Shown one piece after another: positions 1 to 64,000 of a DNA stretch of 64,000 nucleotides; positions within the stretch are counted from its first letter, which is position 1; every line of letters starts with the position of its first letter. The notes beneath the pieces were generated by a model, which did not search any database, was not told where the DNA came from, and worked only from the letters and a program-made list of their open reading frames with translations. Origin of the DNA: Coriobacteriia bacterium (GTDB taxonomy: Bacteria > Actinomycetota > Coriobacteriia > Anaerosomatales > JAAXUF01); the NCBI GenBank assembly GCA_013336165.1, contig JAAXUF010000003.1, forward strand, positions 124,001 to 188,000, read 5' to 3'. The position numbers and the translations under genes were made by a program.

Positions 1-60
1 TGCCGCGGTTCTCACATGACCCACGTCGGTGGCCTTTCTGCCGGCGGCGCTCATGAACAT
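1..60 (-). CDS. 5' end of an unidentified gene, cut by the window edge
   Basis: An ATG at position 60 on the minus strand opens a frame that stays open for its 20 visible codons. It is preceded by a reasonable ribosome binding site (GAGGT, 5 bases before the ATG). It starts 8 bases after the disA stop codon, so it is probably co-transcribed with clpC-radA-disA. The visible residues (MFMSAAGRKATDVG and onward) are too few to identify a family. It could start at the second ATG (position 54) instead. Confidence 0.45.
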   Translation of the reverse strand, partial: MFMSAAGRKATDVGHVRTAA

Positions 61-68
61 GGATACCT

Positions 69-1103
69 CTAGACCTCGGAGTGGGCCTTGAGCCGCATCA
101 GGCCGCTCGCTATTGCTTTGGCCCTGCGGGTGCCGACGCCATCCACCTCGTCAAGCTGCTCAGAGGACGCCTTCATGATGCCCGGGAGCGAGTCGAAACG
201 AGCCACCAGCCGGTTTGTGACGCCTGCCGGCAATGCCGGCAACTGCGCAAGCACTCGGTACCCCCGCGAGTAGACGTGCTGCTCCGCGCGGTCTATGGCA
301 TCCAACCCAAGCTCGTGCGCGACAGCATCCGACTCGAGCAGCCTCTCGAGCGGAAGCTCCGCAAAACGGCCGAGGAGCGAGGCCGCTTCACGCAGCGAAG
401 GATCGGCGGCATAGTCCCGGGTGAGAAGCAGGTACTGGTCCTCCACGTTGGCGGTCAGCTCATCTGCCTGCATCCTGATGAGCCTTCCGTCGGTGCCAAG
501 CTGCGCAATATACCGTGTGACTTCCTTGGAAACGCGCCGAACCATCTCGAATCGCCCGACGGCCTCTGCCACATTGCCTATGGTGACGAGATCGTAGAAC
601 TCTAGATGGGTAAGCCGGTCAAGAACCTCGTCGAGCCTCGTGCGGTAGTTCTGAAGCGTCTGCAACGCCTGATTGGCTTTCGCCAAGACGACCTCGATAT
701 CCTCGAGGGCGACTCGGCGGCCGCGCAAGTAGAGGCTAACGACTTCGCGACGCTGAGACACCGAAAGAACCAGCGCGTGTGTCTGACGACTCACCCGCTC
801 GGCGGTCCGGTGGCGCATTCCCGTCTCGGTGGTCAGAAGCGATGAATCGGGCACGAGGTGCACGTTGGCTCGGATGATCCTCTCCCCACCCTCATCAAGA
901 ATGATGGCGCCGTCCATCTTGGCGAGTTCGAAGAGGCGCTGCGGAGAAAACGGCGTATCTATGACGAATCCGCCATCGCACAGCTCGTCGACCGCATCCG
1001 TGTCCCCCATTACGATCAGGGCTCCGGTGCGTGCCGACAGAATCATGTCGAGCCCCTCGCGTAGCCGCGTTCCCGGCGCGACCTTTTCGAGTTCCTGGTG
1101 CAT
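69..1103 (-). CDS. disA: DNA integrity scanning diadenylate cyclase DisA
   Basis: DisA condenses two ATP into the second messenger c-di-AMP and scans DNA for branched structures. The 344-residue product has the N-terminal DAC domain with the DGA motif and the RHRTAERVSRQT stretch that binds the nucleotide, then a helical spine and a C-terminal helix-hairpin-helix region (DEVDGVGTRRAKAIASGL). I chose the ATG at 1103 because GGGAAGGA lies 5 bases upstream; a TTG at 1175 would add 24 residues without family support. It is the third gene after clpC and radA, an arrangement also seen in Firmicutes and other Actinobacteria. Length and motifs are complete, so it is probably active. Confidence 0.95.
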   Translation of the reverse strand: MHQELEKVAPGTRLREGLDMILSARTGALIVMGDTDAVDELCDGGFVIDTPFSPQRLFELAKMDGAIILDEGGERIIRANVHLVPDSSLLTTETGMRHRTAERVSRQTHALVLSVSQRREVVSLYLRGRRVALEDIEVVLAKANQALQTLQNYRTRLDEVLDRLTHLEFYDLVTIGNVAEAVGRFEMVRRVSKEVTRYIAQLGTDGRLIRMQADELTANVEDQYLLLTRDYAADPSLREAASLLGRFAELPLERLLESDAVAHELGLDAIDRAEQHVYSRGYRVLAQLPALPAGVTNRLVARFDSLPGIMKASSEQLDEVDGVGTRRAKAIASGLMRLKAHSEV

Positions 1104-1184
1104 CAGGTCCTTCCCTCGCTGCTCAGCCACCTGCGCCTCCGACTTCGGATTCGTGTAGGAACCACACACGCGCAATCAGCGCTG

Positions 1185-2528
1185 TTACAGCATACCAAGC
1201 GCGTCGTTCACCGTCGCCACATTCACGAGTCCTTGTACCGAGGTTTTTCCCGCCGACGCCGAAGCTGCGCCCAATACTCTGCTCATCCCCAGCCGAGAAG
1301 CCTCGCGCACCCGATCGGCGGCTCGCGAGACCGGCTTGACCTGTCCTGTGAGTCCAAGTTCGCCAAAGGCGCCGATATCTATCGGCACGGGAACGTCCTT
1401 TCGCGCCGAAGCGAGCGCGAGGGCGAGAGGCAGATCGACGGCAGGCTCGGTCACCCGAAGGCCACCGGCAACTGACACGTACACATCCTGTCCGGCGAAG
1501 GACAGCCCTGCCCGACGCTCAAGCACGGCGAGCACCTGCAGCAGGCGCGCAAGGTCGATACCGGTGGCAAGCCTTCTCGGCGCTGGCAGATAACTCGGCG
1601 TGACAAGCGCCTGTACCTCGACAAGCAGCGTCCTCGATCCTTCCACGGCCGCCATGACTGCCGATCCGGGAACGGCCTTGGTTCGCTCGGCCAAGAGCGT
1701 GGCCGACGGAGAGTCAACCCCCGCAAGCCCCGCCTCGCCCATCTCGAAGACGCCTATCTCACCTGAAGGACCGAACCGGTTCTTGACCGCACGAACGATC
1801 CGGAAGGAATGGTCCCGGTCACCCTCGAAGTAGAGCACGACGTCGACCATGTGCTCCAACATGCGAGGCCCCGCTATCGCGCCGTCCTTCGTCACGTGGC
1901 CGACAAGGAACGTAGTCACGCCGAGGTCCTTTGCGACTCGCATCAGCCGCGACGTGCACGCACGAATCTGCCCGACACTACCAGGCGCGCCACCGGCATC
2001 CGGGTCAAATGCGGTCTGAATGGAATCGATAACCAGCACACCGGGCTTGCGCTCCCGCACGACCTGCTCGACTACCGAGATATCAACCTCCGGCAGAAGC
2101 GCGATGCGACTCGAAACCGCCCCGAGCCGTTTGGCGCGAAGCCCGATCTGCTGAGGTGACTCCTCGCCACACACATAGAGGACGTCGGAGCCTCCCATGC
2201 CGAGAGCATCCGCGACCTGCAATAGAAGAGTTGACTTCCCTATTCCCGGTTCGCCACCGAGTAGCAGGAGCGAGCCCGCTACGAGCCCTCCGCCGAGCGC
2301 GCGGTCGAACTCGGGCACACCAGAGGAGGTGCGAACCGCTTGGGTATTCCCGACAGCGGAAAGCGACACCGGGGCCGCAGCGAGGACGCCCGACCGCTCG
2401 TTTCCGACCGGTCGGACGTCCTCCTCGGAAAACGTCCCGTACTCGCCACATTCAGGACAGCGGCCGATCCATCGCGACGCAGTGGTACCGCAGTTCCCGC
2501 AGCACCAGACGCTTCGCGATTTCGCCAC
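1185..2528 (-). CDS. radA: DNA repair protein RadA
   Basis: RadA (Sms) is a RecA-like ATPase that drives branch migration and processing of recombination intermediates. In order the 447 residues show: an N-terminal C4 zinc finger (CGNCG then CPECG), a RecA-like core with Walker A GGEPGIGKST at about residue 90, the RadA-specific KNRFG motif near residue 250, and a C-terminal Lon-protease-like domain. The start is a GTG, 8 bases after the clpC stop, so translation is probably coupled to clpC. Gene order clpC-radA-disA supports a stress and genome-integrity operon. Confidence 0.96.
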   Translation of the reverse strand: MAKSRSVWCCGNCGTTASRWIGRCPECGEYGTFSEEDVRPVGNERSGVLAAAPVSLSAVGNTQAVRTSSGVPEFDRALGGGLVAGSLLLLGGEPGIGKSTLLLQVADALGMGGSDVLYVCGEESPQQIGLRAKRLGAVSSRIALLPEVDISVVEQVVRERKPGVLVIDSIQTAFDPDAGGAPGSVGQIRACTSRLMRVAKDLGVTTFLVGHVTKDGAIAGPRMLEHMVDVVLYFEGDRDHSFRIVRAVKNRFGPSGEIGVFEMGEAGLAGVDSPSATLLAERTKAVPGSAVMAAVEGSRTLLVEVQALVTPSYLPAPRRLATGIDLARLLQVLAVLERRAGLSFAGQDVYVSVAGGLRVTEPAVDLPLALALASARKDVPVPIDIGAFGELGLTGQVKPVSRAADRVREASRLGMSRVLGAASASAGKTSVQGLVNVATVNDALGML

Positions 2529-2536
2529 CGTCTTGG

Positions 2537-5110
2537 CTACTCGCCCGACAAGCTGCCGAGAGTGTGGCTGCCGCCCGCCGCAGAGCCGCGATTCGGCGCA
2601 GTCACCCCCGGTCGCATGTCACTTTCCGCTTTGCGCTCTCGCGGAACCTTGACCGGTACCACGATGCGTCCTTCTCCACGGCGAAACGCAGGTCGGTCGT
2701 TCTCGACGAATACCTCGATCACGTCGCCAGTAGTCCAGTTGCCCGCGAGGATCTGCTCCGAGAGCGGGTCTTCGAGCAGGCGCTGGATCGCCCTGCGCAA
2801 CGGCCGAGCTCCGAGTGTTGAATCGAAGCCTTCGGCGGCCAGCAGCTTGCGCGCCTCCGCGGTGAGCGTGATCCCGAAGCCCTGCAGAAGCAGCTGATCC
2901 CTCAGTCTGTCCACCATGAGATCGACAATCTGTTCGATCTGCTCGGGAGTCAGGTCATGGAAGACGATGACGTCGTCGACGCGGTTCAGGAACTCAGGTC
3001 TGAATGCCTTCTTCAGTTCGCCGGTTACTCGATCCTTGACGGTGTCGTACGAAAGGGCGCCGCCGGCACTGCTCGGAGCAAACCCCAGCGTCTTATTCTT
3101 TACGATGTCGCGCGCGCCGATGTTGCTTGTCATGATGACTATGGCGTTCTTGAAGTTCACGCGCCGTCCTTGAGCATCGGTAAGACGGCCCTCTTCGAGA
3201 ATCTGAAGAAGGACATTGAACACATCCGGATGTGCTTTCTCGATCTCGTCGAACAGGATGACCGAGTATGGCTTGCGGCGGACCTGCTCGGTGAGCTGAC
3301 CGCCCTCGTCGAACCCAACGTATCCCGGAGGCGAGCCTATCAGGCGCGAAACCGTGTGCTTCTCCATGTACTCCGACATGTCGAGCGAGATCATGGAGTC
3401 TTCGCTCCCGAACAGGAACTGCGCGAGCGCTTTCGAGAGCTCCGTCTTCCCTACGCCTGAAGGGCCCAAGAAGATGAACGACCCCGAAGGACGCTTCGGA
3501 TCCTTCAGGCCCGCACGCGAGCGCCTGATGGCTTTGCTGACTGCCGTCACTGCTTCGTCTTGACCGACGATCCGCTCATGCAGCACGGTTTCCATGCGCA
3601 AGAGCTTTTCTGTCTCCTCTTCAGTGAGGGCAGTGACGGGAACGCCTGTCCACATCGAGACGACCTCGGCGATCTCCTTCTCGGTCACTTCGACGACCCT
3701 GTGGTTGTCGGGTTTGAGCCATTCCTCTTCCACAGCACGCTTCTCGCCGAGAACCTGCTTTTCGCTGTCGCGCAGCGAGGCGGCCTTCTCGAACTCCTGC
3801 GCTTCGATTGCGGCTTCCTTCTCGGCACGGACGCGGCGAAGCCGCTCTTCGACCTCTTTGACGCCGGGAGGAGCCGTCATCATCATGATGCGCATCTTCG
3901 CGCCGGCCTCGTCGACAAGGTCGATGGCTTTGTCCGGCAGGAACCGATCCGAGATGTAGCGATCTGAAAGGGTTACCGCGGCCTGAAGCGCTTCGTCGGT
4001 GATGCTGACGCGGTGGTGCGCCTCGTAGCGATCACGCAGGCCTTTGAGAATCTCGACCGTCTCCTCAGGCGAGGGTTCGCCGACGGTGATCGGCTGAAAA
4101 CGGCGCTCAAGGGCCGGATCCTTCTCCACGTACTTGCGATACTCGTTGAGTGTGGTCGCCCCAATAGTCTGGAGCTCGCCGCGTGCCAATGCGGGCTTGA
4201 TGATGCTGGCCGCATCGATGGCACCTTCAGCCGCGCCCGCACCTACGAGTGTGTGCATCTCGTCAACGAACAGAATGATATCGCCGCGCTCACGAATCTC
4301 CTTTATGACCTTCTTGAGCCTGTCCTCAAACTCGCCGCGGTACTTGCTGCCCGCGACAAGTGCCGCAAGGTCAAGTGTGTAGAGCTGCTTGTCCTTGATC
4401 GTCTCGGGAACCTCGTCGTTGGCAATCCGCTGGGCCAAACCCTCGGCGACAGCGGTCTTACCCACTCCGGGCTCTCCAATGAGGACGGGATTGTTCTTCG
4501 TACGCCGGGACAGGATCTGCATCACGCGCTCGATCTCGCGCTCTCGGCCGATGACGGGGTCGAGCTTGCCCTCACGAGCTTGACGGGTCAAGTTGCGCCC
4601 GAACTCATCGAGCATGCTGTTCCCGCTACCACTGCCTCCGCGTCTCTCCTCACCCGCCTCTGTAGGACGGCCGTAGTGACCGGAGAGAAGCTGGATCACT
4701 GCCGAGCGGACCTTGTCGAGGTCGGCACCGAGGTTGAGCAGCACCTGCGCGGCAACACCTTCGCCTTCGCGAATAAGGCCCAGCAGGATGTGTTCGGTTC
4801 CGATGTAGTTGTGCCCGAGCTGCAACGCTTCGCGCAATGAAAGCTCGAGAACTTTCTTGGCCCGCGGCGTGAACGGAATGTGTCCGGTCGGCACGAACGT
4901 CCCCCGGCCGATAAGGTCCTCAACTTGGGCATGCACGTCTTCCAGGGAGATACTGAGCGACTCGATGGCGCGTGCGGCGATACCATCCTGCTCGCGAATC
5001 AGCCCAAGAAGAAGATGCTCGGTACCGATGTAGTTCTGGTTGAGCAGACGCGCCTCTTCTTGCGCGTACACGATGACTTTCTTGGCTTTCTCAGTGAATC
5101 GCTCGAACAT
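2537..5110 (-). CDS. clpC: AAA+ chaperone and protease regulatory subunit ClpC
   Basis: ClpC unfolds substrates for the ClpP protease. The 857-residue protein has two N-terminal Clp repeats (from [12 protein letters not shown]), AAA1 with GEPGVGKT, a UVR/coiled-coil M domain near residue 430, AAA2 with GPSGVGKT, and a C-terminal D2-small domain. The ATG at 5110 is chosen because AGGAGG lies 8 bases upstream and because family members start at MFERFT; the reading frame is open for 44 further codons upstream but these have no family match. It leads the clpC-radA-disA run. No clpP, ctsR or mcsAB gene is nearby. Confidence 0.96.
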
Positions 5111-5236
5111 ATGCCCGGGCCTCCTATCTGGAACGGCCGTAGGGACGACCGGTAGACTCCCATACTTGACTATATTGTGGAGTATACCCGTCCACACCGA
5201 CACAGACTGCAGTTTCGCATGAAGAAGCAAGCCTAA

Positions 5237-5260
5237 TGCCACAAATGTGAGTCTGCCACA
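5237..5260. repeat. Direct repeat TGCCACA upstream of clpC
   Basis: The 193-base gap between lysS and clpC holds two exact copies of TGCCACA (5237-5243 and 5254-5260), 17 bases apart from start to start. On the minus strand a possible -10 element TATACT for clpC lies at 5181-5186, without a convincing -35. I did not find a CtsR, HspR or ClgR consensus. The repeat could be an operator but may be chance. Confidence 0.25.
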
Positions 5261-5303
5261 CTTAGATTTCTACGCGAATCTCGGAGCGGGGCCACTAAGC
5301 CAG

Positions 5304-6845
5304 CTATTTGCCGGAGCTTTCGACCGGGCGGCTTTGGGTTTCCGGACGCATATGCGGGAACAGCAATACGTCGCGGATCGAGGGCGAATCGGTCAGCAGC
5401 ATGACCAGCCTATCGATGCCGATGCCCATGCCGCCCGCCGGGGGCATGCCATATTCCATCGCCCGGAGATAGTCTTCGTCATACCCCATCGCCTCGTCAT
5501 CGCCGGCTGTCTTGGCCTCGATTTGCGCGGCGAATCTCTCTCGCTGATCCACGGGATCCACCAGTTCAGAGAAGGCGTTTGCGAACTCTCGGCCGGTGAT
5601 AATCAACTCAAATCTCTCGGTGAGCTCAGGCTGACCGGGCTTCTTTCGGGCAAGAGGCGACGTTTCGAGCGGGTACTCCGTGACAAACGTCGGTTGTTCG
5701 AGATTACGCTCCACGAGCTTCTCGAAGAGTTCGGTGATGAGCTTGCCCTTGCCCCAAGATGGCTGCACCGGCACTTCGTGTTTGGCGCACAGTTCGCTGA
5801 GATCGCCAACAGAACGCCCGAAGGACACATCCTCGCCGGCTGCGTCGCTTGTCAGGTCAATCATGGTCGCCCGGCGCCAAGGCGCGCCCAAGTCCACATC
5901 GACGCCTTGATAGGTGATCACCGTCGTGCCTAGGACTTCGCTTGCTGCCGTGCGCACAAGTCCCTCGGTCAGATCCATCATGCCTTCGAGGTTCGTGAAG
6001 GCCTGATACGCCTCCATCATGGTGAACTCCGGGTTGTGGCGAACAGAAACGCCTTCGTTTCGAAACGAACGGTTGATCTCGTAGACACGCTCGAACCCGC
6101 CGACGAGCAGCCGCTTCAGGTAAAGCTCCGGAGCGATGCGCAGATAGAGAGGCATGTCCAATGCGTTGTGATGAGTGATGAATGGGCGAGCCGTCGCGCC
6201 GCCGGGGATCGGGTGCAGCATGGGCGTCTCGACCTCAAGATAGCCGAGCGACTCCATGTAGCGTCTGATCGCCGCAATCACGCGGAACCGCGTCTCGAAG
6301 ACCGAGCGCACCTCAGGATTCGCGATCAAGTCCACATAGCGCTGACGATAGCGCGTCTCCGTGTCGGAGAGGCCGTGGTACTTCTCGGGAAGCGGCCTCA
6401 GGGCCTTCGAGAGGAGCGCGACCTGCGTCGGCGCCACCGAGAGCTCGCCTCGGCGAGTCCTCAGAACCACTCCGGTCGCGCCAACCCAGTCACCCAGATC
6501 GAGGTCTTTCACCACCTCGAAGCCCGACTCGCCCAACACATTGATTCTCGTGAAGAGTTGCAGGTCCCCCGTCGAATCGCGGATTACGAGGAACACGATC
6601 TTGCCCTGATCCCGCTTTGCCACTAGGCGACCAGCGACAGACACGATCTCCTCGGTATCCGCGCCGGGTTCAAGCGCCGAGTAGCGCTCCTCGAGTTCTG
6701 CTGAACGAGCCGACACGGGCCAGCTGTCCCGATACGGCTCCTCGCCCGCCGCCAACAGCGCATCGTACTTGGCGCGCCTGACGGCAAACGGATCGTCCAC
6801 AACTGCAGCGGACGGATCGGGGTTGATGTGCTCGCTCTCGCTCAT
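5304..6845 (-). CDS. lysS: Lysyl-tRNA synthetase, class II
   Basis: It charges tRNA-Lys with lysine. The 513 residues have the OB-fold anticodon-binding domain first (residues about 60-160), then the class II catalytic core with motif 2 (FRNEGVSVRHNPEFTMME) and motif 3 (GMGIGIDRLVML) near the C-terminus. The ATG at 6845 follows the greA stop by 4 bases, so translation is likely coupled; the longer open frame upstream runs through greA and has no lysyl-tRNA synthetase similarity. greA-lysS is a common bacterial pair. Confidence 0.96.
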   Translation of the reverse strand: MSESEHINPDPSAAVVDDPFAVRRAKYDALLAAGEEPYRDSWPVSARSAELEERYSALEPGADTEEIVSVAGRLVAKRDQGKIVFLVIRDSTGDLQLFTRINVLGESGFEVVKDLDLGDWVGATGVVLRTRRGELSVAPTQVALLSKALRPLPEKYHGLSDTETRYRQRYVDLIANPEVRSVFETRFRVIAAIRRYMESLGYLEVETPMLHPIPGGATARPFITHHNALDMPLYLRIAPELYLKRLLVGGFERVYEINRSFRNEGVSVRHNPEFTMMEAYQAFTNLEGMMDLTEGLVRTAASEVLGTTVITYQGVDVDLGAPWRRATMIDLTSDAAGEDVSFGRSVGDLSELCAKHEVPVQPSWGKGKLITELFEKLVERNLEQPTFVTEYPLETSPLARKKPGQPELTERFELIITGREFANAFSELVDPVDQRERFAAQIEAKTAGDDEAMGYDEDYLRAMEYGMPPAGGMGIGIDRLVMLLTDSPSIRDVLLFPHMRPETQSRPVESSGK

Positions 6846-6849
6846 CGGA

Positions 6850-7323
6850 CTATCGGGATATCGCGAGAACGCGATACTCGATGACCTTGCCCGAGGGTGT
6901 CGTGACGGCCACGCTGTCGCCCTTCTTGCGGCCGAGAATAGCCTGCCCAACGGGTGACTCGTTGCTGAGTTTGTTATTCGCCGGGTCGGCCTCTGCCGAG
7001 CCGACAAGCTGAAATGTGTTGACCGCGCCACCTGGCGACTCCAGCTCGATCTTGCTGCCAAGCGTCACGCGGTCAGGATTCTTTTTAGGCGCATCGATGA
7101 TCGTGGCACGGGCAAGTATCTGCGTGACCTCGATAATGCGGCTTTCAACCCACGCTTGCTCGTTCTTGGCGTCGTCATACTCGGAGTTCTCGGATATGTC
7201 TCCGAACTCCTTTGCTTCCTTGATGCGCTCTCCGACTTCTCGCCGACGCACAGTCTCAAGGTGTCGAAGCTCTTCTTCAAGCTTCGCCTGACCTTCCGGC
7301 GTAAGAGCGATCTCTTTATTCAT
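6850..7323 (-). CDS. greA: Transcription elongation factor GreA
   Basis: GreA rescues backtracked RNA polymerase by stimulating transcript cleavage. The 157-residue product has the N-terminal antiparallel coiled coil with the acidic tip (DISENSEYDDAKNEQ) and a C-terminal FKBP-like domain. I chose the ATG at 7323 (MNKEIALT), which gives the usual family length; a GTG eight codons upstream is possible. A good promoter lies 100 bases upstream and lysS follows directly. Confidence 0.94.
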   Translation of the reverse strand: MNKEIALTPEGQAKLEEELRHLETVRRREVGERIKEAKEFGDISENSEYDDAKNEQAWVESRIIEVTQILARATIIDAPKKNPDRVTLGSKIELESPGGAVNTFQLVGSAEADPANNKLSNESPVGQAILGRKKGDSVAVTTPSGKVIEYRVLAISR

Positions 7324-7424
7324 AAGGGCAACCCCCGTGTCAGACACTCGCGGTAAACAATGACTGCGACAACGCGAGAGCTGCCCCCCTATTCAAGGTG
7401 AGCAGCCCGCTAAATGTCCCCGAA

Positions 7425-7452
7425 AGTATATACGAACGATGGGCGTCTACAA
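7425..7452 (-). promoter_or_regulatory. Sigma-70-type promoter for greA-lysS
   Basis: On the minus strand TTGTAG (7452-7447) is followed after 16 bases by TATACT (7430-7425). This is a near-consensus vegetative promoter. It would give a leader of roughly 95 bases before the greA ATG at 7323. Confidence 0.6.
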
Positions 7453-7492
7453 GTACCCAGCCCAACTCGGAAAAACCCAATCGCTTGAACCG

Positions 7493-7705
7493 CTAAGAAT
7501 GCTTGGCACCCGTCTCGGCTTTGACCGACTTCGAGGGCCCTTGGGCGTGCTCGGCCTCGACGATACTGTCGCTCTTGATGTTCTCGCGAAACGCTTTCAT
7601 CGTCTTGCCAAACGACCGACCAAGATCGGGCAAACGCTTGGGCGCGAACAGGATCAGAAGAACAATCCCGATCAGAATCAAACCATAGGGCTCAAGGATC
7701 TTCAC
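7493..7705 (-). CDS. TatA/TatE-family twin-arginine translocase subunit (copy 1)
   Basis: A 70-residue TatA-type protein: one N-terminal membrane helix (YGLILIGIVLLILFAP), the hinge with the conserved FAPKRLPDLG pattern, an amphipathic helix (SFGKTMKAFRENI), and a charged tail. It starts at a GTG 14 bases after the stop of a second TatA-like gene, so the two are probably co-transcribed. TatA forms the pore-like assembly that moves folded proteins across the membrane. No tatC is in the window. Confidence 0.88.
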   Translation of the reverse strand: MKILEPYGLILIGIVLLILFAPKRLPDLGRSFGKTMKAFRENIKSDSIVEAEHAQGPSKSVKAETGAKHS

Positions 7706-7719
7706 GGTTCTCGCTGTTC

Positions 7720-7932
7720 CTAGCTCTTGGAAGCGGTTTCCGACTTCTTCTCGGACTTGGCCTCGGCTTCATCGCCCGCTTCGGCATCCTCGTCTTTGCC
7801 CTCAACGCCATCGCGGATCGACTTCATCGTCTTGCCGAGAGACTTGCCCAGCTGCGGAAGCTGCTTGGGGCCAAAGATCAAAAGTACGATAACCAAGATG
7901 ATAATAAGAACCTGTGGCTCGAAGAGCTTCAT
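7720..7932 (-). CDS. TatA/TatE-family twin-arginine translocase subunit (copy 2)
   Basis: A 70-residue TatA-type protein with an N-terminal membrane helix (VLIIILVIVLLIFGP), the FGPKQLPQLGKSLGKTMKSIRD hinge and amphipathic helix region, and an acidic tail rich in Glu, Ala and Lys. The ATG at 7932 has GGAGG 6 bases upstream and is preferred to a TTG at 7944. It precedes copy 1 by 14 bases. The pair differs mainly in the tail, suggesting one may play a TatB-like role, though neither has the longer TatB form. Confidence 0.9.
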   Translation of the reverse strand: MKLFEPQVLIIILVIVLLIFGPKQLPQLGKSLGKTMKSIRDGVEGKDEDAEAGDEAEAKSEKKSETASKS

Positions 7933-8002
7933 GAGTGCCTCCAACGTATCCTTGAATCAGCCGATATGCCCTCGGCCGGTTTACTCTGCAACTAGCTTAC
8001 CA

Positions 8003-8665
8003 TCAGTGCAGCGACCCTGCTATTCCTTCTGCTTCAGATAGATAGTAGAGGGTGTGTAGCAACTCCCGGACCGGATCCGTGTTGTGCAGCGTGACGGTCT
8101 CGGGCACGGTTACGAAAGCTGTCGAATAGTTCACTATCGCGCGGACACCAGCGGCGCAAAGACGATCGGCTGTGTTCTGCGCAAAATCGGCGGGAACGGC
8201 CAGAACGCCGAAACGAATGCCTTTCTCGGACACTACGCGCTCAAGCTCGGTGACGGGAATGACCGTAAGACCACCCACTCGGGTGCCGACCTTCTCGGGG
8301 TCGTTGTCAAACAAAGCGCCGACCACAAACCCGTGAGTGCGGAGTCCGTCGTACTGCACGATGGCCGAGCCGAGGTGTCCTGCCCCAACCACCGCCACCT
8401 GCTGCTCGTGATCAGAGCCCAGAATCCGCTGGATTCGATCGGTGAGCATGGTGATTTCGTAGCCCACCCCACGCTTCCCAAACTGCCCGAAATGCGCAAG
8501 ATCCCTGCGTATTTGTGCGGCATTGACCTCAGTAAGGGTCGATAGCCGAGCCGATGAGACCGTCTGCGCCCCGCCATTTCTCAAGTGAAGCAGCACGTTG
8601 AGATACGAAGGCAGGCGTTCTATGACTCCGTGCGGTATGGGCTGATTCCGCGCAAGAATAGCCAC
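8003..8665 (-). CDS. rex: Redox-sensing transcriptional repressor Rex
   Basis: Rex binds DNA when NAD+/NADH is high and releases it when NADH builds up, switching on fermentative and anaerobic respiratory genes. The 220-residue protein has the N-terminal winged helix (about residues 1-80, with AAQIRRDLAHFGQFGKRGVGY) and a Rossmann domain with VVGAGHLGSAI. The start is GTG at 8665. I saw no obvious Rex operator (TTGTGA-N6-TCACAA type) in the gaps I read. It fits the anaerobic lifestyle suggested by the rest of the window. Confidence 0.95.
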   Translation of the reverse strand: MAILARNQPIPHGVIERLPSYLNVLLHLRNGGAQTVSSARLSTLTEVNAAQIRRDLAHFGQFGKRGVGYEITMLTDRIQRILGSDHEQQVAVVGAGHLGSAIVQYDGLRTHGFVVGALFDNDPEKVGTRVGGLTVIPVTELERVVSEKGIRFGVLAVPADFAQNTADRLCAAGVRAIVNYSTAFVTVPETVTLHNTDPVRELLHTLYYLSEAEGIAGSLH

Positions 8666-8787
8666 GTAAGGACCCCGAATCGTTGCCGGACGATACCGTC
8701 ATCGTAGCCACTGCAACAGGCGCCTGCAAGCGCCTGTATGTGCGCACCCGAGCGGATCCGCGCGCGCCGTGCAAGTGCAAGCTACCC

Positions 8788-9912
8788 CTACACATCGGTA
8801 CTCTGGACGAGCCTGAGTACATCTGATCGAGTGACTATGCCGGCCAGGTGGCCGTCGCGCACCACAAGAAGCGCACCCGGGCTTTCGCCGGCAAGACGCC
8901 CAAGAACTGAGACGATCGGAGTGTTGACCGAGACACTAAGCTTCGCGAGGTTGCGGTTCGTAATGTCGATCACTGACACGCGAGGCCAGTCCACTCGAGC
9001 CACGGACTTCACATCCGCCAGCGACACAACGCCGACGATCTCCCCGCCGTGCATCACCGGATAGCGGCTGTGCCTTCTCCCAAGCAGGTGCTCCTGAACG
9101 AGCGCCTCTACACTGATCTCACCCAATACATAGTCGGGATTCGGGCTCATCACCTTGCCCACAACCGCATCGGCAATGCGAGTCTTCAGCTGCTGCTCAC
9201 TGTAGGAAGCTCCGGCTAGCCACGCTATGAACCAACCGACTAACCCAAACCAGATGAAGTCTGTGCGACCGCCCAACACCATCAGTGCGGCGACCGTGGC
9301 CATTGCCCATCCGATAGCTTGTCCCGAACGCGCCGCCCACCGTGTCGCCTTGGACGAATCACCTGTAACCGCCCAGACGGCCGAGCGAAAGACCCGCCCA
9401 CCGTCGAGGGGGAAGCCCGGGAGCAGATTGAAAGCACCCAGGAAGAGATTGATGGTCGCGAGATACTGCAAAGGCGCCCAAGCCCACCACGCAGCTCCAC
9501 GCGCAATCGCGATCACGTAGCCTAGATAGCACAGCCCAGCAATGATCAGGCTGCTCAGAGGCCCGGCGGAGGCCATGAAGAACTCCTTGCCCGGAGTCGC
9601 GGGTTCCTCGGAGATCTGCGCTACCCCGCCGAATACGAACAGTGTGATCTTGTCCACGCTGCCGCCTTGGGCGCGCGTCACGAGCGAATGGCTCAGTTCA
9701 TGCGCTAGGACGGACCCGAAGAAGAGAACCGTCGTCGTTACGCCCACCAAGGCGTATAGCCACGATGGGGCACCGTGGGCAGCCGGAATCGCGGGATAGT
9801 ATCCGCTACTCAACGTGAACGCGACGAGAGTGAAGATGATCGTCCAGCTCAAGTTAATCTCGAATGGAATACCGAAGATCTTGCCAAGACGAATAGAGGG
9901 AACGTCGAACAT
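8788..9912 (-). CDS. Site-2 protease family (M50) zinc metalloprotease with CBS pair
   Basis: An integral membrane protease of 374 residues. The zinc-binding HELSH motif is at residues 71-75 within a membrane helix; the second motif LLPGFPLDGGR is near residue 165. About six hydrophobic segments precede a C-terminal pair of CBS domains (from about residue 245, VGKVMSPNPDYVL onward). The ATG at 9912 has AGGAGG 6 bases upstream. Members of this group cleave membrane-bound regulators; CBS domains usually sense adenine nucleotides. The substrate here is unknown and no sigma or anti-sigma gene is adjacent. Confidence 0.9.
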   Translation of the reverse strand: MFDVPSIRLGKIFGIPFEINLSWTIIFTLVAFTLSSGYYPAIPAAHGAPSWLYALVGVTTTVLFFGSVLAHELSHSLVTRAQGGSVDKITLFVFGGVAQISEEPATPGKEFFMASAGPLSSLIIAGLCYLGYVIAIARGAAWWAWAPLQYLATINLFLGAFNLLPGFPLDGGRVFRSAVWAVTGDSSKATRWAARSGQAIGWAMATVAALMVLGGRTDFIWFGLVGWFIAWLAGASYSEQQLKTRIADAVVGKVMSPNPDYVLGEISVEALVQEHLLGRRHSRYPVMHGGEIVGVVSLADVKSVARVDWPRVSVIDITNRNLAKLSVSVNTPIVSVLGRLAGESPGALLVVRDGHLAGIVTRSDVLRLVQSTDV

Positions 9913-10026
9913 TCGCGCCTCCTGAAGACCATCCGTTTCGTCCGCACATCCAGAATGCTCATACCCCGAAGGGCTACATTGCAGCCCCTTCGGCGGTTGT
10001 TCTCGGGATGGGCCGACCTATCCACT

Positions 10027-11031
10027 TCACGCCGTAAGCCGGGAGTACTGGGCGTCCTCGTCCACCGCGTGAGGCCTGTCGTCCTCGACAGCCTTGGGTG
10101 CATACAGCGGACGGCGGAACAGGTTCGCAGCGTCCGTCCAAACCTCATCTGCGCGCGCCGCACCGCGAAGCAGCGAGGAGAAGCCGGCGGCCTTGGCATC
10201 GAGGTTGTCTGCATGGTGAAGCAGCAGAGCCTCGAGAGTGGAAGGCTTCTTCGGCGAGCCCCACTCCAACTCCCCGTGATGGGAGAGAACCGCGTGTTCA
10301 AGCTGCATGGCACGTTCTGCGGGCAGCTGTCTTCCCACGCGTTCAACCGCCGAGTGCAAACGCCTCATGCCGAGCACGACGTGCCCGACTAGCCTGCCTT
10401 CGTCTGTGTACTCAATCGCAGTCTCGAACGACAGCTCGTCACACTTGCCGACATCGTGCAGCAAGGCTGCTGTGACAAGCAGGTCGCGGTCGACAGCGGG
10501 ATACTGCTCCGAAAGGGAGACACAGAGCCTTGCGACTGCGACCGAATGCTCAAGCAATCCCCCGAGATACGCATGGTGATGCGACTGCGAACCGGGGCAA
10601 CGGCAGAATAGCCCAAAGTATCGAGCCTCGCCGAACACCGCTCGCAACACGCGCGACATTCCTTGGTCCGAAACACTTCGAACCAATGCCCGAAACTGCG
10701 CCTGAAGTTCGGGGATCGATGAGACCCCAGCGGCGATCATATCTGCAGGATCGTGATTCTCGGCAGGAGTGAGCGCAACGACTGAGATGCGCTTCATTCC
10801 CCGATACACCGTGACCGTACCTTGGATATGTACCACGGACCCGACAGGAACCGCCAAGGCCCCTCCTGAGGGGCGAAACAGCACCGCCGGCAACTGGCCC
10901 GTACGATCGGCAAGCTCAAGGCTCAGGTACGGATCACCGGCTCGAGACGAGCGCACCTCCTTTGCGCGCAATGCAAAGGGGGCGTCGACTTTCATGCCCT
11001 CAGCCAGCTCGTTGACATAGTCCTTCTTCAT
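10027..11031 (-). CDS. YhaM-like 3'-5' exoribonuclease (OB fold plus HD domain)
   Basis: A 334-residue protein with an N-terminal OB-fold domain (residues 1-110, LSLELADRTGQLPAVLF) and a C-terminal HD domain. The HD residues are visible as H in SHHHAYLGGLLEHS, HD in LLHDVGKCDEL and H in VLSHHGELEWG. This matches the YhaM family, which trims RNA or single-stranded DNA from the 3' end. The ATG at 11031 has GAGAGG about 9 bases upstream. It stands alone between the M50 protease and a DUF62 protein. Confidence 0.85.
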   Translation of the reverse strand: MKKDYVNELAEGMKVDAPFALRAKEVRSSRAGDPYLSLELADRTGQLPAVLFRPSGGALAVPVGSVVHIQGTVTVYRGMKRISVVALTPAENHDPADMIAAGVSSIPELQAQFRALVRSVSDQGMSRVLRAVFGEARYFGLFCRCPGSQSHHHAYLGGLLEHSVAVARLCVSLSEQYPAVDRDLLVTAALLHDVGKCDELSFETAIEYTDEGRLVGHVVLGMRRLHSAVERVGRQLPAERAMQLEHAVLSHHGELEWGSPKKPSTLEALLLHHADNLDAKAAGFSSLLRGAARADEVWTDAANLFRRPLYAPKAVEDDRPHAVDEDAQYSRLTA

Positions 11032-11125
11032 GGTGCGCTGCCTCTCCGCAATCCGCGCATCACTGCGCCTCATGTCAGAAGGTAGCTTTGAGCTCTGACA
11101 TTCTGAAGACGCCGAGAAGACTTGA

Positions 11126-11929
11126 TCAGCCGGTCGCCTTCATCCTCACGCTTGTCCCCGTTTCCACCCCATAACGGTCGATTGCGCTTCCCCGGTTCAC
11201 CGCAAGAGTCAGCCAGCCCGAAGCGTCACTCAGGAATACGGGGTCTCCGTCAGGAACGTCGGAGTATGTCTGACAGAACGGAACGACGAGATTGTTGTGA
11301 CCAAGATCCACGCTAATCTTGGCGACACCCAAGCCCAATTCTGAAATGTCTTCAACCGGAATGTTGAAATGCAGCGAGCCAAATCGGTCCGACTCAAGAA
11401 CTACGCATAGAACGTACCTGTCTTCCACGCGGTAGCTCCCAAACGGAGCCGGCACAAGGGAATCCTCGTCCACGGATTCACCTAATGACTCCGGTTTAAC
11501 CCCGCAGGCAAGCGCAGCGGCAGCCGGTGCGAGCACATCATGTGCGCGGAACGTAGCATGCGGGCCACGACCGTTGATTTTGGCCGGGTCGAGGGCAAAG
11601 ACGGCACGGATCCCGCCTGCCCTTAGTGCAGCAGGTAGCAGAACCCCATTGTCGGGGCCGACAATGCGCGCGCCTGTCTTCGTCAGTATGCATAGGTTTC
11701 GACCACCCGCTCCCCCGCCGGGATCTACCATTACGAGATGAATTGCGTCCGGAAGCTGATAGACGCCGGCTGCCGCCATCGCCGCACCAGCGCGAATATC
11801 GAAAGGCGACACGTGGTGACTGAGATCAACGATATGCGCCTGCGGACAAGCCCGCATGATCACCGCATGACACACGCCGACCGATGGATCCATCAGGCCA
11901 AAGTCAGAGACAAAGGAGATTATCTGCAC
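11126..11929 (-). CDS. DUF62 (SAM hydroxide adenosyltransferase-like) protein with altered catalytic triad
   Basis: A 267-residue member of the DUF62 / SAM-dependent halogenase and hydroxide adenosyltransferase superfamily. Family landmarks are the SDFG start (residues 8-11), IVDLSHHVSPFDI, VDPG at 68-71, GPDNGVL near 91 and the APAAA region after residue 131. In characterised hydrolases (PH0463 of Pyrococcus) the triad is Asp68, Arg75, His127. With the one-residue offset that all three positions share, the residues here are Asp69, Gly76 and Arg128, so two of three are changed. It may have lost or changed activity. The start is GTG at 11929 with AAGG about 9 bases upstream. Confidence 0.8.
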   Translation of the reverse strand: MQIISFVSDFGLMDPSVGVCHAVIMRACPQAHIVDLSHHVSPFDIRAGAAMAAAGVYQLPDAIHLVMVDPGGGAGGRNLCILTKTGARIVGPDNGVLLPAALRAGGIRAVFALDPAKINGRGPHATFRAHDVLAPAAAALACGVKPESLGESVDEDSLVPAPFGSYRVEDRYVLCVVLESDRFGSLHFNIPVEDISELGLGVAKISVDLGHNNLVVPFCQTYSDVPDGDPVFLSDASGWLTLAVNRGSAIDRYGVETGTSVRMKATG

Positions 11930-12030
11930 GAGTCGCTACCTTCTTCCAGCGTTTTCTACGACCTGACGGACAAAGAGCGAACGCGCATTCTCCGTCTGAT
12001 ATGGTGTTACCCATCCACTAGGAGGTTTCC

Positions 12031-12474
12031 ATGCCGATCACGATGAAGACTTGGCAACTAATCGCAGTATGCTTCCTCGCCGCCGCTGTTTTGCCGGGCT
12101 GCTCGGCGAAGGCTCCGACCTACTTGGACCGTGGTGCCTCCTACTCAGACGAGTCGGTGAAATCCTTGTATGCCCAGGTCGACATCACCGCAATCTCCAA
12201 ACAGGTCGATCCGAACGTGGTGGAGATGCGACACAACGCTTTGACGGCGCTCCGCCGGCAGGGCGGGGAAGCCGCTGACGCTGCGAGCATCATCACGAAT
12301 GCATTTCCTGCTGACATGCGCGGCATCCCAGTGTACGTTGAACGGGCTGCGGTAAATGGCACGAGAGCGTTGATCGTCGTCGAAGCCACTGGTCCTGTAG
12401 GTGCCCCGTTGACCTTGAAACGCCTCTGGGTGCTGGGGCTGGATGGCACTGTCATCTTCGCAGGCTCGCAGTAG
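12031..12474 (+). CDS. Predicted lipoprotein of unknown function
   Basis: A 147-residue protein with a lipoprotein signal peptide: positively charged start (MKTWQ), hydrophobic stretch and lipobox LPGC around residue 24. The mature part has no family I recognise; it contains a conserved-looking C-terminal beta-rich stretch (GAPLTLKRLWVLGLDGTVIFAG). AGGAGG lies 6 bases before the ATG at 12031. It is convergent with the SOS-box gene downstream and divergent from the DUF62 gene. Confidence 0.75.
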   Translation: MPITMKTWQLIAVCFLAAAVLPGCSAKAPTYLDRGASYSDESVKSLYAQVDITAISKQVDPNVVEMRHNALTALRRQGGEAADAASIITNAFPADMRGIPVYVERAAVNGTRALIVVEATGPVGAPLTLKRLWVLGLDGTVIFAGSQ

Positions 12475-12489
12475 CACCTGCCGTCGCTT

Positions 12490-12879
12490 CTAGCCGCAAA
12501 GCCTCATCCGAAAATGCTCCAGCACCTCTCCCGAGACACGGTCGCGCCAACCTCGCTCGATCTCCTGCCAGATGCCCTCGCCATCCCGACCCGAAGCCTG
12601 TAGGTCCGCGACTTCGGCCGCCACGATGTAGCAGGCCGATGCGCACCGCGCCGATGCGTCGCGCATCACCCGTCGTCTTACTACGGCGTCGAAGTAGGCA
12701 CGCGCCCTACGTCGCGCAGATGGCGATGCCAGACCCGCACCTGAGCGGCGCAACATCATTACCGTTGCTCGGTTGGCTTCTTCTGCAATCGGCAAGGGAA
12801 CCTCGCGTCTGCATGCAGCCTCCACCAGTGCGTCGAGGTACGCGCCATCCGCACACAGACTGCCTTGAATCGAAATCAT
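12490..12879 (-). CDS. Small hypothetical protein, predicted SOS-regulated
   Basis: A 129-residue, Arg- and Ala-rich, mostly helical protein with six cysteines, one of them in the last three residues (MRLCG). I do not recognise a domain and see no signal peptide or membrane segment. The ATG at 12879 has GGAGG 6 bases upstream. The important feature is a perfect LexA-type box, CGAAC-TTAT-GTTCG, starting 15 bases before the start codon, so expression is probably induced by DNA damage. Small SOS-induced proteins are often cell-division inhibitors or nuclease or polymerase accessory factors, but nothing in the sequence proves either. Confidence 0.7.
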   Translation of the reverse strand: MISIQGSLCADGAYLDALVEAACRREVPLPIAEEANRATVMMLRRSGAGLASPSARRRARAYFDAVVRRRVMRDASARCASACYIVAAEVADLQASGRDGEGIWQEIERGWRDRVSGEVLEHFRMRLCG

Positions 12880-12893
12880 CTGGCACCTCCATT

Positions 12894-12907
12894 CGAACTT
12901 ATGTTCG
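12894..12907. promoter_or_regulatory. LexA (SOS) box
   Basis: The sequence CGAACTTATGTTCG is a perfect palindromic arm pair CGAAC / GTTCG around TTAT. It matches the Gram-positive LexA operator core GAAC-N4-GTTC. It sits directly upstream of the ribosome binding site of the 129-residue gene, where bound LexA would block transcription. Confidence 0.75.
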
Positions 12908-12971
12908 TAATGAAGGTTACCTGCAGACTCTGACATCACCCTGACGGGTCGCCAAACCGCTCGGAACCTGG

Positions 12972-13658
12972 CTAGAAACGAGCGACGAGCGATTCAAGGA
13001 AGTGGCGCATCGCGCCTGCCGCCCATATTTCGGCGAAAGACAGCGCCAAGGCAACCACGAGCACAGGCCAAAGATCCCTCAGGCTGGTCGCCCTTCTCTC
13101 AAAGGGCGGTAGCACGCACAGGATCACGAGATTCACACAGCACAAAGCGCCGATGATCGCCACGGCAGTCAAAATGGGATAGACCTCGCCGAGAACGGGC
13201 GCGCCCCATCGGATGAGCGCAAAGCTCACGGGAACGGCACCCAGCCAGACCGCAAGTCGCCAACCGGGCGCGAGCACCCGCTCGGCAGAACTGCTGCACC
13301 ATACCTCGTCGTTGAGGATGGGCGCCAGAATCGCCCCTAGGGCAAACCCGGCCGCAAGCCCGGTGATCAGACGCAAGTCGTTGGTCGTGGAACGCAGGCC
13401 AGAGTATTCCGTTACGCCGTCAACCGCCATGACACCAATCATGACCGCGACGGCGACCCACCCTGCGACGTTAGGGAACTCCCTCGGGTGACTCCCCCGG
13501 TGCAGGAGCGCGATCACGGCAAGCGAGACCACTATGCCGATGTAGATCCCGGTGTCGCGCGCACAGACAGGCAGCTGGATTCCGCCGCCAAGAAACGAAC
13601 GCTCCGGCAGCTGATGGCATAGCCCATATCCGAGCCAGCAAAGAAATGACTGCAGCAT
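12972..13658 (-). CDS. DUF2085 family membrane protein
   Basis: A 228-residue membrane protein with about six hydrophobic segments. The N-terminus carries the DUF2085 signature: CHQLPERSFLGGG followed by PVCARDTGIYIG, with conserved Cys and His residues that may bind a metal or haem. Function is unknown in the family. The ATG at 13658 has a GGTAGG-type site close upstream. It follows the tRNA-Pro gene on the same strand, separated by a terminator-like hairpin. Confidence 0.85.
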   Translation of the reverse strand: MLQSFLCWLGYGLCHQLPERSFLGGGIQLPVCARDTGIYIGIVVSLAVIALLHRGSHPREFPNVAGWVAVAVMIGVMAVDGVTEYSGLRSTTNDLRLITGLAAGFALGAILAPILNDEVWCSSSAERVLAPGWRLAVWLGAVPVSFALIRWGAPVLGEVYPILTAVAIIGALCCVNLVILCVLPPFERRATSLRDLWPVLVVALALSFAEIWAAGAMRHFLESLVARF

Positions 13659-13682
13659 ACCTACCTACCCCGAAGAGCTGAA

Positions 13683-13711
13683 ACGGCAGGCCGCGAAAGG
13701 CGACCTGCCGT
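13683..13711 (-). terminator. Hairpin after tRNA-Pro, probable intrinsic terminator
   Basis: ACGGCAGG (13683-13690) pairs perfectly with CCTGCCGT (13704-13711) around a 13-base loop. On the minus strand it is followed by TTTCAGCTCTT, a moderate T-rich tract. It lies between tRNA-Pro and the DUF2085 start codon. Confidence 0.55.
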
Positions 13712-13721
13712 CATGTCCGGA

Positions 13722-13798
<77 letters not shown>

Positions 13799-13841
13799 GG
13801 CGGGCGCCATGCTAACATGCCACCGCCAGAATCGCAAAACG

Positions 13842-14309
13842 TCAGCTCGCCGAGCCGATTTCGAGCACGAGCGAGACCTCAACCGGAGCGCCCAGCGGCA
13901 GTTCTGCGACGCCCACCGCCTCCCTCGAATGTCGGCCCGCCTCGCCAAACGCGATGATCATTATCTCGCTCGCCCCATTGATCACTGCGGGCTGTCCACA
14001 GAATCCGGGAGCCGATACGACATAGCCCGTGACCTTCACCACGCGCGTCACTTCGTCGAGACTGCAGACAGTGGATGCAGCCGCAAGCGCATTGAGCGCG
14101 CACCGTCGAGCTGCTGCAGCAGCCACTTCGGCCGGAAGTTCCCCTCCGACAGCGCCCGCGACCTCTAGGACACCCTCGACCACGGGCAGTTGGCCGCTTG
14201 TGAACACCAACGATCCCGTCCGCACCGCTGGCAGATACGATCCCAGTGCCGGCGCCACCGCAGGCAGAACCAATCCTTCGCTCGCCAGACGATCGTCAAC
14301 GACGCCCAT
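13842..14309 (-). CDS. RidA/YjgF-family protein
   Basis: A 155-residue protein of the YjgF/YER057c/UK114 fold, with the typical core ([14 protein letters not shown]), the central helix ([18 protein letters not shown]) and C-terminal [15 protein letters not shown]. It resembles the YjgF_like_1 branch rather than classical RidA, because the active-site Arg of imine deaminases in the final motif is not obvious. Function is therefore uncertain. The ATG at 14309 has GAGAGG about 7 bases upstream. It diverges from the small ferredoxin gene. Confidence 0.8.
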
Positions 14310-14375
14310 AGACTCGCCTCTCTTTGGACCCGAAAGCACATTCAGCCTTTGTGCAGAAAGCAAACTGCTTCCCGA

Positions 14376-14405
14376 TTGCGATTCATATACCCCTTGGGGT
14401 ATTAT
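14376..14405 (+). promoter_or_regulatory. Promoter of the small ferredoxin gene
   Basis: TTGCGA (14376-14381) is followed after 18 bases by TATTAT (14400-14405) on the plus strand. It would start transcription about 65 bases before the ferredoxin ATG. The CsoR-type palindrome lies inside the spacer and touches the -10 element, as expected for repression. Confidence 0.5.
14387..14402. promoter_or_regulatory. CsoR/CstR-type operator
   Basis: A perfect inverted repeat ATACCCC-TT-GGGGTAT. This GC-rich core with ATA/TAT ends is the known operator form of the CsoR/RcnR/CstR family, which senses copper, nickel or cobalt, or sulfane sulfur. It overlaps the predicted ferredoxin promoter. No member of that regulator family is encoded in the window. 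Confidence 0.55.
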
Positions 14406-14421
14406 GGTCACAAAGAATCTT

Positions 14422-14437
14422 ACTCTGAAGACAGAGT
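14422..14437 (+). other. Small hairpin in the ferredoxin leader
   Basis: ACTCTG (14422-14427) pairs with CAGAGT (14432-14437) around AAGA. It would form a 6-bp hairpin at the 5' end of the ferredoxin transcript and may stabilise it or modulate translation. Confidence 0.3.
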
Positions 14438-14475
14438 AGCGGTAACGACACTACAAGAGAACATGGACGGTCCCA

Positions 14476-14664
14476 ATGGCAGAAAGAGCGTTCATCGAAC
14501 GGCCGAAATGCGATCAGAACCCGTCGTGCCCTGCTCGGCGGGTCTGCCCTCAGGGGGCGATCGTGCAGGAATCCGGAGCGTTCGTAGTCAGACAGGAGCG
14601 GTGCACCGGATGTGGCATTTGTATGAGAGTCTGTGCGCGAGGGGCCATCAATCTGGACCAATGA
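14476..14664 (+). CDS. Small [4Fe-4S] ferredoxin-like protein
   Basis: A 62-residue cytoplasmic protein. It has one complete cluster motif near the C-terminus (CTGCGICMRVCARGAI) and a second, irregular Cys set near the N-terminus (CDQNPSCPARRVCPQGAI). The second set spaces its Cys as C-x5-C-x4-C, unlike the classical CxxCxxC, so one or two clusters are possible. No strong ribosome binding site precedes the ATG at 14476. The CsoR-type operator suggests induction by copper, another metal or sulfur stress. Confidence 0.8.
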   Translation: MAERAFIERPKCDQNPSCPARRVCPQGAIVQESGAFVVRQERCTGCGICMRVCARGAINLDQ

Positions 14665-14680
14665 TGGCAGAAAATGGGCA

Positions 14681-14983
14681 TCACCGGGGCAGATAGCGAT
14701 CCAGAAACAGCCCGAGGAGCCCCCGCTCCCAGAACCGGTCCCAAGCGTCTCCTGAAGCGTCAGTCGGAAGCGTTCTGTCGTAGCGCCGGCGCTTCTCGGC
14801 GTCACGCAGCGTCTGATACGCCTCGTTGATCTGTTGCATTCGGCGAGTGGCTCGCTCGCGCTCGGCCGATTCGACCTTGTCGGGGTGGTACTTCATCGAC
14901 AATGCCTTGTATGCGCGCTCAACAACTTCAGGCTCGGCATGCCGAGCTATCTGAAGTGTCTTGTAGAAGTCAACGTTTCCCAT
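14681..14983 (-). CDS. J-domain protein (orphan DnaJ-like co-chaperone)
   Basis: A 100-residue protein that is little more than a J domain: helix II region (AYKALSMKYHPDK) with the HPD signature, then INEAYQTLRDAEKRRRYDR. J domains stimulate the ATPase of DnaK-type Hsp70. There is no glycine-rich or zinc-finger part, so it is not DnaJ itself. The C-terminal tail (WDRFWERGLLGLFLDRYLPR) is aromatic. The start ATG at 14983 is preferred to a TTG five codons upstream. Confidence 0.85.
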   Translation of the reverse strand: MGNVDFYKTLQIARHAEPEVVERAYKALSMKYHPDKVESAERERATRRMQQINEAYQTLRDAEKRRRYDRTLPTDASGDAWDRFWERGLLGLFLDRYLPR

Positions 14984-15031
14984 CCTACCCACTTCCAAGA
15001 AGAGCGATCCGCAGCCCGCGGACAGCGCATA

Positions 15032-15934
15032 TCATACCGCGGGAGGTTCCGCGGTCATGCGCGCGGCGATCTCGGCCGCAGCAACACCTGCCAAGACGAG
15101 CACCGCGCCCAAGACTTGCGGCGCCGTCAACCGTTCATGCAGCACGAACCACGCCAGCACCATGGTGAAGAGCGGCTCGAGTGTGGATACGACAGCTGCC
15201 TGTGACGGTCCCAAGCCCCGGATTCCTTCCAGGTAGAGGACTATCGCGACAAACGTCGGGACGAGCACTATGACACCCAGCAACCACCATACCGCTGGAT
15301 GCCAACTGCCCGGCGAGAGCGACTGCCCGAGCACCAGCGCGAGAACCGCCGCCATCGCCCCGGCCGTGGCGAACGTGTACGTCATCATCACCATCTGCGA
15401 TCGCCCGGGAAGCCACCGGTGCGACAACAGGTTGAACGAGGCATAGGTGACTGCTGCACCGAGGCCGAGCGCCACGCCCTGCCACGAGGCGTGCGCCGCG
15501 CCGCCGAACAGCCCCACGACCAGCGCGCACCCGACGAACGTCACCAACACCGCCGCACCGCGCTGCCACGTGGCCTTCTCGCCGAGGGCAAGCCAACTCA
15601 CGACCGTGACAATCGCCGGATACGCGTAGAGCAATACGGCGACCACCGATGCGTCGGCGAACTTCAGTGCAAAGAAGAAGCAGATCGAGGCGGCTCCATA
15701 TCCCGCAATCGCAAGGACGGCAAACCGCCCCAGATCGGAGCGCGGAACCAGCAGGGCCTTCTTGTTTCGCAGAGACGCAACCGTGCCGAGCAGAAGCGAT
15801 GCGAACAGGAAACGCCAGGCCAACAGCGGAAGCGGAGTCGCGCCTTGCCCGTAGGCAAGCGGCGTCAGCACCGCGAGCGTGCCAAAGCACGCTGCTGAGA
15901 CAATGACGATGATGAGGGATTGCCTGCGTGTCAC
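15032..15934 (-). CDS. EamA/DMT-family transporter
   Basis: A 300-residue membrane protein with ten hydrophobic segments arranged as two EamA repeats (roughly residues 5-140 and 150-290). It belongs to the drug/metabolite transporter superfamily; substrates vary and cannot be read from sequence. I chose the GTG at 15934 because it gives the usual N-terminus directly before the first helix; the ribosome binding site is weak. It diverges from the VanZ-like gene. Confidence 0.85.
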   Translation of the reverse strand: MTRRQSLIIVIVSAACFGTLAVLTPLAYGQGATPLPLLAWRFLFASLLLGTVASLRNKKALLVPRSDLGRFAVLAIAGYGAASICFFFALKFADASVVAVLLYAYPAIVTVVSWLALGEKATWQRGAAVLVTFVGCALVVGLFGGAAHASWQGVALGLGAAVTYASFNLLSHRWLPGRSQMVMMTYTFATAGAMAAVLALVLGQSLSPGSWHPAVWWLLGVIVLVPTFVAIVLYLEGIRGLGPSQAAVVSTLEPLFTMVLAWFVLHERLTAPQVLGAVLVLAGVAAAEIAARMTAEPPAV

Positions 15935-16061
15935 GAGATGCCGCTTTCGGTCGATTGAATGGATCCACACTCCCAGACCTCTTGCCGCGAAGTCAAGCCG
16001 AATGCGTCTTTCGAACTCGTGATGATAGACTGCCACTGTCCAATCGAACGGAGTCGAGTCG

Positions 16062-16457
16062 ATGAGCAAGCGTGTGAGCAGGCCAATTCTGTGGTTCTTC
16101 ACGGTCGCATGGGCCGGCGGCATCTATGCCGCGTCCTCACTGCCTGGCTCCATCATTCCCGGTGGCTACTCCGAGGTCGGCCATCTCGGCGAGTATGCCG
16201 TGCTCGGCATATTGTTGTCCCTCGCACTGCGGGTTGATCGGCGAGTGGGCGTCGCCTTCGGGCTGGCCGTCCTGCTCGCGTCACTCTACGGCGCCGCCGA
16301 CGAGTTCCACCAGCAGTTCGTCTTCATGCGGACTCCGGATATGAGCGACTGGGCGCTCGACACGGTCGGAGCATTTGGGGGCGCGACGCTGACCTGGCTC
16401 TTTGGCAGGGGCCGAGCCAAGAGGCGTGCTGCGGAGATCTCGGCCGAAATGCGCTAG
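16062..16457 (+). CDS. VanZ-like family membrane protein
   Basis: A 131-residue protein with four membrane helices. The VanZ-like signature is present: GADEFHQQFVFMRTPDMSDWALDTVGAFGG. VanZ of enterococci gives low-level teicoplanin resistance, but most homologues have no known role. GGAG lies about 9 bases before the ATG. Its stop codon overlaps the pilT stop codon by 4 bases in convergent orientation. Confidence 0.88.
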   Translation: MSKRVSRPILWFFTVAWAGGIYAASSLPGSIIPGGYSEVGHLGEYAVLGILLSLALRVDRRVGVAFGLAVLLASLYGAADEFHQQFVFMRTPDMSDWALDTVGAFGGATLTWLFGRGRAKRRAAEISAEMR

Positions 16458-17554
16458 GCGCTTGCGTGCCCAAGTCGACCGGGGTCAACTCCGAGTTGGC
16501 GAATCTTGATGCGGAAGTCATGCGCGTTGTGCGCCGTCGCAACAGCATCCTCAAGCGTGATCCGCCCTTCCCTGTACAAGGCCAGCAGGGACTGATCAAA
16601 CGTCTGCATGCCATAGTAGCCGCCACCCGCTATTGCGTCGCGGATAAGCTGGGTCTTCTCGGGGTCCACGATGTATTCGCGGATCGTGCCGGTCATGACG
16701 AGCACCTCGACCGCCGGCACCAGTCCGCCTTGGGTGTCCGGGATGAGCCGAAGGGACACCACGCCCTTCAGGCTTGCCGCGAGAGAGAGTCGGACCTGCG
16801 TCTGCTGGTGGGTGGGAAAGAAATCGATGATGCGGCTTATCGTCTCCGTGGCGTCAACGGTATGCAGAGTCGAAAGCACGAACTTCCCGATCTCTGCCGC
16901 CGACATAGCAGCCGAGACGGTCTCGAGGTCGCGCATTTCGCCGATCAAGATCACGTCGGGATCCTGACGCACAACGTGACGAAGGGCTTCTTCGTAACTC
17001 GCGGTGTCAACGCCGATTTCGCGTTGATTGACGATGCACCGCTTGTCGGCGTGCAGTACTTCGATCGGATCTTCGATCGTGACGATATGTCCTTCTCGAG
17101 ATTCGTTGATGTGATCGACGATGGATGCGAGAGTCGTTGTCTTGCCTGATCCTGCCGTCCCCGTGACGAGAACCAGGCCGCGTGGCTCGTTGGCGAGCTG
17201 GCGAAGAACGGGTGGCAGGCCGAGCTCTTCAAACGTCTCCCGTCGCGTGGCAACGCGGCGCAGCGTCATGCCGATAGTACCCCGCTGCTGAAACACGTTG
17301 ACCCGGAAACGGGCGAGCCCTGCCAAGGAGTACGCGAAATCGATCTCATGCCGGGTCTCGAAGGCCGCGAACTGCTCTTCGGTCATGAAACCGACCGCAA
17401 GCTCGCGCACCCGCTCCGGAGTCATGACAGGCATGTCTTCAAGAACGGTAAGCTTCTTGTACAGGCGTACCGCGGGAGGGCTCCCCACCTTCAGATGCAG
17501 GTCGGAAGCACCCATGTCGCACACGGTCCTGAGCAGACTATCGATCTCCGGCAC
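16454..17554 (-). CDS. pilT: Type IV pilus retraction ATPase PilT-like
   Basis: A 366-residue secretion ATPase. Motifs: N-terminal SDLHLKVG, Walker A GTAGSGKTTT, Asp box (TIEDPIE), Walker B region (RQDPDVILIGEMRD) and His box (STLHTVDA). These place it with PilT, which powers pilus retraction. No pilB, pilC or pilin gene is nearby, so either pilus genes lie elsewhere or this is a stand-alone twitching ATPase. The start is GTG with a GGGGG-type site about 12 bases upstream. Confidence 0.9.
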   Translation of the reverse strand: MPEIDSLLRTVCDMGASDLHLKVGSPPAVRLYKKLTVLEDMPVMTPERVRELAVGFMTEEQFAAFETRHEIDFAYSLAGLARFRVNVFQQRGTIGMTLRRVATRRETFEELGLPPVLRQLANEPRGLVLVTGTAGSGKTTTLASIVDHINESREGHIVTIEDPIEVLHADKRCIVNQREIGVDTASYEEALRHVVRQDPDVILIGEMRDLETVSAAMSAAEIGKFVLSTLHTVDATETISRIIDFFPTHQQTQVRLSLAASLKGVVSLRLIPDTQGGLVPAVEVLVMTGTIREYIVDPEKTQLIRDAIAGGGYYGMQTFDQSLLALYREGRITLEDAVATAHNAHDFRIKIRQLGVDPGRLGHASA

Positions 17555-17610
17555 GAACGATCACGCCCCCATCCCGAAAAGACACACATGATGTCGAGCC
17601 GGACAGCCCA

Positions 17611-18636
17611 CTACGGACGGCATGCCCCAACGTAGCCGCTTCGGTCAACAGGTTGGATCTTCACAACATCGCCGGTGTGAGGTGCGTCGATCATCATGCC
17701 CCCGCCGATGTAGATACCGACATGGCCGATCGGCGACCCGAAGAAGACGAGATCGCCCGGCTGTAGATCCGCCCGCGACACGCGCTCCCCATAACCGATC
17801 TGGGCTGCCGCACTATGCGGAAGATCAACACCGACCTGCGAGTACACGAACATCGTGAAGCCCGAGCAGTCAAAGGAGTTGGGCCCTGAACCACCCCAAC
17901 GATAGGGCGCGCCAAGGTACTGTTTAGCGATGTTGACGACCTCGCTGCGCGCTGCGTGCGTCGGAGGCGGATAGTTGCCTCCACCTGAGCCGCTCTGCCA
18001 TGACGAGGCCTGACGAGCCCTGTCAGCCGCTTCTTGCGCCTGAAGCTGCGCGACTTCCGCCTCGATGCCGGTGAGGAGCTTCTTGGCGTCGGCGAGATTC
18101 TGCGCGGCGCTCTTCTTCGCGCTGTCCATGATCGCAAGCTGCGCGGCCGAGTCCTTCTCCTTGGCCGCCAGATCCTCGTGGGCGGCCTGAGCCTCGATAC
18201 GCGCCGCTTTGGTATCGGCGATGTACTTGGCGTCCGACTTGTTGAGCTCCTTGAGGACGTCCCAAGTGGAAGCGAACTGTTCGAAGGTTCGCGCGCCGAG
18301 AAGCACGTCGAGTACCCCAAGAACTCCTTGGCGATACATGGTGTTCACGCGAGTATACAGATGCGTCTGAAGTTGCTTGAGGCGCGCTTCAGCCGCATCG
18401 ACGCGCGCCTGCGCGGTCTTTGTCTGTGCCAAGAGAGCTTCATGCTTGCTGTTCGCAACGTTGTAGTTGTCTTGAGCCACTTCATACTGGTTGTTGAGGT
18501 CATCGACCTTCGTCTTGGCGACCGCTGCTTGAGCCAGCTTCTCCGCAGACGTGACTGCGAAGGCCGGAGCGGCCGCCGCGAAGACGAGCGCGACGGCTAG
18601 CAAGAGGGCGGATAGCGTGCGAATAGGGCTCTTCAG
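17611..18636 (-). CDS. Secreted NlpC/P60 peptidoglycan hydrolase, apparent CTG start
   Basis: A 341-residue secreted cell-wall hydrolase. Domains: signal peptide (residues 1-28, ending AFA), a long coiled-coil region (about 30-210), a short Gly/Pro linker, and a C-terminal NlpC/P60 domain with catalytic Cys in NSFDCSGF, His in IGHVGIYIG and a third polar residue in DAPHTG. It probably cuts peptidoglycan stem peptides. The only start that yields a full signal peptide behind a ribosome binding site is a CTG at 18636 (AGGAGG, 7 bases upstream). The first conventional start, TTG at 18603, has no such site and would truncate the signal peptide. Confidence 0.88.
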   Translation of the reverse strand: MKSPIRTLSALLLAVALVFAAAAPAFAVTSAEKLAQAAVAKTKVDDLNNQYEVAQDNYNVANSKHEALLAQTKTAQARVDAAEARLKQLQTHLYTRVNTMYRQGVLGVLDVLLGARTFEQFASTWDVLKELNKSDAKYIADTKAARIEAQAAHEDLAAKEKDSAAQLAIMDSAKKSAAQNLADAKKLLTGIEAEVAQLQAQEAADRARQASSWQSGSGGGNYPPPTHAARSEVVNIAKQYLGAPYRWGGSGPNSFDCSGFTMFVYSQVGVDLPHSAAAQIGYGERVSRADLQPGDLVFFGSPIGHVGIYIGGGMMIDAPHTGDVVKIQPVDRSGYVGACRP

Positions 18637-18678
18637 TTCGTTTCCTCCTATACAGTCAGAGGAGAAGCCGGTGCGATT

Positions 18679-19584
18679 CTACCATCCGGACGGATCCCGG
18701 TCGAACGCCAGACATATGGCATCGAGGAGGAGAACGGCTGCTCTCTGGTCTTTTCTCTCTTCATCTTCGCCTGTGTCGCCAAGTTCGACAACAAGATCCG
18801 GACATCCGGACCTGACCGACGACAACGCAGTGAACAAACGGGAGGAAAGCGCCACGGCGCCATCCATACGAACCACTGGCTTCCCACAAGCAGGTGTCGT
18901 GCCACATCCCAACAGGTGGAACACAACCGTCTTTGCCGGCGGCTGTTCACCCTCAATGCCGAACCGTATCAAGGCTTCTGGCTCACTAGCCTGCGCAAGG
19001 TTGACCAGGCGCCGAGCAACGCGCGCGCCTGAGGCGTCATCTCCTAAGACGATCAAGTGAACCCGCTTCAGTACATCTGCTATTCGCGCCGGCTTCGTGC
19101 GTGCCGCGGAATGTGCGCCAGAGTCCTTGCCTTCCCACACATGCCGCAGGTTCAGCAGGGTGTTTGATGTCTCGGGCCCGACGATGCCGTCGGCCGGCAA
19201 GCCGACGTTGCGTTGGTACTCGCGCACAGCCCGCTCGCAGAACGTGCCAAAGATACCGTCGGCCTGGCCGCAGGCAAAACCAAGGACGTTTAATGCACAC
19301 TGCAACGTGAGCACGTCGTTTCCGTGGAAATGGGGCAACCGTAGATACAGCATCCGGTCGCCAAGCGTGAATCCTGCATCGACTAGAGCAGCCCACGTGC
19401 TTTCGCCCACAACGCTATCCTCGGCGAGATGCCTTTCCTGCTGGAATACGCGCACGGCATCCGCGGTCTTGCCGAGGAACACGCCATCGACACCCGTCGG
19501 GCCAAGGTCGTAACCAAGGGCCAGCAGGCGGCGCTGAATATCTTCTACGGCGGGACCGCGGTCACTGGGTCGCACTGCTCTCAT
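18679..19584 (-). CDS. Tandem peptidoglycan-binding domain protein, possible degenerate amidase
   Basis: A 301-residue protein with two PG_binding_1 domains (about residues 5-68, VEDIQRRLLALGYDLGPTGVDG, and 78-145, LQCALNVLGFACGQADGIFG). The C-terminal half (about 165-300) vaguely resembles the Amidase_3 fold of CwlM-like actinobacterial proteins, but I cannot find the zinc-binding His and Glu residues, so an enzymatic role is doubtful. There is no signal peptide, which is also the case for CwlM. The ATG at 19584 has AGGAG about 11 bases upstream. The neighbouring NlpC/P60 and L,D-transpeptidase genes point to cell-wall work. Confidence 0.7.
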   Translation of the reverse strand: MRAVRPSDRGPAVEDIQRRLLALGYDLGPTGVDGVFLGKTADAVRVFQQERHLAEDSVVGESTWAALVDAGFTLGDRMLYLRLPHFHGNDVLTLQCALNVLGFACGQADGIFGTFCERAVREYQRNVGLPADGIVGPETSNTLLNLRHVWEGKDSGAHSAARTKPARIADVLKRVHLIVLGDDASGARVARRLVNLAQASEPEALIRFGIEGEQPPAKTVVFHLLGCGTTPACGKPVVRMDGAVALSSRLFTALSSVRSGCPDLVVELGDTGEDEERKDQRAAVLLLDAICLAFDRDPSGW

Positions 19585-19783
19585 TGCAGGCGCAACTCCT
19601 CGAATCGGCAAGAAAGTCGCTGTCGAAGTCTAACACGAAGAATCGCTCGGCCATGGCGCGGGGAACAACCTACAACGTGACACCACAATAAATCCGCATC
19701 ACGTCCTTGCGCGCCTCGACAGAAGCGTAAGCCTGTATAGTGTGCCCAACGATATGTCTGCGTCCTACGGGAGAACTCTAAGA

Positions 19784-20821
19784 ATGAAGGCACTTCACGT
19801 TCTGGTACGAATACTCGGGGTGTTCATGGCCATGGCATTGCTTGCTGCGGCCGGAGCCATGACCTGGGCGGCAATCAACGACTTCCAAAGCCGGGAGACC
19901 GTGCCGAACGGAGTCGTTGTCGCGGAGCGCTCTCTGGCAGGCATGAACGCGGCTCAGGCCCGCAGCACCATCGCGACTGCGGTTTCCACCCCGCTGTTGG
20001 CGGAGGTGTCCGTGGACGCAAGCGGACAGGCCCTGACCTTTGACCCCGAACCCGCGGTATCGATTGACGTCGACAAGATGCTCGCGCAGGCGTATTCGTC
20101 GCGCAGCAGCGCACCGTTTCTCGGCCGCCTTCAGCATGATCTCCTCGGCAGCTCGCTGTCGGTGAACGTAACGACCGAGTTCTCGATCGATGAAAGCGCG
20201 GTGAAGTCGTGGGTTGCCGACGTGGCGTCGAAAGTCGATACGCAACCGGTAGATGCCACGCGTGAGATTGTTGGTTACGAACTTGTCGCCCAGCCATCGT
20301 CACCTGGAGTGACGGTCGATCAGACTGCGACGACTGCCGCGATTGTCAAGGCACTTACGAGCGAGACAAAGAAGGTCCCGCTGAGCGTCAAGCTCACCCC
20401 TGCGGCGGTGACTGAGCTGAGCTTCGGGAAGACCATCGTCGTATCGCTTTCAGAGCGCCGCGTTCGGCTCTACGACGGCGCCACGCTCATAAGGACGTAC
20501 CCGTGTGCGGTCGGAATGTCTGGATACTCCACGCCTGTCGGCGACTGGAAGGTCGTCGACAGGCAGTACATGCCAACGTGGGGAAACCCCGGCAGTGACT
20601 GGGCAAAGGACATGCCTGCAACGATTCCCCCGGGACCCGGCAACCCGCTGGGCACCAGAGCGTTAGCCCTGAGCGCCCCCTACATTCTGTTCCACGGAAC
20701 CAGCGACACCGGCTCGATCGGCACAGCCGCCAGCCATGGGTGCATGAGGATGTATCAGCAAGACATCGAGGAGATGTACGAGCTGGTGCCCGTCGGAACG
20801 CCCGTGTACATCCGCAAGTAG
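19784..20821 (+). CDS. L,D-transpeptidase (YkuD) with N-terminal membrane anchor
   Basis: A 345-residue cell-wall enzyme that makes 3-3 cross-links or attaches proteins to peptidoglycan. An N-terminal membrane helix (about residues 5-33) is followed by a PG-binding-4-like region (SLAGMNAAQARSTI) and a C-terminal YkuD domain (about 220-345) with the catalytic HGT ... SHGCMRM motif. The ATG at 19784 is chosen because of a GGGAG site upstream; an in-frame ATG at 19754 is possible. A -10-like TATAGT is at 19736-19741 with no clear -35. Confidence 0.9.
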   Translation: MKALHVLVRILGVFMAMALLAAAGAMTWAAINDFQSRETVPNGVVVAERSLAGMNAAQARSTIATAVSTPLLAEVSVDASGQALTFDPEPAVSIDVDKMLAQAYSSRSSAPFLGRLQHDLLGSSLSVNVTTEFSIDESAVKSWVADVASKVDTQPVDATREIVGYELVAQPSSPGVTVDQTATTAAIVKALTSETKKVPLSVKLTPAAVTELSFGKTIVVSLSERRVRLYDGATLIRTYPCAVGMSGYSTPVGDWKVVDRQYMPTWGNPGSDWAKDMPATIPPGPGNPLGTRALALSAPYILFHGTSDTGSIGTAASHGCMRMYQQDIEEMYELVPVGTPVYIRK

Positions 20822-20832
20822 GCGCGCCCCGC

Positions 20833-21078
20833 TTAGTCGAGGTAGGTCACTGAGGTTGTGATCCCGGCCGCCTCAAGATAGCCGCGAGCACGCCGTGCTT
20901 CTGCCGCGTCGAGTTGCAGGGCTATGCCGCACGGGGCTCCAGTCGCTACCGGGGGCGCAATGGGCACCGCGTCGACTCCCATGTCCGCAAGAATCGCCTC
21001 GGCGGACAGTGCGTCATGCGTCGAAGCGAATCCGAAGACAGCGAATGTGCAGGACTCATCGGCATCGCCAGGTACCAT
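20833..21078 (-). CDS. DUF3343 (putative Se/S carrier-like) protein
   Basis: An 81-residue protein with the DUF3343 pattern: FASTHDALSAEAILADMGVDAVPI followed by GAPCGIALQL with one conserved Cys. This family is annotated as putative Se/S carrier-like protein and often appears near selenium or sulfur metabolism genes; the function is not established. The ATG at 21078 has GGGGAGG about 8 bases upstream. It diverges from the Fur-family regulator across the Fur-type box. Confidence 0.75.
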   Translation of the reverse strand: MVPGDADESCTFAVFGFASTHDALSAEAILADMGVDAVPIAPPVATGAPCGIALQLDAAEARRARGYLEAAGITTSVTYLD

Positions 21079-21164
21079 CGCGCGATCCTCCCCTTGGGCA
21101 AGAGATGCAGACGTTGCCGCACAATCATACGCTCGCAAGCGGACAGCCCGCGGTATACTGCAGG

Positions 21165-21187
21165 TTATTGAGAATCATTCTCAATAA
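21165..21187. promoter_or_regulatory. Perfect Fur/Zur-type box
   Basis: A 23-base perfect palindrome (arms TTATTGAGAAT and ATTCTCAATAA around a central C). It contains the 7-1-7 Fur-family core TGAGAAT-C-ATTCTCA. It lies 36 bases before the Fur-family gene and between it and the divergent DUF3343 gene, so it could control both sides. Confidence 0.8.
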
Positions 21188-21222
21188 GACTGCTGCAGCG
21201 CGGCCGAATCGAAGGGAGCCTC

Positions 21223-21651
21223 GTGAGCCATGTGAAGTGTCGTGACACGGCGTTCTCCGGGGGGCGCGCCACCTCGCAACGACGCGCGATCGTCGAAGTA
21301 GCCGAGTCGCTCAAGGGCGCCTTCACGGTATCAGAACTCGCTGAGGCCGTGCGCCGGCATGATTGCGCAATGGGCACTGCAACCGTTTACCGTGCGGTGA
21401 CAGCACTGGAGGCAAGCGGCTGGCTGGAGCGAGTGGGCCAGCGCGGCGAGAGTGCACTCTTCGCGCGATGCCTTGCCGAGGACGACCATCACCACCACCT
21501 GGTCTGCGACGGCTGTGGGCGTGTCTCGGCGACCCAATGCCCCCTGCCGGGCGGTTCGACAGCGGCCTCGACACAGGACGGTTTCGTCATCACCCGGCAC
21601 GAGGTCACGCTCTACGGCCTGTGCGCCGACTGTCGCCGGACGGACGGCTAG
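21223..21651 (+). CDS. Fur-family metalloregulator (Zur or Fur-like)
   Basis: A 142-residue repressor. The winged helix covers about residues 15-80 (TVYRAVTALEASGWLERV). The metal-binding region has DDHHHHLVCDGCG and a second CxxC (CADC), the four Cys of a structural zinc site. It starts at GTG 21223 with AGGGAG close upstream. Directly behind a perfect Fur-type box and in front of the M-Q-O transporter, it is probably autoregulated and controls metal uptake. Whether it senses zinc, nickel or iron cannot be decided from sequence. Confidence 0.88.
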   Translation: MSHVKCRDTAFSGGRATSQRRAIVEVAESLKGAFTVSELAEAVRRHDCAMGTATVYRAVTALEASGWLERVGQRGESALFARCLAEDDHHHHLVCDGCGRVSATQCPLPGGSTAASTQDGFVITRHEVTLYGLCADCRRTDG

Positions 21652-21657
21652 GCTCCC

Positions 21658-22467
21658 ATGTCGCACATCCACATACCTGACGGCGTACTCCCGGTGTGGC
21701 TGTGGCTGCCGGGATGGCTGCTCGCGCTGGCGCTTGTCATCGCGGCCGGACGCTACTCTGAGCGCGCGGATGTGCGGCGCAAGGTGCCTCTGCTCGCGGT
21801 ACTCTCGGCGCTGATGCTGGTGGCGATGTCGAGTGAGATCGTGCCCATCGCCTACCACATCAACCTGACTGTCGTTGCTGGTGTGCTCCTCGGCCCGGTG
21901 CTTTCGGTGATCGCCGCCTTCATCGTACAGATCGTGCTCGCCATGCTGGGGCATGGCGGGGTAACCGTACTCGGGCTCAATATGCTGATGACCTCCGCCG
22001 AGATGATCCTAGGCTGGGCGCTGTTCCGGGCGGGGGTTCGCCTGCTGTCACGCACGCGGGTGCGTCCTGCCGCCGCTGCGGCGACAGTCGTCACGCTGGC
22101 GATCACGACCACGCTGCTTGTCGGGTTGGTCGCGCTTTCGGGAGGCGGGGCCGCAACCGCGCGCGAGACCGGCGCCCTGAACCCCACGACGCTTTCGTTT
22201 GCGAACCCGTTCACGGGTGGAATCGTGAGCGTGGAGCTCTTTTCGGGAGGCGAGCATCCGGCTGCCGAGGAGACGGCGCTCTCTGTGAAGCGGTTCGCGG
22301 CCATCGTCTACACACTGGGCTCGATAGGCTGGATGATCGAAGCGCTCATCACCGCCTGGATTCTGGGCTACATTGCACGAATGCGGCCCGGGCTGCTTTG
22401 GGGCAGAGCGCCCGGCGAGGCTGCGCTCGAGCATCGGACCATCGGCCATGAGAGCGGGGGGCGTTAG
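21658..22467 (+). CDS. ECF metal transporter substrate-binding membrane subunit (CbiM/NikM-like)
   Basis: A 269-residue membrane protein, the M component of an ECF-type importer. It carries the HIPDGVLP signature at the N-terminus, the conserved His in AYHINLTVVAGVLLGP, and QIVLAMLGHGGVTVLGLN. Unusually the canonical MHIPDG is preceded by extra residues (MSHIHIPDG). If Met1 is removed, Ser1-His2 would mimic the amine-His2 chelate of NikM. It is longer than usual CbiM because of an insert near residues 160-215. It follows the regulator by 6 bases. Confidence 0.88.
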   Translation: MSHIHIPDGVLPVWLWLPGWLLALALVIAAGRYSERADVRRKVPLLAVLSALMLVAMSSEIVPIAYHINLTVVAGVLLGPVLSVIAAFIVQIVLAMLGHGGVTVLGLNMLMTSAEMILGWALFRAGVRLLSRTRVRPAAAAATVVTLAITTTLLVGLVALSGGGAATARETGALNPTTLSFANPFTGGIVSVELFSGGEHPAAEETALSVKRFAAIVYTLGSIGWMIEALITAWILGYIARMRPGLLWGRAPGEAALEHRTIGHESGGR

Positions 22468-23265
22468 ATGGACATCGGAGCCATCGACCGCTCGGCCACC
22501 ACAGGAGCTGGCTGGCTGCACGGCGTCTCGCCGATCTCGAAGCTGGTGGCGTTTGCGCTCGTGCTGGCCGCCATCATTGTGAGCTGGAACGTGTTCGCCC
22601 TCTGTGCGCTGCTGCTGGCGCTCGTTGCTTGCGTCGTCTCGGCGGGCGTGCGGCTCCGTGTGGCGTTCACACTCGCCGCCTACCCAGGGCTGTTCGCCGT
22701 CATCTTCGCGCTCGCCTCGGCCCCCGACTTCCTCACCGGAGTCGTCATCGTCATGAAAGCACTCTCGGCAGGGCTGGCCGCCGTGACCGTCGTCATGACC
22801 ACGCCATACCCGCAGATCTTCGCTCCCGTGCAGCGCGTGGTGCCCGGAATCGTGGGAGACGCGCTGCTCATGACGTACCGCGCGATGTTCCTGCTGCTGG
22901 GCAAGTTCGACAGCTTACTGCGTGCCGTGCGCCTGCGCTCCGGTGTGCGTGGCACGCATCCCGTGCAGGCCGCGCGCTCCAGCGTCCGAGCGCTTGGCGG
23001 GTTGATGCTCTACTCGTTCGACCTCGCCCAACGCGACTACGACATCATGCGGCTGCGCGGCTACTCCGGTCGCCTGCGCGCGACCCTGCCGAGAAGCCGC
23101 AACCGTCGCCGGGATGCAGCGCTACTCGCAGCCGCGCTGCTCATGCTTGCGACCGCCATCGCTTGGCGCTTCGGGACGCCCACGCTGAGCGCGTACAGCT
23201 GGCTCTTGCCGATTCCCGCGCTGGCACTTCTTGCCGCCGCCCCCCTCGCCCGACGGAGGATCTAG
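22468..23265 (+). CDS. ECF metal transporter transmembrane subunit (CbiQ/NikQ-like)
   Basis: A 265-residue T component with about five membrane helices. It contains the CbiQ-type region RSSVRALGGLMLYSFDLAQRDYDIMRLRGYSG, where the coupling helix contacts the ATPase. The ATG directly follows the M-subunit stop codon with no gap, so translation is coupled. Confidence 0.9.
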   Translation: MDIGAIDRSATTGAGWLHGVSPISKLVAFALVLAAIIVSWNVFALCALLLALVACVVSAGVRLRVAFTLAAYPGLFAVIFALASAPDFLTGVVIVMKALSAGLAAVTVVMTTPYPQIFAPVQRVVPGIVGDALLMTYRAMFLLLGKFDSLLRAVRLRSGVRGTHPVQAARSSVRALGGLMLYSFDLAQRDYDIMRLRGYSGRLRATLPRSRNRRRDAALLAAALLMLATAIAWRFGTPTLSAYSWLLPIPALALLAAAPLARRRI

Positions 23266-24129
23266 ATGACGCCCATGTCGCCCGCCTCAGCCACCGAAAT
23301 CGCGCGAGTTTCCTGCGTGCGGCATTCCTACGAGGACGGTACCAGCGTCCACCTGTGCGGCATCGACTTTGTCGCGCTCCGGGGCACGCGCACAGCCCTT
23401 CTCGGCGCAAACGGTTCCGGCAAGACGACGCTGCTCTACCACATACTCGGACTCTTCAAGGCGCAGGAGGGCGAAGTGCGTGTCTTCGATGTCGACCCCG
23501 CTGACGAGTGGCCCGCGATCCGCCGCAGGATCGGTGTCGTGCTGCAGAACGTCGACGAGCAGCTCCTCATGCCCACCGTCTTCGACGACGTCGCATTCTC
23601 GCCCCGCCAGTACGGCCTCGCCGAGAAGGACGTGCTTGAGCGGGTCTCGGCTACGCTCGAACTGCTCGGCATCAGCGAGCTTGCCGAGCGCACGCCGCAC
23701 GATCTCTCAGGCGGAGAGAAACGCAAGGTCGCACTCGCGGGAGCGCTCGTGATGGAACCGGAGCTGCTGGTGCTCGACGAGCCTTTCGAGGGGCTGGACC
23801 CGGCAGCTCGCGAGGCGCTGGTCACTCTCATCGAACGGCTCGCCAAGGATCGCGGTGTCACCGTCATCATGTCGACGCACGATATCGACTCAGTCGCCGA
23901 GCTCGCCGACTTCGCCTACATCCTGGCGCCGGGCGGCGAGATCGTGTTGCGCGGCACGCCCGAGCAGGTCTTCGCGCAGGCCGAGTTGATGGCGCGCAGC
24001 AACATCAGGCCGCCGGTGCTCGCCGAGCTGTTCGCGCAGATGCGAGCCGCGGCTCCTGACACGCCGGACGCTCGGCTCACTGTCGCCGAAGCGGCAGAGG
24101 CGCTGTTGGAGTGGCGCGAAGGCGCTTAG
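23266..24129 (+). CDS. ECF metal transporter ATPase (CbiO/NikO-like)
   Basis: A 287-residue ABC ATPase: Walker A GANGSGKTT, Q loop (VVLQNVDEQLLMPTVFDDVAF), signature LSGGEKRKVALA, Walker B LLVLDEPFEGLD and switch His in MSTHDIDSVAEL. It powers the M-Q complex. It directly abuts cbiQ (no gap) and ends the regulator-M-Q-O run. A large inverted-repeat region follows. Confidence 0.93.
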   Translation: MTPMSPASATEIARVSCVRHSYEDGTSVHLCGIDFVALRGTRTALLGANGSGKTTLLYHILGLFKAQEGEVRVFDVDPADEWPAIRRRIGVVLQNVDEQLLMPTVFDDVAFSPRQYGLAEKDVLERVSATLELLGISELAERTPHDLSGGEKRKVALAGALVMEPELLVLDEPFEGLDPAAREALVTLIERLAKDRGVTVIMSTHDIDSVAELADFAYILAPGGEIVLRGTPEQVFAQAELMARSNIRPPVLAELFAQMRAAAPDTPDARLTVAEAAEALLEWREGA

Positions 24130-24157
24130 AAGGGAATCGCGCCATCAATGGCAGACG

Positions 24158-24210
24158 CTTGAAGTCGAAGAGATACAGCGCGAACCAACCCTCCACGATT
24201 CGACTTCAAG
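24158..24210. repeat. 12-bp perfect inverted repeat
   Basis: CTTGAAGTCGAA (24158-24169) and TTCGACTTCAAG (24199-24210) are exact reverse complements separated by 29 bases. The right arm directly abuts a second, longer hairpin. Together they fill the gap between the convergent cbiO-like and zinc-ribbon genes. Confidence 0.6.
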
Positions 24211-24263
24211 CAAATCGCCGGCTCAGGGGCTCCAAGTTGCGGAGCCCCGGGCCGGTGATTTGC
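24210..24263. terminator. Long imperfect hairpin between convergent genes
   Basis: The arms GCAAATC-CCGGC-GGGGCTCC and GGAGCCCC-CCGG-GATTTGC pair around a 7-base loop AAGTTGC with a few mismatches. It would form a very stable stem of about 20 base pairs. There is no T tract on either side. It probably blocks read-through in both directions, or it could be part of a palindromic element. Confidence 0.5.
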
Positions 24264-24290
24264 TGTCACCCAAACTGCAGAGGCCTTTGA

Positions 24291-24506
24291 TTATGTTGCA
24301 CTCGGCGGCCTTGTTGGTGCACTGGGAGCCTTTGGGGCACCAGAAACCGGCGGCGCGCCCTTGGGGGGCACTGCGGCGGCAACGACCATTGTTGAGACGA
24401 TTGCAGCACCACACTCAGCGCAGACGGTGACACCAATCATATTCTCGGCGCCGCATTCATGACACTTGTTCTTCTCGACTTTGGCGGTCGGCGGTCTGAA
24501 ACACAT
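24291..24506 (-). CDS. Small MCFRP zinc-ribbon protein (copy 1)
   Basis: A 71-residue protein. It begins MCFRPPTAKVEKNK, then has two CxxC knuckles (CHECG and CAECG) separated by 11 residues, forming a zinc ribbon, and ends in a hydrophobic then Pro/Ala-rich tail. AAGGA lies 8 bases before the ATG at 24506. A paralogue with the same MCFRP start sits at 45694-45936, so the two flank the redox-gene region. No function is known to me; a zinc- or Fe-S-dependent adaptor role is a guess. Confidence 0.75.
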   Translation of the reverse strand: MCFRPPTAKVEKNKCHECGAENMIGVTVCAECGAAIVSTMVVAAAVPPKGAPPVSGAPKAPSAPTRPPSAT

Positions 24507-24553
24507 CTTGTTTTTCCTTTCATATAGTGTATGGATCGAATGCTGACTCCTTG

Positions 24554-24589
24554 AGTGGCACCTGCCCATGACATTGGGCAGGTGCCACT
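24554..24589. terminator. Perfect 15-bp hairpin upstream of zinc-ribbon gene
   Basis: AGTGGCACCTGCCCA (24554-24568) pairs perfectly with TGGGCAGGTGCCACT (24575-24589) around TGACAT. It lies between the membrane protein gene and the zinc-ribbon gene on the minus strand. No T run follows, so it may be a processing or stabilising structure rather than a classical terminator. Confidence 0.5.
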
Positions 24590-24611
24590 GCCCGGCGACG
24601 CAAGCCTCGGT

Positions 24612-25097
24612 CTACGCCTCAGGCGCCATGGCGGGAGCAGGACCAGGGGCACCAACCAGCTTGATCGCGAGCCAGACGCAGATCGGATCGAGCAGGACGC
24701 TCATGACGTAGGCGATCGGCCACAGCGCGGGAATCGGGCGCAGCCAGCGATCGACGAACGCCATCCCCATAGCATCCCCAAAGCCGGTCATGATTCCCCA
24801 GATGAAGAACGACATGACGACGAGCATGATCGTGATGATCGGCATGTTCCTCGTGAGAAGCCAGTCAGCCGTGCCCCTCTTGGCGCCGATCGATGCCGAG
24901 AACTTCTCGCTGATCGGACCAATGGCAAAGATCGTGGCGAACGCAGTGCCTATCAGGGTCCCCCAAGGCACGGCGGTTTGGAGAATCGCCATGCTGATCG
25001 GCGAGGCCATGACGATTGGTATAGCGATACTCACGACGATCGAGATGAAGAACGAAACGAAGATGTTGATAGTGAGCCCGAACATAAATTTGCGCAT
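24612..25097 (-). CDS. Four-helix membrane protein of unknown function (DUF2798-like halves)
   Basis: A 161-residue protein with about four membrane helices in two similar halves (NIFVSFFISIVVSIAIPIVM and ITIMLVVMSFFIWGIMTG being the first helices of each). Each half looks weakly like DUF2798. The ATG at 25097 has GGAAGGGG about 6 bases upstream. It follows the transhydroxylase-like genes on the same strand after a hairpin, so it may be their third, co-regulated member, perhaps a transporter for the aromatic substrate; this is inference only. Confidence 0.6.
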   Translation of the reverse strand: MRKFMFGLTINIFVSFFISIVVSIAIPIVMASPISMAILQTAVPWGTLIGTAFATIFAIGPISEKFSASIGAKRGTADWLLTRNMPIITIMLVVMSFFIWGIMTGFGDAMGMAFVDRWLRPIPALWPIAYVMSVLLDPICVWLAIKLVGAPGPAPAMAPEA

Positions 25098-25143
25098 CTC
25101 ACTTCCCCTTCCGAGCATCCGATTCTATGAGTTAGATGTGCTC

Positions 25144-25173
25144 TCCCCTACTCCGTCAGGACGGAGTAGGGGA
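25144..25173 (-). terminator. Hairpin after the transhydroxylase-like small subunit
   Basis: TCCCCTACTCCG (25144-25155) pairs perfectly with CGGAGTAGGGGA (25162-25173) around TCAGGA. It lies 9 bases after the small-subunit stop on the minus strand. A T run is lacking, so it may attenuate expression of the downstream membrane protein. Confidence 0.5.
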
Positions 25174-25182
25174 CGTGAATGA

Positions 25183-26007
25183 CTACTTGCTAGTGACGTA
25201 GACTCTGACCTCGCCGACATTCAGCGCTTCCCGCAGGTCGAGATTCTTGATGACTTTGAGAATGAAGCCGTCCTTCTCGAAAGACAGGGTGTAGAACCCG
25301 GGATTCAGCCCGGTGACGTCGAAGTCGCCGTAGTTGTCTGTGACATCCGAGAACGTTGCGCCTGTGACCTGGTGAGTGGCTGTGACCTTCACGCCATCGA
25401 TGCTGGCATCCCCTGCTGGCGAACAGACCTCCCCGCCCACAAACGGTTTGGGCAGGTTCACGTAGACGACCTGCGGGTCGTTCCCGGTCTCTGCCTTGAG
25501 CTGCTCTAGGGGCGCGTAAAGGTTCTCCTCGGTAAGGTCATCAGTGTCTACCCACGACAGAGCGTCGCTGGGGCAGGAGGTGACGCAGCGGGGCTGTTTC
25601 CAGCCGTCGTCCAAAAGGTGCGCGCACATGGTGCATTTCTGCGAGATACCGAGCTTGTCGTTTGCATAGATGGCGCCGTACGGGCAGGCGTCATTGCATG
25701 CGCCACAACCGGTGCACTTCGTCGGATCGATGATCACGATTCCGTCGTCTCGGCGGTAGATCGCACCCACGGGGCAGACCGTCATGCAGGACGCATTCGC
25801 GCACTGCTGACACATGACCGGCGTGCGCTCCATCTTCACGCGTGCGCCGGTGGCGGACTCGTGCTCGCGAATCTGGATCCAGAACTGACTCGGACCTTGG
25901 GGTGCTGCGATCGGAGACCAGTCGTTGTCGCAGTGCTCATCCTTGCAGGAGATCTGGCAGTTGCAGCACTGCACGCAGCGCGCCGGATCGACCAAGAGTG
26001 TTTTCAT
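25183..26007 (-). CDS. Transhydroxylase-like small subunit (Fe-S protein with C-terminal Cna_B-like domain)
   Basis: A 274-residue electron-transfer subunit, exactly the length of the beta subunit of pyrogallol:phloroglucinol transhydroxylase of Pelobacter acidigallici. The first 190 residues hold ferredoxin motifs (CVQCCNCQISC, CQQCANASCMTVCP, CTGCGACNDACP, CTMCAHLL with RCVTSCP), enough for three [4Fe-4S] clusters. Residues about 200-274 form a beta-sandwich regulatory-like domain (SIDGVKVTATHQVTGATFSDV), a hallmark of that subunit. The ATG at 26007 lies two bases after the large-subunit stop and has AGGAAGGG upstream. Confidence 0.88.
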   Translation of the reverse strand: MKTLLVDPARCVQCCNCQISCKDEHCDNDWSPIAAPQGPSQFWIQIREHESATGARVKMERTPVMCQQCANASCMTVCPVGAIYRRDDGIVIIDPTKCTGCGACNDACPYGAIYANDKLGISQKCTMCAHLLDDGWKQPRCVTSCPSDALSWVDTDDLTEENLYAPLEQLKAETGNDPQVVYVNLPKPFVGGEVCSPAGDASIDGVKVTATHQVTGATFSDVTDNYGDFDVTGLNPGFYTLSFEKDGFILKVIKNLDLREALNVGEVRVYVTSK

Positions 26008-26009
26008 GG

Positions 26010-28574
26010 TTAACCCTTCCTGTTCCACGTGCTGTACTTGCCGGCCCAGCCCTCTGGATACTTCGCCGCAAGGGCGGCGAGATCAGCCTTCTCGACTTCA
26101 AAGAGCGTCGAGTTGTAGGCACCGCCGACATGATGGATCGACATCGGACCAGCGTTGGAGAGGCAGTTGCCGTCGCCTCCGCGATCCAGCGAACCGATGG
26201 CCGAATCGAGCGGATCGTTCCATGAGCCGTACGTGAGCCAGGAAACGCCAGGAATCAGACGCTCAGTGACCCGCACGCCGGCGAGTACTTCGCCGCGATC
26301 GTTGAAGCACCGAACGATGTCACCCTCGACAAGTCCACGTGCGCCAGCGTCGGCCGGAGTCATCCACACTGGCTCGTAGCCGTAGCCGTCTGGTCCGTAC
26401 ACCTTGTAGTTCTCAGTCAGCCACGAGCAGTCGTTGTACTTGCCGTGGAATCTGAATTTCGGATGGGCCATAAGCATCTGCAGTGGGTACTTCGCCTTGA
26501 GATCCGTGGAACCGTAGCCCTCTATCTCAGGGATATAGTGCGGCACCGGAGGGATCTGGGCATTGTAGCCATACTTCTCCCAGAGCAGCGTTGAGAAGAT
26601 CTCGATCTTGCCCGTGGGCGTCTCGCATGGATGCGCCACAGGGTCGGCGTAGAAGCCGGAGAACTGCTTATTTCGCACATAGTTGGGCGGGGCCGGCCAT
26701 ACGTAGTAACCCTTTTCCTTGAAGTCCTCGTACTCCATCGGGATGTTGGTCTTGGCGTACATCTTCTCGAGCAGCGTGTCCTCCGTGTTACCTTCCATGA
26801 ACTGCTCACCGTAGCCAAGGCGCTGCGCGAGTTCCTCAAAGATCGCCAGGTCCGTCTTGCTCTCGCCACTCGGATCCAAAGAGCGCTGGTGGAAGACAGC
26901 TGAGCGCAGGCCGATGTAGGCCGGTGGCACGTACTGACCAACAGATCCAGGCTCAGTAAGATCCTGGCGCTCAAAGATCGTAGTGATCGGAAGAACGAGG
27001 TCCGCGTAACGGCAATCGCGATCGAACCACGGAGCCGCGACTACAAACGTCTCGATCTTCTCATTGAGGTAGGCGCGGATGTCGCGTTTGTGATCGGGCG
27101 GGTTCGTGAGAGTCGAACCGCGTTGCCACAGGAAGTGAATCTCCGAGCAGCCCGGCGCGGGATAGTCCATCTCCTCGAAGAACATCTCGGGATTGAAGTT
27201 GTCGATGTGGCCACCTTGCCAATGCTGGGGCGGATTTTCGACGCAATCGAGGAGTTTCTGGAAAGTGATCTTCTGGGGAACCTGGTTTGGATAGTAGTTC
27301 TCGAGGACCACGTTCATGCCGCCGTCGGCGTAACCGGTGGGACCAAGTTGTGTGTGGCCGTCATAGGGACCGCCCAGAGAGAGACCCGTTCCGATGATGT
27401 TGACGCCCGGCTTGCCGAGGCCTTGCATGACCTGCAACGTGCCCATCATCCGTGCGAACTCGTGTGCGAACTCGCGGCGGCAGGCGCCACCTTCCATCGC
27501 CCACAGAGACGTAGGCTTGGATGCCCACTCTCGGGCGAGTGTGACTATGACGCGTTCTGGAACTCCGCAGATCTTTGATGCCCATTCGGGGGTCTTCGGA
27601 GTCGCGTCGTCACTCTCGCCGAGAATGTAGCTCTTGAAGGAGAGGCCCGCAGGAGCTCCGAGGGGCAGGTGCGCCTCGTCGAAGCCCACGGCATGCGTAT
27701 CGAGATATGCCTTGTCGTATGTTCCCTCGCTGATCCACACATAGGCGATCGCCGCAGCCATTGCGACGTCGGTGCCAGGCCTGATCTGAATCCACTTGTC
27801 AGCGGCAAACATGCCCGTCTCATTAAGAAGTGGCTCTATCATGACAACCTTCTTGCCCAGTTCTTTCCAATAGCGCCACGCGCGCGCTGAGTCAACGCCG
27901 TTGTAGACGTTGTGGAACATGGGATCGTTGCCCCAGATGACGATGAGTTCGCTTTCCTCAGAGATGTCCTGAAGCGTGTCCTCGGCGGGGGGAAGCCCGT
28001 GTCCCATCCAGATCCCCCAAAGGAACGTCGCTCCGCACGCCCAGCCTTCCCATGAGTTCGGGGTGAACTCGCGAAGAGTCGAACCGATCATGTGCCAGAA
28101 ACGGAAGCTATCGCTGAAGAGATAGTGGAGTGACCCCCACTCAGGATGGGCCGAGAAGCCCTGGCAAAACGCGGAGGGACCATACGTAGCAATGGTTCGC
28201 CGCATTTCCTTTTCCATGATGTCATACGCTTCGTCCCACGAGATGCGCTCGTAGCCGCTGGTTCCGCGATTGTGCGCGTTTCGCTCGCCTTCCGGGTTCC
28301 AGTCGACGCGCTTCAGCGGGTAGTTCACTCGGTTCTCTGAGTAGTTCATCTGCTTTGCGACCATGCCCCACGGAAGCAGCGGGTGCGTCAGAGGCGGCTT
28401 GTAGGTCTTACCGTTCACGTCGATTTGCCAGGAGTCCACCTCCTCCGGCTCGAACTGCATTGGCTCTACACGGATGATTCTGCCATCCGCCACACTGACG
28501 AACATTGGGCCGGCGGTAGAACAGGTCGTGTAGCGCTTCACGCCGCCTGCGCCCATGTTCTCGGATGCATTCAT
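26010..28574 (-). CDS. Transhydroxylase-like molybdopterin oxidoreductase large subunit
   Basis: An 854-residue DMSO-reductase-superfamily enzyme of the pyrogallol:phloroglucinol transhydroxylase branch (Pelobacter AthL, 875 residues). It lacks the N-terminal Cys motif for a [4Fe-4S] cluster, as AthL does, and shares STAGPMFVSVADGRIIR, GERNAHNRG, YERISWDEA and NSWEGW. His143 and Ser174 match AthL His144 and the Mo ligand Ser175, while AthL Asp174 is Asn173 here. There is no Tat signal, so it is cytoplasmic. Substrate is probably a polyphenol but not proven; the Asn suggests a reaction different from transhydroxylation. The ATG at 28574 has AAGGGAG 6 bases upstream. Confidence 0.88.
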   Translation of the reverse strand: MNASENMGAGGVKRYTTCSTAGPMFVSVADGRIIRVEPMQFEPEEVDSWQIDVNGKTYKPPLTHPLLPWGMVAKQMNYSENRVNYPLKRVDWNPEGERNAHNRGTSGYERISWDEAYDIMEKEMRRTIATYGPSAFCQGFSAHPEWGSLHYLFSDSFRFWHMIGSTLREFTPNSWEGWACGATFLWGIWMGHGLPPAEDTLQDISEESELIVIWGNDPMFHNVYNGVDSARAWRYWKELGKKVVMIEPLLNETGMFAADKWIQIRPGTDVAMAAAIAYVWISEGTYDKAYLDTHAVGFDEAHLPLGAPAGLSFKSYILGESDDATPKTPEWASKICGVPERVIVTLAREWASKPTSLWAMEGGACRREFAHEFARMMGTLQVMQGLGKPGVNIIGTGLSLGGPYDGHTQLGPTGYADGGMNVVLENYYPNQVPQKITFQKLLDCVENPPQHWQGGHIDNFNPEMFFEEMDYPAPGCSEIHFLWQRGSTLTNPPDHKRDIRAYLNEKIETFVVAAPWFDRDCRYADLVLPITTIFERQDLTEPGSVGQYVPPAYIGLRSAVFHQRSLDPSGESKTDLAIFEELAQRLGYGEQFMEGNTEDTLLEKMYAKTNIPMEYEDFKEKGYYVWPAPPNYVRNKQFSGFYADPVAHPCETPTGKIEIFSTLLWEKYGYNAQIPPVPHYIPEIEGYGSTDLKAKYPLQMLMAHPKFRFHGKYNDCSWLTENYKVYGPDGYGYEPVWMTPADAGARGLVEGDIVRCFNDRGEVLAGVRVTERLIPGVSWLTYGSWNDPLDSAIGSLDRGGDGNCLSNAGPMSIHHVGGAYNSTLFEVEKADLAALAAKYPEGWAGKYSTWNRKG

Positions 28575-28593
28575 ACCAATCTCCCTTCGGTGA

Positions 28594-28672
28594 TTCGTAC
28601 CGTCGCGATCGAGGCTCGAATCCCGTCGGATTCGTCGGAGCGCGCCCAGGCGGCCGTTCCCGGTTCGTACCG
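28594..28672. repeat. Direct repeat TTCGTACCG in the divergent regulator region
   Basis: TTCGTACCG occurs at 28594-28602 and again at 28664-28672, 70 bases apart (about seven helical turns, so on one DNA face). Both lie between the transhydroxylase-like genes and the divergent LuxR gene and may be binding sites for that regulator. Confidence 0.35.
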
Positions 28673-28675
28673 CGC

Positions 28676-28703
28676 TTTGCCTGCCGAGGAAATCATGTAG
28701 AAT
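28676..28703 (+). promoter_or_regulatory. Candidate promoter of the LuxR-family gene
   Basis: TTTGCC (28676-28681) is followed after 16 bases by TAGAAT (28698-28703) on the plus strand, about 55 bases before the LuxR ATG. The downstream copy of the TTCGTACCG repeat lies just upstream of this -35 element. Confidence 0.4.
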
Positions 28704-28758
28704 CGGCGACGCGAACGCAGTCCGCTGTGAGTGTGATTTGTATTCGAGGAGACCACGT

Positions 28759-30237
28759 ATGGTCGAGAGCATTACGCCACCGAAACAGCTGAGAGATAGC
28801 CATGAGTTTGCCTCGCTGCTTGCCGTCGTCGGATTCGCCTGCTTCTGGGCCTGGATTGCGGTAATCATCCTCGGCGGGCCATTCGGCTCAATGGGCGGGC
28901 TCGATTCGTTCGACAAGCTGCTCGTGAGATTTGTGGCCCTCGCAGCGTTTGCGGCGGTCCAGTATGTGACCTACAAATGGATGGTAGGGCGGCTTACATC
29001 CGCTACCTCATCGAGGCTGCTGCCCCTCTTCGTCCTTGCCCTTGCGATTCCCGTCCCCGCGATTTCGTCCGGGGGCAGCATTCCGTCATCCATAGCGCTA
29101 GCTGTCGGTATTCTCGCTTGGCTCTGCGCGGGAGTGTCTGCTGGAATCCTTATGCTCTTGTGGGGCAATATCTGGAGCACGCTCGACGGTGATCAGGCCG
29201 ATAATCGGACGTCCGCGATCATCTTGGCCGTCTCAGCTCTGTTCGTTCCGGTGCTGTGCCTCTTCCTGGTCTTCGCGCCCAAGGGCATCGCCTTGGTTGC
29301 AGGCTATGCTCTCTACGTCGCTTCTACCGTCCTCTTCGTGATCTGTTCTTCTCGGCTTCCAACCCCAACGCAGATTGACGCCGAGACCTCGCTTCGGCGC
29401 CTGAAGCTCTACTCGCGCAGCCGTTTCACGCCCATCACAGCGGGTGTCGCGCTCGGGATCGTCCTCGGCATCTCGGTCGGAACGTTTGGGTCCGAGGATT
29501 CATTCGTTCTCTTGCTCGTCGCGATCGCGTTCGGGAGTATCGCGGCGGGAGCCGTTCTTGTGATGCACAAGCAGGTCCCGAAAATCTCGAGTGTGGAACG
29601 CATCACATTCCCTGTTCTCGGGGCGGGGCTCCTCCTTCTGCCCTTTGTCAGTGGCGGAGGGCGATGGCTTGTCGTCCTCGTGATACTCGCAGATCTGATC
29701 GCGTATCTCATCTTCCACTGGAACGTACTCGTCGCACTCTCCTACCGCTACCATGTGCTGCCGATTTACCATTTCGCGCAGGGAGAAGTGTCGCCTCTTG
29801 GCGGACTTGCCGCTGGTTGGGGCGTCGAGACGATTCTCGCGGGACTCGGCATCCCCTCCTCTGGATCCATTCTCGCTACGAGTCTGATTCTCGTATTCGT
29901 CCTCATCGTAGAGCCTGCGTTTGTCCCGTATACCTCGGACAAGACCGTCGAACTCACCGACAGAAGCGATCGGCCCAAGAAGACGCTGACTGACGAATCG
30001 GGCGGCTACTGGCGCAAGCGTTGCGCAAGAGTTTCGGAGGACCACGGTCTGACCCCGCGCGAAAACGAGGTTTTCGTGCTGCTGGCACGGGGCCGCAATA
30101 CCGAGGTCATCAGCCGGGAGCTGTTCATCTCGACCCACACCGTAAAGACGCACGTCTATCGCATCTACCGAAAGCTCAATGTGGGGACACAGCAAGAACT
30201 CATCAACACGGTGGAACACACCCGACTCGACGAGTAG
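28759..30237 (+). CDS. Membrane-bound LuxR-family transcriptional regulator
   Basis: A 492-residue protein with roughly twelve hydrophobic segments (residues 20-400) followed by a C-terminal GerE/LuxR helix-turn-helix (LTPRENEVFVLLARGRNTEVISRELFIS then THTVKTHVYRIYRKL). This architecture is typical of Coriobacteriia, where such genes sit next to Moco enzymes such as the catechol dehydroxylases of Eggerthella and answer to their substrates. The ATG at 28759 has AGGAG 8 bases upstream. It is divergent from the transhydroxylase-like genes, so it most likely senses their substrate at the membrane. Confidence 0.9.
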   Translation: MVESITPPKQLRDSHEFASLLAVVGFACFWAWIAVIILGGPFGSMGGLDSFDKLLVRFVALAAFAAVQYVTYKWMVGRLTSATSSRLLPLFVLALAIPVPAISSGGSIPSSIALAVGILAWLCAGVSAGILMLLWGNIWSTLDGDQADNRTSAIILAVSALFVPVLCLFLVFAPKGIALVAGYALYVASTVLFVICSSRLPTPTQIDAETSLRRLKLYSRSRFTPITAGVALGIVLGISVGTFGSEDSFVLLLVAIAFGSIAAGAVLVMHKQVPKISSVERITFPVLGAGLLLLPFVSGGGRWLVVLVILADLIAYLIFHWNVLVALSYRYHVLPIYHFAQGEVSPLGGLAAGWGVETILAGLGIPSSGSILATSLILVFVLIVEPAFVPYTSDKTVELTDRSDRPKKTLTDESGGYWRKRCARVSEDHGLTPRENEVFVLLARGRNTEVISRELFISTHTVKTHVYRIYRKLNVGTQQELINTVEHTRLDE

Positions 30238-30294
30238 CGTTTCAGTGAGATCGCATTTCCCCGCCGCGACTTCATTCGGGCGGCCCCGCCAGCC

Positions 30295-31092
30295 CTACAT
30301 CGCCGCGCCTTCGAGCGCGTGAGCACACACGCAGTCGCGCAGACTCGGCAGCTCGGGGACTATCGCGAAGATGATCTCTTTCAGGCGCGCGTTGTTCTCG
30401 ACAAAGACGCGCACGATCTCGTCGTTGGTGACCGGGTGGGCGCCAACGGTGCCGCAGTCGTAGTCGGTGACGATCGAAATGTTGACGTAGCACATCGCGA
30501 GTTCACGCGCGAGGTAGACCTCCGGGTACTGTGTCATGTTAATAACCTCCCACCCTGCCGAGGAAAACCACCTCGACTCGGCTTTGGTGGAGAAACGCGG
30601 CCCTTGGATCACGACGACAGTGCCGCGCGGATGCACGGTGATGCCGGCCGCTGTGGCCTTTTCGATGGCGATGGCGCGCATCGTTGGGCAATACGGATCT
30701 GCCGCGGAGACGTGCATGACTCTCGGCCCATCATAGAAAGTGTCCTTGCGCGCCGAGGTGCGGTCTACGAACTGATCGCACACCACAAAGTGGCCGGGCT
30801 CGATTTCGGGCCTGAGCGACCCCGATGCCGTGGGCCCAATGATCTGCGTGACGCCGAGCTCCTTCATCGCCGCGATGTTCGCCCGGTAGTTGATCATGTG
30901 CGGCGGGATCGAGTGATCCCTGCCGTGGCGAGCAAGAAACGCTACGCGCCTGCCGGCGACGTCGCCGATTGTGATAGGCGACGAAGGGGCACCGTAGACG
31001 GTCTCAACAACGAGTTCGTGGGCATTATCGAGCAGCTCGTAGAAGCCGCTGCCGCCGAAAACGCCGATCTCGGCTTGGGGATACTCAGACAC
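30295..31092 (-). CDS. S-methyl-5'-thioadenosine phosphorylase-like (last gene of the 14-gene operon)
   Basis: A 265-residue purine nucleoside phosphorylase of the MTAP branch: VFGGSGFYELL, phosphate-site ARHGRDH, TASGSLRPEIEPGHFVV and the MTQYPEVYLARELAMCY region with TDYDCG. It splits methylthioadenosine into adenine and methylthioribose-1-phosphate; family members can also act on 5'-deoxyadenosine. It starts at GTG 31092 behind GAGGAG and overlaps the GNAT gene by 8 bases. In an operon with two radical SAM enzymes it may clear 5'-deoxyadenosine or methylthioadenosine by-products. Confidence 0.9.
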   Translation of the reverse strand: MSEYPQAEIGVFGGSGFYELLDNAHELVVETVYGAPSSPITIGDVAGRRVAFLARHGRDHSIPPHMINYRANIAAMKELGVTQIIGPTASGSLRPEIEPGHFVVCDQFVDRTSARKDTFYDGPRVMHVSAADPYCPTMRAIAIEKATAAGITVHPRGTVVVIQGPRFSTKAESRWFSSAGWEVINMTQYPEVYLARELAMCYVNISIVTDYDCGTVGAHPVTNDEIVRVFVENNARLKEIIFAIVPELPSLRDCVCAHALEGAAM

Positions 31093-31558
31093 TCTGCTGC
31101 TCCTCGCATTCGGTGGGCTGAAGTCCACGATGACACATCGGAACTGGCCGGCACTCGGCCGCATCGGTACAACCGTCGCATTCGGCCTTGAGGCTTGAGG
31201 CTACCTCGTCCCATTCAGTCGGGAAGAACCCGAGGTGCGCATAGAATGGCACCGAAGCGCCCCGAGCAACAACTCGGATGCTCCCATGCTGCCTGAGCAG
31301 GCCCTCGAGTAGAGCGCTTCCTACTCCCTGCCGCTGGTATCCTGCAGCGACCGCGATGGGGTGCAGCCATACATAACCATCCATCCGGTCAACCCTCGCC
31401 ACGCCAGCGATCCGGCCTTCGGATTCAGCGACAAGAAACTCAGTTGGCTCGAAGTCGCCACCCATCTCCCACGCATCGAGCAGGCTGTTGATGTCGTCAG
31501 CATCTGAAGGCCGACCGGTCCTGATAGCGCATGCCGGTTGTATGCTGGGGTGGCTCAT
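31085..31558 (-). CDS. GNAT N-acetyltransferase with Cys-rich C-terminal tail
   Basis: A 157-residue acetyltransferase. The acetyl-CoA loop is GYQRQGVGSALLEGLL and the C-terminal part of the fold is FYAHLGFFPTEW. The last 30 residues add an unusual Cys cluster (CDGCTDAAECRPVPMC) that looks like a metal or cluster site. The ATG overlaps the stop of the ArsS-like gene by 4 bases. Arsenic-linked GNATs (ArsN) exist, but nothing here proves that substrate. Confidence 0.8.
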   Translation of the reverse strand: MSHPSIQPACAIRTGRPSDADDINSLLDAWEMGGDFEPTEFLVAESEGRIAGVARVDRMDGYVWLHPIAVAAGYQRQGVGSALLEGLLRQHGSIRVVARGASVPFYAHLGFFPTEWDEVASSLKAECDGCTDAAECRPVPMCHRGLQPTECEEQQSV

Positions 31559-32556
31559 TGTGCGAGCGCTCCCCCGCAGGAGCTGCCTGTACCCGCGGTG
31601 CACGCCCAGCAGTGCTCGGCTGTCGAGATCCTCGCGCCGATGAGACGGCGCGCAACCTCGTGCACCGATACGTCTCCCAGCCGCAACGCAGGGTCATCGC
31701 AACAGGGCATTTCGAGCACTTGGTTGAAGTCACAGTCGTAGAGGCACCCGTCCCAAGCGACACTCACTTGGTTAAGGCACATGAGGCTTGAGAGCGTATC
31801 GGGGTTGAAGGTCGACGCGAGCAGTTGCCGGTAGTCATCCGCTTTGCCATTCTCGTCAAGAAGGTCTGCATAGCGCCCGATCTGCATGTTGGTGATCGTG
31901 AACAGGTGATTGAAGACCACCCCTGCCCGATCCCAGAGTTCACGATGGTAATCGGCCTCAAGAGCCGCCTGCGATCCGGGAAGGCTGGCGCCGAGCGGGT
32001 TGTAGACCAAGTTCAGGACAAGTCCCGAGCCGTCTACCCCGTAGCCAAGTGCATTCAGACGCCTCAGGGCCTCCATGGACTTCTCGTAGACACCGGGTCC
32101 CCTCTGCGCATCGACGTTCTCGGCGGTGTAGCAGGGAAGGCTCGCTACGATCTCGACCTTGTTCTCGGCGAGGAAAGCGGGCAGATCCTCCATGCCGTCC
32201 ACCAGCATGACCGTGAGGTTGGAACGATCGATGACATGTACTCCGCGCCTCGTCAGCTCCTCGACGAGGAAGCGAAACGAGGGGCACAACTCGGGTGCTC
32301 CACCGGTGATGTCCACGGTCTTCGGCACAACCTCGTCAACCAAGTCGAGCACGAGACGGGCAGTCTCCTCGCTCATGGTCTCGGTGCGTGCCGGGCCGGC
32401 CTCGACATGGCAGTGGATGCAGGACTGGTTGCACAGGTGCCCCACGTTGACCTGAACCGTGTCCAGCGAGGTGCGCGAAAGTGAGACATCGAGATCCGCG
32501 ACTATCTCATCGAACGTGGTCGTCTTGTTCTGCCCTTTGTCAGCTGATATGCACAT
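31555..32556 (-). CDS. ArsS-like radical SAM protein (DUF3641 C-terminus)
   Basis: A 333-residue radical SAM enzyme of the TIGR04167/ArsS family. The cluster motif is CNQSCIHC (Cys42, 46, 49). The C-terminal DUF3641 part has SVAWDGCLYDCDFNQVLEMP and ends CWACTAGTGSSCGG, where some relatives carry selenocysteine; here it is Cys. ArsS joins a 5'-deoxyadenosyl group to dimethylarsenite on the way to arsenosugars, but no arsM is in the window, so another substrate is possible. I start it at ATG 32556; AGGAAGG is about 12 bases upstream. Confidence 0.85.
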   Translation of the reverse strand: MCISADKGQNKTTTFDEIVADLDVSLSRTSLDTVQVNVGHLCNQSCIHCHVEAGPARTETMSEETARLVLDLVDEVVPKTVDITGGAPELCPSFRFLVEELTRRGVHVIDRSNLTVMLVDGMEDLPAFLAENKVEIVASLPCYTAENVDAQRGPGVYEKSMEALRRLNALGYGVDGSGLVLNLVYNPLGASLPGSQAALEADYHRELWDRAGVVFNHLFTITNMQIGRYADLLDENGKADDYRQLLASTFNPDTLSSLMCLNQVSVAWDGCLYDCDFNQVLEMPCCDDPALRLGDVSVHEVARRLIGARISTAEHCWACTAGTGSSCGGALAQ

Positions 32557-32560
32557 GGCG

Positions 32561-33106
32561 CTATGAAACCTTCCTGTCAATGTAGTGTCCAAAACGGTCA
32601 TGTGCGGAGCACAGCAGGATGCTGGCCCGGTCCGGATCCCATCCGTTTTCGAAGCCTTCCTTCGCGCGAGCAACAAGTATGCGTGCCATAAAGAGGACGT
32701 GATCTCCGGCATCGATCCGCTGCTCGACCGCGCACTCGATCCACGCGCGGGCCCCTGACAGCCGTGGAGGGGACACGCAGCTCGCTTCCTCGGTGACAAG
32801 ACCGGCGAGTTCGATCTTGTCGGCACCATGACCGGAGACGTTTCCGCAGACCTCGACGGCCTTCTGCATGGATGTGTCCGCGACGTTGATGACGAATTGG
32901 CCGCTCTCCTCGATAAGAGTATGCGTGCGGCTCTTCGGACGAACGCTGATACCCACGAGAGGTGGCGTGTGCGACAGCGGCGTCACCCACGCCACAGCAC
33001 TCACATCGGGCCGGCCGAGCGCATCGCATGTGGTGATGAGATATACCGGACGCGGATGCAGCAGCGCTGCGATGTCTCGTCCGCCTATGAGTTTCGAAGA
33101 CTGCAA
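32561..33106 (-). CDS. Flavin reductase-like FMN-binding protein
   Basis: A 181-residue split-barrel flavoprotein: HPRPVYLITTCDALGRPDVSAVAWVTPLS at the FMN site and SGQFVINVAD. Such proteins reduce free flavin or act as small oxidoreductases. The start is TTG at 33106 with AGGAA about 10 bases upstream. It lies 17 bases after the ferredoxin-DUF169 gene and 4 bases before the ArsS-like gene, inside the large operon, where it may supply electrons to the radical SAM enzymes. Confidence 0.85.
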   Translation of the reverse strand: MQSSKLIGGRDIAALLHPRPVYLITTCDALGRPDVSAVAWVTPLSHTPPLVGISVRPKSRTHTLIEESGQFVINVADTSMQKAVEVCGNVSGHGADKIELAGLVTEEASCVSPPRLSGARAWIECAVEQRIDAGDHVLFMARILVARAKEGFENGWDPDRASILLCSAHDRFGHYIDRKVS

Positions 33107-33123
33107 GCCGGCGGTTCCTTTCC

Positions 33124-34101
33124 TTACGTGAGAGGAGACAGGTAGATCTTGTTGCGAGAATCCGATATCGCCTTTTTGCCGAGTTCCTCGAGTCCGCGGA
33201 TGAGTTCGGGCATCCGGGCAACCGGGATACCCATGAACATGAGATCGTCGGAGACATCAGAACTTGCACGGCACCCGTAGCAGCCAAGCGAAATGTTGAG
33301 TTCACCGGTCGTGTACGGATATAGCGTCGTCTCGACGCACTGGGCGTTGTAGCCGCTGACATGGAAGTCGAATCTCTTGCCCGTGAAGAAGGATGCAGAC
33401 ATGGCGAGCCACATCATCTGCTCGGGCTGGGCGATAACAGCAATGACATCGGCGGGGTACACAGCATTCGTCAGCGGCGAGACCAAGGTGGCCGCAATCG
33501 AACGCGGCTCCAAGTGCGGGCGCTCGGCGCACATCTGCTTCGCAGCCTCGATCGAGGCGAGTTTCTTGAACAGGATGTAGAGCTCCCCGCTCGCGAGTTT
33601 GGGCGGTATCTCGGTAAGTCCCAGAATTGCGGTGCCGTCGGGACATGCGTGGCACTTCGCAGACATGAGGAAGGATGCTCCCCGCCTGGCGGCCATGAGC
33701 GACTGGCAGTAGCGCAGGCGCTCCTTGGGAGCGGGCACATCCGGCATCGGCGAGCCTTCGGGAATCAGGCTGATCGCCACAGGACTCCAACGCAGTCTCA
33801 GCACGCGGGAAAGCGTTTCGGCCCAGGAACGGTAGGTGGCTGCGGTCTCCTCGGCAAGCGGAGGGGCGAACGTGCGAGCCTGCTCGGCGGAGCCACCGGC
33901 ATCGGAGGTCTCAGTGACGTGGAGCGCTCCGACCGGGCACTGACCCACGCACGTGTCGCACGCCCAACACTCCTCGGGCCGCGCAGCCACAGGCAGGGTG
34001 CGCCCGTCGATCTCCTCCATGTCGAAGACGCTTACCGGACAGAACGCCTCACACAACCCACACCCTGTGCAGCGTGCGATATCGAGTTCAATTGCGGGCA
34101 T
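33124..34101 (-). CDS. Ferredoxin-DUF169 fusion protein
   Basis: A 325-residue protein. Residues 1-65 carry two [4Fe-4S] motifs (CTGCGLCEAFCP and CWACDTCVGQCP). Residues about 85-310 are a DUF169 domain with further conserved Cys (SAKCHACPDGTA and SLGCYGCRASS). DUF169 proteins have no settled function but recur in anaerobes with redox genes. The ATG shares its first base with the radical SAM stop codon (TGATG) and has AGGAG 8 bases upstream. It is a candidate reductant for one of the radical SAM proteins. Confidence 0.85.
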   Translation of the reverse strand: MPAIELDIARCTGCGLCEAFCPVSVFDMEEIDGRTLPVAARPEECWACDTCVGQCPVGALHVTETSDAGGSAEQARTFAPPLAEETAATYRSWAETLSRVLRLRWSPVAISLIPEGSPMPDVPAPKERLRYCQSLMAARRGASFLMSAKCHACPDGTAILGLTEIPPKLASGELYILFKKLASIEAAKQMCAERPHLEPRSIAATLVSPLTNAVYPADVIAVIAQPEQMMWLAMSASFFTGKRFDFHVSGYNAQCVETTLYPYTTGELNISLGCYGCRASSDVSDDLMFMGIPVARMPELIRGLEELGKKAISDSRNKIYLSPLT

Positions 34102-35471
34102 CAGATGCACTCCTGCCTTTCGCAGCAAGAAACGGTGGTCATCGAAGCGTTGGTCTCGGCGACAGCCCTACCCCAGGTGGGGTGAAGGCGCGTGCCGCAC
34201 GTGTTGGTGAGCTGGTAGGAGCAAAACGGAATAAGCCTGCCGTCCTCCATAGCCACAGACATGGAACACTCCCTGATGCGGGCGAGGTCGAAGTTCATGA
34301 CATCCATGTAGTTCATCACGACGACGGAGAGTCCGCCCTGCGAGGAAAGACCCTTCTTGGCGAGCAGATCGTAGAAGACAGACCCTTGCGGACTCGCGGG
34401 GTCATAGTCTTCGACGTACTCGTCCACCGACAACATGCGCGTCACGGGGAGGAATGTCCCGTCCTCCGGAACCAGAAGTGTACCCGTCGTGCATAGAGGA
34501 TGCGAGGTGCTCAAGGGCCACAGGTCGTAGGGCTCGAGCAGCCCATGGCTTTGCTCGGCGAGCATGAAGACGACATCACCCATGTTGATGGGGACGACCT
34601 CTTCGGGCTCAAACCTGCCCGACGTGAATGCGGGCTGGAAAGCAACTCCGACGACCACGTCCGCATTCGCGAGGGCGAAGTCGAGCACGGCCCCCACCTG
34701 GTCATGGTTGACGCCGAAGACGACGGCCATAGCCAGCACGACCTGCACACCAGCCTCGCGGCATCGCTCGATTGCTGCGAGCTTGGTGGAGAGGAGCGCA
34801 CGTCCGCGAATCGTCTCGTAGACGTCGTCGGTGAGTCCGTCGAACTGCAGGTAGACGCCGCTAATACCGGAGTCCCTCAGACTCTCGATGTAGCCCGGCT
34901 CGGCGGCGATCCTGACGCCGTTGCTGTTCACCTCAATGGCCTCAAAACCAATGTGCCGACCCATCCTCACAATCTCGGCGAGTTCGTCGCGGACCGTGGG
35001 CTCGCCGCCTGTGAGCTGGATGCTCGTCTCCGGTCCGGTTCGGGCCATAGCACCCGCGAACATCGAGCGAAGCGTCTCCATACTGGGGTCGGCAGGGGCT
35101 ACCCCGGCCGAGACGAAACAGACAGGGCATCTCAGGTTGCACCGCTGCGTGACCTCGATCTCCACCAAAGTGGAGTGGCGCGCATGCGAGGTGCACAGCC
35201 CGCAACCGGTTGGACACGGCCGGGTCTGTGGTTGCACAACCCTCGGTGCGACGCCGGGCAACGCAAACCCTTCCACCCAGCGATAGTGCTTCACATCCGG
35301 CCATAGGTAGACATCGAAAGACCCGTGCTCGGGACACGATTTCTTCAGATACACGCGGCCATCGCGCTCGACCACGCTTGCTTGGACAACGGTGAGACAC
35401 ACCGGGCACAGGCTCTTGGTGACAGAGATGGTCGTCTCGCCTTGAATGTCTCGCACAGCAGCCGTCTCCAT
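34101..35471 (-). CDS. COG1964-type radical SAM protein
   Basis: A 456-residue radical SAM enzyme. An N-terminal zinc or cluster site (Cys22, Cys25, Cys46, His49 in SLCPVC and SCPEHG) precedes a second Cys set (PCPTGCGLC, about 86-93) and the radical SAM motif CNLRCPVC (Cys111, 115, 118). This layout is that of COG1964, which includes archaeal tetraether synthase (Tes/MJ0619). Bacterial members are mostly uncharacterised. The C-terminus is also Cys-rich (FCSYQLTNTCG and CCERQEC). It lies 3 bases after nothing but the mobA-like stop side and is co-transcribed. Confidence 0.85.
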   Translation of the reverse strand: METAAVRDIQGETTISVTKSLCPVCLTVVQASVVERDGRVYLKKSCPEHGSFDVYLWPDVKHYRWVEGFALPGVAPRVVQPQTRPCPTGCGLCTSHARHSTLVEIEVTQRCNLRCPVCFVSAGVAPADPSMETLRSMFAGAMARTGPETSIQLTGGEPTVRDELAEIVRMGRHIGFEAIEVNSNGVRIAAEPGYIESLRDSGISGVYLQFDGLTDDVYETIRGRALLSTKLAAIERCREAGVQVVLAMAVVFGVNHDQVGAVLDFALANADVVVGVAFQPAFTSGRFEPEEVVPINMGDVVFMLAEQSHGLLEPYDLWPLSTSHPLCTTGTLLVPEDGTFLPVTRMLSVDEYVEDYDPASPQGSVFYDLLAKKGLSSQGGLSVVVMNYMDVMNFDLARIRECSMSVAMEDGRLIPFCSYQLTNTCGTRLHPTWGRAVAETNASMTTVSCCERQECI

Positions 35472-35474
35472 GTC

Positions 35475-36215
35475 CTATCCCACCTGATCGCACAAAGGAC
35501 TCGAATCGGCCACGAGGGCGAGATCCTTTGAGAAGAGGTACATCATCTCATCGTCGGTCAGCACGGCGGAACAACTCGCAAGGAGTTCGGCTGCCTTGAG
35601 TTCTTCGGGCGTGTTCGCGTTCACGAAAACTGAAAGATCCATGCCAAGTCCGTCGAGCAGATCGGCGCCGTACGTCACCATGTTCACGTTCGGGTACCAG
35701 GAGTCCGCTCGCTTCCTGCCTTCGCCAAGTGCGTCTCGCACGGCATCCCGGCAGACGTCCTTTCGGTACACCGCGTGGAACGGCTCATGCCCGGATGCCG
35801 TGAGGGGAACAACGGCATCCGCACCCGTCCGGCACATCAGCTGCAACTCAGCTATGAGCAGCGACGAACTCACAAAGGCCATGTCACACGCAAGCACACA
35901 GACCAACTCGTGATGAGCGACGGAAAACGCCGTGAAAAGACCACCCAAGGCTCCGCGCCCGGGGAGGAGATCGGGGAACACCTTTAGCCCCAGGTAGGCG
36001 AAGCTCTCGGGTGAGTTGCTGGTGATGAGGATCTCGTCGGCAACCGGCGATACCCGCTCGATCACCCGCTCGATCATCGGGCGCCCGAGGAACGGCACCA
36101 AGGCCTTGTCCGTGCCCATGCGACGCGACTCGCCCCCGGCCTGAATCACCACGCTCACGCGTGAGCAGTCTCTCCCGCAGCCCGGACCACAGTTGCGTGC
36201 TTTGCGCGCGCTCAC
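35475..36215 (-). CDS. MobA-like molybdenum cofactor guanylyltransferase
   Basis: A 246-residue nucleotidyltransferase with the MobA pattern VVIQAGGESRRMGTDKALVPFLG, LACDMAFVSSSL and HEPFHAVYRKD. MobA attaches GMP to molybdopterin, giving the bis-MGD form used by the DMSO-reductase family, so it fits an operon with two such enzymes. It starts at GTG 36215, overlapping the upstream stop by 4 bases, which gives an odd N-terminal Cys set (NCGPGCGRDC). A GTG at 36158 would remove that extension. The C-terminal 60 residues may be an added domain. Confidence 0.85.
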   Translation of the reverse strand: MSARKARNCGPGCGRDCSRVSVVIQAGGESRRMGTDKALVPFLGRPMIERVIERVSPVADEILITSNSPESFAYLGLKVFPDLLPGRGALGGLFTAFSVAHHELVCVLACDMAFVSSSLLIAELQLMCRTGADAVVPLTASGHEPFHAVYRKDVCRDAVRDALGEGRKRADSWYPNVNMVTYGADLLDGLGMDLSVFVNANTPEELKAAELLASCSAVLTDDEMMYLFSKDLALVADSSPLCDQVG

Positions 36216-37066
36216 CGGTCCTGCATCTCCCTCGGGTCGTGCTCCGAGTTAGGAGGCGTCGAGATCACGACACCGTGGACATCGAGCCACCAAAGCGTAT
36301 GCCTAGGAACGTGCAACGCGGGCTGGTGCGCTCCCGCGTAGCCCAGCGCACGGATGAGTGACGCCGCATGCGCGAGATCGGTCGTGTCGTCGATGTCGGC
36401 TACCGGCCCGAGACATGCCACAGGTATATTCTTCTCGGCGGCCTTGGCGATGTAGCCGTCCAGCGCTGCTCTGCCCATCAGGTTGTAGTAGACGCCTGTG
36501 GAATCCATAGGAGTCGTGTCGGTATAGCCGATGAGGGAAACGCCGCATTCCTGGCAGGGTGCCTGGACGAATCCCCCCACTTCCGAGTAGGACGAGAAGT
36601 AGTCGAGCCACTGGAATGCCGAGACGATATGGCTCGGGGGCATCTGCGGCAAGTCCCCGCCCACCGCCACGACCGAGGAATAGCCGGCGGCGAACAGCTG
36701 GGCGAATGCATCGTCGAAATGCTCGTCGAATGTCTTGCCCGAATCGATCATGTAGTTGATTGGCGCGGGCCACGGGCCGCCCTCATCGAAGACCTTCTCA
36801 AGGTGCGGCTGGTGTTCTGCGGGGCTGGTGCTCACGAAGAGGTCGTAACGGCGTTGTGCGCCGTCCGTCTCGGCGGCTGCGGCCGCGGAGAGATCGGCAA
36901 GTGCCGCGAAAGAGATCTCGGCCATGTCCAGCAGGCAGTGCTTGAAGAAGTCTGCAGCCTCTTCGGGCGTGAAGATCCCGCCCCGCGCCTCGGTGAGCCT
37001 GGTCTTCACGACCCCGGGCAGCGGGGCCTTGGCGAAGAGCAGCAGGGCGTGTTTCTTGTCAGGCAT
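36212..37066 (-). CDS. TIGR04282-type transferase (rSAM/selenodomain-associated, DUF2064)
   Basis: A 284-residue GT-A-fold protein, related to CofC and glycosyltransferases: LLLFAKAPLPGVVKTRL at the N-terminus (nucleotide site), VVAVGGDLPQMPPSHI in the middle and DIDDTTDLAHA near the end. TIGR04282 is described as a transferase associated with ArsS-type radical SAM proteins, and the ArsS-like gene is indeed in this operon. Its product is unknown. The ATG at 37066 overlaps the second Moco gene by 8 bases. Confidence 0.82.
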   Translation of the reverse strand: MPDKKHALLLFAKAPLPGVVKTRLTEARGGIFTPEEAADFFKHCLLDMAEISFAALADLSAAAAAETDGAQRRYDLFVSTSPAEHQPHLEKVFDEGGPWPAPINYMIDSGKTFDEHFDDAFAQLFAAGYSSVVAVGGDLPQMPPSHIVSAFQWLDYFSSYSEVGGFVQAPCQECGVSLIGYTDTTPMDSTGVYYNLMGRAALDGYIAKAAEKNIPVACLGPVADIDDTTDLAHAASLIRALGYAGAHQPALHVPRHTLWWLDVHGVVISTPPNSEHDPREMQDR

Positions 37067-39296
37067 AGTGATATTCGCATCCTTCGCTTCTGGTGGCCGT
37101 CTTCTTGTCATGTGTAACGGGAAAGATTCTGCAAGGGATCCCATTGTAAGTCCATGTGCCGATGAGAGGATCGGAGCCGTCGAGGTCGGAGTTGGTGAGC
37201 ACGTTGGCGTTTGAGATCCACGCTCCCCCGAGGTCTGGTTCCACCGGTGGAGCGTCGGGGTACCACCATCCGTACTCCGTGCTGACGACATCCGATGTCA
37301 TCTCGGTGATCTTCGCCAGGAAGCGTGCCTTGCCGCGCCCGGTTTCCACCTCGATCGCATCACCGTCGGAGATCTCGTAGCGCTTCGCAGTCGTTGCGTT
37401 CATCTCGGCGAGAGGGTTGGTATGGAGTTTCGAAAGCGAGGCGATCTGATGATATGAAGAAGCATAGAAAGGCTGCTTGCGCGCTCCAGTGATCAGGGTG
37501 AGCGGGAAGCTCTGGTTCACGTCGAGCGTGGGCTTCGGGGTGGGCAGCGGTTCATAGCCGAGCGCCTCGAGAGTGTCGGAATACAGCTCGACCTTGCCGC
37601 TCGCTGTTGCGAATCCGCACCTGTCTCCCGTAGCGGGATCGACGTCGTCGTGCTTGAAGTATCCCGGCGCGACGTGATAGAGGCCCGTTCGACAGAACTC
37701 CGCGAAGGTTGTGCCTGCCGAGACAAGCGTGGCCGAGATGCTGTCGGCTTGCGTCTCCCAAGGCCAGAACTCGTCTTGGCCGAGGCGAAGGCCCAGCTCT
37801 CTCCAGAAGAAGTAGTCGGCCTTTCGCTCGTAGTAGGGCGCGACCGCCGCGTCACCCCCATACGCGATGTTGGACGTACCGGCGTGAGTCTGGAAGAGCG
37901 GGCGCTCGAGACCACCGGCCGCCGGAAGAATGTAGTCAGCAAGCATCGCAGTCGAGGTCTTGTAGTACTCAAGCGCCACCAGGAGATCCAGACCCGAAAG
38001 TGCGGCGTGAATCTTATCCGTATCGGCCTGCGTCAGCAAAGGATTCGACCCCATGACGATCATCGCCCGCACGGGATACGGGTCGCCCTCGAGCATCGCC
38101 CGCCATACGAGATCGGGATGAGCGGAGGTGAGGTAGCGCATCGGAAGACGCTTTCCCGCACGCATCGTGAGTTCGTTCACGCGGTCGTAGCCTTCCGGCG
38201 TCTGCAGAATTAGCTGCCCGCTGTTCAGATGGGCATCTCGGCAGGACTGCGACATGAGGTCGGAAAGCTCCAGATCGACCTCGGGCGTAAAGTCGGGCAT
38301 CTCGGCCACGACCGAGGACCCGGGGCGGTCGACATTCCCGGTGATCGCGCGCAGGATCGCAAGCGCGCGATGGGTGGGCGGCGTGTTCGGGCCGAGCTGG
38401 TCGATACCCCGGCCGGAGACCAGCGCCGACGCGGGGCTTTCTGCGAAGATGCGGGCCGCACGCTCGATGTCGGAAGCGGCAACACCGGTGACGTACGAGA
38501 CAGCGGCGGGAGTGAAGGGCGCCACATGGGCGCGCAGCTCTTCAAAGCCGTGGCACCACTCCTCCACAAACGGGCGGTCGAAGAGGTTCTCGGCGATGAT
38601 GACATGGATGAGCCCGAGCGCGAGCGTGCAATCGGTGCCCGGCCAGGGGGCCAGCCACAGATCCGCGCGCATGGCCGTGCGAGTCTTCCTGGGATCGACC
38701 ACGATCAGCGGCTTCTCCCCCGCCGAGAACTCGCGGATCGCCCGCCAGAACGCCGAGTTGTCGGACTCGGCAGGGTTGGTGCCCCAGAGCACGAGAGCGC
38801 CGGTGACCTCCGGGTTGAAGTCGGCCTCGATCGGCCAGCCGAACGTGAGCGTATTCATCCAGATGCCGGGGTTCCAGCAGATCTGGCCGATGCCGACGTT
38901 GTTGGGGCTGCCGAACAGGTTCATGAAGCGATGCAGCGGCCAGTAGGTCGCATGCGGCCCCCCGATGGAGGTCGCAAGCGTCTCAGGACCGAACCTCTTG
39001 GCAAGGCCGGCGAGTCTGGCCGCGATGTCGTCTAATGCAGCTTCCCACGTGACGCGCTCCCACTCTCCGCTTCCGCGCGCACCTACACGCCTCAAGGGAT
39101 AGTTGACGCGGTCGGGATGATCGAGAATCTCGACGGTCGCGCGCCAGCGCGCACAGCCCTTCTGAATGCGCGGGTCGTAGGGAAAGCGGGACGGGTCCGG
39201 CTCAACCGATACCACCCGCCCGTCCTCAACGGTCGCCGTCAATGCGCAGAGATAGCCGCAGAACCGGCAGTTCGTGGGAGCGGTCGTCACGGCCAT
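37059..39296 (-). CDS. Molybdopterin oxidoreductase B (acetylene hydratase/dehydroxylase-like)
   Basis: A 745-residue DMSO-reductase-superfamily catalytic subunit. The N-terminal cluster motif is CRFCGYLC (Cys10, 13, 17) with a fourth Cys in KGCARW. The region RFMNLFGSPNNVGIGQICWNP aligns with the acetylene hydratase stretch containing the metal-ligating Cys, so Cys probably binds Mo or W. There is no Tat signal, so it is cytoplasmic. It is about 35-40% similar by eye to enzyme A of the same operon. It abuts the CCG-domain gene with no gap. Substrate unknown. Confidence 0.9.
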   Translation of the reverse strand: MAVTTAPTNCRFCGYLCALTATVEDGRVVSVEPDPSRFPYDPRIQKGCARWRATVEILDHPDRVNYPLRRVGARGSGEWERVTWEAALDDIAARLAGLAKRFGPETLATSIGGPHATYWPLHRFMNLFGSPNNVGIGQICWNPGIWMNTLTFGWPIEADFNPEVTGALVLWGTNPAESDNSAFWRAIREFSAGEKPLIVVDPRKTRTAMRADLWLAPWPGTDCTLALGLIHVIIAENLFDRPFVEEWCHGFEELRAHVAPFTPAAVSYVTGVAASDIERAARIFAESPASALVSGRGIDQLGPNTPPTHRALAILRAITGNVDRPGSSVVAEMPDFTPEVDLELSDLMSQSCRDAHLNSGQLILQTPEGYDRVNELTMRAGKRLPMRYLTSAHPDLVWRAMLEGDPYPVRAMIVMGSNPLLTQADTDKIHAALSGLDLLVALEYYKTSTAMLADYILPAAGGLERPLFQTHAGTSNIAYGGDAAVAPYYERKADYFFWRELGLRLGQDEFWPWETQADSISATLVSAGTTFAEFCRTGLYHVAPGYFKHDDVDPATGDRCGFATASGKVELYSDTLEALGYEPLPTPKPTLDVNQSFPLTLITGARKQPFYASSYHQIASLSKLHTNPLAEMNATTAKRYEISDGDAIEVETGRGKARFLAKITEMTSDVVSTEYGWWYPDAPPVEPDLGGAWISNANVLTNSDLDGSDPLIGTWTYNGIPCRIFPVTHDKKTATRSEGCEYHYA

Positions 39297-40484
39297 CTAG
39301 GCCACGCTCCCTTCACACAGCTGGTCCGCCGTTGAACAGCCGGAAGCCGCCCATCCCGTGAAACACTGCGCCTGCGACAGGCGCTCGAATACGGATTCGC
39401 CCTGTTCACCCGCGAAGAGCGCCTCAAGGCTGGCCCGAACACCCGCCCATTCGATTCTGGTCCCGAAGAAGGCCTCCAGATAATGGAGAACCTCTCCCGG
39501 CTCGGAGTGCTTGGACAGCAGATACCCGCATGTCACACATGGAATCACGAGGTGATCGGCGCCGGTGGATCGGAATTCGTCGATTCGGGTGCGCCCGCGG
39601 GCCTCGTAGAGATCCGGGTCGACCGCCGAGACCATACCGCCGGAACCGCAGCACATCGTGTTCGCGTGGTGATGCTCCATCTCGACGAGTTCGCAGTCCG
39701 AAAGAATCGCCCTGACGTCGTCACCAAAGAGCCCGCATCTGTCGCGGCACGAATCGTGAACCGTCACGCGCCCGAAGTCTGCGATCCGTGCGCCCAACTG
39801 CCTCATGACCGCAGATAGGGGGACGACTTCGATGCCGCCCAATCGGCCATCGAGCTCAGCTTGGCAACCGGGGCAGGCCGTGATGACCTTCGTCGCCCCG
39901 GTCGCCGAGAAGAGCTCGGCCATGTGCTCGCGGAGCTTCTCGGCGCGGTCGGCGAGGCCGAGGCTGATGAGCGGGCTTCCGCAGCACAGGTCGGAGATCG
40001 AGACGCGCACGCCCTGCTCGGCAAGCCATTCGCACGTGCGGCGGGTGAGTTCGGGCGCATAGGTTGCCATAATGCAGCCGGGGAAGAAGACGGCCTCGCA
40101 GGACTCTCGGGTCAGATCGTGAAACGAGATCCCGTAGTCGTCGCGGTAGACGCTGAAGAGGTTAAAGTCGTGGTCGACGGCCACCGTCTCGAAGCCTTCC
40201 GTGGATAGCACGCTGTCGAGCGCCAGACTTTCCCTAGCCGCCGTCATGACCTGGTGCGCGTCAACATCGACGGGACAGTCAACGCAGCACAACCCGCACA
40301 GAGCGCACCGCAGCACGGTGTCGACGACGGTCTGATCGGCATCCGGAGACAGAATGCCACCGGCGACCGCGCTCATGCTCAGACCCGCATCGCCGAGGAT
40401 GTCGCATGTTCTGGTGCAGGTGCCACACCGCAAGCAGTTTGCAGCCGCGTCGCTCAGACGAGCGACGGCGTTTTCGCGGCTCAT
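39297..40484 (-). CDS. CCG-domain Fe-S oxidoreductase (HdrB/GlpC-like), copy 2
   Basis: A 395-residue electron carrier. The N-terminus has two [4Fe-4S] motifs (CLRCGTCTRTC and CALCGLCCVDCP). Two CCG domains follow: FFPGCIM then LCCGSPLI and CPGC, and VHDSCRDRC then MCCGSGG and CVTC. These bind the cofactor type found in HdrB, GlpC and LutA. The ATG shares one base with the previous stop (TGATG). The adjacent upstream gene is a paralogue, so this pair arose by tandem duplication. Confidence 0.88.
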   Translation of the reverse strand: MSRENAVARLSDAAANCLRCGTCTRTCDILGDAGLSMSAVAGGILSPDADQTVVDTVLRCALCGLCCVDCPVDVDAHQVMTAARESLALDSVLSTEGFETVAVDHDFNLFSVYRDDYGISFHDLTRESCEAVFFPGCIMATYAPELTRRTCEWLAEQGVRVSISDLCCGSPLISLGLADRAEKLREHMAELFSATGATKVITACPGCQAELDGRLGGIEVVPLSAVMRQLGARIADFGRVTVHDSCRDRCGLFGDDVRAILSDCELVEMEHHHANTMCCGSGGMVSAVDPDLYEARGRTRIDEFRSTGADHLVIPCVTCGYLLSKHSEPGEVLHYLEAFFGTRIEWAGVRASLEALFAGEQGESVFERLSQAQCFTGWAASGCSTADQLCEGSVA

Positions 40485-41614
40485 CAGGAGTTCACTTCGC
40501 GAGCAGGTGCGCCGAGCGGCTGATCTTCCGCGGAGTCGTCCTCGTAGAGCGCGCGAAGGTTCTCGTTGACTTGGACCCAGTCGATCCACACATCGAACAC
40601 CATCTCCAGGTAATGCAGCACCTCACCGGCGCGCGCTGCGTCATTGAGACGGTGGGCGCAGTTCACGCATGCGGTCACGAGGTGCTCGGCTCCGACGGCC
40701 TCGAATTCGGCCATGCGGACACGCGCGAGATCGGCGCAGCGCTGCGGATCAGCCGAGGAGACCAGTCCTCCCGATCCGCAGCAAAGGGTACAAGCCCCCG
40801 AATGCTCCATTTCGACAAGTTCGTAGCCGGAGAGAATGTCGCGTACGTCATTGCCGATCGTGAGATCGAACCTGTCCGGGCAGGAATCGTGCACGGTGAG
40901 GCGCTCGGATCCCGAGACCCGCATGCGAGCATCCTTGAGAAGCGACGAAAGCGACACGACCTCCACGTCGCCAAGCCGCCCCTTGAGCTGGTAGAAGCAG
41001 TTGGGGCATGAGGTGACGACCCGCGAGGCGCCCGTCGTCGCAAGTTCTTCCATCAGATTCGCAAGGCACTCCACTGAGCGCGCAGGAAGTCCGGCAAACG
41101 TGAGCGCAGCGCCACAGCACGAATCGATGACGCCCACTGTCGTATCCCGCCGCTCAAGCCACCCGTGTACACGGCGCACAAGCTCGGGAGAGTACGCAGA
41201 CAACGCGCAGCCCGGGAAGAAGACGGTGTCGCATCGCTCGCGCGCGAGATCCTCAAACGAGATCGAGAAGCGTCGCTTGTAGTCGATGAATGCGTTGAAA
41301 TCGCAGCCGGTGAAGAGGCCCTCATACCCGAGCGACGATACGACGCCGGCTTGCACAAGCACCTCTCGCGCTGCGAGCATGATCTGTTTCGAGTTCACAC
41401 CCGAGGGGCACTCCACACAGCATCGGCCGCACAGATTGCAGCGTGAAACCACGTCCACGAGACCGCCGAAGTCTTCGGCAAGAACACGGCCGGCCACCTC
41501 CCCGATGGCCAGCCGCTCCTTACCAAGAAGGGCACAGGTATCCGTGCATATTCCGCATGAAGCACACTCATCGTGGGCGGCACTCAGGCTTTTGCGGGCA
41601 CTTTCAATACTCAT
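40484..41614 (-). CDS. CCG-domain Fe-S oxidoreductase (HdrB/GlpC-like), copy 1
   Basis: A 376-residue paralogue of the next gene with the same order: CASCGICTDTC, CNLCGRCCVECP, FFPGCAL, SCCGAAL with CPNC, VHDSCPDRF, LCCGSGG and CVNC. It could link the membrane or flavin pool to the Moco enzymes on either side. AAGGAAG lies 7 bases before the ATG. The 30-base gap to the NrfD gene is the largest in the operon. Confidence 0.88.
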   Translation of the reverse strand: MSIESARKSLSAAHDECASCGICTDTCALLGKERLAIGEVAGRVLAEDFGGLVDVVSRCNLCGRCCVECPSGVNSKQIMLAAREVLVQAGVVSSLGYEGLFTGCDFNAFIDYKRRFSISFEDLARERCDTVFFPGCALSAYSPELVRRVHGWLERRDTTVGVIDSCCGAALTFAGLPARSVECLANLMEELATTGASRVVTSCPNCFYQLKGRLGDVEVVSLSSLLKDARMRVSGSERLTVHDSCPDRFDLTIGNDVRDILSGYELVEMEHSGACTLCCGSGGLVSSADPQRCADLARVRMAEFEAVGAEHLVTACVNCAHRLNDAARAGEVLHYLEMVFDVWIDWVQVNENLRALYEDDSAEDQPLGAPAREVNS

Positions 41615-41644
41615 TGCGGACTTCCTTGCGTGCCGGACATAAAC

Positions 41645-42571
41645 TTACTCCCACGCCTCCATGAACGCCTCGTCACCCTTGGGCAACCGCTCCCAGTAGC
41701 ACTCCTCACCTGTGAAAAGGCGCCGGTCATCAGAATAGACAACCAAGAAGCGCAAGAAGATTCCGCCGATGATGGCGAGAACCGGAGCGAGCAGGCCAGC
41801 TGCAGCGCCGCCGAGAGCGTAGAGCCCGAGCGGCAGCACAAGCCCGACAAACACGAGCCCGCCCCAGAACGATGCCGAAAAAGAACCCGAGAGCCACCGT
41901 GAAGCGGCCCGCTTTGCGGTGGGGTTCGAGGACGTGTACATCATGATGACATAGAGCAGGATCACGATCAGTTCGAAGACGACGAGAACGATATCGAGCG
42001 TGTGCAGGGCCTCATGCACTGAGGCAACCTCCTCGGCAGTTCCGGCAAACGGCCAGATACCTGCCAGAAGTGAGTCCGCAGCCGCACCCGTGGACAACCC
42101 TGAGACCGTGAAGAGCACGGGCAGCGCGGGAGTGTTCCAGAACGGGCGGGCCTTGAGGCTCGAGAGCATGATGCCCGTGTAGAGCACGACACCCGTGGCA
42201 AGCACTAGGTCGATCCCGGCCACTACCTGCTGGAGTCCCGCCATGCCACTCCACGGGAACCATCCCGTGAAGAAGCTGAAGTTGACAGCATTGACGCCGA
42301 TCAGTATCAGGAGCATCCACGCACCGAAAGTAAGAATCGCTTTCTGCGCCGAGAACACCCTCCAGAACTGCAGCGGGCGACCCAGCTCGAAGATCAGGAA
42401 GAAGCAGCCCAGCCCGACGCATGCGGCCGCCACCAGCAGTGCGAGTGCGAATACGTCACCTTTGTTGAAGAAGAGGTCGAACACGGTGGCAAGGATGGTC
42501 ATGCCGCCGCCCAAGCCCCCCAGAAACAGGTAGCTCGCGATCGGCCACGCCCAGAAGTGTTTCTCTCTCAT
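41645..42571 (-). CDS. NrfD/PsrC-family quinone-interacting membrane subunit
   Basis: A 308-residue integral membrane protein with eight or nine helices and NrfD signatures (SYLFLGGLGGGM, ELGRPLQFWRVFSAQKAILTFGAWML, GVVLYTGIMLSSLKARPFWNT). NrfD subunits exchange electrons with the quinone pool. It overlaps the Fe-S subunit gene by 4 bases, so Moco enzyme A, the Fe-S protein and NrfD form one complex. The catalytic subunit has no Tat signal, implying the complex faces the cytoplasm. Confidence 0.9.
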   Translation of the reverse strand: MREKHFWAWPIASYLFLGGLGGGMTILATVFDLFFNKGDVFALALLVAAACVGLGCFFLIFELGRPLQFWRVFSAQKAILTFGAWMLLILIGVNAVNFSFFTGWFPWSGMAGLQQVVAGIDLVLATGVVLYTGIMLSSLKARPFWNTPALPVLFTVSGLSTGAAADSLLAGIWPFAGTAEEVASVHEALHTLDIVLVVFELIVILLYVIMMYTSSNPTAKRAASRWLSGSFSASFWGGLVFVGLVLPLGLYALGGAAAGLLAPVLAIIGGIFLRFLVVYSDDRRLFTGEECYWERLPKGDEAFMEAWE

Positions 42572-43128
42572 CCCTGTCCTCCTAACCCAATGATGTAGTA
42601 GACCTGCGGATCGGTGTCGAGCTCCTCCAGGAGCCTGACCGTGGCAAGCGAGTTGACCAAACGCGAGACATCGCTATTCGGATCGTCGAGATCTCCAAAG
42701 ATGCGCGCACGCTGATGGCACGTCTTCACGCAGTGGGGCTCCTTGCCTTCCCTCACGCGGTCCTTGCAGAAGTTACACTTTGCGGCCACACCAAGTTCGT
42801 GGTTCATATGACGCGCGTTGTACGGACACGACTGGATGCAAGCCTTGCATCCGATGCACTTGGCGTCTTCGACCCACACGATGCCGTCGGCATCCTGCTG
42901 AGACGCGCCGGTCGGACACGCACCGACGCATGCCGGGTTGTCGCAGTGCATGCAGATGAGCGGCATGTGGTTCATGTGCACGTTGGGGTAGACCCCGACG
43001 GGCCCGTCTGTGAGAACCGGGTTGTAGATCATGTCGGTCGGCAGTTCGTTCCACGTCCTGCAGGCAACCGTGCACGAGTGGCACCCGATGCAGCGCCTGG
43101 TATCCATCACCATCGCGTATCTGGTCAT
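42568..43128 (-). CDS. Four-cluster Fe-S subunit (DmsB/PsrB-like)
   Basis: A 186-residue electron-transfer subunit with the usual motif order: CIGCHSCTVAC, CMHCDNPACVGACP, CIGCKACIQSCP and CNFCKDRVREGKEPHCVKTC, giving four [4Fe-4S] clusters. It passes electrons between the NrfD subunit and Moco enzyme A. The ATG at 43128 overlaps the stop of enzyme A by 4 bases. Confidence 0.93.
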   Translation of the reverse strand: MTRYAMVMDTRRCIGCHSCTVACRTWNELPTDMIYNPVLTDGPVGVYPNVHMNHMPLICMHCDNPACVGACPTGASQQDADGIVWVEDAKCIGCKACIQSCPYNARHMNHELGVAAKCNFCKDRVREGKEPHCVKTCHQRARIFGDLDDPNSDVSRLVNSLATVRLLEELDTDPQVYYIIGLGGQG

Positions 43129-45359
43129 TTGCGGCCCCCTTCCGTGTCCTTGTACACGCGGCACAGAAGCCCTCTGTTCGCCCAGCTGCCGCCCATCGCG
43201 TCGCAGTGCGCGTCATCGGTTGCAGTGAGCACGTTGGTGTTGGACTCCAGCGAGCCGAATGGGTCCGCACTGTCGTGCGTGCGCTCGGGGAACCACCAGC
43301 CTCTCGGCGTGAAGACGACGCGCTCGTGAATACCGTTTGTAAGGCTTGCTTTCATGCGGATACGACCGCGTAGTGTCTCGATCCAGGTCCAGTCGCCCTC
43401 GACGATACCCAGAGAAGCCGCCATCTTGGGGTTGATCTCCATGTACGGCTCGGCCTTCAGGAAGCGAAGCTGCTTGATCTGGAAGTGCTCCGAGTGGTGG
43501 TAGGGCATGAATCCGCCGCCGGTAGTGAGGACAAGCGGGTACTTCTCGGCCAGTTCCGGATCGTCGATCTCGTTTTCCGGAGGGCCTACATACGTCGGAA
43601 GTGGCGGAAGACCCAGCTCCTCGAACACCGATGAGTACAGCTCCACGCGCCGGGATGCAGTCGCAAACCCGTTCTCGCCGTACTTGTAGTACTCCATCTC
43701 CGGGAAGTGGAAGCGATATCTCTCGACGAAGTCATCGTAGCTTGTGATGTCATAGCCGAGCGGGTAGATCATGTAGTAATAGGCCTCTTCCTCGTTGTCC
43801 CAAGGCCACATATCGACCTGACCAAGGCGATGTCCCAGGTCGTGCCAGAAGGTGTAGTCGGTCCTACGCTCGAACTTGGGTTGAATCGCTCGTTGGGAAG
43901 CGATGAGGTAATCGGCACACCCGTAGTTGTTGTGGATGATCGGACGCTCGAGTGCGCCGGCGATCGGAAGCACGTAGTCGGACAGAAGGGCCGACGACGT
44001 CATCCAGTACTCGCATGTGACCAGGAAGTCGACAGCCTTGAGGGCCTTGAGGACCTCCTTGCTGTCACCGTAGGAGTTCACCGGGTTGGTCGCCGAGACG
44101 ATGAGAGCCTTGACCGGATATGGATCCTCAGTGAGGATCGCGCGGAAGACCGACGGTGCGTGGGCCTCACACATCCACTCGGCCGTAGGCGCCTTGCCCC
44201 ACGTCGCCTTCGAGATTTCCGCGATACGCGCATAACCGGGCCATGTGGTGAGCTTGTACTTGTCGGCACCGATCTGCTTGGCCTTCTGCTCCTCAGGTAG
44301 CCAATCGTTGGCTTCCATCTCCTCGTCGGTCACGTACTCGAGGCTCGGGCCGGTCATGACGTCGCCGCCTGGGCAGTCCAGGTTGCCGGTGATCGCACGA
44401 AGCAGGGCACGAGCGTGCATAGCCGCTCCCGCAGCCTGGCCGATCTGGTCGACCGAGTTGCCCCACTGGATGTTGCCGGGCTTGGTCGTTGCATACATCC
44501 TGGCGCTCTCGCGAATGAGCTCAGGGTCAAGCCATGTCAGGGGCGCTGCCCACTCCGGCGTGTACTGCGCGACGTGAGCTGCAAGCTCCTCGAAGCCCAC
44601 GCACCAGTTGTTGACGAACTCGGCGTCGTAGAGACCCTCGTAGATGATGACGTTGAGCCATGCCAGCGCAAGTGCGCCGTCTGAACCCGGACGAAGCGGA
44701 AGCCACATGTCGGCATGCGCCGCTGTCTCGGTATACCTCGGGTCGATACAGATGATCTTCAGGCCGCGCTTCTGCAGATCGGTGAGGCCGCGCATTCCAG
44801 GCATGCCTGAGGCACCGGGGTTCTGCCCCCACAGCACGATCACGCGGCTGTTCATCAGGTCGGTCTCGAAAGGGCTCCATCCCGAGATCGCGGTTTCGAC
44901 CATGAACGTCGGGATCCAGCACAAAAGGGCATTGTGAAAACCGTTGGGGCTGCCGAAGAGGTTCATGAACCTGCGGCGCGCCCAGTCGTCAGTGCGCAGC
45001 GTTCCGCCGGCAGTGGCAACCGCTTCTGCTCCGAACTCATCTTTGATCGCAGCAAGCCTCTCCGCGATCTCGTCCAGCGCGGTCTCCCAAGGGATCTCCT
45101 CCCACTGGTTGGCGCCGCGTTCGCCCACTCGCTTGAGGGGCTTGTTGATTCGAGCGGGGTGGTTCAGATGCTTCAGCGCTATGTTGCCCCTGCAACACAG
45201 AGCGCCTTGGTTCGTGGGATGGTTCGGGTCGCCCTCGATCGCAAGTACGTCGCCATCTTTGACGTACGCGAGAACGCCACAGTTCTGGTGACAAAAGTAA
45301 CAACTCGACTTTTTCACCACGATCCCTGGGTCAGTGAGATCAATGTCTTCCAGCTTCAC
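43125..45359 (-). CDS. Molybdopterin oxidoreductase A (acetylene hydratase/dehydroxylase-like), first gene of the operon
   Basis: A 744-residue DMSO-reductase-superfamily catalytic subunit. The cluster motif is CYFCHQNC with a fourth Cys in GALCCRG; RFMNLFGSPNGFHNALLCW holds the probable metal-ligating Cys. The mid-region motifs (VIVLWGQNPGASG, NWCVGFEELAAHVAQY, DYVLPIAGALERP) are close to acetylene hydratase and the catechol dehydroxylases. No Tat signal is present. It starts at GTG 45359 with AGGAGG 6 bases upstream, an optimal site. Substrate is unknown. Confidence 0.92.
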   Translation of the reverse strand: MKLEDIDLTDPGIVVKKSSCYFCHQNCGVLAYVKDGDVLAIEGDPNHPTNQGALCCRGNIALKHLNHPARINKPLKRVGERGANQWEEIPWETALDEIAERLAAIKDEFGAEAVATAGGTLRTDDWARRRFMNLFGSPNGFHNALLCWIPTFMVETAISGWSPFETDLMNSRVIVLWGQNPGASGMPGMRGLTDLQKRGLKIICIDPRYTETAAHADMWLPLRPGSDGALALAWLNVIIYEGLYDAEFVNNWCVGFEELAAHVAQYTPEWAAPLTWLDPELIRESARMYATTKPGNIQWGNSVDQIGQAAGAAMHARALLRAITGNLDCPGGDVMTGPSLEYVTDEEMEANDWLPEEQKAKQIGADKYKLTTWPGYARIAEISKATWGKAPTAEWMCEAHAPSVFRAILTEDPYPVKALIVSATNPVNSYGDSKEVLKALKAVDFLVTCEYWMTSSALLSDYVLPIAGALERPIIHNNYGCADYLIASQRAIQPKFERRTDYTFWHDLGHRLGQVDMWPWDNEEEAYYYMIYPLGYDITSYDDFVERYRFHFPEMEYYKYGENGFATASRRVELYSSVFEELGLPPLPTYVGPPENEIDDPELAEKYPLVLTTGGGFMPYHHSEHFQIKQLRFLKAEPYMEINPKMAASLGIVEGDWTWIETLRGRIRMKASLTNGIHERVVFTPRGWWFPERTHDSADPFGSLESNTNVLTATDDAHCDAMGGSWANRGLLCRVYKDTEGGRK

Positions 45360-45467
45360 GTTTCCTCCTGTGTTCTTGCCAACCTGCAAGCTGTTGCACG
45401 CCATCGAAACATACCGAAGAATCACCGCCGCGCCATCGCATCGAGATGCTTATCTTGCGGCCCCGGC

Positions 45468-45486
45468 ATCAGCCTCTGGGGCTGAT
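45468..45486. promoter_or_regulatory. Inverted repeat in the leader of the 14-gene operon
   Basis: ATCAGCC (45468-45474) pairs with GGCTGAT (45480-45486) around TCTGG. It lies about 110 bases before the first gene, downstream of the candidate promoter, and could be a leader hairpin or operator. Confidence 0.35.
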
Positions 45487-45549
45487 ACACGGTTCAGCCT
45501 ACACATCGCCGAGAGACCCGTGAGGGATCCAAGAGCATCCTGTTCGGCA

Positions 45550-45623
45550 AGTATAGGGGCTGGTCCAGGGCAGAGAATCACCCTTGAGGGTTAGGGGGGT
45601 TATTCTCGGCAACCACGAGAATC
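45550..45623 (-). promoter_or_regulatory. Candidate promoter and operator cluster of the 14-gene operon
   Basis: On the minus strand a -10 element TATACT lies at 45555-45550. Upstream are three copies of the hexamer GAGAAT: direct at 45573-45578 and 45617-45622, and inverted (ATTCTC) at 45602-45607. The last two form the inverted repeat ATTCTCG-N7-CGAGAAT (45602-45622). The direct copies are 44 bases apart. This looks like an activator-dependent promoter, since the -35 region is poor. The rest of the 334-base gap (45360-45693) holds no gene. Confidence 0.4.
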
Positions 45624-45641
45624 GACCCTTCCGCCGGAAAC

Positions 45642-45687
45642 CCTAGCGCCGAGCCGCGGCAAACGAACGACGGGGCTCGGCGCTAGG
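45642..45687 (-). terminator. Hairpin after the second zinc-ribbon gene
   Basis: CCTAGCGCCGAGCC (45642-45655) pairs perfectly with GGCTCGGCGCTAGG (45674-45687) around an 18-base loop. It starts 7 bases after the zinc-ribbon stop on the minus strand and is followed by GGTTTCC. It probably ends that transcript and insulates the operon promoter. Confidence 0.55.
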
Positions 45688-45693
45688 TCGATC

Positions 45694-45936
45694 TCAAGCC
45701 TGCGGCGGCGCCGGAGGCATCTTCGGGCCAGAGGGCGGTGCCTTTGGCGTGCCTGGGGGAGGAACCGCACCGGGCGCACTCATCCCGGGGGCGCCGGGGG
45801 CCTTCACGCCGGGAGGAGCAGCCAGCTTTGGGAGTGCCTCTCCGCAATTCGAGCACGTCTCAACGCCGTCGGGGTTGATGGTCTGACATTTCGTGCATTT
45901 GTTCCCTTTCTTAATTGCTGCTGGCCGGAAACACAT
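45694..45936 (-). CDS. Small MCFRP zinc-ribbon protein (copy 2)
   Basis: An 80-residue paralogue of the protein at 24291-24506. It starts MCFRPAAIKKGNK, has the zinc knuckles CTKCQ and CSNCG, and ends in a long Pro/Gly/Ala tail (GAPGMSAPGAVPPPGTPKAP). AAGGAG lies about 9 bases before the ATG at 45936. It stands upstream of the 14-gene operon on the same strand, separated by a hairpin. Function unknown. Confidence 0.75.
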   Translation of the reverse strand: MCFRPAAIKKGNKCTKCQTINPDGVETCSNCGEALPKLAAPPGVKAPGAPGMSAPGAVPPPGTPKAPPSGPKMPPAPPQA

Positions 45937-46279
45937 GCTGCTACTCTCCTTTTTCGGGTAGTGCCGGACCGTACTCTGGACAGAAGCAACACGGAGATCA
46001 GCCTTAGAGACTTCCAAGAACCCTTACCAAGGCGAAAATTCTCTCCGTCGCCACTCCGACCCTAGTCCAACGTACAGCAACGCCGCGGTTGCCGAATCAT
46101 ATGAAGACGTCGATTCTTGCCACGAAGCGTGGCGACAGGCTAATCAACTTCGTGCTATCGGCGGCTATATGACCGCATTGACCTATACTGGCGCCATGCT
46201 GATGCAAGCCGCGCCATGGCGATCGACGACGTGTCGAGACAACCCGGAGCGATGTCAGGACATTTGAAGGAGGTGCCCT
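45937..46279. other. Gene-free divergent region
   Basis: This 343-base stretch separates the zinc-ribbon gene (minus) from the Cys-rich gene (plus). I see no convincing gene or tRNA in it. It has a small perfect hairpin, GCCACG-AAG-CGTGGC (46119-46133), and AT-richer patches near 46100 and 46170-46190 (TTGACCTATACT) that could hold promoters, without a well-spaced pair. Confidence 0.4.
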
Positions 46280-46591
46280 ATGTGTTTGGCCTGTAACCCT
46301 CTGTGCGGCGGTTGTAAGCCACCCAGAATGACGACGGTCCTCTGCCTGCGGTGCAAAACATATGGCATCTTCGACATCGAGATCTCAGAAAACCCCACCA
46401 GAAAGTCCTGCCGGACATGTGGCTTCGATGTGACAGAACTCGCCGTGCCACCAATCGTCCACTGCGAGAGCAGTGGCATGCTGTGCGCCAACCCCTGCGG
46501 CTTTCGCTCGAAAGCTCCTGAAGACGGCGTGCCGGTTGAGTGCAAGAACATCACGCACCCGCTCGCGGATCGACCGTCAACTCCGCGTTGA
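46280..46591 (+). CDS. Cys-rich small protein, probable zinc-binding
   Basis: A 103-residue protein with twelve Cys: an N-terminal set (MCLACNPLCGGC), a ribbon-like pair of knuckles (CLRC and CRTCG, 20 residues apart) and later Cys in CESSGMLCANPCG. AAGGAGGTG lies directly upstream of the ATG, an excellent ribosome binding site, so it is a real gene. The MCLAC start recalls the MCFRP proteins nearby, but the rest differs. I do not recognise its family. Confidence 0.75.
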   Translation: MCLACNPLCGGCKPPRMTTVLCLRCKTYGIFDIEISENPTRKSCRTCGFDVTELAVPPIVHCESSGMLCANPCGFRSKAPEDGVPVECKNITHPLADRPSTPR

Positions 46592-46644
46592 GTCAGAACG
46601 CACAAACATCGGCCGGGCACGCCCGATCGGACCCAGATCCCAGC

Positions 46645-47430
46645 CTAGATGCTGATCCGAAGGCCGTCATGCGCGAGGTGGAGATGGTCTCCGCGGTCCT
46701 GCAGGTGGGCTTCCAGCTCTGGGCCGGTCATCGGCGAGTCGTAATGCATCGAGACATGCGTCAGGTACAGTTCCTTCACCCGAAGACCCAACGCAATCTC
46801 GATCGCCTCATCCACCGAGAGGTGATCCTCTGGCATCCAATTCTCGCCGAAGAACGTCGCGCCCAGAATCAGTGCGTCGACTCCCGCCACCGCTGCCGCC
46901 GTCTCGGCAGGCAAGGGGCCCGTATCGGGAAGATAGGCCGTCCGGCGACCCTCCGGCGTCTCCATCAGGAAGCCGAGTGTGCCTGCCCCATGCGTCACCT
47001 CGAGTGCCGTGTAGGTGACCCCGTCCAGTTCGATCGCATCGCCGACATCCAGAAGCCGGACGTCGAGACAATCCTCCATGTAGCCGAGGGCCGAATGGAG
47101 CCACTCTGCGCTCTCTCGGGTCATATACGCGGGTATGGTGGCTCTGCGCCGCAGCCGGACGTAGAACTCCAGTTCCGGCAGCCCACCGACGTGGTCGAAA
47201 TGCGTGTGCGTCAGGATGAGGTTGTCGATGCGGTCGATCCCCTCGCGTAACAGCTGCCCACGCAAGTCAGGTGATGCGTCGACCAGCGTGTTCTGCTCCC
47301 CTTGCACCAGAATTCCGCACCGAGTGCGCCGAGAAGCCGGGTTGGTCTCGGCCTCCTTGCAAGCAACGCAGTCGCAGTAGAACGAAGGCACACCGTTAGC
47401 CGCACCCGTGCCGAGAAACCCCAGTCGCAT
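46645..47430 (-). CDS. PhnP-like metallo-beta-lactamase-fold phosphodiesterase
   Basis: A 261-residue hydrolase. Metal ligands are THTHFDHVGG, the THGAG His, PDTGPL Asp and the late THVSMHYD His. An N-terminal CDCVACKEAETN motif gives the extra zinc site typical of PhnP-type cyclic phosphodiesterases. No phn genes are near, so its substrate is unknown; related enzymes cleave cyclic ribose phosphates or ester bonds. The ATG is at 47430, 9 bases after the flavodiiron stop. Confidence 0.85.
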   Translation of the reverse strand: MRLGFLGTGAANGVPSFYCDCVACKEAETNPASRRTRCGILVQGEQNTLVDASPDLRGQLLREGIDRIDNLILTHTHFDHVGGLPELEFYVRLRRRATIPAYMTRESAEWLHSALGYMEDCLDVRLLDVGDAIELDGVTYTALEVTHGAGTLGFLMETPEGRRTAYLPDTGPLPAETAAAVAGVDALILGATFFGENWMPEDHLSVDEAIEIALGLRVKELYLTHVSMHYDSPMTGPELEAHLQDRGDHLHLAHDGLRISI

Positions 47431-47439
47431 GTCTTGTCC

Positions 47440-48642
47440 CTATCCCTCGCCGCGCGCCTTCGCGAGTTCGCCGAAGCGCTTCCCCCATGCCCTTGCAGAC
47501 GCTAGGTCTTCCTCTGTCGGCCGGTATCGGCAGGCGAATGCCGCCTCCGGCATCTCAAAGCCGATCGCGGTCAGGCGCTCGGCCATCTGTTTGGTGCCCT
47601 CGCCCGACCAGCCGAAGGAGCCGAACACGCCGGCGAGCTTGCCTTGCGGGGCAAGCCCAGCCATGTACTGAAGATAGCCGGCGACACGGAACAGCATCCC
47701 GTGGTGCAACGTGGGCGAACCTAGGAGCAGCGCGCGAGAATCAAGCAATTGCCTAGTCACGGTCGATATCGGCGTTACCGCGAGGTCGAAGAGGTGGACG
47801 TCGACACCGGCCTCGGTTGCCCCATCGGCGATCTCGTGCGCAAGAACGTCGGTCGAACCCCACATCGTCGAATACGCCACGACCAGCTTGTCGTGGGTCT
47901 CGCCCGCTACGAGCCTCGCGTAGACGTCTTCGGCGGCCGCTACGTCGGCACCGCGCCAGATGACTCCGTGCGAAGGCGCGATCGTACCGCACTGCCAGCC
48001 CTTCTCCGCGAGCTTCGCGAGGGCCTTGGCAACCGGCTTGTAGACGGGCATCAGGATGTTCGCGTAGTAGATCGTCAGCTCCTCGATCGCCAGATCCAGC
48101 CCGACCTCATCGGCGAATCTCTCCGAGGACGCCAAGTGCTGGCCGAAGGCATCGTTGGGCATGAGCACGCACTCTTCGGCACAGTAGGTGAACATGGAGT
48201 CGGGCCAGTGGACCATCGGCATGGGGAGAAACTGCAACGTCCTGCCGCCCAGGTCGATCGTGTCGCCTTCGCCCACTGCCGATACCTCGAGGTCCGGCCC
48301 GTGGTACGCGGCGATTCCCCGCACTCCGCCGGAACTCGCGACGACCTTTGCCTGCGGCATCACTTCCATGACCGCGCGCAGGCCGCTGTTGTGATCAGGC
48401 TCCACATGGTTGACCACGATGTAGTCGATGCGGTCGAGCGGGACAACCTCGGTGATGCGTTCGAGCAGCTCGGGCACGAACGGCAGTTTCACCGTATCGA
48501 TGAGCGCGATCTTGCCCTCGCCAAGGACAAGATAGGCGTTGTAGGTCGTGCCGCGAGGTGTCTCGAAACCGTGAAAATCACGTAGGTTCCAGTCGATGGC
48601 ACCAACCCAATGGATGTGCTCGGAAACGGAGATCGCCTGCAT
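47440..48642 (-). CDS. A-type flavodiiron protein (FprA-like O2/NO reductase)
   Basis: A 400-residue enzyme that reduces O2 to water or NO to N2O in anaerobes. The N-terminal metallo-beta-lactamase domain keeps the diiron ligands (NHVEPDHN, MVHWPDSM, NDAFGQH, APSHGVIWR). The C-terminal flavodoxin domain (from about residue 255) has AYSTMWGSTDVLA for FMN binding. The ATG at 48642 has GAGG 6 bases upstream; the longer open frame upstream has no family match. It follows the polyprenyl synthase gene by 7 bases. Confidence 0.93.
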   Translation of the reverse strand: MQAISVSEHIHWVGAIDWNLRDFHGFETPRGTTYNAYLVLGEGKIALIDTVKLPFVPELLERITEVVPLDRIDYIVVNHVEPDHNSGLRAVMEVMPQAKVVASSGGVRGIAAYHGPDLEVSAVGEGDTIDLGGRTLQFLPMPMVHWPDSMFTYCAEECVLMPNDAFGQHLASSERFADEVGLDLAIEELTIYYANILMPVYKPVAKALAKLAEKGWQCGTIAPSHGVIWRGADVAAAEDVYARLVAGETHDKLVVAYSTMWGSTDVLAHEIADGATEAGVDVHLFDLAVTPISTVTRQLLDSRALLLGSPTLHHGMLFRVAGYLQYMAGLAPQGKLAGVFGSFGWSGEGTKQMAERLTAIGFEMPEAAFACRYRPTEEDLASARAWGKRFGELAKARGEG

Positions 48643-48649
48643 GGTTGCC

Positions 48650-49657
48650 TCAACTCTGTCGGTTGATAAAGAAATCCCCCATTGAGGCCAATAAATCACG
48701 CGCTTTGGACTTCGGGAGTTCGCGTTCGAGTTCCACTCTGGCGTTGAGGACCAGATCCTCGGCATATTTGTTTGCGAAATCGATCGATCCACTGCGCTGC
48801 ATGATGGCGACCGCCTCGGCGAGAACGGCAGTATCAATCTCGCTGGCCGACAGGATCGTCAGCAGCCGTTCGCGCTGTGCCGAGTTCTGGATCGCATGGA
48901 CAGCGACCAGAGTGCGCTTACCCTCGGTGATGTCGCTGCGGAAGTCCTTCTTGGTGGATTCTTTGGTGCCAACCAGGTTCAGCACGTCATCCTGAATCTG
49001 AAACGCAAGTCCGCACGCCATGCCGAAGGCGCGCAGGATCCTAGTCTGCGCCTCGGTGCCACAGCCGATGATCGAACCGATCGCCAGTGGGATCGCGCCC
49101 GAGTAGAACGCCGTCTTGTGATTCGCCATCAGTAGATAGTCATCGAGGGTGAGGTCGAATCGGTTGTCGCGTGCCCAGCCAATGTCGAGCGCCTGGCCCT
49201 CGATGGTCCGAGTGGTCATATCGATGAGCTCGGAAAGCACCCTGAGTTTGGTGGCGTCGTCGAGACCCTCATCGTGAACGACGCTGCCGGTCACGAGTGC
49301 GAGCGCAAGGTCACCCGCATTGATAGCCAGCGCCTCGCCCTCGCGAATATGCAGGCACGGTTCTCCTCGGCGGGTGGCCGAGGAGTCCTCGATGTCGTCG
49401 TGAATGAGCGCCGCGGTGTGGAAGTGCTCGATGGCAGCTGCGGCCGCACGCGCCTTGTCCGGATTCCCGCCGACGGCCTCGCAAGCGAGAAGACAGATGA
49501 GAGGGCGATGGCGCTTGCCCGCATTGGCGATATAGGCCGACAGCGGGCTATAGAGGTACCGCCCCATGTCGGGATGCGCACCTCCCGAGTAAAACGATGC
49601 GAGGTACTCATCGAACTTCTTTGAATTTCGCTTCAGGTAGAGCTCGAACCCGATCAT
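48650..49657 (-). CDS. Polyprenyl diphosphate synthase (trans-isoprenyl transferase)
   Basis: A 335-residue enzyme that elongates isoprenoid diphosphates, here likely for menaquinone side chains or the lipid carrier. The first Asp-rich motif is ALIHDDIEDSS, the second is FQIQDDVLNLVG, where the usual DDxLD ends in Asn. RHRPLICLL and GKRTLVAVHA are the other conserved parts. The ATG at 49657 has GGGAGGG 5 bases upstream. Chain length cannot be read securely. Confidence 0.9.
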   Translation of the reverse strand: MIGFELYLKRNSKKFDEYLASFYSGGAHPDMGRYLYSPLSAYIANAGKRHRPLICLLACEAVGGNPDKARAAAAAIEHFHTAALIHDDIEDSSATRRGEPCLHIREGEALAINAGDLALALVTGSVVHDEGLDDATKLRVLSELIDMTTRTIEGQALDIGWARDNRFDLTLDDYLLMANHKTAFYSGAIPLAIGSIIGCGTEAQTRILRAFGMACGLAFQIQDDVLNLVGTKESTKKDFRSDITEGKRTLVAVHAIQNSAQRERLLTILSASEIDTAVLAEAVAIMQRSGSIDFANKYAEDLVLNARVELERELPKSKARDLLASMGDFFINRQS

Positions 49658-49837
49658 GACCCTCCCAAGCTTGCGACAGATCGGCGGTGCAGGCAGCCGA
49701 GCAAACCGGTCGCCAAGGCGTAATCGTATCAGACGCAAGAACCGCCGTTCTCAATTGGAGGAAAATCCCCCCGAGCATCGCGACTTGGCGTTGTTTTCGC
49801 TACCGGACAGACGAGTGAACAAGGGGTGCCGGGATCA

Positions 49838-49868
49838 AGAAAGCCGTCGCAGATTGCGACGGCTTTCT
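49838..49868 (-). terminator. Intrinsic terminator after the lipoprotein gene
   Basis: AGAAAGCCGTCGCA (49838-49851) pairs perfectly with TGCGACGGCTTTCT (49855-49868). On the minus strand the GC stem ends in CTTTCTTGA. It lies 31 bases after the lipoprotein stop and upstream of the polyprenyl synthase gene. Confidence 0.75.
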
Positions 49869-49899
49869 GCGTCTTCTTGATGCGACGAGCGGTCTCAAG

Positions 49900-50367
49900 C
49901 TACGGCGTAATGATGATGTCGATCGTGGTGGTCTTATCGGCGTTCTCGGAGAGCGAACAGATGCCCTGCGAACTGCCCTTTGTGAGGCTCAGCAGATTGG
50001 CCGCGGCAGTCGCCGTACCGATGTCCTGGGAATCCACGGTCCAGCCGCTCGCCTTCAATCCGGCACCCATCCCGTTCAGGACGTCTTTGTAGGGGTCGCC
50101 GGTGCTGAGCGTGGCATTCCAAGACACCGCACCGGATGCAGTCTTCGTCGTGCCCGACGACAGAACCTTGGCCCCGGGCCATATCGGGACCCCGGAAGGG
50201 ATGCCGGTCAGAGTGCCAACGACCGGTGCTCCGACCGCTGCCACCGTCGCCTCCTGAGACACGACCTTGGACCCTGGCGTCAACGCCGATTTGATGTTCG
50301 AGCAGCCGGCGAGCGGCAAGAGCAACACAGCCACCAAGCCGACAATGACTATCCGAGAACGCATCAT
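49900..50367 (-). CDS. Predicted lipoprotein of unknown function
   Basis: A 155-residue lipoprotein: signal peptide MMRSRIVIVGLVAVLLLPLAGC with lipobox LAGC. The mature part includes SGVPIWPGAKVLSSG, and GLKASGWTVDSQ near the middle, then a beta-rich C-terminus ending TTTIDIIITP. It resembles actinobacterial envelope lipoproteins of unknown role. The ATG at 50367 has GGGGAG 6 bases upstream. It diverges from the multihaem cytochrome gene. Confidence 0.75.
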   Translation of the reverse strand: MMRSRIVIVGLVAVLLLPLAGCSNIKSALTPGSKVVSQEATVAAVGAPVVGTLTGIPSGVPIWPGAKVLSSGTTKTASGAVSWNATLSTGDPYKDVLNGMGAGLKASGWTVDSQDIGTATAAANLLSLTKGSSQGICSLSENADKTTTIDIIITP

Positions 50368-50522
50368 CCAATACTCCCCACGACCCTGCAAACTTCCTTG
50401 TGGCATTCTGCGTACGCTCGGCAAGAGTGTCAACCAGCGATCCTCCCTCGGCCGTTTGCTGAACCACTTCGGGGGGCATCTTCTGGGCAGTAACTGCCTC
50501 CATCCGACGGGAGCCCACATAG

Positions 50523-51830
50523 ATGCGCCCTGCCGATTCCGATGCCTCGACCCGCCCGCAGCGTCGGTCTCGTGCACCGCGTCGCACTTGGGTGCTGCTT
50601 GCGATCCTCCTCGCTGGGGTCCTCATAATGGGCGCGGCGTTCGTCGCCGTAGCACGCGCGACAGACGCTCCGTCGTTTTGCGCAACCTGCCATGAAATGA
50701 AGCCTTTCGTAGCCGCATGGGAGCACGGCACTCACAGTCAGACCGCCTGCGTCGAGTGCCACGTCGATCCGGGAATCGCGCGGCTCACTCATAAATTCGT
50801 GGCACTGGGCGAGGTCATTTCGCACCTGCGAGGCAACTACAGCTTCCCTCTAGCCACTCCGCCCAACGTACCCGACGCACGATGTGCGCGCTGTCACCCG
50901 TTGGTGACCGTGAGTATTCCGGGCTTCTCCCACGACGAGCATGAGCAGCGCGGGGCGTGCACGATGTGTCACATGAACGCAGGGCATGCGGTGACTACCG
51001 CGGATCTGGTTGCAGCGGGAATCTACAGTGGGCGCTCACTGCCGAGCACGGGTACTGCCGGAGCGACAAGCATTGACGGCGGCATGGCCGATCTGGCGGG
51101 ACACATCACGGTCGCGTGTTCTCGCTGTCATGTGATGTCGAAGATCCCGTGCTCCTCATGCCATACAGCTTCCGCCGCCCACAAAGGCCGGCCGAAAGAC
51201 TGCTCCCTTTGCCATGCACCCGGTTCGAAGTTCGTGTTCACCCACCCGGTCAATAGGACCGATTGCGCAACGTGTCACACCGCTCCGGCAAGCCACGTGA
51301 CCCGGCCAACCAACTGCGCGATCTGCCACCAAGTGGGCGCGGCGTTTGTGTTCACGCACCCCACCGCCAGAACCGATTGCACTGCCTGCCACACGGCTCC
51401 CGCGAGCCACGCAGGTCGGTCGACTGACTGCGCGATCTGCCACGCGGTCGGGACGGCATTTGTGTTCATTCACCCGACCGGCAGGACTGATTGCGTCACG
51501 TGCCACCCGGCGCGCGCAAGTCACACTGGTCGCTCGACCGACTGTGCGGTCTGCCACAAAGTGGGGCCTGCTTGGGTGTTCACGCACCCATCGCGTGCCG
51601 ACTGCGCCTCATGCCATGCGGCGCCCGCGAACCACTACGGAACCAGCTGCGTCTCGTGTCACACACCGAGTCGGCCATGGGCCTCCGCGACGTTCACACA
51701 TGGCGCGATTCCGGGCGGAGAACACACGTACAGGAGTTTCGCGTGCGTGAACTGTCACCCGAACGGCTACTCGACATACACCTGCGCTGCATGTCACGAC
51801 AGCGCGACCGGACCGAGCGAAGAAGACTAA
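50523..51830 (+). CDS. Membrane-anchored 17-haem c-type cytochrome
   Basis: A 435-residue multihaem cytochrome with 17 CxxCH motifs. An N-terminal membrane anchor (about residues 22-46) is followed by a NapC/NirT-like start (FCATCHEMKPFVAAWEHGTH) and then by internal repeats of 38 residues with two haems each (residues about 234 onward). It probably carries electrons from menaquinol across the cell envelope, possibly to extracellular acceptors. No cytochrome c maturation genes are in the window. A GGGAG site lies about 10 bases before the ATG. Confidence 0.92.
   Translation: MRPADSDASTRPQRRSRAPRRTWVLLAILLAGVLIMGAAFVAVARATDAPSFCATCHEMKPFVAAWEHGTHSQTACVECHVDPGIARLTHKFVALGEVISHLRGNYSFPLATPPNVPDARCARCHPLVTVSIPGFSHDEHEQRGACTMCHMNAGHAVTTADLVAAGIYSGRSLPSTGTAGATSIDGGMADLAGHITVACSRCHVMSKIPCSSCHTASAAHKGRPKDCSLCHAPGSKFVFTHPVNRTDCATCHTAPASHVTRPTNCAICHQVGAAFVFTHPTARTDCTACHTAPASHAGRSTDCAICHAVGTAFVFIHPTGRTDCVTCHPARASHTGRSTDCAVCHKVGPAWVFTHPSRADCASCHAAPANHYGTSCVSCHTPSRPWASATFTHGAIPGGEHTYRSFACVNCHPNGYSTYTCAACHDSATGPSEED
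51222..51601 (+). repeat. 114-bp coding tandem repeats in the cytochrome gene
   Basis: Three full 114-bp units start at 51222, 51336 and 51450, and a shorter fourth starts at 51564. Each full unit encodes 38 residues with the pattern FVF-HP--RTDC-xxCH-----SH--R-T-CAxCH-VG, carrying two haem sites. The in-frame repetition suggests growth by tandem duplication. Confidence 0.85.
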
Positions 51831-51860
51831 CGATGGCCGGCGCGTGGCTCAACTCACACA

Positions 51861-51947
51861 TGGTAGCGGCGGTGGGATTCGAACCCACATAGGCTTTCGC
51901 CTAGAGGTTTTTAAGACCCCCTCCTGTGCCAATTCGGATACGCCGCC
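51861..51947 (-). tRNA. tRNA-Leu (anticodon TAA)
   Basis: On the minus strand the acceptor GGCGGCG pairs with CGCCGCT (one G-T pair). The anticodon loop CTTAAAA has anticodon TAA, and a long variable arm TAGGC-GAAA-GCCTA marks a type II tRNA. The T loop is TTCGAAT; the CCA end is encoded. Confidence 0.95.
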
Positions 51948-52002
51948 ATGTGCGATTGCTCAAGCGAGGCCTTTAGTTCGCGGTGCCGCCATCGGCGATC
52001 CG

Positions 52003-52953
52003 CTACAGCCCGCTGTAGGTGTCAAGAAGTATGCCATATAGGATGTCATGCTCGCTCACCAACGTCGCGGCGAGTCCCGCGAGCGCCACCACCGTCTCGA
52101 GAATGAGCGCTCCGGCGACAATGACCGGCGCTCGCCCCGGATCCAGACCCACGACTCTGGCTCGCTCGGCAAGCGGCAGAGCTGCAAGCATCTCCAGCAG
52201 GTCTGCCAGATCCGACCCGCTTAGCGTCGAGAGGTGCACGCGCGCCGGATCGTAGACCGCGAGCCCCTGATGAATCGCCGAGAGCGTCGTCGCCGTGCCC
52301 GCAAGCGCCACCATGAGGCGCGGCCGCTCGCGAAGGGCGTCGAAGTACGGCCGCATCTGTTCCACAATCCAAGCCCGGGCATTCGCGATCTCGGCGGGTG
52401 TGGGTGGATCCGAGTGCAAGAACATCTCCGTGATCCGCTTGCTCCCCACATCCACAGATCGGGCGCTCGCAACCTCGGGCTCATTCACGCCATCGTCCGT
52501 CTCGCGCACGTGACCAAATACCAGCTCGGTCGACCCACCGCCGAGGTCCACGACCAGCAGGTCGTCCTCGGCGGGAAGCGTGGACGTCGCGCCGATGAAC
52601 GCAAGACGCGCCTCGCGTTCGCCCGGGATGATCTCGGGAGTGACGCCGTTCTCGGCGAGGAGCGCGAGAAACTCTCCGCCGTTCTCGGCATCGCGGCTTG
52701 CGCTGGTCGCAAGCGCTGTCACGTGCTCGACGCCGAGTTCGCGCATGTTCGCCGAGTAGCGCGCGATCACGTCGGCGACGCGGCGCATGGCGGCGTCGGA
52801 AAGCCGCCTTGTCGCGGTAAGACCTTCTCCGAGGTGCGTGATGTCGGTGCTGCGCGCGACCTCGGCCACGCCGTCGTCACTCACGTCGGCCACGAGTAGT
52901 CGCGTCGTAACGGTTCCTATGTCGATTGCGCCGAGGCGCCGTGTGGTTGCCAT
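52003..52953 (-). CDS. Ppx/GppA-family exopolyphosphatase
   Basis: A 316-residue actin-fold phosphatase. Motifs: LGAIDIGTVTTRLLVADV (phosphate 1), GEREARLAF with the catalytic Glu, and VVDLGGGSTELVFG (phosphate 2). It cleaves polyphosphate or pppGpp; the short form lacks the C-terminal HD part. The ATG at 52953 has GGGAGGG about 7 bases upstream. It lies 4 bases after DUF501, in the conserved actinobacterial order. Confidence 0.9.
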   Translation of the reverse strand: MATTRRLGAIDIGTVTTRLLVADVSDDGVAEVARSTDITHLGEGLTATRRLSDAAMRRVADVIARYSANMRELGVEHVTALATSASRDAENGGEFLALLAENGVTPEIIPGEREARLAFIGATSTLPAEDDLLVVDLGGGSTELVFGHVRETDDGVNEPEVASARSVDVGSKRITEMFLHSDPPTPAEIANARAWIVEQMRPYFDALRERPRLMVALAGTATTLSAIHQGLAVYDPARVHLSTLSGSDLADLLEMLAALPLAERARVVGLDPGRAPVIVAGALILETVVALAGLAATLVSEHDILYGILLDTYSGL

Positions 52954-52957
52954 CGTT

Positions 52958-53470
52958 CTACCCTCCCGCGGCCGCATCTGCGGCAAGCTTCCTGCATCGT
53001 GCATCCGGGCATACGTCATCTTCCATGGCGCCCAGTTCCGCCGAGCCGACCGGATCATCCACGCCCACCAGCGCAAGCGCCATGTGCGCGTGCAGACACT
53101 TCACGCCGAGCGGATCGCGCTGACCTGCAAGCCCGACGCTCTCGCATGCGTCCTCGCCGCCGGACTCCTGGACGCGCAGCGCGCGCACAGCCGCGTCCGC
53201 ATCGCGCAGCGACTGCGCGAGCACGGGATCGTCAGCTGCGCGCGCCGCCCACTCGGCAGCGGCTCCCGCGGACTCTCGGGCGCTCGCAAACTCGGCAAGA
53301 CACGGGCACGTCAGCCATGCGTACGTGGGGAACGGAGTGCCGTCGGCCAGACGCGAAGGCGAAACGATCGCGGTCGGGAATCCCCACGTGCAGCGCGCCG
53401 CCGTCCGCCATGGCTCGCGCGGCGCCCTGCCGACCTGAGCTGCTACCAGCAGTCGTTCGTCGGCGCTCAC
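52958..53470 (-). CDS. DUF501 family protein
   Basis: A 170-residue protein of the actinobacterial DUF501 family: VGRAPREPWRTAARCTWGFPTAIVSPS, PFPTYAWLTCPCL and GVKCLHAHMALALVGVDDPVG. Cys and His residues in these motifs suggest a metal site. Function is unknown. It starts at GTG 53470, overlapping the FtsB-like gene stop by 4 bases. The FtsB-DUF501-Ppx arrangement is conserved in Actinobacteria. Confidence 0.9.
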   Translation of the reverse strand: MSADERLLVAAQVGRAPREPWRTAARCTWGFPTAIVSPSRLADGTPFPTYAWLTCPCLAEFASARESAGAAAEWAARAADDPVLAQSLRDADAAVRALRVQESGGEDACESVGLAGQRDPLGVKCLHAHMALALVGVDDPVGSAELGAMEDDVCPDARCRKLAADAAAGG

Positions 53471-54051
53471 TCGACTCCGAACACAAGATCGAGAAACGCC
53501 GTCCACGGTCCGATGGGCTGCTCCGAGCCGGGTGCAACATCCGCGTCGGATGACTTTGCCGCCGAGGCGGTTGATGTGCCCGTGCTGCTGTCGACCACGA
53601 TGACCGCATTCTCCCCCTGCATCACCATGCCCAGCTCTGATCGTGCGTACTCCTCGACCCCTGCGGTGGTCTCAAGGCTCGCGACCTGCGATTTGAGTCT
53701 GGCGTTTCGATCCTGCACCGCCTTGAGCTGAGCCTCCAGCTGCGCCTTCTCCCTCAGCTCGTGGTACTGCACTCTGGCCACCGGATAGTAGCTCGCAACG
53801 AACACAACCGCAATCAGGAGCGCAACGACCGGAATCGCCCAGCCGAAACGGCTTCCGGTGGACTTGCGGCCAGGCGCCGTCTTGCGCTTCTTGCGCACAT
53901 CACGCACAGCGGCAGGAACGGGCGCACCACGACGTGCGGAAACGCTTGGGGTTTTTGGGGAGGCCGAAAACGACGCGGCGCGGGTTCCCCTCTTTTCGGG
54001 TACCCGACGTGCGTTCGCTGAAGCCCCTTGCTGCGTATTCTTCGGTGTCAT
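53467..54051 (-). CDS. FtsB/DivIC-family septum formation protein
   Basis: A 194-residue bitopic membrane protein. A basic, Ser/Pro-rich cytoplasmic N-terminus (about 1-70) precedes one membrane helix (FGWAIPVVALLIAVVFVASYY) and a coiled coil (HELREKAQLEAQLKAVQDRNARLKSQ, in part). EYARSELGMVMQGENAV is the typical end. FtsB/DivIC joins FtsL and FtsQ in the divisome. The ATG at 54051 has a ribosome site too close to judge; TTG at 54066 is an alternative. Confidence 0.85.
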   Translation of the reverse strand: MTPKNTQQGASANARRVPEKRGTRAASFSASPKTPSVSARRGAPVPAAVRDVRKKRKTAPGRKSTGSRFGWAIPVVALLIAVVFVASYYPVARVQYHELREKAQLEAQLKAVQDRNARLKSQVASLETTAGVEEYARSELGMVMQGENAVIVVDSSTGTSTASAAKSSDADVAPGSEQPIGPWTAFLDLVFGVE

Positions 54052-54167
54052 ACCCTCAGAGTCCAATATGCAGGCCAGCGATTGGGGACGGTCAAATCAA
54101 CCGTACTTGGGCCAAATAGTAGCACACGCCAAAGGAGTCTGTCCTCATTCGGGGCATCCCCAGAAAG

Positions 54168-55580
54168 CTAGACTTGGCGTACGAAGATCAAGTCCGTGCT
54201 TCCGGATTCGACAGGCCCCCTGCCTGCGGTGATCGCGATCCACGACCCCAGTTCCGCCAGACCAGCCCCTAGCAGCATCTCCGCAGCGCTGTCGAAGAGC
54301 GCGTCGGTGTCTTTGGCAAAGGGAACGACCAGCGTGCGCACTCCCCACACGAGGCTGAGCCTGCAGGCGACTTGGGCGGAGGGCGTGACGGCGATGATGG
54401 GGGATGCCGGGCGGTGTTGCGAGACCGCAAGCGCCGTGGCACCCGAGCGGGTGACGGTCACGATCGCGGCGAGGCGCAGGTCGGCGGCGAGACTGCAGAC
54501 CGCCGCGCTGACCGCCTGCTGCACACTCGCGCTGCGCTCGGCGGGACTCTCCTGCGGCGTAACGACGATGTCGGCCTCGGCCGTGGCGGCGATGCGCGCC
54601 ATCGTCTGAACCGCTTCGGCGGGATAGCGACCGACGGCCGTCTCGGCGGAGAGCATGCACGCGTCGACGCGTTGGAAGATCGCGTTGGCAACGTCGCTGG
54701 CCTCCGCGCGCGTGGGGCGCGCAGCTGAGGTCATCGACTCCAGCATCTGAGTGGCGACGATCACCGGCTTGCCTGCTGCCCGGGCTGCGGCGATGATGCG
54801 CCGCTGAATGACCGGGACCTCCTCGGGTGAAGTTTCCACGCCGAGGTCACCGCGCGCGACCATGACCGCATCGGCCGCCGAGACGATTCCCGCGATCACC
54901 GGAACGGCCTCGTGCTTCTCGATCTTGGCAATGATGGGGATCGCACGACCGGGTGGCATCAGGGCGCGCATCGCGTCAACATCGGCGGCGCAGCGCACGA
55001 ACGACTGGCCGATGAAGTCGACGCCCACATGCAGCGCCCACTCCAGCACGGCGCGGTCCCGAGGCGTGATAGCTTCCGCGCCGAGGGTGACACCGGGAAC
55101 GTTGACGCCCTTCCCGCTTGAGATCGGCCCGCCGCTTACCACTCGGGTGATGACGTCGCGGCCCGTGACACCGGTGACGACGAGCTCGATGCGGCCGTCG
55201 TCGAACAGCACGCGGTCTCCGACCGTGACGTCCGCAGCCAGTCCCGGGTAGGTGAGGAAAGCGCCGCGCGCGTCGCCGACCGCATCGTCTGGGGGTGCCT
55301 CCGCAAGCAGCGTGAACGGCTCCCCCGCCGCAAGCGTGGTGCCCTCGGCGATCGGGCCGAGGCGCAGCTTGGCTCCGGGAAGATCGACCAGCACACCGAT
55401 CTCGCGGCCGATACGCCGGGCCGTCTCGCGCACCGCCGCATACCGCGCGGCGAGTTCATCGGCAGTGCCATGCGCGGCGTTGAGCCGCACAACGTCGACG
55501 CCCGCGGCCAGAACCGCCTCAAGTACTCCGGGCGCATCGGTAGCAGGCCCGACGGTGGCGATGATCTTCGTGCGACGCAC
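54168..55580 (-). CDS. pyk: Pyruvate kinase, predicted K+-independent type
   Basis: A 470-residue pyruvate kinase with the catalytic AKIEKHEA Lys, ARGDLGVE metal site and ATQMLESM. It makes ATP and pyruvate from phosphoenolpyruvate. The K+ site is changed: the usual RLNFSHG is RLNAAHG (Ser to Ala36), and DTKGPEIR is DLPGAKLR (Thr to Leu67, Glu to Lys71). Leu113 and Lys117 in rabbit numbering are the signature of K+-independent enzymes. The GTG start at 55580 has GGGAGG 6 bases upstream. It follows enolase in the glycolytic order. Confidence 0.92.
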   Translation of the reverse strand: MRRTKIIATVGPATDAPGVLEAVLAAGVDVVRLNAAHGTADELAARYAAVRETARRIGREIGVLVDLPGAKLRLGPIAEGTTLAAGEPFTLLAEAPPDDAVGDARGAFLTYPGLAADVTVGDRVLFDDGRIELVVTGVTGRDVITRVVSGGPISSGKGVNVPGVTLGAEAITPRDRAVLEWALHVGVDFIGQSFVRCAADVDAMRALMPPGRAIPIIAKIEKHEAVPVIAGIVSAADAVMVARGDLGVETSPEEVPVIQRRIIAAARAAGKPVIVATQMLESMTSAARPTRAEASDVANAIFQRVDACMLSAETAVGRYPAEAVQTMARIAATAEADIVVTPQESPAERSASVQQAVSAAVCSLAADLRLAAIVTVTRSGATALAVSQHRPASPIIAVTPSAQVACRLSLVWGVRTLVVPFAKDTDALFDSAAEMLLGAGLAELGSWIAITAGRGPVESGSTDLIFVRQV

Positions 55581-55616
55581 ACTCGCCTCCCGTCGGACCT
55601 GCAGTGAAGTTCGTTT

Positions 55617-57687
<2,071 letters not shown>

Positions 57688-57719
57688 GTTCCCCCCAGCC
57701 TGTGGTGCCCGGCGCGGCG

Positions 57720-58718
57720 CTATTGGGCGGTCGCTGTCGTTGATGAGCTGGCCTTCTCGGCCGCCGCTTTGAGCTCGGCGTCGACGATCTCGATCGTGGC
57801 CTTCTTGCGCAACCCTGCGAGGAAGTTCTGGTAGGCGTCCGTGCGCCGCTGCGCGAGGATCGTCTGCTCTATCTGGGTGCGAACCGCGGAGAGCGGCTGC
57901 TGGCTTGCCTCACGAGTATCGGTCACCAGGATGATGTGCCATCCGTACGGCGATTCGACCAAACCGGACATCTGCCCCTTGCCGAGCTTGTCGAGTCCTG
58001 CCTGGAACTCGGTCACGTAGGGCGCCGTGGGCCAGCCAAGATCGCCGCCGTTAACCGCACTCGCAGTGTCTATCGAGTACTGCTTTGCCAGAGCCGCAAA
58101 GTCCCCGCCCGCCTTGAGCTGCGCCAAGATCTTCTCGGCAGTGGCTTTGTCTTCCGGCTTGAAGAGGATGTGCGAGGCTCGCTTGGCGGCCTTCTGGTAG
58201 TAGTCGGTCTTGTGCTTGTCGTAGTAGTCTTGGACCTCGACGTCGGAAACGTTCGTGCCCGGTGACAGCGAGTCGATGAGCTTCTGCGTGGTCAGCTGGC
58301 TTTCGATCTTTGCTTTGAGAGTTGCCAGCGTGAAGCCTGCGCTCTTGAGCGCGGCATCAAACTGCGTCGGATCGGAAAAACCGCTCTTGAGCTGGTCGAG
58401 TTGTGCCTGGACCTCGTCGGCTGATACGGTGATCTTGGCGTCCTTCGCAGCCTTCGCAAGCAGGATCTCGTCGATCATGCTGTCCAGAAGCGTCTGCCGG
58501 TATTCGAGCGTGACAGTGGCGGAATCGGTGCCGCTGAACATATCCGGATACTGTTTCTTGAGCTGGTCGAGCTGGGTGTTGAGTTCGGTCTCGGTGACGA
58601 CCTGCCCATCAACCCTAGCGGCGACGTCGGACTCGGCAGACTTGCATCCCGCCAGTCCGAGGGCACCGAGCAGCAGCCCGCAGACAGCCAGCGCACAGAC
58701 AAAACGGGTGGACTTCAC
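57720..58718 (-). CDS. PrsA/SurA-type peptidylprolyl isomerase lipoprotein
   Basis: A 332-residue extracytoplasmic chaperone. A lipoprotein signal (lipobox LAGC near residue 25) precedes a SurA-N-like helical domain (about 30-175) and a parvulin rotamase domain (about 180-275: ASHILFKPEDKATAEKILAQ, GGDLGW, GQMSGLVESPYGWHII). It helps secreted proteins fold. GTG 58718 has AGGAGG 9 bases upstream. It is 31 bases after mfd, so co-transcription is likely. Confidence 0.9.
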   Translation of the reverse strand: MKSTRFVCALAVCGLLLGALGLAGCKSAESDVAARVDGQVVTETELNTQLDQLKKQYPDMFSGTDSATVTLEYRQTLLDSMIDEILLAKAAKDAKITVSADEVQAQLDQLKSGFSDPTQFDAALKSAGFTLATLKAKIESQLTTQKLIDSLSPGTNVSDVEVQDYYDKHKTDYYQKAAKRASHILFKPEDKATAEKILAQLKAGGDFAALAKQYSIDTASAVNGGDLGWPTAPYVTEFQAGLDKLGKGQMSGLVESPYGWHIILVTDTREASQQPLSAVRTQIEQTILAQRRTDAYQNFLAGLRKKATIEIVDAELKAAAEKASSSTTATAQ

Positions 58719-58749
58719 TGTCGGAGTCCTCCTGACATGGTTGATGAGT

Positions 58750-61700
58750 TCACGAAAGTATAGCATCCAGCATGCCGAGAGCCCCCGCCGTCACAGACTC
58801 TCCATAGCCCAGGGGCATCGCAAGTTTGCGCTCCCGCTCGATCCACACGGCTCCGCGTTTGGCGAGTTGGCCGCGCGTCTCGTCGGAAAGCGTCAGCGGA
58901 GCGATGGTAAGACGCCGCCGCACGACCGCGATGTTCGTCGCCCCCGCGTCTGCGGCAAGCGCCTTGATGCGCGAGATATCGACGAGGTTCCTGGTCGGTT
59001 CCGGCAGCACGCCGTAGCGCTCGGCCAGCTCCGTCGCAACGGCGTCGACCGCCTCGATCGAGGGCGATCCGGCGAGGCGGCGATAGTAGCGCACACGTTC
59101 GTCGGCAGCTTCCACGAACGCCTCGGGGATGAATGCAGAAATCGGCAGGTCCACGCGGATGTCAGGATGCGCCGAGACGGGTTCGCCGCGCGCTTCGGAG
59201 ACCGCGTCGGCGAGCATGGACGCGAACAGGTCGAAGCCGACCGCCGAGAGCTGGCCGGACTGCTCGGCGCCCAGAAGCGAGCCTGCGCCGCGGATCTCGA
59301 GGTCGCGCATGGCGATCTTGATGCCGCTGCCAAGCTCGGTGTTCTCGCCGATGGCTGTCAGACGCTCGATCGCAGTCTCGGTAAGCGCTGCCGTGCGGGG
59401 GAAGAGGAAGTACGCGTACGCCTTGACATGACTGCGGCCTACGCGGCCCTTGAGCTGGTAGAGCTGCGCCAAGCCGAGGCGCTGGCTGTCCTCGATGATG
59501 AGCGTGTTGGTGTGTGGGTTGTCGATGCCCGACTCGATGATGGTCGTCGCGACAAGCACGTCGATCTCGTTGGCGGAAAACGCCTCCATGACGCGCTCGA
59601 GCTCGCGCTCCGACATCTGCCCGTGCGCCACGCCGATACGCGCTTCGGGGGCCGCCGTCAGCACGCGCCGCACAGCGTCGTCGATGGTCTTGACGCGGTT
59701 CGAGACGTAGTAGACCTGCCCGCCGCGCTCCAATTCGCGCCGCACCGCTCCCGACACGACGTCCTCGTCCCACTCGCCCACATGCACGTTGACCGGAAAC
59801 CTGTTTGCCGGCGGCGTATCGATGACGCTCATGTCGCGAACGCCCGAGAGCGACATCTGCAGCGTGCGCGGAATGGGCGTTGCCGAGAGCGCCAGCACGT
59901 CGATCTGCTCGCGCAGGTTCTTGATGTGCTCCTTGTGTTCGACGCCAAACCGCTGTTCCTCGTCGATGATGACGAGTCCTAGGTCCCGAGGCGCGACGTC
60001 GCGGGACAGCAGCCTGTGCGTCCCCACGATCACATCCACCGGGCCCGCAGCAAACCCCTCAAGGGCGACCTGCTGCTGCGCATCACTGCGGAAACGCGAG
60101 AGAACCTCGACCCTCACGCCGAACGGCGCGAATCGCTCGGAAAGGTTGGTGAAGTGCTGCTGCGCCAAAATCGTCGTCGGGCACAGAACCATGACTTGCT
60201 TGCCGTCCTGCGTGGCCTTGAACGCCGCCCGGATGGCGACCTCGGTCTTGCCGTAGCCCACGTCGCCGCAGATCAAACGGTCCATCGGCTTGTCGGACTC
60301 CATGTCGGCTTTCACGTCGGCGATGGCAGCGAGCTGGTCGGGCGTCTCCTCGTACGGGAACGCGGCTTCCATCTCGCACTGCCACGTCGTGTCCGCACTG
60401 TAAGCGTAGCCGGTGACGGTGGAGCGGCGTGCGTACAGGTCGACCAGATCGAACGCGAGCTTGCGAGCGGCGACGCGGGCACGGCCGGTCGAACGCGTCC
60501 AGTCGGCGGTGTTCAGGCGTGTGACCTTGGGGGCACTACCGTCCGGGCCCACGTACTTGGTGATGCGGTCGATCTGCTCGACCGGCACGTAGAGCTTGTC
60601 GCCCTTGGCGTACTCGAGCAGCAGGTAATCGTGCTCCTGGCCGAGAACCTCCTGGCGCACCATCTCGCTGAACAGCGCGATGCCGTGCGTGGCGTGGACG
60701 ACGTAGTCGCCGGGCGAGAACGAGAACGTGAACTGCGTGGGGTCGATCTGCCTGCGCGCTCGGCGTGTGGCAGACCTCGGGTGGATGTCGTCGACCGAGA
60801 TCACCGCGACGTGCGCCTCGGCAACGACGTAGCCTGCGGGAACGTCCGCATCGCTCAGGTCGATCCGGGTGCGGGAAAGCGGCTGGGAGTCGTGAGCACC
60901 TTCGGCGTCCGCATGCTCCGCATGGTCGCGCTCGACCGACACAGCGAGGCCGGCTTCGACCAGCGTATCGCGCAGACGACCGCGCACCCGGCGGTCGGGA
61001 ACGGCGATCGCAACCGCGTAGCCGGCCGACAGAAGCGAGCGCACGCCGCCGACGAATCTCTCTTCGCCGCCGGAGACCTCGGGACGCCGTGCCGAGAACT
61101 GCGCGTCGACCCCGGCGCCAGCGCGGTGCAGCGAAAGCAGCGTCAGGCGCTGGCGGGCGCCAAAGTCGAGCTGCGCGGGTGGGATATAGAGTCCTGAGAG
61201 CGAAACGCCCGCCGCCTTCGCGAGCGGCTCAAGCTCCTCGGTGCGGCGCACGGTGTCGTCGAAGAGCGAACGCGGCTCAGCCACGACGACGAGCGTGTCG
61301 GAACCGAGATACTCGGTAGGCATCCCGACCCGCTTGTAGAACAGCGGCAGGTACTTCTCGATGCCGTTGAAGTAGACGCCCTGGCGGATGCGCTCCAGAT
61401 CGTGCGCCGACTCCGGGTCGCGGCGGGCCTTCTCGGCCAGGGTCTTCTCGGCGAACTCGGCGGCACGGGAGGAAAGCGCCATCTCGCGGCAGGGGTGGAT
61501 GTGCGCGGGTTCGGCGGTGCCGATGGTCTGGCCGGTTGAAGGCACATAGCGGCGCAGCGTCTCAATCTCGTCGCCAAAGAGCTCGGCGCGCACAGGAGCG
61601 CTCTCGTCGGCGCCGAAGACATCCAGCACACCTCCGCGCACCGCAAACTGCCCGGGTTCCTCGGCGGTCTCGACGCGCTCGTAGCCCATGCGGGCAAGCT

Positions 61701-62166
61701 GCGAGGCAGCCTCCTTGAGGTCAAGCACCGCACCTTGCGCCAGCGCGAGCGGCTCGAAGACGTGGCTTCCTTGCGGCGGCACCGCGCGCAGAAACGCCCG
61801 CGCCGAGGCCACCACGATGACGGGCGAGTTCTTGTCGAGCGCGTAGAGCGCACGTGAGCGGGCACCCACCTCGGCGAGGGCGGGAGCATGGTCGCTCCAC
61901 GGCAGGTCAGTGCGATCGGGGTAGCGCAGCACGCGCTCCTGGCCGAGAAGCGCGGCCGCCTGACGCCAGAACCTCTCGGCGTTCTCTTCGCCCGACATCA
62001 CGACAAGCACCGGCCGAGGCGCAGCCGAGTAGATCGCCGAGACGAGCGCGGGACGCACGAGACCGGGTGCGGCGAGCGCGGCGTCGGCGCCCTCGCTCAG
62101 AAGTCCGGTGACGGTGGCGTAGGGTTTGGCGGTGGCAAACGACGCTGCGAGGCGGTCGATGAGCAT
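58750..62166 (-). CDS. mfd: Transcription-repair coupling factor Mfd
   Basis: An 1138-residue translocase that removes stalled RNA polymerase and recruits UvrA. The order is UvrB-like N-terminal domains, an RNA polymerase-interacting domain (DYVVHATHGIALF, about residue 475), helicase motifs with Walker A GDVGYGKTEVAI and DEEQRFG, the RNA-polymerase translocation region (LGSGIKIAMRDLEIRGAGSLLG) and the C-terminal TRCF domain. The ATG at 62166 has AAAGGAG about 10 bases upstream. Confidence 0.97.
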   Translation of the reverse strand: MLIDRLAASFATAKPYATVTGLLSEGADAALAAPGLVRPALVSAIYSAAPRPVLVVMSGEENAERFWRQAAALLGQERVLRYPDRTDLPWSDHAPALAEVGARSRALYALDKNSPVIVVASARAFLRAVPPQGSHVFEPLALAQGAVLDLKEAASQLARMGYERVETAEEPGQFAVRGGVLDVFGADESAPVRAELFGDEIETLRRYVPSTGQTIGTAEPAHIHPCREMALSSRAAEFAEKTLAEKARRDPESAHDLERIRQGVYFNGIEKYLPLFYKRVGMPTEYLGSDTLVVVAEPRSLFDDTVRRTEELEPLAKAAGVSLSGLYIPPAQLDFGARQRLTLLSLHRAGAGVDAQFSARRPEVSGGEERFVGGVRSLLSAGYAVAIAVPDRRVRGRLRDTLVEAGLAVSVERDHAEHADAEGAHDSQPLSRTRIDLSDADVPAGYVVAEAHVAVISVDDIHPRSATRRARRQIDPTQFTFSFSPGDYVVHATHGIALFSEMVRQEVLGQEHDYLLLEYAKGDKLYVPVEQIDRITKYVGPDGSAPKVTRLNTADWTRSTGRARVAARKLAFDLVDLYARRSTVTGYAYSADTTWQCEMEAAFPYEETPDQLAAIADVKADMESDKPMDRLICGDVGYGKTEVAIRAAFKATQDGKQVMVLCPTTILAQQHFTNLSERFAPFGVRVEVLSRFRSDAQQQVALEGFAAGPVDVIVGTHRLLSRDVAPRDLGLVIIDEEQRFGVEHKEHIKNLREQIDVLALSATPIPRTLQMSLSGVRDMSVIDTPPANRFPVNVHVGEWDEDVVSGAVRRELERGGQVYYVSNRVKTIDDAVRRVLTAAPEARIGVAHGQMSERELERVMEAFSANEIDVLVATTIIESGIDNPHTNTLIIEDSQRLGLAQLYQLKGRVGRSHVKAYAYFLFPRTAALTETAIERLTAIGENTELGSGIKIAMRDLEIRGAGSLLGAEQSGQLSAVGFDLFASMLADAVSEARGEPVSAHPDIRVDLPISAFIPEAFVEAADERVRYYRRLAGSPSIEAVDAVATELAERYGVLPEPTRNLVDISRIKALAADAGATNIAVVRRRLTIAPLTLSDETRGQLAKRGAVWIERERKLAMPLGYGESVTAGALGMLDAILS

Positions 62167-62304
62167 GGGGCAATGGCTCCTTTGCGGTGCGAACAGCACG
62201 AAAGCCCGCTTCGGCGCATGCCGGGCGGGACACGCAAGCCTAGACCCGCATGCGGGACGTGGTCAAGTGGAACTGTCCCCCATCCACTGCGTTACACTTC
62301 TCCA

Positions 62305-63654
62305 ATGACAGATGAACCCCGAAAAGACATCGACATCGACCTCGAAACCTGCGGGGCAGACGCATGCGCCCCAACACCGAACGTGGTCAAGCTCGGTACG
62401 TTCGGCTCACTTCGGTACCACGATTTCAGGTTGTTCTTGACAGGTACCCTGCTCAGCAACATCGGTTCGTGGATGCAGAGTTACGCCCTCGGCATCGTGG
62501 TGTTCTCTTTTCGCCAATCGGAGTTCGACCTCGGTTTGGTCGGCTTTCTCTCCGGCATCCCGATTCTTCTCCTGTCTTTGCCTGCCGGTGTGCTCGCCGA
62601 CCGCGTTGACTCACGCCGAATGCTCATCTGGATGCAAGCCGTCCTGCTCGGCCAGGCAGCTACCCTCGGTGTGCTCTACAAGACGGGCGTCGTGAGCTCA
62701 TCCAATCCGCTGGCCTCGCTTCTATGGGTTGCCTCTCTTGGATTGTTTGGCGGCATCTTTGTTGCATTCCAGGGGCCGGCATTCCAGTCGATGCTGCCGA
62801 ATCTTATTCCGCGTCGGTTTCTCATGAACGGCATCGCTCTGAACTCGGCACAGCTTCAGAGCTCGCGCCTGTTTGGTCCGCTCATCGCGGCAGGGCTCGT
62901 TCTTGCGGGCGCTGGCATGGCAGGGGTCTTCTTCGCCAACGCAGTGAGCTTCCTCTTCGTCATCGCCGCACTCTCCGCTATCCGCCCATGCCTCGAGGCG
63001 GAGGCCCGGAGTACTGGACTCAAGCGGACACACGAGCAAGCCTGGCAGGCACTCACGGCGGGCATCCGCTATGCCAAAGCAGACGGTGCGGTCGGAGTAC
63101 TCCTCATCAGCACCGCACTGGTGACCCTCTGCGGCTTCCCCTACATAACACTCCTGCCGGCGATCGTGAGCGAGACTCTCAATGCTTCGGTCGTCGCCTA
63201 CCCCCGCTGGACGGCGTTCATCATGGCGGCCAACGGGTTCGGCGCTCTGGTGGGTGCCCTGGTCGTTGCGAGCCTGCCGGCCTCCCTACGCCGCGCGCGT
63301 ATCATCCCCATCGCGGTACTCTCCTTCGGGGTGGTACTGATCTGCTTCGCTCTTTCCCGGTCGATCTGGCTGTCAATTCCCCTCTCCGCACTTGGAGGAA
63401 TCGCTCTCATGGCGATCAACTCAATGACGAACACCTCGATTCAGGCGGCGGTGCCCGGCAAGCTCCGTGGGCGCGTTATGGCGTTGTTCGTCATGGCATT
63501 CATGGGGATCATGCCGGTCTCCAGCATCGTCTCCGGATCGCTCGGCCAGTTGGCCGGGCCTTCGACAGCGGTTTTGACCGGCGCTTTGCTCCTCCTCCTG
63601 TGGGGACTGACTCTGCTGACGCACCCGCAGTGGTTCGTGCATCACGCCGGATAG
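62305..63654 (+). CDS. MFS transporter (EntS/MFS_3-like exporter)
   Basis: A 449-residue transporter with about twelve membrane helices. Residues 35-60 (FRLFLTGTLLSNIGSWMQSYAL) and the loop LPAGVLADRVDSRRMLI match MFS_3 exporters such as EntS. Substrate unknown. There is no ribosome binding site before the ATG at 62305, but TACACT at 62293-62298 would be a -10 placed so that transcription starts at or near the ATG; the mRNA may be leaderless. A longer frame upstream runs into mfd and is not part of the gene. Confidence 0.88.
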   Translation: MTDEPRKDIDIDLETCGADACAPTPNVVKLGTFGSLRYHDFRLFLTGTLLSNIGSWMQSYALGIVVFSFRQSEFDLGLVGFLSGIPILLLSLPAGVLADRVDSRRMLIWMQAVLLGQAATLGVLYKTGVVSSSNPLASLLWVASLGLFGGIFVAFQGPAFQSMLPNLIPRRFLMNGIALNSAQLQSSRLFGPLIAAGLVLAGAGMAGVFFANAVSFLFVIAALSAIRPCLEAEARSTGLKRTHEQAWQALTAGIRYAKADGAVGVLLISTALVTLCGFPYITLLPAIVSETLNASVVAYPRWTAFIMAANGFGALVGALVVASLPASLRRARIIPIAVLSFGVVLICFALSRSIWLSIPLSALGGIALMAINSMTNTSIQAAVPGKLRGRVMALFVMAFMGIMPVSSIVSGSLGQLAGPSTAVLTGALLLLLWGLTLLTHPQWFVHHAG

Positions 63655-63726
63655 CCTCCGTTGCCGCGAACGGCTGCATCGATGGGGTATCTTCAGAAGA
63701 ACGCACCCGCCCGAGAGGACTTGCGA

Positions 63727-64000
63727 GTGAAGACGACACATCTTGCCGAGCCCGTCCCCAACCTGCCGTCCGCCGAGCGTGAGCGGCTCGCGCCCATCTA
63801 CGCCGAGCGCCTCGAGGCGGCGTACGGCGACCCCAAGCCGGCGCTGCACTACTCCAGCGCCTACCAGCTGCTGATCGCCGTGATCCTCTCGGCGCAGACC
63901 ACCGACGACGGCGTGAACAAGGCGACGCCGGCGCTGTTCGCCCGCTACCCCACTCCGGCCGACCTCGCCGCAGCCGACCAGCTCGAGGTCGAGGAGTACG
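63727..64000 (+). CDS. nth: Endonuclease III, 5' part cut by the window edge
   Basis: The visible 91 codons show the Nth start: LHYSSAYQLLIAVILSAQTTDDGVNKATPALFARYPTPADLAAAD. Nth removes oxidised pyrimidines from DNA; its catalytic HhH-Lys/Asp part and Fe-S cluster lie beyond the window. I chose GTG 63727 because GAGAGG lies 8 bases upstream; an in-frame ATG at 63682 is an alternative. Confidence 0.9.
   Translation, partial: MKTTHLAEPVPNLPSAERERLAPIYAERLEAAYGDPKPALHYSSAYQLLIAVILSAQTTDDGVNKATPALFARYPTPADLAAADQLEVEEY

Follow-up and report, generated by a model that had tools for sequence, protein, structure and literature searches.

A 129-residue protein encoded in the window (the whole stretch of DNA that was analysed, 64,000 nucleotides long) belongs to a family that is, according to our searches, new and restricted to Anaerosomatales, an order of subsurface bacteria in the class Coriobacteriia. 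The gene is very likely regulated by both LexA and PafBC, and the predicted sites in front of it suggest that the protein would very probably be made only after DNA damage. The original prediction, a small protein without a known family under LexA control, agrees with the comparative evidence, namely a conserved predicted operator and the same box at lexA and recA. It overlooked the PafBC half: the LexA box appears to be embedded in a PafBC-type promoter, which would place the gene under double control. The elements on which this reading is based are the following.

12490..12879, minus strand: coding sequence of the new 129-residue family (ATG at 12879, stop codon TAG at 12490-12492).
12884..12890, minus strand: Shine-Dalgarno sequence GGAGGTG between the box and the ATG, assigned from the sequence.
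12894..12907, minus strand: predicted LexA operator (SOS box), CGAACATAAGTTCG, found with at most one mismatch before 26 of 30 homologues and alike in motif to the lexA and recA boxes.
12914..12919, minus strand: -10 element TAACCT of the predicted PafBC-type promoter, 6 nt 5' of the SOS box.
12929..12935, minus strand: predicted PafBC (RecA-independent promoter) recognition element TGTCAGA, matching the published motif.

The gene had been described as having a perfect LexA box upstream of its start codon and a product without a recognisable domain, and both statements hold. The box, CGAACTTATGTTCG, corresponds to CGAAC-N4-GTTCG at 12894-12907 without a single mismatch, while the product of the minus-strand gene has a best Pfam E-value of 0.092 and no NCBIfam match. 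The combination TGTCAGA-N9-TAnnnT spans positions 12914-12935 of the window sequence, with the box directly downstream. In relatives with a perfect box, the distance between box and start codon is 11-21 nt. An upstream GTG start, which would extend the protein to 149 residues, was rejected because the reading frame would then begin within the promoter.

Frequency alone gives the box no significance. When one mismatch is tolerated, the window holds five sites where 4.0 are expected, and the 1.99 Mb genome contains eight perfect CGAAC-N4-GTTCG sites compared with seven for the reversed control. This lack of excess is what one would see if the box were a chance palindrome and the gene an ordinary ORFan. 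However, the box is kept at a fixed place in relatives: among 30 homologous loci, which were found by protein similarity alone and include the window locus, it is perfect in 22 and carries one mismatch in four, always at the same place before the start. Of the eight perfect genomic sites, those of lexA, recA and the 129-residue gene are at proper promoter positions; the others are intragenic or lie at unrelated genes (e.g. ribosomal protein L11 and RNA polymerase, named by eye). We therefore count the box as real because of its position and conservation and not because of its frequency in the genome. Two of the loci, L016 and L035, have a PafBC-type promoter and no box.

The second switch is conserved too. 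The exact sequence TGTCAGA-N9-TAnnnT is found in 28 of the 30 homologous loci with fixed spacing, and 3-6 nt separate the -10 element from the box where both are intact. An older consensus, TTGTCRGTG-N8-TANNNT, reportedly goes back to Gamulin et al. 2004. The PafBC motif of M. tuberculosis is TGTCAG-N10-TA-N3-T (PMC8151990), and the window promoter, TGTCAGA together with its -10 element, is identical to it and correctly oriented. In the genome from which the window comes, TGTCAGA-N9-TAnnnT occurs eight times, compared with none for the reversed control. Sites of this type precede the LysM gene divergent from lexA, recQ, an OB/HD-domain gene, the 129-residue gene and others; further ones lie at loci L043, L044 and L046. 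A tandem pair of WYL genes in the same genome is the pafB-pafC pair, matching the solved PafB/PafC chains 9fnd, 7p5x and 6sj9. The window itself holds a second PafBC-type promoter, TGTCAGAGCTCAAAGCTACCTT, at 11079-11100 on the minus strand, before the YhaM-like HD/OB gene (10027-11073), and 19 of 28 relatives have kept this promoter in front of that gene.

Recognition of a different motif by the LexA of this lineage had been named as one result that would speak against the prediction, and it was not observed. Boxes of the form CGAAC-N4-GTTCG were found upstream of lexA in 12/12 Anaerosomatales genomes, some single boxes having one mismatch. In all 12 genomes the lexA region combines three to four boxes with a divergent PafBC promoter, so that both motifs are identified independently of the 129-residue gene. 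In the genome of the window this region is

G000:C1:100455-100830 (L001, L039, L064): lexA region with several SOS boxes and a divergent PafBC promoter.

There, the divergent promoter drives a gene for a protein with a transmembrane segment and a LysM domain (YneA/ChiZ/Rv2719c-like), and the layout of boxes and divergent PafBC motif matches the one reported for M. tuberculosis lexA/rv2719c. The recA gene of this genome has the same perfect box as lexA. A RecX gene adjoins recA and is present in nine of ten genomes tested.

A scan of 84,980 bacterial and archaeal genomes for the joint LexA-PafBC pattern returned 43 matches, whereas about three are expected from base composition. Directly downstream of 33 of them is a member of the 129-residue family: 32 were recognised by the HMM, and the remaining one, at L102, is cut by the end of the DNA examined and is known from another locus (L025). 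The joint promoter is absent from genomes of the order that lack the gene, and in genome G012 it stands right before the divergent member. That most joint matches precede a single family is a second point against a chance palindrome. While the genome count alone is insufficient to reject it, the comparative data refute this explanation, and we regard it as extremely improbable.

The joint promoter was also seen before other genes. In Anaerosomatales it precedes DUF6504-like genes (L122, L132 and L137), with a dnaE2-like gene next in L132, and in Actinomyces and Timonella (L104, L119) it precedes RecA-like, possibly ImuA-type genes, which were assigned by eye and have no Pfam match. The DUF6504-like and RecA-like targets fit a mutagenesis theme. 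In two Pseudonocardiaceae, Kibdelosporangium and Actinocrispum (L121, L133), the joint promoter stands before the gene of a DUF4253 protein.

Of 61 related genomes searched with the single protein sequence, 31, including the genome of the window, have a homologue, and a profile search identified members in 50 of approximately 69 sampled genomes of Anaerosomatales (equivalent to OPB41, PMC9686372), each with a single copy. In the remainder of 298 Coriobacteriia genomes, the profile search revealed no family member outside the order; three weak partial matches in 296 genomes of the phylum, without promoter or box, were rejected as homologues. A related-locus search with the single protein returned no matches. 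In about 19 of the 69 genomes sampled from the order no copy was detected, and in several the loss was confirmed at the syntenic place; the gene is thus not essential. Gene order is conserved, comprising a DUF2085 gene, the 129-residue gene, a convergent lipoprotein gene and a SAM hydroxide adenosyltransferase gene. These neighbours stay in place where the gene is missing, which indicates vertical inheritance with occasional loss and also makes them uninformative about function, so an operon or guilt by association was discarded despite the synteny. An origin from phages or plasmids was likewise rejected: tblastn against 50,697 phage and 72,556 plasmid records gave no match, and IMG/VR held no relative either.

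Searches with the protein gave no significant Pfam, NCBIfam, PHROG or PADLOC family and no PDB match; scattered hits in the four family collections were below cut-off, partial or confined to single members. Weak matches to DUF6074 (PF19551) over helices 4-5 were obtained for 8 of 29 members, with a best E-value of 7.5e-5. All those inspected scored less than the curated threshold of 27.2 bits (best 23.3) and were partial, and they are probably compositional. Profile matches in PDB to the designed helical proteins 8cws, 8cwy and 5cwb were dismissed as compositional helix matches. An AlphaFold (AF2) model of the window protein built with 29 sequences has six helices and a pLDDT of 88, and a model of another member built with 45 sequences has the same six helices and a pLDDT of 90. 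Foldseek found nothing reliable for this fold, the best E-values being 0.6 in PDB and 1.1 in viral models, so the structure does not constrain the mode of action.

In the family alignment Y62 is invariant and R58, R68, A35, T39, L93, D92 and G97 are nearly so. The conserved positions include no residue set typical of a nuclease or another enzyme. The description of the protein as Cys-containing stood for the window protein and fell as a family feature: members have 0-5 Cys, and a conserved Cys metal site was rejected for this reason.

Several of the weak Foldseek matches are to sigma factors (7qh5, 8hkc, 9wsf, 5uxx and 4mq9; TM at most 0.49), as might be expected of a transcription-level modulator, for example a helical protein that binds sigma or RNA polymerase and tunes the damage response. 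However, these matches have E-values of 0.8 or worse, typical of small helical bundles, and are accompanied by no Pfam match to a sigma domain; we consider such a role very unlikely. An accessory of repair that binds DNA or RecA independently of the clamp (a RecX-like modulator, an ssDNA-binding protein or a recombination mediator) would go well with a perfect box like those of recA and lexA, with a basic family (median pI 10, approximately 15% Arg) and with the invariant or nearly invariant Arg-Tyr-Arg on helix 3. Set against this are the weakly basic character of the window member (pI 8.8), the lack of a fold match and the presence of RecX itself next to recA, which no member of the family matches. 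This alternative is possible, although on the unlikely side. The idea that the protein is RecX in disguise was rejected, as there is no PF02631 or other Pfam match and the true RecX is encoded separately beside recA.

A further alternative is a damage-induced division inhibitor, that is, a cytoplasmic counterpart of SulA that would delay septation until repair is complete. The protein is small, very likely SOS-controlled and probably short-lived, as SulA and YneA are. A lineage-specific sequence is usual for SOS division inhibitors, and that of the new family is narrowly lineage-specific. However, the place of such an inhibitor is already filled by the gene with a transmembrane segment and LysM that diverges from lexA and has its own PafBC promoter. 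The conserved Arg, Tyr and Asp of the new protein are on helices, and a membrane helix is lacking, as is any likeness to SulA in Pfam or NCBIfam. We consider a division inhibitor unlikely. Assignment to the YneA/ChiZ type was rejected, since the protein is all-helical and soluble, with neither membrane helix nor LysM, and a separate LysM gene adjoins lexA.

The two ends of the protein offer other indications. The C-termini vary in length and sequence, yet the last residue is Ala in 31 and Gly in 5 of 45 members, 36 in all. Ends of the form [AVLC][AG] were found in 71% of members compared with 10% of 232 other ORFs from the same loci, in a comparison whose background holds some false ORFs and whose member count is inflated by near-identical sequences. 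ALAA is the ending of the order's tmRNA tags, and ClpXP disposes of one SOS protein, RecN, by way of a signal at its C-terminus (PMC10714372). It seems fair to read the tails of the family as degron-like, and Ala/Gly tails would probably lead to rapid destruction of the ClpXP type after damage ends. The tail of the window protein, LCG, is not a canonical ClpXP signal.

At the other end, 16 of 48 members, among them all 12 members of one clade, have QL-x-[LMIF] or a similar motif within residues 1-12; in shuffled sequences QL-x-[LMIF] is found 0.14 times per 45. The variants are QLSLP, QLTLI, QLTL, QLTF, QLRLP and QLDLG (loci L097-L179), and the proteins that carry them otherwise share on average one third of residues. 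Clamp binding has the consensus QL[S/D]LF, and Hda binds tightly through QLSLPL (PMC12309361). The window protein starts with MISIQGSLC and is without a QLxL motif, which leaves part of the family behind the clamp idea, and the motif may be a feature of one clade. An order-specific checkpoint protein that docks on the clamp through this motif in one clade and through another contact elsewhere, and that is AND-gated and proteolysed once ssDNA is gone, is a doubtful proposition that we regard as quite unlikely.

The reading that we prefer for the gene as a whole is as follows. PafBC, activated by ssDNA, would be needed at the promoter, with TGTCAGA at about -26 and TAnnnT at -10. The LexA operator lies over the predicted transcription start, and LexA would thus block a promoter that also needs PafBC; full expression would take both cleavage of LexA and activation by PafBC. 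As both regulators are triggered by ssDNA, the output would require both, an AND-gate logic that we deduce from the positions of the sites. The product would be a small, mostly basic, all-helical cytoplasmic protein, with an Ala/Gly tail allowing quick removal of the ClpXP type. It may act on the replication or repair machinery, the QLSLP-like N-terminus of one clade resembling the DnaN-binding motif of Hda. It would then be a transient regulator at the replisome or at damaged DNA, such as a replication checkpoint or an accessory of lesion bypass, and not a division inhibitor or nuclease. A short-lived damage effector directed at replication is a tentative suggestion. The explanation in its entirety (damage-response gene, AND-gate promoter, short-lived product and action on replication or repair) is a serious possibility that falls somewhat short of being probable.

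Several known systems share parts of this arrangement. Rv2719c (ChiZ) of M. tuberculosis, divergent from lexA, is likewise a small protein with LexA boxes and a PafBC promoter, and it is damage-induced, as the new protein would be; however, proteins of this type have a membrane helix and LysM, whereas the new one is an unrelated, soluble helical protein whose genome has its own gene of the Rv2719c type. Mycobacterial recA has a PafBC-dependent promoter P1 and a LexA-dependent promoter P2 (PMC5656591, PMC11804915). Double control by PafBC and LexA/RecA would be common to recA and the new gene, but the former uses two promoters for its two regulators, while in the latter the LexA operator lies directly 3' of the PafBC -10 element of one promoter. 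YneA of Bacillus, SosA of Staphylococcus and SulA of E. coli are likewise small, LexA-controlled and narrowly distributed, some of them being short-lived, and have no domain or membrane segment in common with the new protein. RecN of E. coli, a large SMC-like ATPase, is alike only in the proposed disposal by ClpXP. Hda of E. coli has an N-terminal QLSLPL, and one clade of the new family has QLSLP, QLTF or QLRLP at its extreme N-terminus; however, Hda is an AAA+ protein, the window member is without the clamp motif, and the likeness of the clade is one of sequence only. What is new is thus the protein family; what is known is the double control, which here would take a tightly fused form.

No paper on the LexA/SOS regulon of Coriobacteriia was found in the literature searched, and a Streptomyces study did not find the PafBC motif in this class. 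Our comparison of predicted sites points to the same double damage response in this deep-branching class of anaerobes as in mycobacteria, with no change to the published PafBC motif. Within the order no other predicted joint target is as consistent as the 129-residue protein, whose family follows 33 of the 43 joint promoters in all sampled genomes. Its apparently long and tight link to damage would offer a direct way into a step of bacterial damage tolerance that is not yet known, and the N-terminal motif of the family is a concrete first target for testing its function.
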